Shown here: in pieces, positions 1 through 38,209 of the stretch
Position numbering within the stretch: position 1 is the first letter of the stretch
Layout: each line of letters starts with the position of its first letter
DNA from: an uncultured Erysipelotrichaceae bacterium
GTDB lineage: Bacteria; Bacillota_I; Bacilli_A; RF39; UBA660
Length of the DNA: 38,209 bases
NCBI GenBank assembly: GCA_902788975.1
Contig: CADAMI010000004.1
Coordinates: 1-38,209 of the forward strand
Direction of reading: 5' to 3'
Translations under genes and position numbers: made by a program
The notes under the pieces: model-generated
Told to the model about the DNA's origin: nothing
The model's input: only the letters and a program-made list of their open reading frames with translations
Database searches by the model: none

Positions 1-1329
1 AGTTTCTACACTTATAATATTATTAAACTTATCATCATATAAAGAGTCTTGTTTTCTTTTTAATTCAGCTATCTTTAAATTAAGTTCATCAATCTTTTTT
101 AATTTATCTTGTTTAGGATCAACATATTCACTTTTAATGATATTTTCAAATTCTTCTTTATCATTAATATATTGATTAGCCATACTACTTAATTTATCAT
201 AAACTGTATTTTCTAGCTTTGTATAGTTAATATAATGAGAAAAGCATATATCATACTTACTAAACTTACGATAGTTATTGCAATTCATTGTAACTCTATC
301 TCTTTTCTTATCATAACTAATACTCATTCTAGCACCACAATCTTTACAAAAAACTAAATCAGATAAGACATAATCAACATTTCTTCGGTCAGGATTATAA
401 GTGTTTGAAGAATCTTTAATACTTTGTGCTATTTCAAATGTTTTCCTATCAACAAGTGGTTCGTGTGCATTTTCTTTAATGCACCATTCACTTTCAGGAA
501 CACTCTTTCTTTTCTTTATCTTATAATTGACTTTTTGAAATTTGTGTTGAATTAAATCTCCAATATAAACTCTATTTTTAATAATATTACTGATAGATGT
601 GTGTTTCCATATTTCAGGATGGTCAAATTTATTTAATTTAGAACCAGAGTATTTATACATAATTGGTGTTGGTAATTCTTCTCTTGTTAGTATCTCTGCA
701 ATCTGGCCACTACCATAACCTGCTACATATAAATCAAATATTCTTTTAACAACAGGGGCAGTTTCAGGATCAGGCACTAATTTATGCTTATCTTCAGGTT
801 CTCTCATATAACCATAAGGTGCAGCACTACCACAGAATTTACCATCTTTTTTCATTTGAAGTAAGTTTGAACGAACTTTTTTAGAAATATCTTTTGCATA
901 CATATCATTCATACTTAATCTAAATGGCATCATATCAGAGCCACTTGTTTCAAAAAAAGTATCTATATCATCATTTACTGCAATATATCTGACATCATTT
1001 TTAGGAAAATAAGTTTCAACATAATAACCAGTCATTATATGGTCACGACCTAATCTTGATAAGTCTTTTGTTATAACCATATTTATTTTTTCATTCTCAA
1101 TGTCATTTAACATTCTTTTAAACTCTGGACGCTCAAAATTTGTTCCTGTATAACCATCATCAACATAAATATCAACTGCAACTAAGTTTTGTGCTTTTAA
1201 ATAACCAATTAATAGACTTCTTTGATTAGTGACACTTTCTGATTCCATATCATCACCATCTTCACGAGATAGTCTTATATAAATGGCTATTTTAAATATT
1301 GTATTGTCTATCGCATATTTACTATACAC
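1..1329 (-). CDS. Large serine recombinase/integrase (C-terminus cut by window edge)
   Basis: A site-specific recombinase of the large serine family, inferred to integrate and excise the surrounding element. The 443 visible residues start at a GTG codon (1327-1329) preceded by AAAGGAG at good spacing. Residues about 13-25 hold the catalytic motif YIRLSRED (Ser21 is the presumed nucleophile), and the TKDLSRLGRD motif follows near residue 90. The central recombinase domain and a zinc ribbon (CKDCG, then CNNY and a later Cys) come next, followed by a Lys/Glu-rich coiled coil entering the window edge. About 100 more residues are expected to the left. The overall look is that of the TnpX/TndX-type transposon resolvases rather than small resolvases. 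It lies two bases after the small upstream ORF, so the two are probably cotranscribed. Confidence 0.93.
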   Translation of the reverse strand, partial: MYSKYAIDNTIFKIAIYIRLSREDGDDMESESVTNQRSLLIGYLKAQNLVAVDIYVDDGYTGTNFERPEFKRMLNDIENEKINMVITKDLSRLGRDHIMTGYYVETYFPKNDVRYIAVNDDIDTFFETSGSDMMPFRLSMNDMYAKDISKKVRSNLLQMKKDGKFCGSAAPYGYMREPEDKHKLVPDPETAPVVKRIFDLYVAGYGSGQIAEILTREELPTPIMYKYSGSKLNKFDHPEIWKHTSISNIIKNRVYIGDLIQHKFQKVNYKIKKRKSVPESEWCIKENAHEPLVDRKTFEIAQSIKDSSNTYNPDRRNVDYVLSDLVFCKDCGARMSISYDKKRDRVTMNCNNYRKFSKYDICFSHYINYTKLENTVYDKLSSMANQYINDKEEFENIIKSEYVDPKQDKLKKIDELNLKIAELKRKQDSLYDDKFNNIISVET

Positions 1330-1331
1330 TT

Positions 1332-1514
1332 CTAACTCCTTTCGTTAGACAACACTTTCACTTTATTAGTTGATTCAATTATACTATTTTTTGAGTCCTT
1401 TTTAAATACTTTTAATGAATTTTTATGAGCTATATAATATTTATATATACAACTCTTTAATACTTCTTTTAGATCACAACCATTACTATCATAAAACTCT
1501 AGTGTTTCATACAT
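1332..1514 (-). CDS. Small hypothetical protein upstream of the recombinase
   Basis: A 60-residue ORF beginning with MYETLEFYDSNG, with a strong GGAGG site six to seven bases before the ATG. Its stop is two bases before the GTG start of the recombinase, which suggests cotranscription and coupling. It is basic at the C-terminal half (many Lys) and has no recognisable domain or membrane segment. Small proteins in this position next to large serine recombinases are sometimes recombination directionality factors; that is only a positional suggestion here. Confidence 0.6.
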   Translation of the reverse strand: MYETLEFYDSNGCDLKEVLKSCIYKYYIAHKNSLKVFKKDSKNSIIESTNKVKVLSNERS

Positions 1515-1615
1515 GATTATTCCTCCACAATGAATTTTATGTGTAATAGTTTATAAAAATTACTATTCTTCATAAATTATCACAACCTTTCTTTTAAATT
1601 TTTTTATTATTTAAT

Positions 1616-2035
1616 TTATCTAAAATCTTTCAATATTTCATCTATTTCTTTTTGTTGTTCTTCACTCATTGGTATTGCTTCTTCTCGTGTGCCATTCCAA
1701 ACTTCTACGCCATCTGGATCATATCTTATATGAGGAGCACTCTTTCCATTTATTAGTTCTTCTTGATTATCAGATATATAAGTTACCGTGATAAAACTTT
1801 GTATTTTACCATTTGCAATATAAGAATTAAGATAACCTTTAATAAATACTTTAGTTCCTTTAACAAAAAAATCCTTATACATTGTATAAAGATTCCTATT
1901 AATATTTAAACTAGAATATACTTTCCTTTTATCATATTTAAGAGTAATTAAACCAAATTTAATATAATCTTGATTATTATCTGTAACATTATTTATAGTT
2001 CCAGATATAATAATTTCATTTAAATCAATTTCCAT
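1616..2035 (-). CDS. SSB-like OB-fold protein of the mobile element
   Basis: A 139-residue protein whose first 90 residues look like an OB-fold single-strand DNA-binding domain: an opening strand (IIISGTINNV), a middle segment ending in KGTKVFIKGYL, and a following strand (IQSFITVTYIS) in the places found in SSB/PriB-like proteins. The C-terminal tail is unusual (YDPDGVEVWNGTREEAIPM then an acidic helix) and lacks the standard acidic DDDIPF tip. A GGAAG site precedes the ATG. Element-borne SSBs usually protect single-stranded DNA during transfer or replication; that role is inferred. Confidence 0.65.
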   Translation of the reverse strand: MEIDLNEIIISGTINNVTDNNQDYIKFGLITLKYDKRKVYSSLNINRNLYTMYKDFFVKGTKVFIKGYLNSYIANGKIQSFITVTYISDNQEELINGKSAPHIRYDPDGVEVWNGTREEAIPMSEEQQKEIDEILKDFR

Positions 2036-2096
2036 TTTTAACTTCCTTTCAATTAATTAATTTATAATTTAAATTATTTAAATAAATTTTAAATTT

Positions 2097-2134
2097 ATAT
2101 TATTTATTAATATTATTTATTATATTATTTATTC
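2097..2134. repeat. Tandem 13-bp AT-only repeat (iteron-like)
   Basis: Two exact head-to-tail copies of ATATTATTTATTA (2097-2109, 2110-2122) are followed by a 12-base copy differing at the last base (2123-2134). They lie in a roughly 140-base, almost pure AT gap between the SSB-like gene and a replication-type winged-helix gene. Iterons or a DNA-unwinding region are possible, but low-complexity AT sequence can produce such repeats by chance. Confidence 0.45.
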
Positions 2135-2176
2135 TGTTAGAAGATATTCGCTATATTCACTAGCAACATCTTGCGT

Positions 2177-2458
2177 TTACCCATAGAATATATCTGCTAA
2201 ATATATTTTTCTTTCATTAGGTTCTAGTTCAACTCTAATATAGTTTTTTCTTTTTAATGAAGTTATGCAACTAGTAATTGTTCTTTTAGATACTTTCATA
2301 ATATTACCTAAACGCTTATTACTAGCATAACAAAAACCATCTTGCATAGTTAGAGTAGTTATTAAACCCATCAGTACTTTAGAAGTAGAAGATATATCTT
2401 CATCTAATAAAACTACCATAGGTAATTCAACATATTTTAAATTTCTTAAACTATCCAT
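2177..2458 (-). CDS. Winged-helix (HTH_36 type) replication/regulatory protein
   Basis: A 93-residue protein closely resembling the HTH_36 domain found at the N-terminus of plasmid replication initiators and DnaD-like proteins: a start such as KYVELPMVVLLDED, then GFCYASNKRLGNIMKVSKRTITSCI as the helix-turn-helix, and a wing ending NYIRVELEPNERKIYL. An AAAGGAG site lies seven to eight bases before the ATG. It is only the DNA-binding domain; no catalytic part follows. It sits directly after a structured leader ending in an intrinsic terminator, so its expression is probably attenuated. The role in replication control of the element is inferred. Confidence 0.7.
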   Translation of the reverse strand: MDSLRNLKYVELPMVVLLDEDISSTSKVLMGLITTLTMQDGFCYASNKRLGNIMKVSKRTITSCITSLKRKNYIRVELEPNERKIYLADIFYG

Positions 2459-2491
2459 ATTATCAAACTCCTTTCTTTAATTTTTAGACAT

Positions 2492-2520
2492 TAAAAAACT
2501 TGTAAAAATATCTTACAAGT
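2492..2520 (-). terminator. Intrinsic terminator in the leader of the HTH_36 gene
   Basis: A perfect 8-bp stem ACTTGTAA (2498-2505) / TTACAAGT (2513-2520) with a 7-base loop. On the minus strand it is followed at once by a U-run (2492-2497). It lies 34 bases before the start codon of the winged-helix gene, so it would stop leader transcripts before that gene. Confidence 0.75.
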
Positions 2521-2536
2521 CATACTGATATAAAAT

Positions 2537-2650
2537 GAACTAAGGCGGGTATTAACCCTGAGACTTTATTTTAAATCCTTTCTCTAGGATTGAAGCAGTT
2601 CAGCCTTTCGGCTAGGTACTAATATAAATCTCCGAACATTTACTGTACCT
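2537..2650 (-). ncRNA. Structured leader RNA candidate (unidentified)
   Basis: Reading the minus strand from 2650, one sees a hairpin closed by AGGTAC/GTACCT (2645-2650 with 2614-2619), an AGCC-GAAA-GGCT hairpin (2602-2613), then an outer stem GAACT/AGTTC (2597-2601 with 2537-2541). The outer stem encloses two hairpins: AATCCT/AGGATT (2586-2591 with 2574-2579) and GGGT/ACCC (2547-2558). A terminator follows at 2498-2520. The region is less AT-rich than its surroundings, and no ORF uses it. The layout resembles a riboswitch or plasmid-type attenuator controlling the winged-helix gene downstream. No known family was recognised by eye. Confidence 0.6.
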
Positions 2651-2673
2651 TATTTACTAGCGATTATTCTATT

Positions 2674-2940
2674 CTAGCAAATTGTGTATTCATATAGTCC
2701 ATTGTCGTATTCATTAAACTTAATATAATTATATTTTTCTAATAGTTTTAAGTTCTTTCTGAATCCAACATTTTTCAAACCTTTGATCTGACCTTGTATT
2801 CTACCAATATTCACATGATTGATAGTTCTATCAAATCCTTCTGAATATAGATAAGCATATATATCTTTAGCTTCAAATGTGATATTTTTATCTTTCCATA
2901 TTCTATGGTTTGTCATATCTAGATGTTTAATTTTACTCAT
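2674..2940 (-). CDS. Small winged-helix DNA-binding protein
   Basis: An 88-residue protein that looks like a winged helix: a Trp-Lys-Asp opening (NHRIWKDKNITFEAKDIYAYLY), a recognition region (HVNIGRIQGQIKGLKNVGFRKNLKLL) and a wing (YIKFNEYDNGLYEYTIC). It is similar in plan to the HTH_36 protein downstream and may be a paralogous regulator or replication factor. The chosen ATG starts MSKIKHLDM; a three-codon minigene (ATGAATGAGTAA) overlaps this start and lies closer to the AAGGAG site, which could reduce initiation. It is transcribed from a strong promoter at 3007-3035 that is overlooked by a palindromic operator. Confidence 0.6.
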   Translation of the reverse strand: MSKIKHLDMTNHRIWKDKNITFEAKDIYAYLYSEGFDRTINHVNIGRIQGQIKGLKNVGFRKNLKLLEKYNYIKFNEYDNGLYEYTIC

Positions 2941-2977
2941 TCATATCGCTCTCTCCTTTCTTCAAATCTGCTATTTT

Positions 2978-2993
2978 GAGTACATCAGTACTC
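2978..2993. promoter_or_regulatory. Palindromic operator GAGTAC-N4-GTACTC
   Basis: A perfect 6+6 inverted repeat separated by ATCA, lying just downstream of the minus-strand promoter's -10 element. A matching half-site GTACTC occurs at 3074-3079, between the -35 and -10 of the divergent promoter. This is the expected pattern for the binding site of the adjacent XRE repressor; the pairing of protein and site is inferred. Confidence 0.65.
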
Positions 2994-3006
2994 GTTTTCG
3001 ATTTCA

Positions 3007-3035
3007 ATATTACATCATAATTACTAACTTGTCAA
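3007..3035 (-). promoter_or_regulatory. Promoter for the winged-helix operon
   Basis: On the minus strand, TTGACA (3030-3035), 17 bases, then TAATAT (3007-3012). The -35 is perfect and the -10 near-consensus for the housekeeping sigma factor. It drives the genes at 2940 and below. Confidence 0.75.
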
Positions 3036-3064
3036 TACTTTTTTATTCAATTTTAATAAATGTG

Positions 3065-3093
3065 TTGACTTTTGTACTCATTTAGTGTATGAT
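3065..3093 (+). promoter_or_regulatory. Promoter for the XRE repressor operon
   Basis: TTGACT (3065-3070), 17 bases, TATGAT (3088-3093), followed 20 bases later by the repressor start codon. A GTACTC half-site lies between the two boxes, consistent with autoregulation. Confidence 0.75.
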
Positions 3094-3113
3094 TAATGTG
3101 TGAGGTGAAGAAA

Positions 3114-3614
3114 ATGTCTAGTAGTAAACCTATCGGTGAAGTAATAGCCGAAGCTAGAGAAATTGCTAAACTTTCTCAAAGACAATTAGCAAAACTTGCT
3201 GGAATTAATAGTTCTGGTCTATCTAAAATAGAAGCTGGTGAAAGGGATCCTAGTCCAAAGATATTAAGAAAGATAAGTAAATACATAGATGTTAATTATA
3301 ATGATTTAATGTATAAAATGGGATTAGGTATTGAAGTTAGTCCATTAAATCCTTTTATTAAAGATTATTATTCAAATCTAAAAGGTGATGAACTAAATGA
3401 AGCTGAAATTAATGTTTTAGGTAATAAACAAAATCTAGAAAAATTAGTTTTATCTTGTGAAGAAAAATTAAAAAATGAAAACATATTAGAACAAGAAAAG
3501 GATTTATTATTACATACTATTGAAGATACAAATTATCAAATTAATACACAAAATGAAATTATTAATTTAATTCAAAGTTTAAAAGTAAAGGAGAGAAATA
3601 AAAATGCGAAATAG
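3114..3614 (+). CDS. XRE-family transcriptional repressor
   Basis: A 166-residue protein with an N-terminal XRE helix-turn-helix (about residues 6-64: AEAREIAKLSQRQLAKLAGI, SGLSKIEAGERDPSPKIL) and a Lys/Glu-rich, probably coiled-coil C-terminal half. The ATG at 3114 is preferred over one at 3096 because GAGGTG lies at ideal distance before it. It is transcribed divergently from the recombinase-side genes, with a palindrome between, as in phage and ICE master switches. Its last 11 bases overlap the next gene. It probably represses the leftward operon and itself. Confidence 0.88.
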   Translation: MSSSKPIGEVIAEAREIAKLSQRQLAKLAGINSSGLSKIEAGERDPSPKILRKISKYIDVNYNDLMYKMGLGIEVSPLNPFIKDYYSNLKGDELNEAEINVLGNKQNLEKLVLSCEEKLKNENILEQEKDLLLHTIEDTNYQINTQNEIINLIQSLKVKERNKNAK

Positions 3615-4032
3615 AAAAATCTTTAAAATATTAATACCATCATTAACAATATTCTTTATATTAGGATTTATCTTGTCTCAAGCAATTCAAACCGATCACT
3701 ATTACAATATGTTTTGGGCAGGGTTAGCATTTCTATCATGTGGAATATTTTTAGATATTTATTATTGGAGTAAATTAGGATTAGATGTTGATAAAAATGA
3801 ATCAAAAATGATTAAAAGAATATTTGATGATAATACTGCATTACTTGGAGTATTTTATGGAACATTAATATGTATAGTTACATTCTTTGATACATTTAAT
3901 CATGACATAATGAAAAACAATTATGTCATAATAGGTATGTTTATGATGACATTAGAATTTGAATTATTTACATATTTATCTATTGGAAATGCTAGAAAAG
4001 ATACAGTAAAATTATTAAAAGGTAGTAAATAA
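3604..4032 (+). CDS. Four-helix membrane protein of unknown function
   Basis: A 142-residue protein with four hydrophobic segments (about residues 8-27, 35-54, 79-98 and 104-126) and short basic ends. It overlaps the repressor gene by 11 bases, and its ribosome site (AAGGAGAG) lies inside that gene, so the two are cotranscribed and translationally coupled. No family was recognised. The coupling to a repressor suggests a constitutive maintenance, exclusion or signal-sensing role for the element, which is only positional inference. Confidence 0.7.
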   Translation: MRNRKIFKILIPSLTIFFILGFILSQAIQTDHYYNMFWAGLAFLSCGIFLDIYYWSKLGLDVDKNESKMIKRIFDDNTALLGVFYGTLICIVTFFDTFNHDIMKNNYVIIGMFMMTLEFELFTYLSIGNARKDTVKLLKGSK

Positions 4033-4042
4033 TTCAATAAAA

Positions 4043-4085
4043 AAATAACCTTTTACTTTTCGTTAGATTAGGTATTAGGTTATTT
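4043..4085 (+). terminator. Possible terminator after the membrane protein gene
   Basis: An 8-bp inverted repeat AAATAACC (4043-4050) / GGTTATTT (4078-4085) with a 27-base loop lies just after the stop codon. The long loop and short U-run make it a weak terminator candidate. Confidence 0.35.
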
Positions 4086-4137
4086 CCATATAAGAATACG
4101 TGGCACGTTTTGCGAGTATGCTCCATTGAGATGAATC

Positions 4138-4167
4138 GAACCATCATTAATTTGATAGTTCTTTTTT
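4138..4167 (+). terminator. Intrinsic terminator
   Basis: The stem GAACCATCA / TGATAGTTC (4138-4146 with 4153-4161, one mismatch) is followed directly by six T residues (4162-4167). It closes the rightward repressor operon. Confidence 0.65.
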
Positions 4168-4171
4168 ATAA

Positions 4172-4578
4172 TTAAATTTAAGAACAAACAATGATATAAC
4201 CGATAATAAAAAAATAGATCTAGGAGTATCACTTTATAAAATAGCTAGTTATAGTAACTTAAATACTTATCAAACTAAAAATCTTATTAAAAATGGTACA
4301 CTAAGTCTAACTTTAATGGTAGTTTTGATGAATATTATAGTAATATATTATTTATTACTAAAAATGATTCAAGACCACTAACTACAAAAGAATTATATAG
4401 TTCGTTAAATGATATGCGTATAAGCAATAATAAATATTATAAAATTAAACAAAATTATTATAATAAAATATTTGTACATAATATGTTATTAAATAGTGCA
4501 CTCAACCATATCAAATATGAAAATGAGCGTATAGAAAAAGAAATCGAATATAGTATGAGAGACAATCTCGATTACTAA
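4172..4578 (+). pseudogene. Frameshifted gene remnant
   Basis: Two overlapping open stretches in different frames look like pieces of one protein. The first (from 4172) reads on through NNDITDNKKIDLGVSLYKIA to LIKNG near 4296. The second, open from 4291, continues with SNFNGSFDEYYSNILFITKN and ends at TAA 4576-4578 after an acidic helix (ENERIEKEIEYSMRDNLDY). Joined, they give about 135 residues with no start codon or ribosome site, directly after a terminator. It is therefore the 3' part of a lost gene with a frameshift near 4291-4316. No family was recognised; a former mobilization or replication gene is possible. Confidence 0.55.
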
Positions 4579-4613
4579 TCGGTTTCTTTTTTTAGTTTTG
4601 TTAATATAATTTA

Positions 4614-4913
4614 TTATTTAGTTCTTTTTTTAATCTTTGTAGGATTTTGTTGATTATTATTTTGTTTTTTTCTACTTTTATTGAATTCATATATATTTGC
4701 AATTGTTAGACCACTAGAAGCTGCTAATAATGAAAGTAATACATAGTCAGCTGTATGCAAGCCATCTCTATTTAATGTTTCTTCTTGTTGATATTTTATT
4801 TCATCATTGTTGGTTTCACTTAAATTATTTTCGTTTTTACATCCCGTTAAACTTAACATTATGGTTGATGCTAAAGCTAATGCTTGTAATTTTCTTTTAT
4901 AGTTGTCGTTCAT
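4614..4913 (-). CDS. Small lipoprotein with C-terminal membrane helix
   Basis: A 99-residue protein with a signal peptide and lipobox (LSLTGCKNE, Cys25), a short polar stretch, then a second hydrophobic segment at about residues 56-76 (YVLLSLLAASSGLTIANIYE) followed by a very basic tail. A lipid anchor plus a transmembrane helix within 100 residues is unusual and would place about 30 residues outside the cell, with the Lys/Arg/Gln tail inside. The ribosome site is AAAGGGGA. It stands alone on the minus strand between the remnant and the oriT region. Function unknown. Confidence 0.65.
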   Translation of the reverse strand: MNDNYKRKLQALALASTIMLSLTGCKNENNLSETNNDEIKYQQEETLNRDGLHTADYVLLSLLAASSGLTIANIYEFNKSRKKQNNNQQNPTKIKKRTK

Positions 4914-5120
4914 TTTAAAATTTCCCCTTTCTTACAAAAATAAAAAATATTTCTTCGTTAATGGCTTAATATTTTAGCATAAAGGCAAACAAAAGTCAAG
5001 TTTTTTGTTCACTTTTTGCTATTATGTATGAGAAACGTTTTTTTCTATATAAATTATTTTTCTATATAAATTATTATTAATTATTGATAAATTATTAAAT
5101 CTAGTTTATAATTAAATTAC

Positions 5121-5190
5121 AAAGAAGAACTTAAGGTCGTATATCGTATCTTTATCGCTCGTGAAAGTGGCGATAGTATTCTTCTTTTTA
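5121..5190 (+). other. Long hairpin with internal stem and U-tract
   Basis: The gene-free stretch 4914-5352 is AT-rich to about 5120 with nothing recognised, then becomes a series of hairpins. This one has a perfect 9-bp outer stem AAAGAAGAA (5121-5129) / TTCTTCTTT (5179-5187), enclosing TATCGC/GCGATA (5153-5158 with 5170-5175), and a plus-strand T-rich tail after the stem. It could be a terminator, a small RNA with its own terminator, or part of the transfer origin. Confidence 0.45.
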
Positions 5191-5216
5191 TTTAAACTTG
5201 ATTTAAATAAAAAGGC

Positions 5217-5280
5217 AACAATAACTACTTACGAATAGTTTGTAGTTATGTTGTTATCGGTTTCAAAAGGGTGTCCCTTT
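5217..5280. repeat. Two consecutive hairpins next to oriT
   Basis: The first hairpin pairs ATAACTAC (5221-5228) with GTAGTTAT (5242-5249), extended by AACA/TGTT around a bulge. The second is AAAGGG-TGT-CCCTTT (5266-5280). They directly precede the oriT hairpin and may be relaxase-accessory or single-strand-origin structures. Confidence 0.5.
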
Positions 5281-5281
5281 G

Positions 5282-5325
5282 CACACTATTCCTAGTTGGC
5301 TATAAGCCAACTTGGTAGTGTGTTA
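5282..5325 (+). other. oriT: Origin of transfer (oriT), MobV/pMV158 type
   Basis: Outer arms CACACTA (5282-5288) and TAGTGTG (5316-5322) enclose a perfect inner stem AGTTGGCT/AGCCAACT (5294-5301 with 5305-5312, loop ATA). The right arm is followed by TTA, giving TAGTGTG/TTA, which is the known nick sequence of the pMV158 relaxase MobM. The predicted nick is between 5322 and 5323 on the plus strand. A MobV relaxase gene is present in the same element, which supports the assignment. Unlike in pMV158, the site is not next to the relaxase start but about 3.5 kb from it, beyond the 712-residue protein gene. Confidence 0.8.
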
Positions 5326-5352
5326 CTAAAATGTCATTTTGGATTTTGAATT

Positions 5353-7491
5353 TTATTTATTAGTTTTAGTATATAGTTTTATATGTTCTTTTTTCTTTTG
5401 CTCAATTAATTCATATATTCTATCTATAATTGCATCTACTTCTTCACTAGTTACAAAAGTTCTTTCTAATTCTTCAGTAGTTGAAATTATATTTTTCCAA
5501 TTGGGATCATAATAAGAAAAATATAATTCATTCTCATCAATAGTTATATTATTATCCATATTATTGCTAATACTTCTAAAAAACAATTGATGAAATCTAG
5601 GAAAAGTAGTTATTTTATAACTATACTCTGCTCTCTTGAGCGCATTATATACTTGTTGATCAATTTCACTTTCTTTCGGGTAAGATACTTCTTTATTCAT
5701 ATCAAATCCTACAAGTTGTTGTTTTCCTCTTTTATAAAAGAAATATCTTAAAAACTCTTTTAATGCTTCTTTATCCTTTAAAAGTAATGAATTTTCATAA
5801 TTATCAAATTCTATATAGGCATACTTTTCTTTACCTGCAAATGAATCATATGAAATTTTCCTTACAGAAGATGGAATTACAATAGAATTTCCTTGATAGT
5901 ATTTGAAAGCGTGTAAGCCAATCATTTCTAAGCCATCATTTAATGATAATTTTTGAAATTCACTATTGAATAAATTACCACTAATACTTTTTAATGTACT
6001 TGGCATTACTAATTCTTTTTTGTCTTTTATTTCTCTTCTAATATATTTGGAAACTCTTGAAGATAGTATGTCTGAATCAATACTTATTATACCTTCTGGT
6101 AATTTGTAATAAGTAGTATTAATTTCACTTTTTTTCATTAATTGATATAATCTATTAATAGGATGGTTGCAACTAAAATCATCAATAATTGATAGTAACG
6201 ATACAAGTGGCACTAAGTAATCCCATTCAATACCGCTTATATTTGAAAAAATATTTTCAAATTCATTTCTCTCATCATTATCTGTTAAATTTGCTAATAA
6301 TATATTATTAGATAACATTTTTTTAAAGCCATCTTCCTTATCAAAAGATAGTAATAAATTTAGCATATATTTTTTGTAAAGAACATAATCGCCATCATAT
6401 CCTCCCCAATCACCTTTATAATACTCTCTTATTATAGATAAGGCTTGTCTCATATCATTTGAAAAAGTATTATTAAAATAATTGTTTTTACCTAAAATTA
6501 TATTTTGTAACTTATTAAAGATAATGTCTTTATAGTATTCATAACCATAATCATCTTCACGAATTGGAGATTCTCTAAGAAAATCAATATCGCAAGTAAG
6601 AATATTAAATTTTACTTTATATAGATTTTTAATCTGTTCATCTGATACTACATTTCTTCCATATTCATAAAACAAAAGATATTTTTGTTCTAAACTATTA
6701 ATTTTATGTAATAAATCATTTTTATTATCTTTAGTTTTTTCTATATTATTTAATTCTTCTAATTGTGAATCTAGTATTTTAATTTCATTTTTATTTTTAT
6801 ATGCATAAATTTCTAGCCATCTTTCAACTATAGCAATCTTAGTAATTAAATCATCAATTCTATTTACAGTGCTAAGTTCTAAAATAGATGAAGATATAAA
6901 ACATAATCTCTCCCATCTTTTTAATAAAATATCATAATCTTTTCCGCTATTATTAATACTTATAGTTCTTAGATGTGCATCAATTTCTTTTTGAATTGCA
7001 GTTTTTTGTTCTAAAAATATTACTAACGAATTACTTAAATTATTAATTTCATCGGTTAAACAATTCTTATTTCTACGTGGTACTCTTTTCCCTTTTTCTA
7101 ATTCTTTTAATGCAATTAACCTAGTAATTGTTTCTACTTCCATTTTATTAATTTCTAATAAATATATTTTTAGTTTTGTCATTTGAATCATTAATTCTTC
7201 CGATGCTAAATTTAAAAAGTGTTCATCAGTAATGATACTATGAAGAAGTAAATCCACATTCATAATCATATCTTCTTGTAAATTATCAAATTTTAATTCT
7301 CTAGTAGTTATTGTTCTCTTTTGAGATAGAAGTTGTAGATATTGTTCTTTATAAGAATCAATTAAATTAATCTTTTCTATATCGTCCTTATAGTAATCCC
7401 TACCTGGAATTTGTATAATATCTCCAAGATTAATTATTCCGACTTCAACTTCATTAAAAAAAAGTGATTTTAGTTTATTAATAAAATTCAT
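5353..7491 (-). CDS. Large coiled-coil protein with BspA-like LRR segment
   Basis: A 712-residue protein with a strong GGGGGG-type ribosome site. The N-terminal half is helical and rich in Leu/Lys/Glu, with likely coiled coils at about residues 80-290. At about residues 490-560 there are LRR_5/BspA-like repeats (LVMPSTLKSISGNLF; LSLNDGLEMIGLHAF; IVIPSSVRKISYDSF). The C-terminus is a polar helix. There is no signal peptide or membrane helix, so a cytoplasmic protein is expected, although BspA-type repeats are more often on surface proteins. It lies between oriT and the relaxase, 64 bases downstream of the latter, on the same strand. No enzymatic motif was seen. A transfer accessory or defence/anti-defence role is possible but unsupported. 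Confidence 0.75.
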   Translation of the reverse strand: MNFINKLKSLFFNEVEVGIINLGDIIQIPGRDYYKDDIEKINLIDSYKEQYLQLLSQKRTITTRELKFDNLQEDMIMNVDLLLHSIITDEHFLNLASEELMIQMTKLKIYLLEINKMEVETITRLIALKELEKGKRVPRRNKNCLTDEINNLSNSLVIFLEQKTAIQKEIDAHLRTISINNSGKDYDILLKRWERLCFISSSILELSTVNRIDDLITKIAIVERWLEIYAYKNKNEIKILDSQLEELNNIEKTKDNKNDLLHKINSLEQKYLLFYEYGRNVVSDEQIKNLYKVKFNILTCDIDFLRESPIREDDYGYEYYKDIIFNKLQNIILGKNNYFNNTFSNDMRQALSIIREYYKGDWGGYDGDYVLYKKYMLNLLLSFDKEDGFKKMLSNNILLANLTDNDERNEFENIFSNISGIEWDYLVPLVSLLSIIDDFSCNHPINRLYQLMKKSEINTTYYKLPEGIISIDSDILSSRVSKYIRREIKDKKELVMPSTLKSISGNLFNSEFQKLSLNDGLEMIGLHAFKYYQGNSIVIPSSVRKISYDSFAGKEKYAYIEFDNYENSLLLKDKEALKEFLRYFFYKRGKQQLVGFDMNKEVSYPKESEIDQQVYNALKRAEYSYKITTFPRFHQLFFRSISNNMDNNITIDENELYFSYYDPNWKNIISTTEELERTFVTSEEVDAIIDRIYELIEQKKKEHIKLYTKTNK

Positions 7492-7555
7492 GATAATCCC
7501 CCCTTTGACTAATGAGTAATATTATATCATATTTCCTAAAATTTTGCACTTTTTA

Positions 7556-8851
7556 TTATAAAGTCATTTCAAAATCATCTTTATCGTATTCATCTTCATC
7601 ATAATCTCTAACTCGTTCTTTATAATAGTTAGGTGCATCTACATAATCAAATAATTCATCTTGTTTAGTAGTACCTCTTGATATGCCAACCACATCATTC
7701 ATATCAAATTCACGATTATCATAGCAGTCTTTAATTGCATCGGCAGTTTCATCTTTGGTATATTCATTACCTCGCTGCAATAATTTTCTTAAAAATTTCT
7801 TTAATAATTGAAACATATAATTTAATCTAGCTATTAAACTTCTATTTTCTCGTTCTAAATGTTCATTATCTTTTTCAAGTTTTGTAACTTCGTTTTTATA
7901 TTTTTGATTTTCTTTTTCTAGTGATTTATAACTATTAGCATAACCATCAATTTTATTAAACACTGCTTGTAATTTAGGTTGCATATCCATTACTTTTTTA
8001 GATTCTTTAATAACATTATTCATACTATCAAAAGTATCTTTTTTAACCTTAACATAGTCTTTACCTACTAAAAATGATTCTTTGGTAGTTTTCATTTTAT
8101 CTTCAAACTCATTCATTGCTTTATCAAGCCTATCATTTTTAACATTTAATTCTTGATTTAATTTCCTAGTTATTTTTTTATATTCTTTAATTTTAATGTG
8201 TTTATCATCACTGCCTTTAATACCTCTTTCTAAATCATATCCTTTTTCAGTTAGTCTTTTATGATACATATCTTGTAGTTGTGATAATTGTATCTTATCT
8301 TTTATATATTGCTTTTTAGATATGGTATATCTTTCAGTATTAGTTCTATAATCTAGTTTCTTAACTAATGGTATTACTACACAATGAATATGTGGTGTTT
8401 TTTCATCTAAATGGACAGTTGCGTGTAAAACTTGTTCTTTCTTATACCCTAAATCATTATAAACAAACTCCATACAAGTATCAGCCCATTCTTTAATTTG
8501 TTCTCTAGTCATTCCATCAAAGAATTTAGGAGAAGCAGTAAACATTAATTCATCTGCTATACAATTTCTAGAACTATTTAACATATCGTGATATTTCTTT
8601 TGTCTAGATTTTCTTTCAGTTTTCATTCTTTCTTCGTGCTCTCGTTTATATTCTTTTGTTAATTCATCAAAACCTTTTAAATACTTTTCAGCAAGTGGTA
8701 CAAGTTCTATATTATTTTTACTTAATTCTATTTTAATATCTGGATTAGAATTATAAGCTTTCTTTTCTCGTTTATTATGTGATCCTATTTGTGCTAAATC
8801 TTGTGTAGTCATAATAGGTTCACTTCTAAATATTGCATAATTTAAATTCAT
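7556..8851 (-). CDS. MobV-family relaxase (Mob/Pre)
   Basis: A 431-residue plasmid-mobilization relaxase that would nick oriT and pilot the transferred strand. The N-terminal motif GSHNKRE places His25 where the nucleophilic His22 of pMV158 MobM lies, and the metal-binding motif HLDEKTPHIH is at residues 147-156, both diagnostic of the Mob_Pre family. Residues about 190-350 are a long coiled coil, typical for oligomerisation and membrane contact, and the tail is very acidic (YDEDEYDKDDFE). The AAAGGAG site supports the chosen ATG. There are no coupling-protein or secretion genes in the window, so transfer would depend on a helper element. Confidence 0.92.
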   Translation of the reverse strand: MNLNYAIFRSEPIMTTQDLAQIGSHNKREKKAYNSNPDIKIELSKNNIELVPLAEKYLKGFDELTKEYKREHEERMKTERKSRQKKYHDMLNSSRNCIADELMFTASPKFFDGMTREQIKEWADTCMEFVYNDLGYKKEQVLHATVHLDEKTPHIHCVVIPLVKKLDYRTNTERYTISKKQYIKDKIQLSQLQDMYHKRLTEKGYDLERGIKGSDDKHIKIKEYKKITRKLNQELNVKNDRLDKAMNEFEDKMKTTKESFLVGKDYVKVKKDTFDSMNNVIKESKKVMDMQPKLQAVFNKIDGYANSYKSLEKENQKYKNEVTKLEKDNEHLERENRSLIARLNYMFQLLKKFLRKLLQRGNEYTKDETADAIKDCYDNREFDMNDVVGISRGTTKQDELFDYVDAPNYYKERVRDYDEDEYDKDDFEMTL

Positions 8852-8884
8852 ATATCATTTCTCCTTTCGTTTCGTTTTATACAA

Positions 8885-8912
8885 CAAAAAAGATATGTCG
8901 TTAAACATACCT
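8885..8912 (-). terminator. Terminator after the glycosylase-like gene
   Basis: On the minus strand the 8-bp stem AGGTATGT / ACATATCT (one G-U pair; 8891-8898 with 8905-8912) is followed by a U-run (8885-8890). It starts at the base after the stop codon of the upstream gene and separates it from the relaxase. Confidence 0.65.
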
Positions 8913-9905
8913 CTAATTACATATCTCATCATATTTTTTATTATAATGACAATAATTTCTTATCTTACATCTTTCACAATTAGGGTTTTCCCCACATATA
9001 TTGGCAGACCTTAATAAACAGAATTGTTGAATTATTGATTCTACTACGATTTCATCACAATTATTAAGTTTTGCTATTCTTTTAATAATATTTAATACTT
9101 GTTGTTCTGTAGCATTAGCATTTTCAACAACACCTAATCTATGACTACCAAATAATCTTTCTAATTGAGAACTCTTTTTACAAGTATTAACACCAACTCG
9201 TTTTAAATAATCATAAGCGAAAGCTCGTCCAACTTGTATCATCTTATATTTTCCATCATTAAACATATTAGCAATATCATTCGGTGTTTCTTTATTAACA
9301 AAGTTATCTAAACTACCATAATCTTTTTCTATTTTCTCTAATACCATTATATTTTTAGATAATGCTTTCATTTGATTATTAATCATTGGATTAGTACAAT
9401 GAATTATTTTTAATTTATTAACTAAAATATTCGGATCAATTACCTTTAAATAATTCTTATTATAGTTATGAAATATCTCATCAATAGCATCCATATTTTC
9501 TCTAATATTATTATCTCCCCATCTATGATTTGATAAAAGAGATATAATTAATGCTTTTAGGTGTTCTTCAAAAGTATATTTTTTACCTTTCTTTCTTAAT
9601 TTAACATTATTAACTAAATCCTTAATATCGCTCATATAATCATAATTAATATAATCCATACTTTCTTTAATAAGAGGTAGTATTTCTTTTAAATCATTAT
9701 CATCTAATATCGTTATCTTACTTACCATATCATAATTAGGGTTATATATTGTATGATTATTAATACAATCCTTTAATATTTCAACAATTTCTTCATTAGA
9801 TAAATACTTTACTCTTTCAATAGGAAATATAACCTTATTCACTTTAACATACTTTATCAGCAAAGGTATTAACTCATCATTTTTGAAAATTTGCTCATTT
9901 TTCAT
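8913..9905 (-). CDS. Endonuclease III-like HhH/Fe-S protein lacking catalytic residues
   Basis: A 330-residue protein (from ATG 9905; a GTG at 9920 is an alternative). The C-terminal part resembles the HhH-GPD base-excision glycosylase superfamily. A hairpin-like segment (MIQVGRAFAYDYLKRVG) aligns with the GVGRKTA hairpin of endonuclease III, and the C-terminus has a Cys-x5-Cys-x2-Cys-x5-Cys motif (Cys304, 310, 313, 319) like its 4Fe-4S cluster, one residue shorter in the first gap. The catalytic Lys of the hairpin is replaced by Ala, and the catalytic Asp position reads KKSSQ. The first 150 residues are helical and unassigned. It probably binds DNA; glycosylase activity is doubtful. It is the last gene before the spoIVA junction. 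Confidence 0.65.
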   Translation of the reverse strand: MKNEQIFKNDELIPLLIKYVKVNKVIFPIERVKYLSNEEIVEILKDCINNHTIYNPNYDMVSKITILDDNDLKEILPLIKESMDYINYDYMSDIKDLVNNVKLRKKGKKYTFEEHLKALIISLLSNHRWGDNNIRENMDAIDEIFHNYNKNYLKVIDPNILVNKLKIIHCTNPMINNQMKALSKNIMVLEKIEKDYGSLDNFVNKETPNDIANMFNDGKYKMIQVGRAFAYDYLKRVGVNTCKKSSQLERLFGSHRLGVVENANATEQQVLNIIKRIAKLNNCDEIVVESIIQQFCLLRSANICGENPNCERCKIRNYCHYNKKYDEICN

Positions 9906-10008
9906 AAAAAAATATCTCACTTTCTTAATTTTAGTCTTTAACTAATAAAGTGAAATATTGTCTTTATCCCTTATTTTATGGGCATTTATTAATTTTTCTT
10001 TTTGGGTA

Positions 10009-10389
10009 TCACATATTCAAGGACACCCAAGGAGTCATTACATATCTTGGACCATTTTCATCGTCTACCCCTTTTGCATCGTTAATAACATATCCAACAC
10101 AATCAATCATTTTAATATTGGCACTAAAATCATCTATCATAATTTTAGCAGCATTGGCAGGTACAAATTTAGGCTCAGTTGTCATAATCATTTTTCCACT
10201 AGCCGCTTGAGGTAATTCATCTAATGCCCTTTTTCTCTCAAATTCATCTTGAATATTTGGCACTACTAAATTTTCCATAAATCTACGAATAAAAGTTGAT
10301 TTACCAGTTCTTACAGCCCCAACAACACCTAAATATATATCCCCACCTGTACGCTTAGCAATATTTTTAATAACCTCTATTTTTTCCAT
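10009..10389 (-). pseudogene. spoIVA: spoIVA 5' fragment, interrupted by the mobile element
   Basis: Residues 1-121 match the N-terminus of SpoIVA, the ATPase that polymerises into the basement layer of the spore coat on the forespore surface. The opening RTGGDIYLGVVGAVRTGKST contains the Walker A (residues 24-32), followed by DELPQAASGKMIMTTEPKFVP, DCVGYV and ENGPRYVMTPW. After Trp121 the family sequence is lost and the ORF ends five codons later in element DNA. A full SpoIVA is about 490 residues, so some 370 codons are missing and should lie left of the window on the same strand. The AGAGAGG ribosome site and a sigma-E-like promoter are kept. Whether the gene is dead or restored by excision cannot be told from the window. 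Confidence 0.88.
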
Positions 10390-10410
10390 ATAAAACCTCT
10401 CTTCTAGTTA

Positions 10411-10438
10411 ATATTATGTAAAAGCCCAGTCATTATTC
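10411..10438 (-). promoter_or_regulatory. Possible sigma-E-type promoter of spoIVA
   Basis: On the minus strand GAATAAT (10432-10438), 13 bases, CATAATAT (10411-10418) resembles the mother-cell sigma-E consensus (KMATATT / CATACAAT). spoIVA is sigma-E dependent in Bacillus subtilis. The match is imperfect and judged by eye. Confidence 0.4.
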
Positions 10439-10477
10439 AAAAAAAAAGAAATAAATTAATACATACTTAATTTATTT
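10439..10477 (-). terminator. Terminator between the 10.5-kb gene and spoIVA
   Basis: A perfect 11-bp stem AAATAAATTAA (10449-10459) / TTAATTTATTT (10467-10477) followed on the minus strand by a nine-base U-run. It ends transcripts from the membrane-anchored protein gene. Confidence 0.75.
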
Positions 10478-10500
10478 CATTAATTTAAGGTTTAGAGACT

Positions 10501-11211
10501 TTAATTGTTTTTATTATTGTACCATTCACAGTATTTATCTTGAGTAAATCCGCCATCAATATATTGATGATTACTATTAGTATATTTATTTTCACCAACG
10601 TATTCATAATCTGTATATCCATTATCATATATAACACGTAATATTTTATTATTTAGGTAACTTATATCTATTTTTATATCTGAGGTATAAGCGACAATGT
10701 CGCCACTCATTTCATTATTTAAATTTACGGGTGATATTAGGTTAATCTTATACTGATTATCTCCTATTTTTTCAAAAGAAGTAATACTCCATACAACAAT
10801 ACCATCAGAATTAAATTTTGCTCGTTTAATAAATGTATTAATCTCTAATGAACTACCAACACACATATCATGATCATAACGAACATCAGCCCAGTTACCT
10901 TTAATTTTATTCCATAAATTAAAAACTTCGTTAGTAGACATATTAGTACTAACAATAGAATTATTATCGTTTTCATCATTTTTTGTTTCAATATCATCTT
11001 TATTATTGTTAACTATATTATCGATATTAGAATCATTTCTTTTTTTATCAATAACACCATTGTAATTATCATTAAATTTATCAATATTTTTATTAAAAGA
11101 CAAATAACCTTTCCTATTTAAAACGACTAATATAATGGCAAACAATATAAGTAAAATTATTGTATCTAGTATAATTGGTAACCATTTATTATTATTTTTA
11201 TCCTTTTCCAT
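10501..11211 (-). CDS. Membrane-anchored hypothetical protein
   Basis: A 236-residue protein whose start at 11211 is fixed by GGAGG at ideal spacing. A basic N-terminus precedes one membrane helix (about residues 11-32, WLPIILDTIILLILFAIILV), then an Asn/Asp/Lys-rich linker (about 40-95), then an extracellular domain of about 140 residues with alternating strands and two Cys (DHDMCVGSS and YCEWYNN). No family was recognised. It has its own promoter and terminator and so is a single-gene unit downstream of uvrA. Confidence 0.7.
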   Translation of the reverse strand: MEKDKNNNKWLPIILDTIILLILFAIILVVLNRKGYLSFNKNIDKFNDNYNGVIDKKRNDSNIDNIVNNNKDDIETKNDENDNNSIVSTNMSTNEVFNLWNKIKGNWADVRYDHDMCVGSSLEINTFIKRAKFNSDGIVVWSITSFEKIGDNQYKINLISPVNLNNEMSGDIVAYTSDIKIDISYLNNKILRVIYDNGYTDYEYVGENKYTNSNHQYIDGGFTQDKYCEWYNNKNN

Positions 11212-11228
11212 TTTATCCTCCAAAAATA

Positions 11229-11237
11229 AGTATAACA
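11229..11237 (-). promoter_or_regulatory. Extended -10 promoter
   Basis: TGTTATACT (minus strand) is an extended -10 element 18 bases before the start codon of the membrane-anchored protein. No good -35 was seen. Confidence 0.4.
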
Positions 11238-11298
11238 TACAATAAAAAGAAAAAAGTATAAAAATATGTTAATACATTATTTTTACACTATTTTTACA

Positions 11299-14106
11299 TT
11301 ATTTTAAATATTGTTTTAAAAATTGTCCAGTATAACTACTTTTACATTTAGCCACTTCTTCTGGTGTGCCTGTAGCCACAACAATGCCACCCATATCCCC
11401 ACCTTCAGGCCCCAAATCAATAATATAGTCAGCTACTTTAATAACATCCAAATTATGTTCAATAACAATAACCGTGTCACCATTATCAACAATTCTTTGT
11501 AAAATAAATAATAATTTTTTAATATCATCTACATGAAGTCCAGTCGTAGGTTCATCTAAAATAAAGATACTTTTACCTGTAGGTTTCTTTTGAAGTTCTT
11601 TCGCTAATTTTACTCTACCAGCTTCCCCACCAGATAATGTTGGTGCACTTTGTCCTAACTGAATATAGCTTAGTCCAACATCTTGCATAATTTGTAATTT
11701 GTCTCTAATCTTCTTATGATTTTCAAAAAATGGCAACGCTTCAGACACTCTCATATCAAGAACTTCGGCAATATTTTTATCCTTAAATTTAATTTGTAGT
11801 GTTTCGCTGTTGTAACGTGTACCATGACATACCTCACAAGGAACATAAACATCTGGTAAAAAGTTCATTTCAATCTTTTTAACACCATCACCCCAACAAG
11901 CTTCACATCTTCCACCTTTAACGTTAAAAGAAAATCTATTTTTACCATATCCTCTTATCTTTGATTCTTTCATATCAGCAAATAGGTCTCTTATATCATC
12001 AAATACTGATACATACGTAGCTGGATTACTTCTTGGTGTTCTGCCAATTGGGTCCTGTGTAATATGAACCACTTTATCAATATTTTCAAGACCTTTAATT
12101 TCTTTACATTGACCAACAACAGTTCTAGATTTATATACTTTCTTCATTAATGCATTATATAGAATATCATTAACTAATGTCGATTTACCACTACCGCTAA
12201 CACCAGTAACACATATTAATTTACCTAAAGGGAACTTAACATTAATATTTTTTAAGTTATGCTCCTTAGCCCCTTTTACTTCAAGAAATAGTCCATTTCC
12301 TTTTCTTCTTGTTTTTGGTACATCAATTTTTAGTTCTCCTCTCAAATATTTTCCTGTCAATGAGTTAGGATTATTCATAACTTCTTGAGGTGTTCCTTCA
12401 GCCATAACACGACCACCATCATCACCGGCACCAGGACCAATATCCACTAAATAATCTGCTTCCATCATCGTATCAGTATCGTGTTCAACAACAATCAATG
12501 TATTACCTAAATCACGCATTTCCTTCATCGATTTAATTAACTTTTCATTATCTCGCTGATGAAGTCCAATGCTAGGTTCATCTAAAACATATAATACCCC
12601 TGTTAATTTACTACCAATTTGTGTTGCAAGTCTAATTCTTTGTGCCTCTCCACCAGACAAAGTACTTGCAGATCTACTTAAAGAAATATATCCAAGCCCA
12701 ACATTATTTAAAAATTCTAATCTATTTATAATCTCTTTTACTAATAATTCACTAATTTTCTTCTGTTCTGTAGTTAACTTCAAATTTTTCATAAATTCAT
12801 ACAAGTCAGCTATACTAAGTTCTGTCATTTCGTAAATATTTTTTTTATTAATTAGAACACTAAGGATATCGCTTTTTAATCTTGTTCCATGACATACTGG
12901 ACAAACTTGTTCAACCATAAATCCTTCGATCCATTCTCTAACCCAACCTGCCGTTGTCTCAATTTGTCTACGTTCTAAATTAGTAATAATTCCTTCAAAG
13001 TAATCAGTCTTAGTTCTACTACTACCAGTTCTTGATAAGTATTTAAAATCCATTGGTTCAGGAGAACCATATAAAATAATATCTAGCTTATTTCTTGGAA
13101 TATCTTTAATAGGCATATTTAAATCAATATCGTAGTATTTAGCTACCGTAGAAATTTCTGTGTATAAAGTATTTTGCTCCATCGTAACTGTTTTAATACC
13201 GCCATCATTTATACTTAGAGATTTATCAGGAATTAATAAATCCTCGCAAATCTTCATTTTAACTCCTAGTCCATTACATTCAGGACAAGCTCCATATGGA
13301 GCATTAAATGAAAACATTCTTGGTTCTAGTTCTGGTAAAGAAAAATCACAATCAGGACATGCATATTTTTCACTCATAACAATTTGTTCTCCACCAACAA
13401 CATCAACAACACACTTACCATTTGATTTCTTACAAGCTATCTCAATTGCTTCATATAACCTACTTCTAATATTATTCTTAATTATTAATCTATCAATAAT
13501 TATCTCAATAAAGTGTTTTTTATTTTTTTCAAGTGCAATATTTTCAGATAAGTCATAATCATTACCATCTATTCTAGCACGTGTAAATCCTTCTTTTCTT
13601 AAATCTTCAAGTAAATCCTTTTGTGTACCCTTTTCTCCATATACAACAGGACTCAATATTCTAATTTTTGTTCCTTCATCTAGTTTCATTATCTGAATAG
13701 TCATTTCTTCAATACTTTGACTAGAAATAGGTTTATGATGATTAGGACAATAAGGAACTCCAATACGAGCATATAATAATCTTAAAAAATCATATATTTC
13801 TGTTACAGTTCCAACAGTACTACGTGGATTATTATTAGTACTTTTTTGATCAATACTGATACTTGGACTAAGGCCATCAATACTATCAACATCAGGCTTA
13901 CTTGTACCACCTAAAAATTGTCTTGCATAAGCACTTAAACTATCGACATATCTTCTCTGTCCCTCAGCATATATCGTATCAAAAGCTAAACTACTTTTAC
14001 CACTTCCAGATACTCCAGTCATAACTATAAGTTTATTTTTAGGTAAAGTAATATCAATATTTTTTAAATTATTTTCTCTTGCCCCTTTAATAATAATTTT
14101 ATCCAT
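11299..14106 (-). CDS. uvrA: Excinuclease ABC subunit A
   Basis: A full-length 935-residue UvrA, the damage-recognition ATPase of nucleotide excision repair. Two ABC modules are visible: Walker A GVSGSGKSS near residue 31 and GVSGSGKST in the second half, each paired with an LSGGEA signature (TLSGGEAQRIRLA, TLSGGEAGRVKLA) and a Walker B (VLDEPSIGLHQRD, ILDEPTTGLHVDD). Zinc-binding Cys pairs CPDC...CPEC and CEAC...CEVC are present. The start has GAGGTG before ATG. It is monocistronic in this window; uvrB, often adjacent, is not here. Confidence 0.98.
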   Translation of the reverse strand: MDKIIIKGARENNLKNIDITLPKNKLIVMTGVSGSGKSSLAFDTIYAEGQRRYVDSLSAYARQFLGGTSKPDVDSIDGLSPSISIDQKSTNNNPRSTVGTVTEIYDFLRLLYARIGVPYCPNHHKPISSQSIEEMTIQIMKLDEGTKIRILSPVVYGEKGTQKDLLEDLRKEGFTRARIDGNDYDLSENIALEKNKKHFIEIIIDRLIIKNNIRSRLYEAIEIACKKSNGKCVVDVVGGEQIVMSEKYACPDCDFSLPELEPRMFSFNAPYGACPECNGLGVKMKICEDLLIPDKSLSINDGGIKTVTMEQNTLYTEISTVAKYYDIDLNMPIKDIPRNKLDIILYGSPEPMDFKYLSRTGSSRTKTDYFEGIITNLERRQIETTAGWVREWIEGFMVEQVCPVCHGTRLKSDILSVLINKKNIYEMTELSIADLYEFMKNLKLTTEQKKISELLVKEIINRLEFLNNVGLGYISLSRSASTLSGGEAQRIRLATQIGSKLTGVLYVLDEPSIGLHQRDNEKLIKSMKEMRDLGNTLIVVEHDTDTMMEADYLVDIGPGAGDDGGRVMAEGTPQEVMNNPNSLTGKYLRGELKIDVPKTRRKGNGLFLEVKGAKEHNLKNINVKFPLGKLICVTGVSGSGKSTLVNDILYNALMKKVYKSRTVVGQCKEIKGLENIDKVVHITQDPIGRTPRSNPATYVSVFDDIRDLFADMKESKIRGYGKNRFSFNVKGGRCEACWGDGVKKIEMNFLPDVYVPCEVCHGTRYNSETLQIKFKDKNIAEVLDMRVSEALPFFENHKKIRDKLQIMQDVGLSYIQLGQSAPTLSGGEAGRVKLAKELQKKPTGKSIFILDEPTTGLHVDDIKKLLFILQRIVDNGDTVIVIEHNLDVIKVADYIIDLGPEGGDMGGIVVATGTPEEVAKCKSSYTGQFLKQYLK

Positions 14107-14166
14107 AACTACACCTCACATTTATATCTTTATCAAATATTAATAAAATATAATCTCTAAGTAAAT

Positions 14167-14194
14167 ATTATACCTTATTTTAAAAAAAAGACAA
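14167..14194 (-). promoter_or_regulatory. uvrA promoter candidate
   Basis: On the minus strand TTGTCT (14189-14194), 16 bases, TATAAT (14167-14172). It lies in the 93-base gap between the sigH stop and the uvrA start. Confidence 0.55.
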
Positions 14195-14199
14195 CTAAA

Positions 14200-14781
14200 C
14201 TAGTCATCAATTTCTTTAATTTTTTTAAATTTTGCTTTAATTCTTTGTAATGTATTATATATTGATTTTAAATCCTTATTTAAGGTATTTGATATTTCTT
14301 CAAAAGAGTATCCTTTAATACGCAAATCAAATACTTTTTTTTCAAACTCCGTTAAACTATCACGTATCTTTTTTGTAATTTGCTCGTTGTTATCCTTTCC
14401 AAGCAAATTTTCTTCAACATTGTAATTATCTTTTAATGTTTTTTCTAAACTATCATCAATTATAATTGCTTCATTTAATATCCTATCCTTATTACCATTA
14501 ATTTTTCTTAAAAAATTAAGTATTTGTCTATCGATACATAAATTAGCAAATGTATAAAAAGTAGCTTCATTGTCTTGAGAAAAGTTTCTAATAGCCTCTT
14601 CAAGTCCAATATATCCTTCTTGCATAATATCATTTATTTCTATTCCATGATGAGTAACAAAGACAATGGCATTTTTACTTTTCTTAATAATTATGGGTTT
14701 ATACTTGTCATAAATAATATTTATTGCATCTTCATTTCCATCTTGCGCTAAATATACTAATTCATAATCATCATTTTTCAC
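14200..14781 (-). CDS. sigH: RNA polymerase sigma factor, SigH-like
   Basis: A 193-residue sigma-70 family protein. Region 2 is seen as DIMQEGYIGLEEAIRNF and ATFYTFANLCIDRQILNFL, and region 4 as SLTEFEKKVFDLRIKGYSFEEISNTL followed by a recognition helix. Its size, region-2 sequence and place right after mrnC and rlmB match sigH, the stationary-phase and early sporulation sigma factor of Bacillus and Clostridium. It begins with GTG sharing one base with the stop of rlmB (TAGTG), so translation is coupled. Its presence agrees with the sporulation gene at 10.4 kb. Assignment to SigH rather than another small sigma is based largely on synteny. Confidence 0.85.
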   Translation of the reverse strand: MKNDDYELVYLAQDGNEDAINIIYDKYKPIIIKKSKNAIVFVTHHGIEINDIMQEGYIGLEEAIRNFSQDNEATFYTFANLCIDRQILNFLRKINGNKDRILNEAIIIDDSLEKTLKDNYNVEENLLGKDNNEQITKKIRDSLTEFEKKVFDLRIKGYSFEEISNTLNKDLKSIYNTLQRIKAKFKKIKEIDD

Positions 14782-15482
14782 TATCTATCACCTGATACAA
14801 TTCTAGATAATAAGATTCCACATGAAACAGAAGCATTTAAACTATTAATTTTTCCTACCATTGGTATTTTAGCAATATAATCACAATTATCAGTAACAAT
14901 TTTACTTATACCGTGACCTTCGTTACCAATAATTAAACATATAGGAGCATTATAGTCTATTTTGGTATAATCTTCGCCATCCATATCTGTACCAACAATC
15001 CAATAACCACTATCTTTAAGTTTATCAATGGCATTTACTAAATTAGTAACTTTAACAATTGGCATATTATAAATAGCACCAGCGCTTGTTTTAACAACAG
15101 TTGAATTTACACTAACATTTCTGTCTTTAGGAATAATAATCGCATCCACCCCAAGCGCCTCACATGTTCTTATAATAGCTCCAAAATTATGTGGATCTTC
15201 TAAATGATCTAACATCACAAGTAATGGATTACTTTTTTGAATATTTTTAATATAATCAAATTCTAATGTTTCAACGTCATCAACTTCAATAACTATTCCT
15301 TGATGCAGTCCATCTACTTTATTATCAAGCACCTTATTTGGTACAATCGTATATTTAATTCCGTTATTTTTTATTAGTGAAAATATTTCTTTGTCATTAA
15401 ACTTATCTGACAAATAAACTTTATTAATCTTTTCATGACTATTAATTTTTTCTTTTGCTACATTTTTACCATATATATACAT
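14781..15482 (-). CDS. rlmB: 23S rRNA 2'-O-methyltransferase, SpoU/TrmH family
   Basis: A 233-residue SPOUT methyltransferase. The short N-terminal substrate-binding domain (MYIYGKNVAKEKI, GLHQGIVIEV) is followed by the knotted SPOUT domain with its three motifs: PHNFGAIIRTCEALG, ICLIIGNEGHGIS and IPMVGKINSLNASVSCGI. The start at 15482 is chosen for GGAGG seven bases before it; an upstream extension has no ribosome site. It lies in the conserved mrnC-rlmB-sigH order. By family it would methylate the peptidyl-transferase-loop guanosine of 23S rRNA; tRNA is an alternative substrate for the family. Confidence 0.9.
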   Translation of the reverse strand: MYIYGKNVAKEKINSHEKINKVYLSDKFNDKEIFSLIKNNGIKYTIVPNKVLDNKVDGLHQGIVIEVDDVETLEFDYIKNIQKSNPLLVMLDHLEDPHNFGAIIRTCEALGVDAIIIPKDRNVSVNSTVVKTSAGAIYNMPIVKVTNLVNAIDKLKDSGYWIVGTDMDGEDYTKIDYNAPICLIIGNEGHGISKIVTDNCDYIAKIPMVGKINSLNASVSCGILLSRIVSGDR

Positions 15483-15483
15483 A

Positions 15484-15837
15484 TTATTCCTCCAAAGAAC
15501 CGCCCCAATTAAGAAGTCCACCATCTAAGTTATATAAATTGTTATAACCCATTTCACTTAATTTTTCCACTGCTTCTTTACTTCTTACACCTGTCTGACA
15601 ATAAACAATAATCGGTGTACTCAAATCATAACTAACACTATCAATTTGATCGAGTGGTATATTAACAGCATTTGTAATATGTTCGCGACTAAATTCGTCA
15701 GGTGTTCTAACGTCGATTAAAACAGCCCCATTATTAATTATATCTATTGCCCTATTTGTATCAATAGTTTCATATAATTTATCACCACATGCCGTAATTA
15801 AAAAGCAAATTAACAATATACTAAATATTTTTTTCAT
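15484..15837 (-). CDS. Rhodanese-domain lipoprotein
   Basis: A 117-residue protein with a lipoprotein signal (lipobox LITAC, Cys17) and a single rhodanese domain: GAVLIDVRTPDEFSREHI, then the active-site loop VYCQTGVRS (Cys80) and YNLDGGLLNWGG. The catalytic Cys is present, so sulfur transfer or redox activity on the outer face of the membrane is plausible. The gene overlaps the end of mrnC and ends one base before the rlmB start, so it is part of this operon. In Bacillus the equivalent slot near rlmB holds yacP instead. GGAGG before the second of two adjacent ATGs sets the start. Confidence 0.85.
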   Translation of the reverse strand: MKKIFSILLICFLITACGDKLYETIDTNRAIDIINNGAVLIDVRTPDEFSREHITNAVNIPLDQIDSVSYDLSTPIIVYCQTGVRSKEAVEKLSEMGYNNLYNLDGGLLNWGGSLEE

Positions 15838-16213
15838 CATAACCTCCAAAAATATAATTCATTATTTCATTTATACGTTTATTCTGATTATCTAAATATA
15901 AGTAACCAATTAATGATTCAAATCCTGTAGACATTTTATAAGTAATAATGTCTGTATTTTTAGGGTGAGTATCTCTTTTATAATTTCTTCCTCTTTTAAT
16001 TATTTCAACTTCTTCGTCAGATAAATATTTATTGTTAGTTAAATAGCCTAATATTTTTGCTTGTGCCTTTGCTGACACATATTTAATAGCTTCTTTTTGT
16101 AAATCTTCAACTTTAGCAATCCCCTTGTTTATAAGATAATCTCTTATTAATACCTCATATACTGCATCACCTAAATATGCTAACGTAATAACATTTATTT
16201 CTTTAACATTCAT
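15821..16213 (-). CDS. mrnC: Mini-ribonuclease 3
   Basis: A 130-residue RNase III catalytic domain without a double-strand RNA-binding domain, as in Mini-III, which matures 23S rRNA ends. LAYLGDAVYEVLIRDYL contains the catalytic Asp16, and SLIGYLYLDNQNKRI matches the second acidic motif region. The start at MNVKEINV is favoured by GGTGA upstream; the longer form has no ribosome site. First gene of the mrnC-rhodanese-rlmB-sigH operon. Confidence 0.92.
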   Translation of the reverse strand: MNVKEINVITLAYLGDAVYEVLIRDYLINKGIAKVEDLQKEAIKYVSAKAQAKILGYLTNNKYLSDEEVEIIKRGRNYKRDTHPKNTDIITYKMSTGFESLIGYLYLDNQNKRINEIMNYIFGGYDEKNI

Positions 16214-16229
16214 GCATTTCACCAATATC

Positions 16230-16258
16230 ATTTTATCATATTAGAGATAAAAAGACAA
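16230..16258 (-). promoter_or_regulatory. Promoter of the mrnC-rlmB-sigH operon
   Basis: On the minus strand TTGTCT (16253-16258), 17 bases, TAAAAT (16230-16235), 17 bases before the mrnC start codon. Confidence 0.55.
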
Positions 16259-16289
16259 ATATAAAAGAGTCAGCTTAGTACTCTGACTC
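16259..16289 (-). terminator. nifJ terminator
   Basis: A perfect 7-bp stem GAGTCAG (16267-16273) / CTGACTC (16283-16289) with a U-rich tail on the minus strand, starting four bases after the nifJ stop codon. Confidence 0.75.
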
Positions 16290-16292
16290 AAA

Positions 16293-19200
16293 TTATAATT
16301 TACTATAATATTCGTATCTCTTTTTAGCCCACTCTTTTTGCATATCAAGCAATGATTGAGCATCATCAGGATTAACCTTTTTTAAATTAGCATATCTATT
16401 TTCATTAGACAAGAAAAGATCATATTTAGTATCATCTATATTCTTAGAATCTAAAATAAATGTTTCATTATCTGGATTATATCTAAATGTTAAGAAATAT
16501 CCACATTCAGTTGCTAATTTAGCATCATCCAAACTATGTTCCATTCCTGTTTTAATACCATGTTCAATACAAGGTGCGTATGCAATAATAATTGATGGAC
16601 CATTGTGATTATTTGCTTCTTGTAATGCTTTTAAGTATTGTTCCTTGTTGTATCCAATATTTACACAAGCAACATAAACATGTGGATAACACATAGCTAT
16701 TCTTGCTAAATCTTTCTTATAGTTTTTCTTGCCATTCGCTGTAAATGAAGCAATCGATCCTAAATTACTAGATTTAGAAGATTGGCCTCCCGTATTTGAA
16801 TATACTTCTGTATCTAAAATCAAAATATTTATATTTTCATTAGTTGATAATACGTGATCTAATCCACCATAACCGATATCATAAGCAAATCCATCGCCAC
16901 CAATAATCCACATTGATTTAGGAACGATATAATCTCTTAATTGTTTTAATTCAGGATATTTATCAAAGTCTATTTCATTATATACTTCTATACATATTTT
17001 ATAATCATCCATATTATCTAACCATTTTTTAAATATTGGATTATTATGTTCCTCCATATATTTTTTAATTATATTACGTTTTATATTAATACCAGTCTTA
17101 ATACCTAAACCAAATTCAGAATTATCTTCAAATAAACTATTAGCCCAAGGAATACTATAAGGAGTTGATGGAGCACTAGCCCCATAAATAGAAGAGCATC
17201 CCGTCGCATTTGCAATAAATATGTTATCTCCAAATAATTGAGTTAAATTCTTAATATAAGCTGTTTCACCGCAGCCAGCACAAGCTCCTGAGTATTCAAA
17301 TTTAGGATCTTTAAACTCTAAATTTTTAACATTAACAATATTACTCTCATAATTAACTCGATTATTATTTAGATAATTATATTCATCATTTGTAAATTTA
17401 TCCTTATCATACTTTCTCATTTCAAGAGCTTTATTGCCATCCTTTCCAGGACAAATATTAGCACAAAGCCCACATCCAGTACAATCAGGATAAGATATAC
17501 CTATAGCAAATTTTTTATTCTTAGGGAAAATACTATCAATAGCATTATTATGTTTATCATCTTTATCAAGTAAATACGGTCTAATTACTCCATGTGGACA
17601 AACAAATGCACATTGGTTACACTCTATACAATTTTCTTTAATCCAACAAGGAACATTTTCAGCAATATCTCTTTTTTCATATTTTGTTGTTCCACCAGGA
17701 TATATGCCACTTTTCTTATCCAAGAATGCACTAACTGGAAGCTCATTTCCTTTAAGTAACCCAATCGTTTCTTCAAAAGATAAGTCCTTTTTTTCATTAT
17801 ATGTTAGATTTATCCAATTAGAATCAACTGTTACTTTTTTCATATTAGGAATAGATTCTTCAACAATTCGATTATTGATATTAATAATATTTTCACCCTT
17901 ATGAGAAAATCTCTTAACATTACTGTCTTTCATAATATCAATAACTTTATTTGTATCCATAATCTTTATAATATCAAATATACATATTTCCATACATGTA
18001 CTAATTTTATTTTTTAAACCTAATTCATTAACTAGTTTATAAGCATCAATTATATAAAAATTAATATTTTTCTTAGCTAATAAATATTTAATCTTATTAG
18101 GTAAAGATTTTACTAATGTATCAGCATCTAATTTAGTATTTAAAAATAAAGTACCATTATCACAAAGATTGTCAATTACATCATATTTGTAAATGTATTC
18201 TTCTTTAGAAACAACTACTAATGATGGATTATTAACATAATATGGTTTTTTTATTTCATAATTAGATATTCTCATATGACTACGTGTAACACCACCAGAT
18301 TTTTTAGAGTCATATTGAAAATATCCTTGAACATATTTGTCTGTATGGTCTCCTATAATTTTAATAATATCCTTAGATGTTGAAACCATTCCATCGGATC
18401 CATATCCATATATTAAAAATTCTGTCATGTTACTTGGTATAACAAAATCATTATCAACATTTAAACTTAAATTAGTAACATCATCGTTAATTCCTATTGT
18501 AAAATTATGATGTCTTATATCACTATTAATAAAATCAAATACAGCTTTTATCTGTGCTGGAGTTGTATCTTTGGAAGATAATCCGTATCTCCCACCGACA
18601 ATATTAATTTTTTTGTCTCTTAAAGCAGCTGTAACATCCAAATATAATGGTTCTCCATTTGCGGCAGCTTCTTTTGTTCTATCTAAAACAGCAACATTTT
18701 TAACGGTTTCTGGAATTACACTTAGTAAATGTTTATTGCTAAATGGACGATATAAATGAACTTCAATCATTCCGTATTTTTTACCATGTTTATTTAAATA
18801 ATCAACCGTTTCTCTAATCGTATCACAAACACTACCCATAGCAATTATGATACTATCAGCGTCATTCACTCCATAATAATTAAATGGTTTAAAATTAGAA
18901 CCGGTTATTTTATTAATCTTTGTCATATAGTCATCTACTATATCTATTGCTTTTTCATAAAATTTATTTCTAACTTCTACGTTTTGAAAATATATATCAT
19001 CATTTTGAGCAGTTCCACGAGTATTATATTTTTCATTACTCATAGCTCTATCTCTAAAACTATTTAAGGCATCTTCATCAATTAAATCTTTAATTTTATC
19101 AAAATCCAATAATTCAATTTTATCAATTTCATGACTTGTTCTAAAACCATCAAAAAAGTTTACAAAAGGAAGAGATGCTTTAATTGCTGATAAGTGAGCA

Positions 19201-19661
19201 ATTGTAGCCATTCTATATGCATCTTGTGGATTAGCAGAGGCCAGCATACACACTCCAGTTTGTCTAATTGCATATATATCTTGATGATCACCAAAAATAC
19301 TAAGTGCATGTGTTGCTAAACTTCTAGCAGCGACGTGTAAAACAGCTGGTAACATTTCACCTGACATTTTGTAAAGAGTTGGAATCATTAAAAGTAAACC
19401 CTGGCTTGCTGTAAAAGTTGTACTTAAAATACCTGATTGTAGTGCGCCGTGTACTAAAGCTACCGCTCCAGCCTCAGATTGCATTTCAATTACTTTAACT
19501 TTGTTATTCCAAAAATTATAATTATCACTATTAGCAAGTAAATCTACTTTTTCTGCCATTGGACTAGCTGGCGTAATAGGATATATCCCACATAATTCAC
19601 TAAATTTATAAGCCACATTACTGACAGCTTCGTTTGCATCCATTGTCTTATATTTATTCAT
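16293..19661 (-). CDS. nifJ: Pyruvate:ferredoxin (flavodoxin) oxidoreductase
   Basis: A 1122-residue single-chain PFOR that oxidatively decarboxylates pyruvate to acetyl-CoA and CO2, reducing ferredoxin or flavodoxin; it marks an anaerobic metabolism. The order of domains is: pyrimidine-binding domain (GIYPITPASPMAEKVD), transketolase-C-like domain, two 4Fe-4S motifs (CIECNQCAFVCP near 675 and CTGCGLCANICPG near 725), and the TPP domain with a further Cys pair (GACAGCGE) and GDGFAYDIGYGG near 918 followed by DTEVYSNTGGQSS. It is slightly shorter than usual (about 1170-1200). GAGGTG precedes the ATG. It is monocistronic with its own promoter and terminator. Confidence 0.97.
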   Translation of the reverse strand: MNKYKTMDANEAVSNVAYKFSELCGIYPITPASPMAEKVDLLANSDNYNFWNNKVKVIEMQSEAGAVALVHGALQSGILSTTFTASQGLLLMIPTLYKMSGEMLPAVLHVAARSLATHALSIFGDHQDIYAIRQTGVCMLASANPQDAYRMATIAHLSAIKASLPFVNFFDGFRTSHEIDKIELLDFDKIKDLIDEDALNSFRDRAMSNEKYNTRGTAQNDDIYFQNVEVRNKFYEKAIDIVDDYMTKINKITGSNFKPFNYYGVNDADSIIIAMGSVCDTIRETVDYLNKHGKKYGMIEVHLYRPFSNKHLLSVIPETVKNVAVLDRTKEAAANGEPLYLDVTAALRDKKINIVGGRYGLSSKDTTPAQIKAVFDFINSDIRHHNFTIGINDDVTNLSLNVDNDFVIPSNMTEFLIYGYGSDGMVSTSKDIIKIIGDHTDKYVQGYFQYDSKKSGGVTRSHMRISNYEIKKPYYVNNPSLVVVSKEEYIYKYDVIDNLCDNGTLFLNTKLDADTLVKSLPNKIKYLLAKKNINFYIIDAYKLVNELGLKNKISTCMEICIFDIIKIMDTNKVIDIMKDSNVKRFSHKGENIININNRIVEESIPNMKKVTVDSNWINLTYNEKKDLSFEETIGLLKGNELPVSAFLDKKSGIYPGGTTKYEKRDIAENVPCWIKENCIECNQCAFVCPHGVIRPYLLDKDDKHNNAIDSIFPKNKKFAIGISYPDCTGCGLCANICPGKDGNKALEMRKYDKDKFTNDEYNYLNNNRVNYESNIVNVKNLEFKDPKFEYSGACAGCGETAYIKNLTQLFGDNIFIANATGCSSIYGASAPSTPYSIPWANSLFEDNSEFGLGIKTGINIKRNIIKKYMEEHNNPIFKKWLDNMDDYKICIEVYNEIDFDKYPELKQLRDYIVPKSMWIIGGDGFAYDIGYGGLDHVLSTNENINILILDTEVYSNTGGQSSKSSNLGSIASFTANGKKNYKKDLARIAMCYPHVYVACVNIGYNKEQYLKALQEANNHNGPSIIIAYAPCIEHGIKTGMEHSLDDAKLATECGYFLTFRYNPDNETFILDSKNIDDTKYDLFLSNENRYANLKKVNPDDAQSLLDMQKEWAKKRYEYYSKL

Positions 19662-19686
19662 AAATATTCACCTCTAACTAATAATA

Positions 19687-19715
19687 ATTATATACTAAAT
19701 ACAGTGAATATTCAA
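19687..19715 (-). promoter_or_regulatory. nifJ promoter
   Basis: On the minus strand TTGAAT (19710-19715), 17 bases, TATAAT (19687-19692), 25 bases before the nifJ start. Confidence 0.7.
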
Positions 19716-19749
19716 CAAAATAAAAATTATTAATAAGTAAAAAAAGTAA

Positions 19750-20388
19750 TTATTCAGCACAAGTAAAGCCTTGTGAAGTATAATTACTTCTTAATGTGTC
19801 AATATCTCTAGATAAATTTAGTGTTGCTAAATCATTATCACTAATCGTATCATAATCAATAACATATGTAACATGGTAATTGTTATCGGTATTGTCATTA
19901 GTATTTTGAACTGAAAATCCAGTAATATTACCATAAGTATTCTGTACATTAGCATGTCTATCACGAATACCTGAAATATCTAATATTGTACCCGTTACTC
20001 CATTTATAACACTGTCTATAGCACTTCCAACAACACCATCAATTATGCCATCATTATCAGGTTGTGTATCATTTGTAGTTCCGTCCGTACCAGTACCAAC
20101 ACCATCAGTATTATTATTTCCTGTTGTACCATTATTATCAGTGTTTCCATTATTTGTTCCAATATCGTCGTTACCATTAGTAGTATTACTATTAGTATTT
20201 TGTCGATAATCATATGTTACACGTAATTTTTTTACTTCTTTACCTTCATAGTCAATCTTATATGTCATTTTAGTTGTCAAATTAGTGCCAGCATTTTCAT
20301 AAGTGCAACTCATCGTATCAGTTGCTCCAGCACCACAGCCAGTAAGTAAAAAGATACTACATAATGCTCCTGCAAATAATTTTTTCAT
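19750..20388 (-). CDS. Lipoprotein with Asn/Gly/Thr-rich linker
   Basis: A 212-residue predicted lipoprotein (MKKLFAGALCSIFLLTGCGA, lipobox Cys18 region) with AAGGAGG before the ATG. A first small domain (MSCTYENAGTNLTTKMTYKI, then EGKEVKKLRVTYDY) is split from the rest by a low-complexity linker of about 60 Asn/Asp/Gly/Thr residues. The C-terminal domain resumes with NVQNTYGNITGFSV, YHVTYVIDYDTIS and ends GFTCAE. Two Cys (one in each domain) could pair. It resembles small Firmicute lipoproteins of the DUF1307/YehR type in its strand pattern, but this is not certain. Own promoter upstream. Confidence 0.75.
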   Translation of the reverse strand: MKKLFAGALCSIFLLTGCGAGATDTMSCTYENAGTNLTTKMTYKIDYEGKEVKKLRVTYDYRQNTNSNTTNGNDDIGTNNGNTDNNGTTGNNNTDGVGTGTDGTTNDTQPDNDGIIDGVVGSAIDSVINGVTGTILDISGIRDRHANVQNTYGNITGFSVQNTNDNTDNNYHVTYVIDYDTISDNDLATLNLSRDIDTLRSNYTSQGFTCAE

Positions 20389-20414
20389 ATTTACCTCCTT
20401 TTACTACTAGTATT

Positions 20415-20443
20415 ATCATAAATACATAAAACATAATTGTTAA
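20415..20443 (-). promoter_or_regulatory. Promoter of the lipoprotein gene
   Basis: On the minus strand TTAACA (20438-20443), 17 bases, TATGAT (20415-20420), 26 bases before the start codon. Confidence 0.6.
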
Positions 20444-20450
20444 TTTTTTA

Positions 20451-20477
20451 CAAAAAAAAAGAAGGACAAACCTTCTT
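20451..20477 (-). terminator. asnS terminator
   Basis: A perfect 7-bp stem AAGAAGG (20459-20465) / CCTTCTT (20471-20477) with a long U-run on the minus strand. It overlaps the last base of the asnS stop codon. Confidence 0.8.
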
Positions 20478-21847
20478 TAAAAATCACAGTTTCCAGGTGT
20501 TCTAGGATAAGGAATAACATCTCTTATATTATCAACACCAGTTAAGTAAATTAGTAATCTTTCAAATCCCATACCAAATCCAGAATGTACACAACCTCCA
20601 AATTTTCTAAGATTTAAATACCAATCTAACTCTTCTTGATTCATATTTAATTCTTTCATTCTAGAAACAAGTTTATCGTAATCTTCTTCTCTTTGACTAC
20701 CACCCATAAGCTCTCCAGCTCCAGGAACTTCCAAGTCAACTGCTGCCACTGTTTTACCATCAGGATTTTGTTTCATATAAAATGCTTTTATATCTTTTGG
20801 CCAATTCTTAATAAATACCGGTCCATTAAAGTATTCAGTAATATATTTTTCATGTTCTTTAGCAATATCTTGGCCAAATTCGGGTTGAAATTCCCATTTT
20901 ACATCAGCTTTTTTAAGAATCTTTATTACTTCTTCATGATCAATTCTTGTAAAATGACTATTTATTAACTTATTTAATTTATCAAGCAAACCATTTTCAA
21001 CAAATTTATCAAAAAATTCCATTTCCTCAGGACAATTATCTAAAACATATTTAACAACATACTTTAACATATTTTCCATTATGTCCATATCACCATCTAA
21101 ATCACAAAAAGCAATTTCTGGTTCAATCATCCAAAATTCAGAAGCATGTGTCTTTGTATTCGAATTCTCAGCTCTAAACGTAGGCCCAAAAGTATAAATC
21201 TTTTTATAAGCCATTGCAAATGTTTCACCTTGCAATTGACCAGATACAGTAAGTGCAGCTCTTTTTCCAAAAAAGTCTTTATCATATTCAACTTTTCCGT
21301 TTTTAGCTACTTTATCTAAATCAAGTGTAGTAATTTGAAACATTTCTCCCGCACCTTCAGCATCACTAGCCGTTATAATAGGGGCATGAAAATATACATA
21401 ACCACTATCTTGAAAAAATTTATGTATTGCATATGCCGCAACACTTCTAACTCTAAAAACAGCTCCAAATAAATTAGTTCTCATTCTTAAATAAGCTTGT
21501 TCTCTTAAAAACTCTCTCGTATGTCTTTTAGGTTGAATTGGATAATCTTCAGGGCAATCACCTTCAAGAACAAACGAACTTAGTTTCATTTCAATTGATT
21601 GACCAGCGCCTTCTGATTTTATAATCTTACCTTTAGCTGTAATAGCGCTTCCAATGTGTAATTTTTGAATTTCTTCAAAATTATCTAAACTATTATCATA
21701 AACAATTTGCAAATTTTTAAAATAAGTACCATCATTAAAGTCAATAAAACCAAATTCTTTTTGTTTACGATGATTTCTTATCCAACCACTAACAGTAACT
21801 TCTTTTTCAATATAATTATTTTTAAATAAGTCCTTAACATCTATCAT
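20477..21847 (-). CDS. asnS: Asparaginyl-tRNA synthetase
   Basis: A 456-residue class IIb aminoacyl-tRNA synthetase that charges tRNA-Asn. The N-terminal OB-fold anticodon-binding domain (VTVSGWIRNHRKQKEFGFI) is followed by the catalytic domain with motif 2 (TFGPTFRAENSNTKTHASEFWMIE) and motif 3 (GFGMGFERLLIYLTGVDNIR). Length and the EFWMIEPE signature separate it from AspRS and LysRS. AAGGAAG precedes the ATG. Single-gene unit with an extended -10 promoter; no T-box leader is seen upstream. Confidence 0.97.
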   Translation of the reverse strand: MIDVKDLFKNNYIEKEVTVSGWIRNHRKQKEFGFIDFNDGTYFKNLQIVYDNSLDNFEEIQKLHIGSAITAKGKIIKSEGAGQSIEMKLSSFVLEGDCPEDYPIQPKRHTREFLREQAYLRMRTNLFGAVFRVRSVAAYAIHKFFQDSGYVYFHAPIITASDAEGAGEMFQITTLDLDKVAKNGKVEYDKDFFGKRAALTVSGQLQGETFAMAYKKIYTFGPTFRAENSNTKTHASEFWMIEPEIAFCDLDGDMDIMENMLKYVVKYVLDNCPEEMEFFDKFVENGLLDKLNKLINSHFTRIDHEEVIKILKKADVKWEFQPEFGQDIAKEHEKYITEYFNGPVFIKNWPKDIKAFYMKQNPDGKTVAAVDLEVPGAGELMGGSQREEDYDKLVSRMKELNMNQEELDWYLNLRKFGGCVHSGFGMGFERLLIYLTGVDNIRDVIPYPRTPGNCDF

Positions 21848-21868
21848 GGTATCACTTCCTTATGACTT

Positions 21869-21877
21869 ATTATACCA
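21869..21877 (-). promoter_or_regulatory. asnS extended -10 promoter
   Basis: The minus-strand TGGTATAAT is an extended -10 element about 22 bases before the asnS start codon. No convincing -35. Confidence 0.5.
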
Positions 21878-21897
21878 TAAAAAAACGATATTATATA

Positions 21898-22245
21898 TTA
21901 TTTTTTACAAACACTATTAAAAAAGCGTTTAGGATCATTTGCAATTATACTATAAAGTTCAGGTCTATTTCTAATTTCTCTAATTATTTCAACATCACTA
22001 CTTGCTAGCAAAAGTGACATATTATCATCGCCTTCACATATAACATTTAATTCGCGACCTAAGATATAATCAGCTGAGATATTAAATACTTTTAAAATCA
22101 TTAGTAGTATATCCATACTTGGGACTCTTATACCTTTTTCATATCCTGATATTGAAACTTTTGAAACACCAAGTAATTTTCCTAAGTCATCTTGACTTAA
22201 ACCATTTTGTTTTCTAAGTAGTTTTAACCTATATCCTAAAAACAT
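21898..22245 (-). CDS. XRE-family transcriptional regulator
   Basis: A 115-residue protein with an N-terminal Cro/CI-type helix-turn-helix (LRKQNGLSQDDLGKLLGVSKVSISGYEKGIRVPS within residues 8-46) and a short C-terminal helix-rich part (EIIREIRNRPELYSIIANDPKRFF). GGAGG lies nine bases upstream. It follows ssb by 22 bases on the same strand, so it is probably cotranscribed. No target is evident; chromosomal homologues of this size often regulate stress or membrane functions. Confidence 0.88.
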   Translation of the reverse strand: MFLGYRLKLLRKQNGLSQDDLGKLLGVSKVSISGYEKGIRVPSMDILLMILKVFNISADYILGRELNVICEGDDNMSLLLASSDVEIIREIRNRPELYSIIANDPKRFFNSVCKK

Positions 22246-22267
22246 CTCGTAAAACCTCCAAAATTAA

Positions 22268-22690
22268 TTATTTATTTTTTTTATCATTTTTCTTTTTACC
22301 ATTATTTGATTCACTAACATCAAGTTCTACCACATTATCATCATCAGTATCATTATCGCTTTTCTTGTTAGTTGAAGAAGATAAAAAGGTTACTTTATCA
22401 GCTACAATTTCCATTATCTTGCTTTTAGATCCATCTTCGTTTTCAATAATTCTTGACTGAATTCTTCCTCTAATACCAATTACATCGCCAGTTTTACAAT
22501 ATTCAGCAGTGTTTTCGGCAACCCCAGTCCATAAAGTACAATCTAAGAAATCGGTATCATATTCCCCGTTTTGGTTTTTATAAGGTCGGCCAACAGCAAG
22601 TGTAATAAAAGACCCCTTTTTACCATTTTCAGATACAAATAAATTAGGTGTTCTTACTAATCTTCCAACTAACATAACTTGGTTAATCAT
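22268..22690 (-). CDS. ssb: Single-stranded DNA-binding protein
   Basis: A 140-residue SSB with a full OB-fold domain (MINQVMLVGRLVRTPNLF, FITLAVGRPYKNQNGEYDTDFLDCTLWTGVAENTA, GDVIGIRGRIQSRI, ADKVTFLS). The start at 22690 is chosen because AAGGAGG lies seven bases before it; an ORF extension adds 17 residues without a ribosome site. The C-terminal tail is acidic then very basic (DNDTDDDNVVELDV, then KKKNDKKNK) and lacks the usual acidic-Ile-Pro-Phe tip that recruits replication proteins. It is not in the rpsF-ssb-rpsR context, so it may be a second SSB. Confidence 0.92.
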   Translation of the reverse strand: MINQVMLVGRLVRTPNLFVSENGKKGSFITLAVGRPYKNQNGEYDTDFLDCTLWTGVAENTAEYCKTGDVIGIRGRIQSRIIENEDGSKSKIMEIVADKVTFLSSSTNKKSDNDTDDDNVVELDVSESNNGKKKNDKKNK

Positions 22691-22872
22691 ATACATTCCT
22701 CCTTTCAAAAAGAACATAACATAATCAACTTTTATAAACAAATTTGAAATTTTAAATAATGTATTGATGATTTACCAATTTTAATAAAAAAATAAACATA
22801 ATTATTTAAATAAATAACAATATTTAAAAATTCTAACACATTATTTTTCATATAATAGAAAAGAAACAAAAA

Positions 22873-22904
22873 TAAAAAAAATCAAAACAAAAATTTTGAT
22901 TTTT
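22873..22904 (-). terminator. Bidirectional terminator after the amidase gene
   Basis: A perfect 11-bp stem AAAAATCAAAA (22877-22887) / TTTTGATTTTT (22894-22904), loop CAAAAA, with U-runs in either direction. The rest of 22691-22930 is AT-rich with no gene seen. Confidence 0.75.
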
Positions 22905-22930
22905 TAAAATTTAACACAAATTTTACATAA

Positions 22931-24181
22931 TTATTTAATTACAAAAACATCTTTAAATGTATCAGCAATAGCTTTAGTATATTTCTCCATATTATTATCC
23001 ATATTTTCTAAATCATTAGCATTTGTTAAATATGCTAATTCTAACAAATAAGCTTCACTGCCTACATTACTATTGTAATATGGATTAGCTATAATTTTCG
23101 GTTCGTTTCTATTATCAACATAAGCTCCAGTCATTATTCCACCAGTCTCCCTAATCATATAAAAATAGTTTGATTTAGTTGTAATATTATATGCTTTCAT
23201 ATTTTTATTCTCATATTCAGCCAAAGAACTGTCTATATCACTTTGTGTAAATGTTCTTGTATAAATACCATCAAATACTTTATTGATTTTATTAGTTGAA
23301 TAATTTGTGTTAGCAGAAGCAACAATATTACTAGCTAATTTTTTAGCAAAATCATAATTAATATTATCGGCTGTATATAATTCCAATCCATGTACTGATG
23401 TTGCTTGATTACTGTTCATATGGATTGAAAATAAATATTTAGCAAAAACTTCATGATTAATAACCGCTCTACCACTCTTACCATAATCATCTAATACTTC
23501 ATTGTTAGTAAGTTGGCCATCTTCTCTTGTAAGTTTTACTTTAACTCCATATTCTTCTAATTTATTTTTTAAATCATTGGCAATTTTCATCGTATATTCA
23601 GATTCTTTACGACCATTTTTAAGTGCTCCACTATCCATACCACCATGGCCAGGATCAATGACAACATCATAAATCTTCTTGTTATCGTTTTTAGTAACGG
23701 TAAACATTAATGTATGATAATCTTCGTCACTAGTAATTAATATCTTATTACCCCTATTACTAAACGTATAATAAGTTGTTTCCTTATATTCAGTCGTATT
23801 ATTAAGTGTATAATACCTATATATATCATTATCTTTATCATCTTTAGAACTACTTCTTAAAAACAAATAATAAGTTCCAACAGGAATATCTTCTAAATAT
23901 AATCCGTCATTAATATTATCAGACATATTAAATTCGTTATTTAAAGAGTTAATTTTATATTCCAAAAATTCGCCATTATATAAAACTAATTCTAAATTAC
24001 TATCACTTACCAAATTACCATGCATATTTAGATAAGTCCCATAAATAAATAAATTATCAATATTAATAACTTCTTCCTGAACCTTTAGTTTAGGAATTCC
24101 TTTATTAAAATAATTATCATATAAAATGTAACCACCAAACCCAAGTAGCAAAATAAGTAAAACAAATAAAAATTTTTTCAT
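22931..24181 (-). CDS. N-acetylmuramoyl-L-alanine amidase (Amidase_3)
   Basis: A 416-residue secreted or membrane-anchored cell-wall hydrolase cutting the MurNAc-L-Ala bond. An N-terminal signal-anchor (FLFVLLILLLGFGGYILY) is followed by about 140 residues of beta-rich unassigned domain, and the zinc amidase domain from about residue 168: DPGHGGMDSGA and GRKESEYT (zinc His and Glu), SIHMNSN (second His) and LLELAYLTN (catalytic Glu). The catalytic residues all appear intact. The start codon shares one base with the sufB stop, so it is translated by coupling to sufB. A role in division, spore wall or germination is open. Confidence 0.9.
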   Translation of the reverse strand: MKKFLFVLLILLLGFGGYILYDNYFNKGIPKLKVQEEVINIDNLFIYGTYLNMHGNLVSDSNLELVLYNGEFLEYKINSLNNEFNMSDNINDGLYLEDIPVGTYYLFLRSSSKDDKDNDIYRYYTLNNTTEYKETTYYTFSNRGNKILITSDEDYHTLMFTVTKNDNKKIYDVVIDPGHGGMDSGALKNGRKESEYTMKIANDLKNKLEEYGVKVKLTREDGQLTNNEVLDDYGKSGRAVINHEVFAKYLFSIHMNSNQATSVHGLELYTADNINYDFAKKLASNIVASANTNYSTNKINKVFDGIYTRTFTQSDIDSSLAEYENKNMKAYNITTKSNYFYMIRETGGIMTGAYVDNRNEPKIIANPYYNSNVGSEAYLLELAYLTNANDLENMDNNMEKYTKAIADTFKDVFVIK

Positions 24182-25491
24182 TAAAATCCTCCAATCGTCG
24201 TACTTAAAAGTCTATTCAACTCTACTGCATATTCCATTGGTAATTCTTCTCTAAAAGCATTTACAAATCCCAAAACAATTAGTTCCTTTGCTTTGTCTTC
24301 ATCTAGTCCTCTACTCATTAAATAAAATAATTTATCTTCCTCAATTTTAGATACTGTTGCTTCATGTTCCAAATAAGAACTATTATTATCAACAATATTT
24401 GTTGGTATTGTATCGCTTTTAGAATATTTATCTAATATAATAGTATCACATTTTACATTGGCTACTGAATTTTTAGCTTTTTTACTAATCTTAACAGTTC
24501 CCCTATAAGTTGCATTTCCACCATTCGAAGCTATTGATTTGGAAATTATATTACTCTTTGTATATGGTGCTAAATGAATCATTTTAGCACCCGTATCTTG
24601 AATTTGATTTTTTCCAGCTGCAGCTACCGTAACACAGCTACCTCTTGCATATGGACCATTTAATATACAACATGGATATTTCATGTTAGTACCTGCTCCA
24701 ACATTTCCATCAATCCATTCCATTAGTCCGTTCTCTTCAACAATTGCCCTTTTAGTAACTAAATTGTAAACATCAGTTGACCAATTTTGAATTGTGGTAT
24801 ATCTACATTTAGCATTCTTTCCAACAAATATTTCAACGACTGCAGCATGTAAGGCATCTTCGGTATATGTCGGTGCTGTACATCCTTCAATATAATGAAG
24901 CTCACTATTGTCATCGACAATTATTAATGTTCTTTCAAACTGTCCCATATTTTTACTATTAATTCGAAAGTAACTTTGAAGAGGTCTATCTAATTTTGTA
25001 TTTTTAGGAATATATATAAATGTTCCTCCACTCCAAACAGCCCCATTTAAAGCTGTAAATTTATTTTCATTATATTTAACTAACTTATTAAAATATTTCT
25101 TGAACAATTCAGGATATTTCTTTAGGGCACTATCCGTATCCATAAATATAATATTTTTATCTTCTAATTCTTTAATCATATTATGATATATTACTTCACT
25201 ATCATATTGTGCTCCCATTCCGTCTAAATATTTATTTTCAGCGTCGATTACTCCTAAATCTTTAAATTCATTACGAATAGCACAACTAATCTTTTCCCAA
25301 TCATTAGTAAGTTCATTCTCTCTCCTTTTATAATAAGTAATGCCATCATAATCTATATTTAACTTTGGACCAAAATCAGGATTATCCAATTTAGAAAAGC
25401 ATTCAAAAGCATTTAATCTAAATTCACGCATCCAATCTGGCTCATTTTTAATCATTGATATTTCATTTATAACATCTCTAGTTAATTTCAT
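24181..25491 (-). CDS. sufB: Fe-S cluster assembly scaffold SufB
   Basis: A 436-residue SufB-family protein, the scaffold that receives sulfur and iron for Fe-S clusters with SufC and SufD. The family core is clear: NGAVWSGGTFIYIPKN, RTLIIVDDNSELHYIEGCTAP, AAAGKNQIQDTGAKMIHLAP and YLEHEATVSKIEEDKLFYLMSRG. The latter Glu/His-containing motif favours SufB over SufD. In most Firmicutes it ends a sufCDSUB operon; here it has its own promoter and no suf neighbour, and it is coupled instead to an amidase gene. It is relevant to NifJ, which carries several clusters. Confidence 0.92.
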   Translation of the reverse strand: MKLTRDVINEISMIKNEPDWMREFRLNAFECFSKLDNPDFGPKLNIDYDGITYYKRRENELTNDWEKISCAIRNEFKDLGVIDAENKYLDGMGAQYDSEVIYHNMIKELEDKNIIFMDTDSALKKYPELFKKYFNKLVKYNENKFTALNGAVWSGGTFIYIPKNTKLDRPLQSYFRINSKNMGQFERTLIIVDDNSELHYIEGCTAPTYTEDALHAAVVEIFVGKNAKCRYTTIQNWSTDVYNLVTKRAIVEENGLMEWIDGNVGAGTNMKYPCCILNGPYARGSCVTVAAAGKNQIQDTGAKMIHLAPYTKSNIISKSIASNGGNATYRGTVKISKKAKNSVANVKCDTIILDKYSKSDTIPTNIVDNNSSYLEHEATVSKIEEDKLFYLMSRGLDEDKAKELIVLGFVNAFREELPMEYAVELNRLLSTTIGGF

Positions 25492-25515
25492 AATATCGAC
25501 CTCTTGTACACCTAT

Positions 25516-25544
25516 ATTATATCAAAAGAATAAAGTAAAGTAAA
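25516..25544 (-). promoter_or_regulatory. sufB promoter
   Basis: On the minus strand TTTACT (25539-25544), 17 bases, TATAAT (25516-25521), 24 bases before sufB. Confidence 0.6.
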
Positions 25545-25581
25545 AGAAAAATAGACCTATATAAACATTTTATATGGTCTA
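25545..25581 (-). terminator. Terminator of the nusA-infB-truB operon
   Basis: The stem TAGACC/GGTCTA (25552-25557 with 25576-25581) continues, after a one-base bulge, into ATATAA/TTATAT. A U-rich tail follows on the minus strand. The hairpin includes the last codons and stop of truB. Confidence 0.7.
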
Positions 25582-26423
25582 CTTTTATTATCGACATTTT
25601 TATAAAGTGCTATTAAATTTTCATTTTCATCAATTATGAAAGCAAATTCATCATCAAAAAACCTATCAAGTATAACACCATTTTTAATTTTATTAGCCAT
25701 TTTTTCATCTACTTTAATTGTAGGTATATTAGGAAAAGCATCTATAATATTGATTAAAGAAAAACTATTATTAGATATTTCCTCTAAAGTAAAACTATTG
25801 TCAACAGTAAAGTTACCGACCCTAGTTCTAACTAAACTATTCATAACAGCAGGAACATTTAATTTAAGTCCAATATCTCTAACCAAAGATCTTACATAAG
25901 TTCCTTTTCCAACTAAGCATTTTATTTTAAAATATATTTTATTATTATCATAAATAATATCATTAACAATACTTATATCTTTAATTTCAACTTCCTTTTT
26001 AGGAAGTTCAACTGGTATATTATTTCTAGCATATTCATATAATTTTTTTCCGTTAACTTTGACCGCTGAATATTTTGGGACTTCTTGATTATACTTCCCT
26101 TTAAATGAATTAATTGCGTTTACAATAGCCTTCTTATCTATATAAACATCTTGTTCTTTTATAATTGTTGAATTTTTATCCATATCCAAAGTATCCGTTT
26201 CTATTCCTAATATAACTTCAGCTATGTATTCCTTATTATGATCTGTCATTAATTCAGCCATCTTTAGCGCTTTTCCAACACATAAAACTAGTACACCACT
26301 AGCATTAGGATCTAATGTACCAGTGTGCCCTACTTTTTTCGTATGTAACTCCTTGCAAACTAAGTTAACTATATCTCTACTTGTGTATCCTAAAGGTTTA
26401 TTAACAACTAAAAAGCCATTCAT
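25557..26423 (-). CDS. truB: tRNA pseudouridine(55) synthase
   Basis: A 288-residue TruB that isomerises U55 in the T-loop of tRNAs. The start NGFLVVNKPLGYTSRDIV and motif VGHTGTLDPNASGVLVL with catalytic Asp38 are diagnostic. The C-terminal part is the short PUA-like end. It overlaps nrnA by four bases (ATGA) and is the last gene of the operon. Confidence 0.96.
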   Translation of the reverse strand: MNGFLVVNKPLGYTSRDIVNLVCKELHTKKVGHTGTLDPNASGVLVLCVGKALKMAELMTDHNKEYIAEVILGIETDTLDMDKNSTIIKEQDVYIDKKAIVNAINSFKGKYNQEVPKYSAVKVNGKKLYEYARNNIPVELPKKEVEIKDISIVNDIIYDNNKIYFKIKCLVGKGTYVRSLVRDIGLKLNVPAVMNSLVRTRVGNFTVDNSFTLEEISNNSFSLINIIDAFPNIPTIKVDEKMANKIKNGVILDRFFDDEFAFIIDENENLIALYKNVDNKSRPYKMFI

Positions 26424-27364
26424 TGCTTGTCTAATTCCTCTTTAATAGCGTTAATTAAATTATTTTTTGTCTCTTTAAAATTAGCAGTTAATTTTATACC
26501 AGCTGCCATTTTATGGCCGCCACCACCAAATTTTTTAGCAATTTCATTAACATTAACTAACCCGTTGGAACGAAGTGATATACGATAACAGTCAGAACAT
26601 TCTCTCATAAATATGGATACTTCAACACCACCGATGTTTCTTCCTAAATCAACTAACCCTTCATGGTCTCCCATCTTTGCCCCAACATTAGCCATATCTT
26701 CTTCAGAAATATAAGAAAATGCTATTTTACCATCATGTAATATTTCCAATCTATCTAAAGTCATTTTCATTAGTAAATATTGTGACATTGATTTTTTAGA
26801 TAACACTAAATAATAAATTTTATGTATATCAACAATATCTGTTAATTCGGATGCCATTAAAAATGTATTTTTATCGGTATTGTTATTTCTAAATCCAGAA
26901 GTATCAGTAAGCATTCCTACTGCTAAAGCTTCCCCTATCTTCTCTGTAATATCAATACCCCATTCCTTAAATAAATAGTATAATACTTGACAACAAGAAG
27001 AAGTATCACCTTCAACATAATTTACATCACCAAATTCTTGATTTGATAAATGATGATCAATTATAATGCTCTTTTTACAACTATCAAATTCATTATTAGT
27101 TTGTCCAATACGTTCTTTATTAGCACAATCTAGAACAATTGCTAAATCATATTCATTATCGCTTTTAGTAATAACTTTTTCAATTGAATTTAAAAATAAG
27201 AAAGTCTCAGGCATTTCTGGAACTACAACATCAACTTTCTTATTTATATTAATTAACATATGATACATTCCCATTAAAGAACCAATTGCATCACCATCAG
27301 GACTTTCATGAGTCAATAGTAGTATAGAATTGCTAGAAATTATCTCATCATAAATATTACTCAT
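26420..27364 (-). CDS. nrnA: DHH-family oligoribonuclease/pAp phosphatase
   Basis: A 314-residue NrnA-like protein that degrades nanoRNAs and dephosphorylates 3',5'-pAp. DHH motifs are visible: LLTHESPDGDAIGS, VLDCANKERIG, IIDHHLSN and TDTSGFR, with the DHHA1 motif FGGGGHKMAAG near the end. ATG 27364 is used; the longer reading starts at an unsupported TTG. It overlaps rbfA by eight bases. Insertion of nrnA between rbfA and truB is common in clostridia-like genomes. Confidence 0.93.
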   Translation of the reverse strand: MSNIYDEIISSNSILLLTHESPDGDAIGSLMGMYHMLININKKVDVVVPEMPETFLFLNSIEKVITKSDNEYDLAIVLDCANKERIGQTNNEFDSCKKSIIIDHHLSNQEFGDVNYVEGDTSSCCQVLYYLFKEWGIDITEKIGEALAVGMLTDTSGFRNNNTDKNTFLMASELTDIVDIHKIYYLVLSKKSMSQYLLMKMTLDRLEILHDGKIAFSYISEEDMANVGAKMGDHEGLVDLGRNIGGVEVSIFMRECSDCYRISLRSNGLVNVNEIAKKFGGGGHKMAAGIKLTANFKETKNNLINAIKEELDKQ

Positions 27365-27695
27365 GCTTGTTAATCCTTTCAATTATATCTTCAATTTTTT
27401 TACCATATTCGATAGATTCATCATAGACAAATGATATTTCAGGCATTTTACGAATATCTACTTTCTCACATAATTTACTTCTAATAAAACCACTTGCTTT
27501 ATTTAGAGCAACTAATACTTTTTTTCTATCATTGTCCATAGTGGTAAAATAAATCTTAGCAAAAGATAAATCATTTGTAATTTTAGCATCCGTAATTGTT
27601 ACCATTTTTACATCATTATCTTTAACTTCATCATGAATTATTTCACTAATTTTTTCTACAAAAGCATTGTTTAGCCTGTCAATCTTAATGCTCAT
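27357..27695 (-). CDS. rbfA: 30S ribosome-binding factor A
   Basis: A 112-residue RbfA, a KH-type protein for late 16S rRNA maturation and cold adaptation. The family pattern is seen at IDRLNNAFVEKISEIIHDEV, SFAKIYFTTMDNDR, SGFIRSKLCEKVDIRKMPEISFVYDES. GGGGG lies before the ATG. Cotranscribed with infB and nrnA. Confidence 0.93.
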   Translation of the reverse strand: MSIKIDRLNNAFVEKISEIIHDEVKDNDVKMVTITDAKITNDLSFAKIYFTTMDNDRKKVLVALNKASGFIRSKLCEKVDIRKMPEISFVYDESIEYGKKIEDIIERINKHE

Positions 27696-27706
27696 AGGTA
27701 TTCCCC

Positions 27707-28033
27707 CTATCTACTCCTATGTATATCGTTTTGAACATTATTTTTAGCCACGCCAATTCTTAATTTAAAAATTTCTAGCCCCTTTTTATATCCAGCTTTA
27801 AAATTTCTATGCTCTTTTTTAGGAATCATTTTACCATTTTCTTCGACTAATTCAGTTTCTCCATCAATTGAACCACCGGCTGCCCCCAAACTATAACCAT
27901 CATGGTATAATTGATCATATCTTCTTGCCTTGTCCATTGTCTTTAAAGTTCTTTCTCTTCCAGCATCATATTCATCGTGATATATTTTTGCTTTTCTAGC
28001 TAAATTAATCATTTCTTCTCTAGAATCTTTCAT
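27707..28033 (-). CDS. Unknown small protein in the infB-rbfA interval
   Basis: A 108-residue basic, charged protein (KDSREEMINLARKAKIYHDE, RYDQLYHDGYSLGAAGGSID, FKAGYKKGLEIFKLRIGVAK). It is mostly helical with a Gly-rich centre and has no signal peptide or membrane segment. It starts one base after the infB stop codon and ends 11 bases before rbfA, so it belongs to the operon. Bacillus has ylxP (DUF503) in this slot; this sequence is not ylxP. The operon context suggests an RNA- or ribosome-linked function, but there is no direct evidence. Confidence 0.7.
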   Translation of the reverse strand: MKDSREEMINLARKAKIYHDEYDAGRERTLKTMDKARRYDQLYHDGYSLGAAGGSIDGETELVEENGKMIPKKEHRNFKAGYKKGLEIFKLRIGVAKNNVQNDIHRSR

Positions 28034-28034
28034 A

Positions 28035-30173
28035 TTATCTCTTTACCTCCACTATTTCATATGCCTCAATAATATCTCCTTCTTTTATATCATTGAAGTT
28101 TTCAATTGTAATACCACATTCAAGTCCTTGTTTTACTTCTTTGACTTGATCTTTTTCACGAGCAATTGAATTGATATTACCATCATATATTACAACACCA
28201 TCACGTATAACTCTTGCCTTGGCATCTCTTCTAACGATACCATCAGTTATATATGAACCGGCAATTGTTCCCACTTTCGAAAATTTAAATAATTTTCGAA
28301 CTTCAGCTTGACCTAACACTTTTTCTTCATATTCAGGGTCAAGTTTGCCTTTCATAGCTGCTTCCATTTCTTCAACTACTTTATAAATAATATTATAAAG
28401 CCTAATATCGACACCTTTTTCTTTTGCATATTCCACAATTTTATTATTTGGTCTAATATTAAATCCAATAATTAATGCATTTGATGCTGCCGCTAGAACA
28501 ACATCGCTTTCGCTAATTGCTCCAATACTGCTTCTTATAACATTAATCTTTATACCTTCAACATCAAGTTTAAGTAAAGAATTCTTAACAGCTTCTTCGC
28601 TACCCTTAACATCAGCTTTTAATATAACATTTATTTCTTTCTCTCCAGCTTCAATTCTACCAAACAAATCATCTAAAGAAACTGAAGTATTAGTATTTAA
28701 ACTTTTCTTTCTAGCCGCAATAATTCTTTGCTCAGAAATAGCTTTTGCTTTTTTTTCATTCTCAAAAGCCATAAATTTATCTCCAGCACTAGGGCTTTCA
28801 CTTATACCAGTAATTGATACCGGCATCGATGGACTAGCTGAAGTTAAGTTTTCACCCTTATCATTTTTTAAAGTTCTAATTTTACCAGCATAGTTACCAA
28901 CAACTACCGCATCCCCAAGTCTTAAAGTACCATTTTGAATTAGCACAGTACTAACAACACCTAAAGCTTTATCCATCTTTGATTCTATAACCGTACCAGA
29001 TGCATATCTATTAGGATTAGCTTTTAATTCTTGCATATCAGCAATTAATAATAAATTGTCTAATAATTCCGGAATACCTTCCCCAGTTTTTGCTGATATA
29101 TTTACAAATAAAGTGTCTCCACCCCAAACATCTGGAGTAATACCATTTTGACTCATTTCTGTCATTACTCTATCCGGGTTAGCATTTGGTTTATCGATTT
29201 TATTTACTGCCACCACTATTGGCACACCAGCCGCTTTAGCATGATCTATTGCCTCTTTAGTTTGTGGCATAACACCATCATCTGCTGCAACAATAATTAT
29301 AACAATATCAGTTACACTTGCTCCTCTAGCACGCATTTCAGTAAATGCTGCATGACCTGGAGTATCAATAAATGTAATAGGTCTGTTGTTGTATACAATT
29401 TGATAAGCCCCGATATGTTGTGTAATTCCACCAGCTTCGCCTTCAGCAACATTTGTCTTTCTAATTGTATCAAGTAACGTAGTTTTACCATGATCTACGT
29501 GTCCCATTATCGTAATTACTGGAGGTCTAGGTACTAAATCTTTTTCATCGTCAATAATTTCTAATTCTTCAAAATTAGTTTCATCCCTAGTTGTATCTTT
29601 CTTTAATGTTTTTCCAAAATCAAGTGCTAATATTTCAGCTGTTTCAAAATCAATCGGAGCATTCAAATTCATTATTTTTCCTAGCCCCATTAATTTTTTA
29701 ATAACTTCAGCTACATTCTTATTTAATACATTAGCAAAGTCAGATACATTCATTCCTTCAGTATATAAAACAATTGAATCATCATCGGTACTTACATTAG
29801 ATTGTAATTTTTCTTTATGCTTGTACATTTCTTTCTTTTGCTTTGCAAAATCATCATTTTTTTTGCTTTCACGATTATCCTTTTTATTTTTTAATAGCTT
29901 CTTATTATTTTTACCTGTAGTCTTAATTTCAACTTCACTAAGCTCATCTTCATAAGAATCTTCAAATTCTTCCTCTTCAAAAGACTGAATTTCTTTCTCT
30001 TCCTGTATATCTTCGCCTAAAATACTTTCTATTTCATTGTCTAATAAGATAATATCATCATCGCTTAACATATCATCTTCCTGGTTAGCATTAATATTTA
30101 ATTTTTTACATAATTCAAAAATGTATTCAACACTTTTATCAACATCATTTGCGTATTCAGATACACTCATCAT
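28035..30173 (-). CDS. infB: Translation initiation factor IF-2
   Basis: A 712-residue IF-2, the GTPase placing initiator tRNA on the 30S subunit. An N-terminal IF2_N fold (SVSEYANDVDKSVEYIFELC) and a charged linker precede a second IF2_N (MNVSDFANVLNKNVAEVIKKL), then the G domain: GHVDHGKTT (residues 224-232), DTPGHAAFTEMRARG, NKIDKP and SAKTGEGIPE. Domains II-IV follow to the end. GGGAGG precedes the ATG pair. Length is typical for low-GC Gram-positives. Confidence 0.98.
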   Translation of the reverse strand: MMSVSEYANDVDKSVEYIFELCKKLNINANQEDDMLSDDDIILLDNEIESILGEDIQEEKEIQSFEEEEFEDSYEDELSEVEIKTTGKNNKKLLKNKKDNRESKKNDDFAKQKKEMYKHKEKLQSNVSTDDDSIVLYTEGMNVSDFANVLNKNVAEVIKKLMGLGKIMNLNAPIDFETAEILALDFGKTLKKDTTRDETNFEELEIIDDEKDLVPRPPVITIMGHVDHGKTTLLDTIRKTNVAEGEAGGITQHIGAYQIVYNNRPITFIDTPGHAAFTEMRARGASVTDIVIIIVAADDGVMPQTKEAIDHAKAAGVPIVVAVNKIDKPNANPDRVMTEMSQNGITPDVWGGDTLFVNISAKTGEGIPELLDNLLLIADMQELKANPNRYASGTVIESKMDKALGVVSTVLIQNGTLRLGDAVVVGNYAGKIRTLKNDKGENLTSASPSMPVSITGISESPSAGDKFMAFENEKKAKAISEQRIIAARKKSLNTNTSVSLDDLFGRIEAGEKEINVILKADVKGSEEAVKNSLLKLDVEGIKINVIRSSIGAISESDVVLAAASNALIIGFNIRPNNKIVEYAKEKGVDIRLYNIIYKVVEEMEAAMKGKLDPEYEEKVLGQAEVRKLFKFSKVGTIAGSYITDGIVRRDAKARVIRDGVVIYDGNINSIAREKDQVKEVKQGLECGITIENFNDIKEGDIIEAYEIVEVKR

Positions 30174-30193
30174 ACTTATCGCCTCCCATTTAT

Positions 30194-30457
30194 TTATTTA
30201 TTTATTATTTTACTGATTTCTTCATATACCTGATCTGATATAACAACTTCAAGCATTTTTTCAAGTATCTTACTTTTTTTAGCTTTTTCTAAAACGGTTA
30301 TATCTTTTTTAATATATGCTCCTTTTCCATTTAGTTTTCCTGTTTCATCTGCAAGGACTTTTCCTTCAGGAGTTCTAACAATTCTAAGAAGTTCATTTTT
30401 AGGTAATTTTTCTCTTGTTACCACACAACTTCTCATTGGAATTTTTCTATTCTTCAT
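30194..30457 (-). CDS. ylxR: YlxR/RnpM-family RNA-binding protein
   Basis: An 87-residue YlxR protein: KIPMRSCVVTREKLPKNELLRIVR and GKLNGKGAYIKKD are the family signature. Its start codon (ATG 30457) lies within the end of nusA (11-base overlap) with GGAG upstream; a TTG one codon earlier is less likely. It is reported in Bacillus to bind RNase P RNA. The ylxQ (L7Ae-like) gene that usually follows is absent; infB begins 20 bases later. Confidence 0.93.
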   Translation of the reverse strand: MKNRKIPMRSCVVTREKLPKNELLRIVRTPEGKVLADETGKLNGKGAYIKKDITVLEKAKKSKILEKMLEVVISDQVYEEISKIINK

Positions 30458-31544
30458 CAAGTTCTCCAGCCTTTTTAATTGTTATTTTATATCTAGTAAG
30501 TCTTGATGCTAATTTAACATTTTGTCCTTTTTTACCAATTGCTAAAGAAGAATTTTCCTCATTAACAATAGCTAATGCTTCTTTTGCTTTTTCATCAACA
30601 ATTCTAACTTCAACATCCTTAGCTGGACTCAAAGCATTTTGAATGAATTTAACCGGATCTTTATCATATAAAATGACATCAATTTTTTCACCATTAAGTT
30701 GACTTAGTACACGATTTATTCTTGATCCCTTTTCACCAATAATAGCTCCTACTGGATCAACTTTGTCATATTCACTATATACGGCAATTTTACTTCTGTT
30801 TCCAGCATCTCTAGCTACTGAATATAAAATAACTGTACCATCACTAAGTTCAGGGATTTCATTTTCTAAAAGCCTCTTAACAAATCCATAATGACTTCTT
30901 GATAATAAGATAAATATTCCTTTAGTACCCATTTCGACTTTAGAAACATATACCTTAATAGATGAACCCATTTCAAGTTTCTCTCCAGGAATAATCTCAT
31001 CCTTTGGTAAAACTCCATGTGCTCTTCCTAAATCTACATAATAATTCTTTGAATCTTCTCTCGATAAAGTACCAATCAAAATTTCATCTTGCTTGTCTCC
31101 AAATTCTTGATTAACAAGCTCTTTTTCAGCTTCTTTAACTTTTTGAACAATAATCTGTTTAGCTGATAATACTGCTACTCTACCAAATTCTGAAGGATCA
31201 ATTTTAACCTCTGTATCAATTGTCTCTCCAACTTGAATGTCATCGACAATTTTTCTTGCATCTTCTAGCTTAATTTGTGTATTTTCATCAAATACCGGAA
31301 CAATTTCTTCTCCTTCTTCGTTAATGATTGGTTCTTCACTAACTACTGTTTTATAAGTAAATAATCTTATTTGACCTGTTTCTTGATTAACTGTTGCTTT
31401 TACGTTTGGCATTCCTGTATTTTTCTTGTAAGCATTAGCCATAGCAGCTTCCATCGCATCAATAACTATTTGCTTATTAATACCTTTTTCAGCTACAAGT
31501 GCATCTAATGCTTTAATAAAATCTTTTGCTTGTTTACTATTCAC
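30447..31544 (-). CDS. nusA: Transcription termination/antitermination factor NusA
   Basis: A 365-residue NusA that binds RNA polymerase and modulates pausing and termination. The start is the GTG at 31544, with AAGGTG six bases before it; an upstream ATG adds ten Lys-rich residues inside rimP and has no ribosome site. The order is: N-terminal domain (FIKALDALVAEKGINKQIVI), S1 domain (IGTLSREDSKNYYVDLGRAHGVLP), KH1 (VDPVGAIIGEKGSRI) and KH2 (NEENSSLAIGKKGQNVKLAS). There is no C-terminal acidic extension, as usual in Firmicutes. It overlaps rimP by eight bases. Confidence 0.96.
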   Translation of the reverse strand: MNSKQAKDFIKALDALVAEKGINKQIVIDAMEAAMANAYKKNTGMPNVKATVNQETGQIRLFTYKTVVSEEPIINEEGEEIVPVFDENTQIKLEDARKIVDDIQVGETIDTEVKIDPSEFGRVAVLSAKQIIVQKVKEAEKELVNQEFGDKQDEILIGTLSREDSKNYYVDLGRAHGVLPKDEIIPGEKLEMGSSIKVYVSKVEMGTKGIFILLSRSHYGFVKRLLENEIPELSDGTVILYSVARDAGNRSKIAVYSEYDKVDPVGAIIGEKGSRINRVLSQLNGEKIDVILYDKDPVKFIQNALSPAKDVEVRIVDEKAKEALAIVNEENSSLAIGKKGQNVKLASRLTRYKITIKKAGELDEE

Positions 31545-31791
31545 TTTCTTCACCTTTTTCTTTTGTACTAACATCTAGTATATAACTATCATTAATAAAA
31601 TCTGCTTTATCTAATAGTGGATTAATAATGTTAGTCACTTCAACACATGTATCAATATCAATAGCTTCATCTCGATCAATTACAATTCTTAAGAAATAGT
31701 TGCTTCCTTCTTTTTCATAGATAATACTATCAATTTTGATTCCCATTTTGTTAACTTCATCTTCAATTAACTTTCTAACTTTTTCTTCCAT
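31537..31791 (-). CDS. rimP: Short RimP-like ribosome maturation protein (N-terminal domain only)
   Basis: An 84-residue protein in the rimP position. It matches the RimP N-terminal domain (VRKLIEDEVNKMGIKIDSII, LRIVIDRDEAIDIDTCVEVTNIINPLLD), including DSYILDVSTK, where the family has LEVSSPG. Normal RimP is about 150 residues with a C-terminal SH3-like domain; here it stops right after the N-terminal domain, and nusA starts inside its last codons. There is no obvious frameshifted remainder, since nusA takes the space. It heads the operon with its own promoter. Confidence 0.85.
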   Translation of the reverse strand: MEEKVRKLIEDEVNKMGIKIDSIIYEKEGSNYFLRIVIDRDEAIDIDTCVEVTNIINPLLDKADFINDSYILDVSTKEKGEESE

Positions 31792-31816
31792 ATTACCTCC
31801 TTATAAGTCAACAATA

Positions 31817-31840
31817 AAGAGTGGATTTTTGCCCACTCTT
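31817..31840 (-). promoter_or_regulatory. Leader hairpin of the rimP-nusA operon
   Basis: A perfect 8-bp stem AAGAGTGG (31817-31824) / CCACTCTT (31833-31840) lies between the promoter and the rimP start and is followed on the minus strand by a short U-rich stretch. It may be a NusA-sensitive attenuator or a terminator for the transporter genes upstream. Confidence 0.5.
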
Positions 31841-31857
31841 CGTCCTGATATACCTAA

Positions 31858-31886
31858 ATTATATCATATAAAATATGGAAAAACAA
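31858..31886 (-). promoter_or_regulatory. Promoter of the rimP-nusA-infB-truB operon
   Basis: On the minus strand TTGTTT (31881-31886), 17 bases, TATAAT (31858-31863). Transcription would start about 60 bases before rimP and include the leader hairpin. Confidence 0.65.
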
Positions 31887-31907
31887 CCCTTTTTATATAA
31901 TAAATTT

Positions 31908-32633
31908 CTACTTATTATTAACTTTTTCTAAAAAACTTTTAAGTCTTTCATCTTTAGGTTTATCAAATATTAATTTGCTATCTCCTTCTTCAACAATTTT
32001 TCCATCATCTATAAATACCACTTTAGTACAGAAATTTTTAATAAAATTAAGTTCATGTGAAACAATAATCATGGTCATACCATTATCAGCTAATTTACGC
32101 ATCAAATTAGTTACTTCACCAATCATTTCTGGATCAAGAGCACTCGTTGGTTCATCAAAAAGAATTATTTCTGGTTTCATAATTAATGTTCTAATAATAG
32201 CAACTCTTTGCTTTTGCCCACCTGATATTTGATTTGGATAACTATTAGCAATATCCTCTAAATCAATCTCTTTAAGTAGTCTTAAAGCTTCTTTTTTTGC
32301 TTCATCTGCCTTCATTAATTTATTCATAACTGGAGCAAGAGTAATATTTTCAAGAACTGTCATATGGTTAAATAAATTAAATTGTTGAAACACCATTCCT
32401 ATTTTTTTTCTAACATCAAGTAAATGTTTGCTTCCAATAATATTTTTTTCATTAAATATTATTTCTCCACTATCAGATGTTTCTAATCCATTAATGCATC
32501 TTAATAACGTTGATTTACCACAGCCACTCGGTCCAATAATACCAATAATATCCCCTTTATTAACGTTTAAAGATATCCCTTTTAATACAACTTTATTACC
32601 AAAAGTTTTCTTAATATTCTTAATTGTTAGCAT
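31908..32633 (-). CDS. glnQ: Amino-acid ABC transporter ATP-binding protein
   Basis: A 241-residue polar-amino-acid ABC ATPase. Walker A GPSGCGKST (residues 34-42), Q-loop VFQQFNLFNH, signature ISGGQKQRVAI, Walker B ILFDEPTSALDPE and switch His VSHE are all intact. It overlaps the permease gene by 14 bases. Best named GlnQ-like; the substrate (glutamine, arginine, cystine or other) cannot be read from the sequence. Confidence 0.93.
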   Translation of the reverse strand: MLTIKNIKKTFGNKVVLKGISLNVNKGDIIGIIGPSGCGKSTLLRCINGLETSDSGEIIFNEKNIIGSKHLLDVRKKIGMVFQQFNLFNHMTVLENITLAPVMNKLMKADEAKKEALRLLKEIDLEDIANSYPNQISGGQKQRVAIIRTLIMKPEIILFDEPTSALDPEMIGEVTNLMRKLADNGMTMIIVSHELNFIKNFCTKVVFIDDGKIVEEGDSKLIFDKPKDERLKSFLEKVNNK

Positions 32634-34035
32634 TATTTAACCTCACTTCCATTAAATTTATAAGTCTACTTAATAATAAAGTAATAATTAAATAAATAAT
32701 TGCAATTAATATAAGTGGAAAGAAATAATCATATGTTCTTGATGCAATAATATCAGAAGCTTTGGTTAATTCAACAATACCTATGTAAGCACCAATTGAT
32801 GTTTCCTTAACTAAAGTAATAAATTCATTTCCTAAAGCAGGTAAAATATTATGAACAGATTGTGGTAAAATTATTTTTCCAACTACCTGTTTATAACTTA
32901 ATCCTAAAGCATACCCAGCTTCCCATTGCCCTTTATCGATTGAATTAAATCCGGATCTAATAATTTCAGCCACATATGCCCCACTATTTATTCCAAAGGC
33001 TACAATTCCCACTAATACAATATTAATATTAGTTTGTTTAAATATAACATAATAAATAATCATTAATTGAAGAGTTGAAGGTGTTCCTCTAATAACAGTA
33101 ACATATGCCTTAGATAATAAATTTAAAATTTTAAATTTTCCAGTATTTAAATAAACATTATTAGATATAGCAGCTAATAATCCTAAAACAATTCCAATAA
33201 TAACTGCACCTAATGCAATTAGCAATGTATTTTTTAATCCTTCTAAAATAAACTTATATCTTCCATCATAAATGACGCTTTTATAAAAACGATTAATTAA
33301 CCCATTATCACCTTTAACATCATTAACCCCCATATGATTTAGTAAATAATTATCAATTTCATTATTTGCCTTAAGTTTGTTAATAACAAAATTAGCTGCT
33401 TCTAATAGTTCAGGATTATCTTTGGCAATAACCATCCCATAACTATCTGTTAGTACTGGTTCTTCCATAATAACCATTTCACTTGTTACTAACTTTGTTG
33501 CAGGTACTTCATCCATTACAACAGCATCAACTTTTGAATCCTTCAAATCTTGAATAGCTGCTAAAAACTTCTTTTCTCTTACTAATTCAATATCAGGATA
33601 ATTACTTGTAATATAATCATCGGCAACTGAACCAAGTTGAACAGCTACTTTCTTTTTATTTAGACCATTAATATCATAAAAATATCCATCTTTTCTAACA
33701 ATGATAACCTGTTTAGATTCAGCATAACTATTAGTAAAATTAACTTCTCTTTCACGTTCTTCAGTATAACTAATGCCTGCTGCTCCAATATCGCTCTTTC
33801 CTGTCTTAACTTCGCTTATAATCGAATCAAAAGCTACATCTTTAATAACAAGTTCTCTATTTAAATATTTGGCTATTTCTCTAGCAATATCAATATCAAC
33901 ACCAACTATTTGTCCATTTGAATAATATTCGTAAGGAGCAAAACCTGCTTCCGTAACTAAAACCAATTTTTCTTTTTCACGACCACAACCAGTAAGTAAA
34001 AAAACACTAAAAATTAACAAAACAAACTTCTTCAT
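32620..34035 (-). CDS. glnP: Fused amino-acid binding lipoprotein and ABC permease
   Basis: A 471-residue fusion. A lipoprotein signal (MKKFVLLIFSVFLLTGCG, Cys17) anchors a substrate-binding domain of the SBP_bac_3 type (VTEAGFAPYEYYSNGQIVGVDIDIAREIA, then GKSDIGAAGISYTEEREREVNFT). From about residue 250 there follows a permease domain with several membrane helices and the EAA-like loop (EAGYALGLSYKQVVGKIILPQ). Such SBP-permease fusions occur in lactic acid bacteria (GlnPQ). The start at 34035 has GAGGT; an upstream extension of 15 residues has no ribosome site. It precedes glnQ in a two-gene operon. Confidence 0.94.
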   Translation of the reverse strand: MKKFVLLIFSVFLLTGCGREKEKLVLVTEAGFAPYEYYSNGQIVGVDIDIAREIAKYLNRELVIKDVAFDSIISEVKTGKSDIGAAGISYTEEREREVNFTNSYAESKQVIIVRKDGYFYDINGLNKKKVAVQLGSVADDYITSNYPDIELVREKKFLAAIQDLKDSKVDAVVMDEVPATKLVTSEMVIMEEPVLTDSYGMVIAKDNPELLEAANFVINKLKANNEIDNYLLNHMGVNDVKGDNGLINRFYKSVIYDGRYKFILEGLKNTLLIALGAVIIGIVLGLLAAISNNVYLNTGKFKILNLLSKAYVTVIRGTPSTLQLMIIYYVIFKQTNINIVLVGIVAFGINSGAYVAEIIRSGFNSIDKGQWEAGYALGLSYKQVVGKIILPQSVHNILPALGNEFITLVKETSIGAYIGIVELTKASDIIASRTYDYFFPLILIAIIYLIITLLLSRLINLMEVRLNNANN

Positions 34036-34069
34036 ATTATACCTCAATATTATAATAACATAATCAAAA

Positions 34070-34093
34070 GAAAAAAGCACAAAAAATGTGCTT
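34070..34093 (-). terminator. Terminator after arcD
   Basis: A perfect 7-bp stem AAGCACA (34075-34081) / TGTGCTT (34087-34093) with a U-run on the minus strand, a few bases after the arcD stop codon. Confidence 0.8.
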
Positions 34094-34099
34094 ATTTTT

Positions 34100-35590
34100 T
34101 TATAAAAGAATCATTGCTAATGTAAGAATAACAATATTTACAAGAGCTATACATAGAATAACTTTACCTACCCATTTTAACCAAGTAGTATATTCAACTT
34201 TTGCAAGTTCAAGTCCACCCATAATAGCTCCGCATGTTGGCGTAAATAAATTAACAAGTCCGTTAGCAGCAACCATTTCCATAATAGTTACTTCAACAGA
34301 ATATCCAACATTACTTGCAAGTGGTCCCATAATAGGTGTAGATAATGTTGCAAGTCCACTAGATGATGGAACTAAAACAGATAAACCTGTATGTAGAATA
34401 TAGTTAAGTGGAGCAAATACTCCTTTAGGAACACTACTCAATCCTCTTGCAGCATTGAAGATAATATAATTATCTAAATGCGTTTGTGTCATTAAAACAG
34501 AAGCACCTCTAGCAATTGCTATTACAAGGATAACACCAACCATATCATCGGCACCATCTATAAATGTGTCAACAAGTTCATGTTCACTCATTCCGTTAAC
34601 GACACCAATTATAATTGTCATAATTAAGAACCATAGAGTTGATTCTTGGAAATACCATTCACCTAAAGGTAAACCAGTAAGTGTAGAGAAAATTTTACCA
34701 TTTTCAAATGCTGTTACTCCAAAACTTCCCCAAGGAATAAATCCAATTATCATAATTACAAATGTAAGTAAGAATAATACAAGAGTAACTTTTTGCTTTC
34801 CAGATAATTTAGCAACTTTTTTGCTTTCTCCTTCTTTTGGAGCATAAGTTTCTTCCATTGCTTTTTGTTCTTGAAGTGACAAGAATGTTGATCCTTTCTT
34901 AGCAATAACTTTCTTAGCATAAGAAACAACAAACAACATAGAAATTAGATATGTACTTAACCATAGCACAACGCCAAGTCCAATAATAACACCTTGGTTT
35001 ACAGCCATTCCTGCAGGTAGAGCATCAATTGCCGCTCCAACAGCAAATGGATTAATAGTTGATCCTAATACTCCAGATCCAGCACCAAGTAAAACGACAG
35101 CTGATGCAACAATTGTATCCATTCCAGCAGCAACCATTGCTACACTAAGTAATGCATAGAAACCAACTGTTTCTTCTAACATACCATAAGTAGTTCCACC
35201 AATTGAGAAAATAAACATTAATATAGGAATTAAAATTAATTCTTTTCCTTTTAATTTTTTGATTAAAACCTCAATTCCAGTTTCAAGTGCTCCAGTTTTA
35301 GTTACAACCTTTAAAAATGCCCCTAAAATAAGAACGAATAAGCAAATATCAATTGCATCTGCAAATCCTAAAATTGGTGCTAATAATGTTTGCGATAGTG
35401 TTGCACCAATAACACCACTACCATCAATCAAAGTCTCACCATCAAATTGAGCGGCTGGTAAAAAATGAGTAATTATAGCAAGTACGCATGTCAAAATCAA
35501 AATGATAGTAAAAGCAGACAACGTAAGTGATCTTTTTTGGTTTTTCTTACGTGATGCGCTTTTTCTGGCTTGTTTTTCAGAAACTTCCAT
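34100..35590 (-). CDS. arcD: YfcC-family (arginine/ornithine-type) antiporter
   Basis: A 496-residue membrane carrier with a basic N-terminus and about 11-12 hydrophobic segments. The hallmark GGTTYGMLEETVGFYALL and GSGVLGSTINPFAVGAAID, and a late VLVPSSSGLATLSTPIMGPL, are typical of the YfcC/DcuC-like family (C4-dicarboxylate/amino-acid carriers), some members of which are the arginine:ornithine exchangers of streptococci. It follows arcA and arcB on the same strand, which supports arginine-ornithine exchange. GGGAGG lies about 11 bases before the ATG. Confidence 0.88.
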   Translation of the reverse strand: MEVSEKQARKSASRKKNQKRSLTLSAFTIILILTCVLAIITHFLPAAQFDGETLIDGSGVIGATLSQTLLAPILGFADAIDICLFVLILGAFLKVVTKTGALETGIEVLIKKLKGKELILIPILMFIFSIGGTTYGMLEETVGFYALLSVAMVAAGMDTIVASAVVLLGAGSGVLGSTINPFAVGAAIDALPAGMAVNQGVIIGLGVVLWLSTYLISMLFVVSYAKKVIAKKGSTFLSLQEQKAMEETYAPKEGESKKVAKLSGKQKVTLVLFLLTFVIMIIGFIPWGSFGVTAFENGKIFSTLTGLPLGEWYFQESTLWFLIMTIIIGVVNGMSEHELVDTFIDGADDMVGVILVIAIARGASVLMTQTHLDNYIIFNAARGLSSVPKGVFAPLNYILHTGLSVLVPSSSGLATLSTPIMGPLASNVGYSVEVTIMEMVAANGLVNLFTPTCGAIMGGLELAKVEYTTWLKWVGKVILCIALVNIVILTLAMILL

Positions 35591-35624
35591 TCTTTTTTAA
35601 CTCCTCCCTTTTAGTTTCTTTATC

Positions 35625-35645
35625 AAAAACAATTAAATAATTGTT
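35625..35645 (-). terminator. Weak hairpin between arcB and arcD
   Basis: A 7-bp stem AACAATT (35628-35634) / AATTGTT (35639-35645) followed by UUU on the minus strand, in the 66-base gap between arcB and arcD. It may partly terminate transcription and lower arcD relative to arcAB. Confidence 0.4.
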
Positions 35646-35656
35646 CTTAACCAAAT

Positions 35657-36652
35657 TTAAATTTTCTTAAGTGTTTCTAACATTACCGCTTTAATAGTAT
35701 GTAACCTATTTTCAGCTTCTTCAAAAACTCTTGATTGAGTTGATTCAAAAACTTCATCAGTTACTTCCATCTCAGTAAGGCCAAATTTTTCATATATTTC
35801 TTTACCAATCGTTGTATCTATATTATGAAAAGATGGTAAGCAATGTAAGAAAATTGCCCTTGGACTAGCATTTTCAAGAACTTTCTTGTTAACTTGATAA
35901 TCCTTTAATAAATTAATTCGACTCTCCCAAAGTTCCATCGGCTCTCCCATAGATACCCAGACATCGGTATATAACACATCAACATCTTTAGTAGCCTTCA
36001 TTATATCAGTTTCTAAAGTTATTGAGCCACCAGTTTCTTTACAGATTTCCATACATTCATTCACTAATTTTTCATCTGGGAATAAATCCTTTGGTGCTGC
36101 ACACACAAAATTCATTCCTAATTTTGAACATACGACCATTAAAGAATTGCCAACATTGTTTCTTGCATCTCCACAAAAACATAAAGTAATACCCTTTAGA
36201 GTTCCAAATTCTTCTTGAATAGTTAGGACATCGGCAAGCATTTGTGTCGGATGAAATTCATTTGTAAGACCATTCCAAACAGGAACACTGGAATATTTAG
36301 CTAAATCTTCAACAATCGTTTGATCAAATCCACGGTATTCAATACCATCATACATCCTACATAAAACTCTAGCGGTATCAGCAATCGTTTCTTTTTTTCC
36401 AAGTTGTGAACCCGTTGGTCCAATATATGTTGCTTGCATTCCAAGATCAACAGCTCCTGCTTCAAAAGCGCATCTTGTTCTAGTCGAATCTTTTTCAAAT
36501 ATTAAAGCTACTTGTTTTCCTTTTAAATATCTATGTGATTCATTATTACGTTTTTGCTTCTTTAATGTAGCAGCAACCTTTAATAAATGTTCTATTTCCT
36601 TTGGTGTAAAATCAAGTAACTTTAAAAAGTCTCTTCCTCTTAAATCTACCAT
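35657..36652 (-). CDS. arcB: Ornithine carbamoyltransferase
   Basis: A 331-residue OTCase converting citrulline and phosphate to ornithine and carbamoyl phosphate in the catabolic direction. The carbamoyl-phosphate loop STRTR (residues 56-60), [19 protein letters not shown] and HCLP (about 271) are intact. It overlaps arcA by seven bases, so catabolic arcB is a better name than biosynthetic argF. Confidence 0.95.
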
Positions 36653-37893
36653 TCTACATCATCCCTAACAAGAGGCATACTCATACACCTTGGACCCCCT
36701 CTACCACGAGATAGCTCTGCTCCATGTATTTCAATTACATTGATTCCTTCTTTTCTAAGAACATCATTTGTAACATTATTCCTATCATATACGACTACAG
36801 TACCAGGAGCAATACACAAAGTATTTGAGCCATCGTTCCATTGTTCTCTTTCGGCTCCAACCTTATCACCACCAGCACAAGGAATTAACTTAACTGGATG
36901 ATTTAAATATTTTGATAAAATTTCATCAAGCGGTGCATTAATTTCTTTAACATTTAAATCCTCAAATGTTTCTGGATCAAATCCCTCAGTAATTTCAAAT
37001 ACTTGAAGTGTTCCCATTATTCCAGGGTGATAAGTAAATGTATATTTATCAATTTGTGTAAATACCGTATCCAAATGCATAAAAGCACGACTAGATGGAA
37101 TATTAAATGCTAAAATTGTATCTATTTTACAATCTGGATCCTTAAAATAGTTTTTAGCTAATTGATCAATTGCTTCTGGTTGTGTTCTTTGTGAAATACC
37201 AATAGCAACAATATGATCATTAATATTTAATAAGTCACCACCTTCAGTATGCCAATCATAATCCCTATTATAATATAAATTAGTATCTTTATAATCTGGA
37301 TGATACTTAAAAATATATTCTGCATAAATAGTTTCCCTATTTCTTGTTACGGAATACATTCTATGTAAATCTATTCCTTCACCTACACTTGCAAAATTAT
37401 CTCTCGTAAAATATAAATTAGGCATTGGATCAGCAATAAACATATCTGGAGTATTAATTAAATCAACTAATGATTTTTCAACTTCTCTTTTGTTTTCAGG
37501 AATATCACCTACTTGTATTCCTTCCATTGTTTTTAAAACTAATTCTTTTGGATCTTTAATAGCCATTAAATATTCTTCAACTAAAGTCTTATATTTAATT
37601 GTATTAATTCCAGCCTCTTTCATAAATTGTCTGATAAATTTAGTTTTAATATTAGTATTTAATGATAAAACTTCAGCCATTAAATCTTCAAGATAAACGA
37701 CTTCAACTCCATTATCCCTTAGTGCTTTTGCAAACGCATCATGTTCTTTTTGCGCATCAGGTAAAAATGGAATATCATCAAATAATAATCTACTAAGTGT
37801 ATCAGGCGTTAAATTTAGTAATTCATTACCAGGTCTATGTAATAAGACCCTCTTTAATTTTCCTATTTCACTTGTTACGTGAATATTACTCAT
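36646..37893 (-). CDS. arcA: Arginine deiminase
   Basis: A 415-residue arginine deiminase hydrolysing arginine to citrulline and ammonia, the first step of the pathway. [26 protein letters not shown], the GGDK region and the catalytic Cys403 in [13 protein letters not shown] are present. AAGGAGG before the ATG and an extended -10 promoter upstream make this the first gene of arcA-arcB-arcD. No carbamate kinase (arcC) is in the cluster. Confidence 0.97.
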
Positions 37894-37918
37894 TCAAACT
37901 CCTCCTTATTCTAAAAAT

Positions 37919-37927
37919 ATTATAACA
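37919..37927 (-). promoter_or_regulatory. arcA extended -10 promoter
   Basis: TGTTATAAT on the minus strand is a full extended -10, 26 bases before arcA. The -35 is poor. No ArgR or CRE operator was recognised with confidence. Confidence 0.55.
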
Positions 37928-37947
37928 TATAAACTAATAAAAGAAAA

Positions 37948-37973
37948 CAAAAAAAGAACTTAATTTAAGTTCT
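37948..37973 (-). terminator. tRNA-Arg terminator
   Basis: The palindrome AGAACTTAA-T-TTAAGTTCT (37955-37973) with a long U-run on the minus strand, 12 bases after the tRNA 3' end. Confidence 0.8.
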
Positions 37974-37985
37974 CAATATTCATAG

Positions 37986-38062
37986 TGGCGCGCCCATAGG
38001 GATTCGAACCCCAAACCTTTTGGTCCGTAGCCAAACGCTCTATCCAATTGAGCTATGGGCGC
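37986..38062 (-). tRNA. tRNA-Arg(ACG)
   Basis: A 77-base cloverleaf on the minus strand: acceptor GCGCCCA/TGGGCGC, D-arm with AGCTCAATTGGATAGAGC, anticodon stem TTTGG/CCAAA around loop CTACGGA (anticodon ACG, Arg CGN), and T-loop GGTTCGAATCC. CCA is encoded. Confidence 0.96.
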
Positions 38063-38068
38063 ATTTCC

Positions 38069-38097
38069 AAAAAGGTATTCATATTATATACCTTTTT
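38069..38097 (-). terminator. Terminator of the gene at the right edge
   Basis: A perfect 10-bp stem AAAAAGGTAT (38069-38078) / ATACCTTTTT (38088-38097), A/U-rich at the base, between the stop of the edge gene and the tRNA. Confidence 0.65.
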
Positions 38098-38113
38098 TTC
38101 TAAAAAGTAAAGT

Positions 38114-38209
38114 TTATAATTCAAGTTTTACATCTTTACCAGTTAATTTTATTTGTCTATACTTAACCCCACATGTATCAAATAATCTTTTTGAAGCAAT
38201 TACTCCATC
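38114..38209 (-). CDS. C-terminal end of an unidentified gene
   Basis: An open frame enters from the right edge and ends at TAA 38114-38116. The 31 visible residues begin DGVIASKRLFDTCGVKYRQI and end KDVKLEL. It is followed directly by a terminator, which supports it as a real gene end. Too short to assign. Confidence 0.5.
   Translation of the reverse strand, partial: DGVIASKRLFDTCGVKYRQIKLTGKDVKLEL

Follow-up and report, generated by a model that had tools for sequence, protein, structure and literature searches.

The window analysed here, a 38,209-nucleotide stretch that corresponds to contig C4 (positions 1-38209) of the draft genome G000 (1.23 Mb, 71% complete), carries the beginning of the sporulation gene spoIVA, which is cut short by a mobile element. 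The question raised by this locus is whether the insertion inactivates the gene or whether the element is removed during sporulation, as skin is from sigK. The minus-strand open reading frame (ORF) at 10389-10009 matched the SpoIVA ATPase profile (PF09547, positions 1 to 129) and departed into unrelated sequence after TGG at 10029-10027, codon 121 (Trp), bearing out the original prediction of a SpoIVA N terminus that switches after Trp121. The remaining codons, expected beyond the left end of the window, were found on the correct strand and with a matching core on another contig of G000, where they occupy the end of C6 (39414-39848, minus strand) and are preceded by the last 63 amino acids of a serine recombinase that enters from the contig end. 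Alignment with the complete relative in G058 places the ends of C4 and C6 65 bp apart inside the recombinase gene and gives a length of about 10.36 kb for the intervening element (10,029 + 65 + 262). The coding region is thus split into two parts on the same strand, and joining them at TGG gave TPW-YSEPIPF in frame and restored a 489-aa frame. No second intact spoIVA was found in the 71% complete assembly of G000.

We examined 386 genomes belonging to the same family; a SpoIVA match was present in 341, and 25 of the 341 had spoIVA cut at the Trp codon. Element sequence was read on both sides of the cut in 18 of these genomes and on one side in three (G318, G153, and G419), while in the other four (G008, G205, G255, and G354) the contigs were broken exactly at TGG. 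G235 and G057 were left out of the count of 25, and five further candidates (G346, G218, G331, G263, and G015) were rejected, being either contig ends or uninterrupted at the Trp codon. Since 24 further genomes have spoIVA cut at this codon, neither chance nor misassembly accounts for the split, and the split of spoIVA within Trp121 is confirmed. Most congeners of the interrupted genomes had an intact spoIVA, so that the uninterrupted site, which the original prediction proposed to search for as attB, is present in related genomes.

A comparison of the junctions in more than 20 genomes showed that TGG comprises the only bases common to both. The 5' junction consists of ACTCCTTGG followed by GTGTCCTTGAATATGTGATACC, and the 3' junction of GGTATCACGAAAACAGGTCATAC followed by TGGTATAGC. 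The outer octamer GTGATACC recurs inverted as GGTATCAC at the opposite end of the element on C6, and the two ends of the element together make up an imperfect palindrome, GGTATCAC-N15-TGG-N14-GTGATACC, a layout that we take to be the usual form of a serine-integrase attP. Two arm classes with identical outer octamers were present across the genomes, and attB lies in the Trp codon of the conserved TPW/Y motif of spoIVA. As read from the sequence, the insertion is site specific, with an att structure and an exact frame after rejoining, and the element has its own site-specific serine recombinase together with the att arms (Table 1).

Table 1. Features of the interrupted spoIVA locus in the window
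Positions	Strand	Feature	Evidence
1..10026	.	Intervening element, portion in window (then ~65-bp assembly gap and 262 bp on C6)	Contig-end alignment
1..1329	-	Large serine recombinase, first 443 codons; Resolvase, Recombinase, Zn-ribbon	PF00239, PF07508, PF13408; C-terminal 63 aa on C6
1332..1514	-	60-aa ORF directly before recombinase; candidate directionality factor	Homologues before 25/30 clade recombinases (pattern search)
1534..1563	-	Predicted sigma-E-like promoter, GTAATTTT-N14-CATAAAAT	Conserved block; 14/16 consensus positions
1616..2035	-	139-aa element protein	No Pfam/NCBIfam match
2177..2458	-	HTH_36 protein, possibly replication-related	PF13730, E 1.6e-8
2674..2940	-	88-aa element protein without a family match	Elements of G378 and G438 have related ORFs
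3096..3614	+	HTH_3 regulator, divergently transcribed	PF01381, E 2.3e-14
5353..7491	-	712-aa protein with BspA-type leucine-rich repeat stretch; cargo	PF13306, E 7.7e-8
7556..8851	-	MobV family relaxase	PF01076, E 3.2e-30; NF041497 above curated cut-off
8913..9920	-	335-aa protein, C-terminal four-cysteine pattern, adjoins spoIVA 5' junction	Retained in the elements of G378 and G438
10005..10026	-	Element arm, spoIVA 5' side, GTGTCCTTGAATATGTGATACC	Outer octamer GTGATACC; conserved across genomes
10027..10029	-	TGG, crossover core lies here	Junctions compared in >20 genomes
10027..10389	-	spoIVA 5' part, codons 1-121, last codon Trp	PF09547 1-129, E 6.4e-56; sequence

An independent scan of a named genome collection identified 29 loci with recombinases of the clade (at least 60% identical), mostly from rabbit and ruminant gut Bacilli with one labelled Tissierellia, and all 29 abut the spoIVA site, 27 of them continuing into the 3' part and two stopping at or just past TGG. 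Recombinases of 43% identity or less were sited outside spoIVA. One truncated clade recombinase (L161/L085, G014:C24) was found on a 4.1-kb contig ending inside the gene, in a genome whose spoIVA is intact; the element may have been excised there, or the population may be mixed or the contig wrongly binned. With the exception of this genome, the clade is tied exclusively to a single codon in everything searched.

As predicted, the DNA to the left of the spoIVA 5' part is a mobilizable element with a serine recombinase on the same strand at its far side: it combines a MobV relaxase scoring above the curated cut-off with a large serine recombinase carrying the expected domains. A Pfam scan of 10 element proteins of the window detected no phage structural domains, and we saw no sign in the sequence of a prophage origin. 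The first reading can thus be refined, in that the element is a MobV-type mobilizable element that moves horizontally, with no evident prophage remnant. The relaxase has been lost in some relatives, and the recombinase matched the CcrB and XisF models, far under their cut-offs. The 335-aa protein at 8913-9920 had no match in Pfam, NCBIfam, or PDB; its cysteine pattern, CGENPNCERCKIRNYC, resembles the iron-sulphur site of DNA glycosylases, and remnants of it remain in reduced elements (G223). In another spoIVA element (L136:1190-11640), the main cargo is one 2740-aa protein that is possibly surface exposed.

The region before the recombinase contains two features that bear on its control. The 60-aa ORF was located at 25 of the 30 clade loci by pattern search, with shortened versions in the smallest elements, and had no NCBIfam match. 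Wider-family recombinases carry a different small ORF at the same position, and the 60-aa ORF is therefore probably a recombinase accessory; we infer that its product acts as the recombination directionality factor (RDF). Nearly every sampled wider-family recombinase (L162-L211) had a coupled ORF of 45-65 aa upstream, belonging to two or more sequence types (MDKYKINFIF... and MVKYKVNLKF...), which is possibly a general partner or directionality factor. The second feature, GTAATTTT-N14-CATAAAAT or a variant, precedes the small ORF and is conserved between elements with 60-70% recombinase identity. The B. subtilis sigma-E consensus is GKMATATT plus CATACAMT, and we required a match at 12 or more of its 16 positions. 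This threshold was reached in 19 of 23 clade regions compared with 12 of 43 control recombinases (28%) and 13-15% of shuffles, the clade counts not being independent because the sequences are related. The upstream regions of spoIVA itself reached 12/16 in 18 of 27 cases, and the best match in the window element was the site listed in Table 1. The lengths and spacing of the sigma-E elements agree with those published (PMC517825).

Several assemblies carried signs of reversibility. In G008 and G255, two contigs meet precisely within the 3-bp core; in G205, one contig runs through the unoccupied site and shares 141 bp, beginning at TGG, with the next contig; and at L147, a 3,496-bp contig with a complete 3.3-kb element ends 77 bp past the start of TGG. 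Under the assembler settings that we assume, breaks at the core are the expected de Bruijn graph branches if empty and occupied sites coexist in a sample, which they suggest, and two strains would produce the same picture. No match to the combined attP pattern of a circular form was obtained in the 386 genomes. Six matches to this pattern in viral contigs were rejected as chance, since none carried such a recombinase. Viral contigs held only recombinases of 36% identity or less. Overall, reversible insertion of the element is strongly supported.

The elements are also transferred. Between hosts in three genera, the recombinases had a pS of 0.000, whereas the spoIVA 3' parts there had pS values of 0.41-0.79; recombinases without synonymous differences next to diverged host spoIVA genes show that the element moves between species. 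Reduced elements of about 3.3-3.6 kb (L147, L132, and G301) consisted of the att arms, the recombinase, at least the core of the small ORF, and one cargo gene, a Fic-like or DUF4143-like ATPase (named by inspection), with the relaxase absent. It has been argued that such elements are kept since loss of the excision unit would abolish sporulation (PMC6957869), and the reduced elements, which retain this unit, agree with that argument. When the spoIVA parts of 14 interrupted genomes were rejoined at the core by script, all gave a complete frame of 489-492 aa with zero stops, the length of the intact gene. The pN/pS values of interrupted-intact pairs (0.00-0.19) overlapped with those of intact pairs (0.03-0.19), and, because the insertions are recent, this shows the absence of decay only and proves no use of the gene.

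The interrupted genomes have kept sporulation sigma factors; a loss of the other sporulation genes would have spoken against a developmental role. Of the 25 genomes, all but one had sigma-E-like genes and all but three had full sigma-K-like genes, the two types being distinguished by score alone, and four genomes without spoIVA had neither. In G000, sigK is split as well (L122:2357-4464, G000:C5), with its 3' half starting at NEILMYF directly behind a different serine recombinase of 568 aa, a position that we take to be the skin position of B. subtilis. SpoIIIAA was rejected as a sporulation marker, as it had no real match in the genomes tested, spoIVA-intact ones included. At the order level, our guess is that the hosts are RF39-like; this order comprises predicted spore formers, and related orders show repeated losses of sporulation (PMC10868615).

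Among the coat proteins, SpoIVA acts earliest (PMC517825), and a split spoIVA should therefore block sporulation unless the element leaves in time. We consider it likely (a probability of roughly 0.7) that this is an integrative mobilizable, spoIVA-specific, skin-like element that recombines only at the Trp codon of TPW/Y and is excised in the mother cell during sporulation. The small protein would act as the directionality factor, the element would be excised from the mother-cell chromosome, and the rebuilt spoIVA would allow the base of the spore coat to be laid; the forespore would retain the element, so that the element and sporulation could both persist, and mobilization and integration would spread the element between hosts. 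A skin-like system in spoIVA had been raised as a possibility from the window alone, and it gains support from the in-frame rejoining, the single-codon specificity, the sigma-E-like promoter, and the assembly breaks, with a mother-cell timing of excision that we infer. With the anatomy of the element, the sigma-E-like promoter, the kept sigma factors, and the reduced forms taken together, sporulation would most likely continue by way of mother-cell excision. Against this reading, zero attP circles were assembled in the 386 genomes, and, the insertions being recent and mobile, the intact spoIVA halves are no proof of use of the gene. The promoter is predicted from sequences that are related to each other, with 28% of controls at the same threshold, and two strains could account for coexisting empty and occupied sites.

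The most serious alternative is that spoIVA is merely a conserved integration site, where insertion inactivates sporulation and excision is rare, random, and for transfer only. The presence of identical recombinases in three genera after recent horizontal transfer, the sporadic occurrence with most congeners intact, the mobilization genes, and the repeated loss of sporulation in related orders (PMC10868615) would all fit such a site. We nevertheless regard it as rather unlikely; the sigma-E-like promoter before the small ORF-recombinase pair, the retention of the excision unit in relaxase-free 3.3-3.6-kb elements, the retained sporulation sigma factors, and the repeated insertion in spore genes, with two sites in spoIVA and one in sigK, speak against it. 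That the element of G000 can no longer leave and its spoIVA is a dead relic is very improbable: the 65-bp assembly gap means that the integrity of the recombinase was not fully read, but the recombinase is in frame on either side of the gap, the two att arms are undamaged, as are the two frames, and the pN/pS of spoIVA is that of intact relatives. Lowest of all is the probability, practically nil, of an assembly or binning artefact, which could be suspected because these are draft metagenome assemblies, the window stops inside the recombinase, and the genome is incomplete; it is refuted by independent assemblies, made in different projects and from different animals, that share the junction and in several cases hold the complete element on one contig.

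As a probable skin-like element, the spoIVA insertion belongs to a known kind of system; its target gene and its carrier are new. The skin elements of B. subtilis and C. difficile likewise have a serine recombinase and an exact in-frame junction in a mother-cell gene, and the recombinase (B. subtilis) or the RDF (C. difficile) is under sigma-E control (PMC517825, PMC5025042). However, skin is prophage-like and targets sigK, whereas the spoIVA element is a small MobV mobilizable element that has spread recently between genera and is known here from sequence. SPbeta in spsM, vfbin in spoVFB, vrin in spoVR, and yin in yabG are recombinase-bearing elements that split spore genes, excise, and rebuild them (PMC4191935, PMC10747680), and in SPbeta the 3' gene part is directly preceded by sprA, an arrangement shared by the recombinase of the spoIVA element; these elements are prophages or prophage-like, have other target genes, and, in contrast to the one described here, have had their excision shown by experiment. 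The gin element in gerE of B. cereus is not a prophage and rebuilds a mother-cell gene with a serine recombinase and a separate helper (GirC with GirX) (PMC5595907), but it is 28.6 kb long with three recombinases, compared with 3.3-13.9 kb, one recombinase, and one small coupled ORF for the spoIVA elements. Elements with Ccr-like large serine recombinases share with the spoIVA element the CcrB/XisF resemblance, the MobV relaxase, and the recombinase-coupled small ORF; unlike them, the spoIVA element is confined to a codon of a sporulation gene and has a sigma-E-like promoter before the recombinase pair.

We found no report of spoIVA as an interrupted gene in the literature searched, in which few subscription papers were covered. 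If the excision reading holds, spore formation in a large uncultured gut lineage would ordinarily include programmed DNA excision, as a transferable trait that travels on mobilizable elements and not on old prophages, and automatic annotation may label genomes with such split genes as non-sporulating. The spoIVA elements would also offer compact sets of recombinase, att sites, and partner for testing how directionality factors evolve. A broader proposition, for which we consider the odds to be even, is that spoIVA serves gut Bacilli as a permanent, common docking site for transferable elements with a sigma-E-driven excision unit, with a second recombinase lineage at a second site and, in some genomes, stacking of the elements with each other or with a sigK skin, such that a spore would need more than one programmed DNA rearrangement from mobile elements.

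Further split genes were observed in the same material. The halves of sigK lay apart in G264, G054, G207, G325, G045, and G269 and probably in G040, where the 3' half only was found. Two sigK contigs of G223 (L123 and L124) overlap in a short stretch, TGTATCGAAAACGAA, that starts close to the skin site and is possibly the trace of a mixed sigK allele. In G409 (L141:8260-15340), spoIVA has a second cut, at APSIH/M, made by an element with a 546-aa serine recombinase, so that one gene carries both insertions; the left junction in G249 (L217) is the same as that of this APSIH/M insertion, and in G086 (L218) spoIVA is cut at APSIH/M by a different sequence. Finally, about a dozen related recombinases of approximately 40% identity (L168, L175, L176, L185, L190, L197, L199, L201, L202, L207, L208, and L209) are followed directly by the 3' part of a gene with a LysM domain (VSGDTLW...), an arrangement that points to another recurrent gene-internal target.
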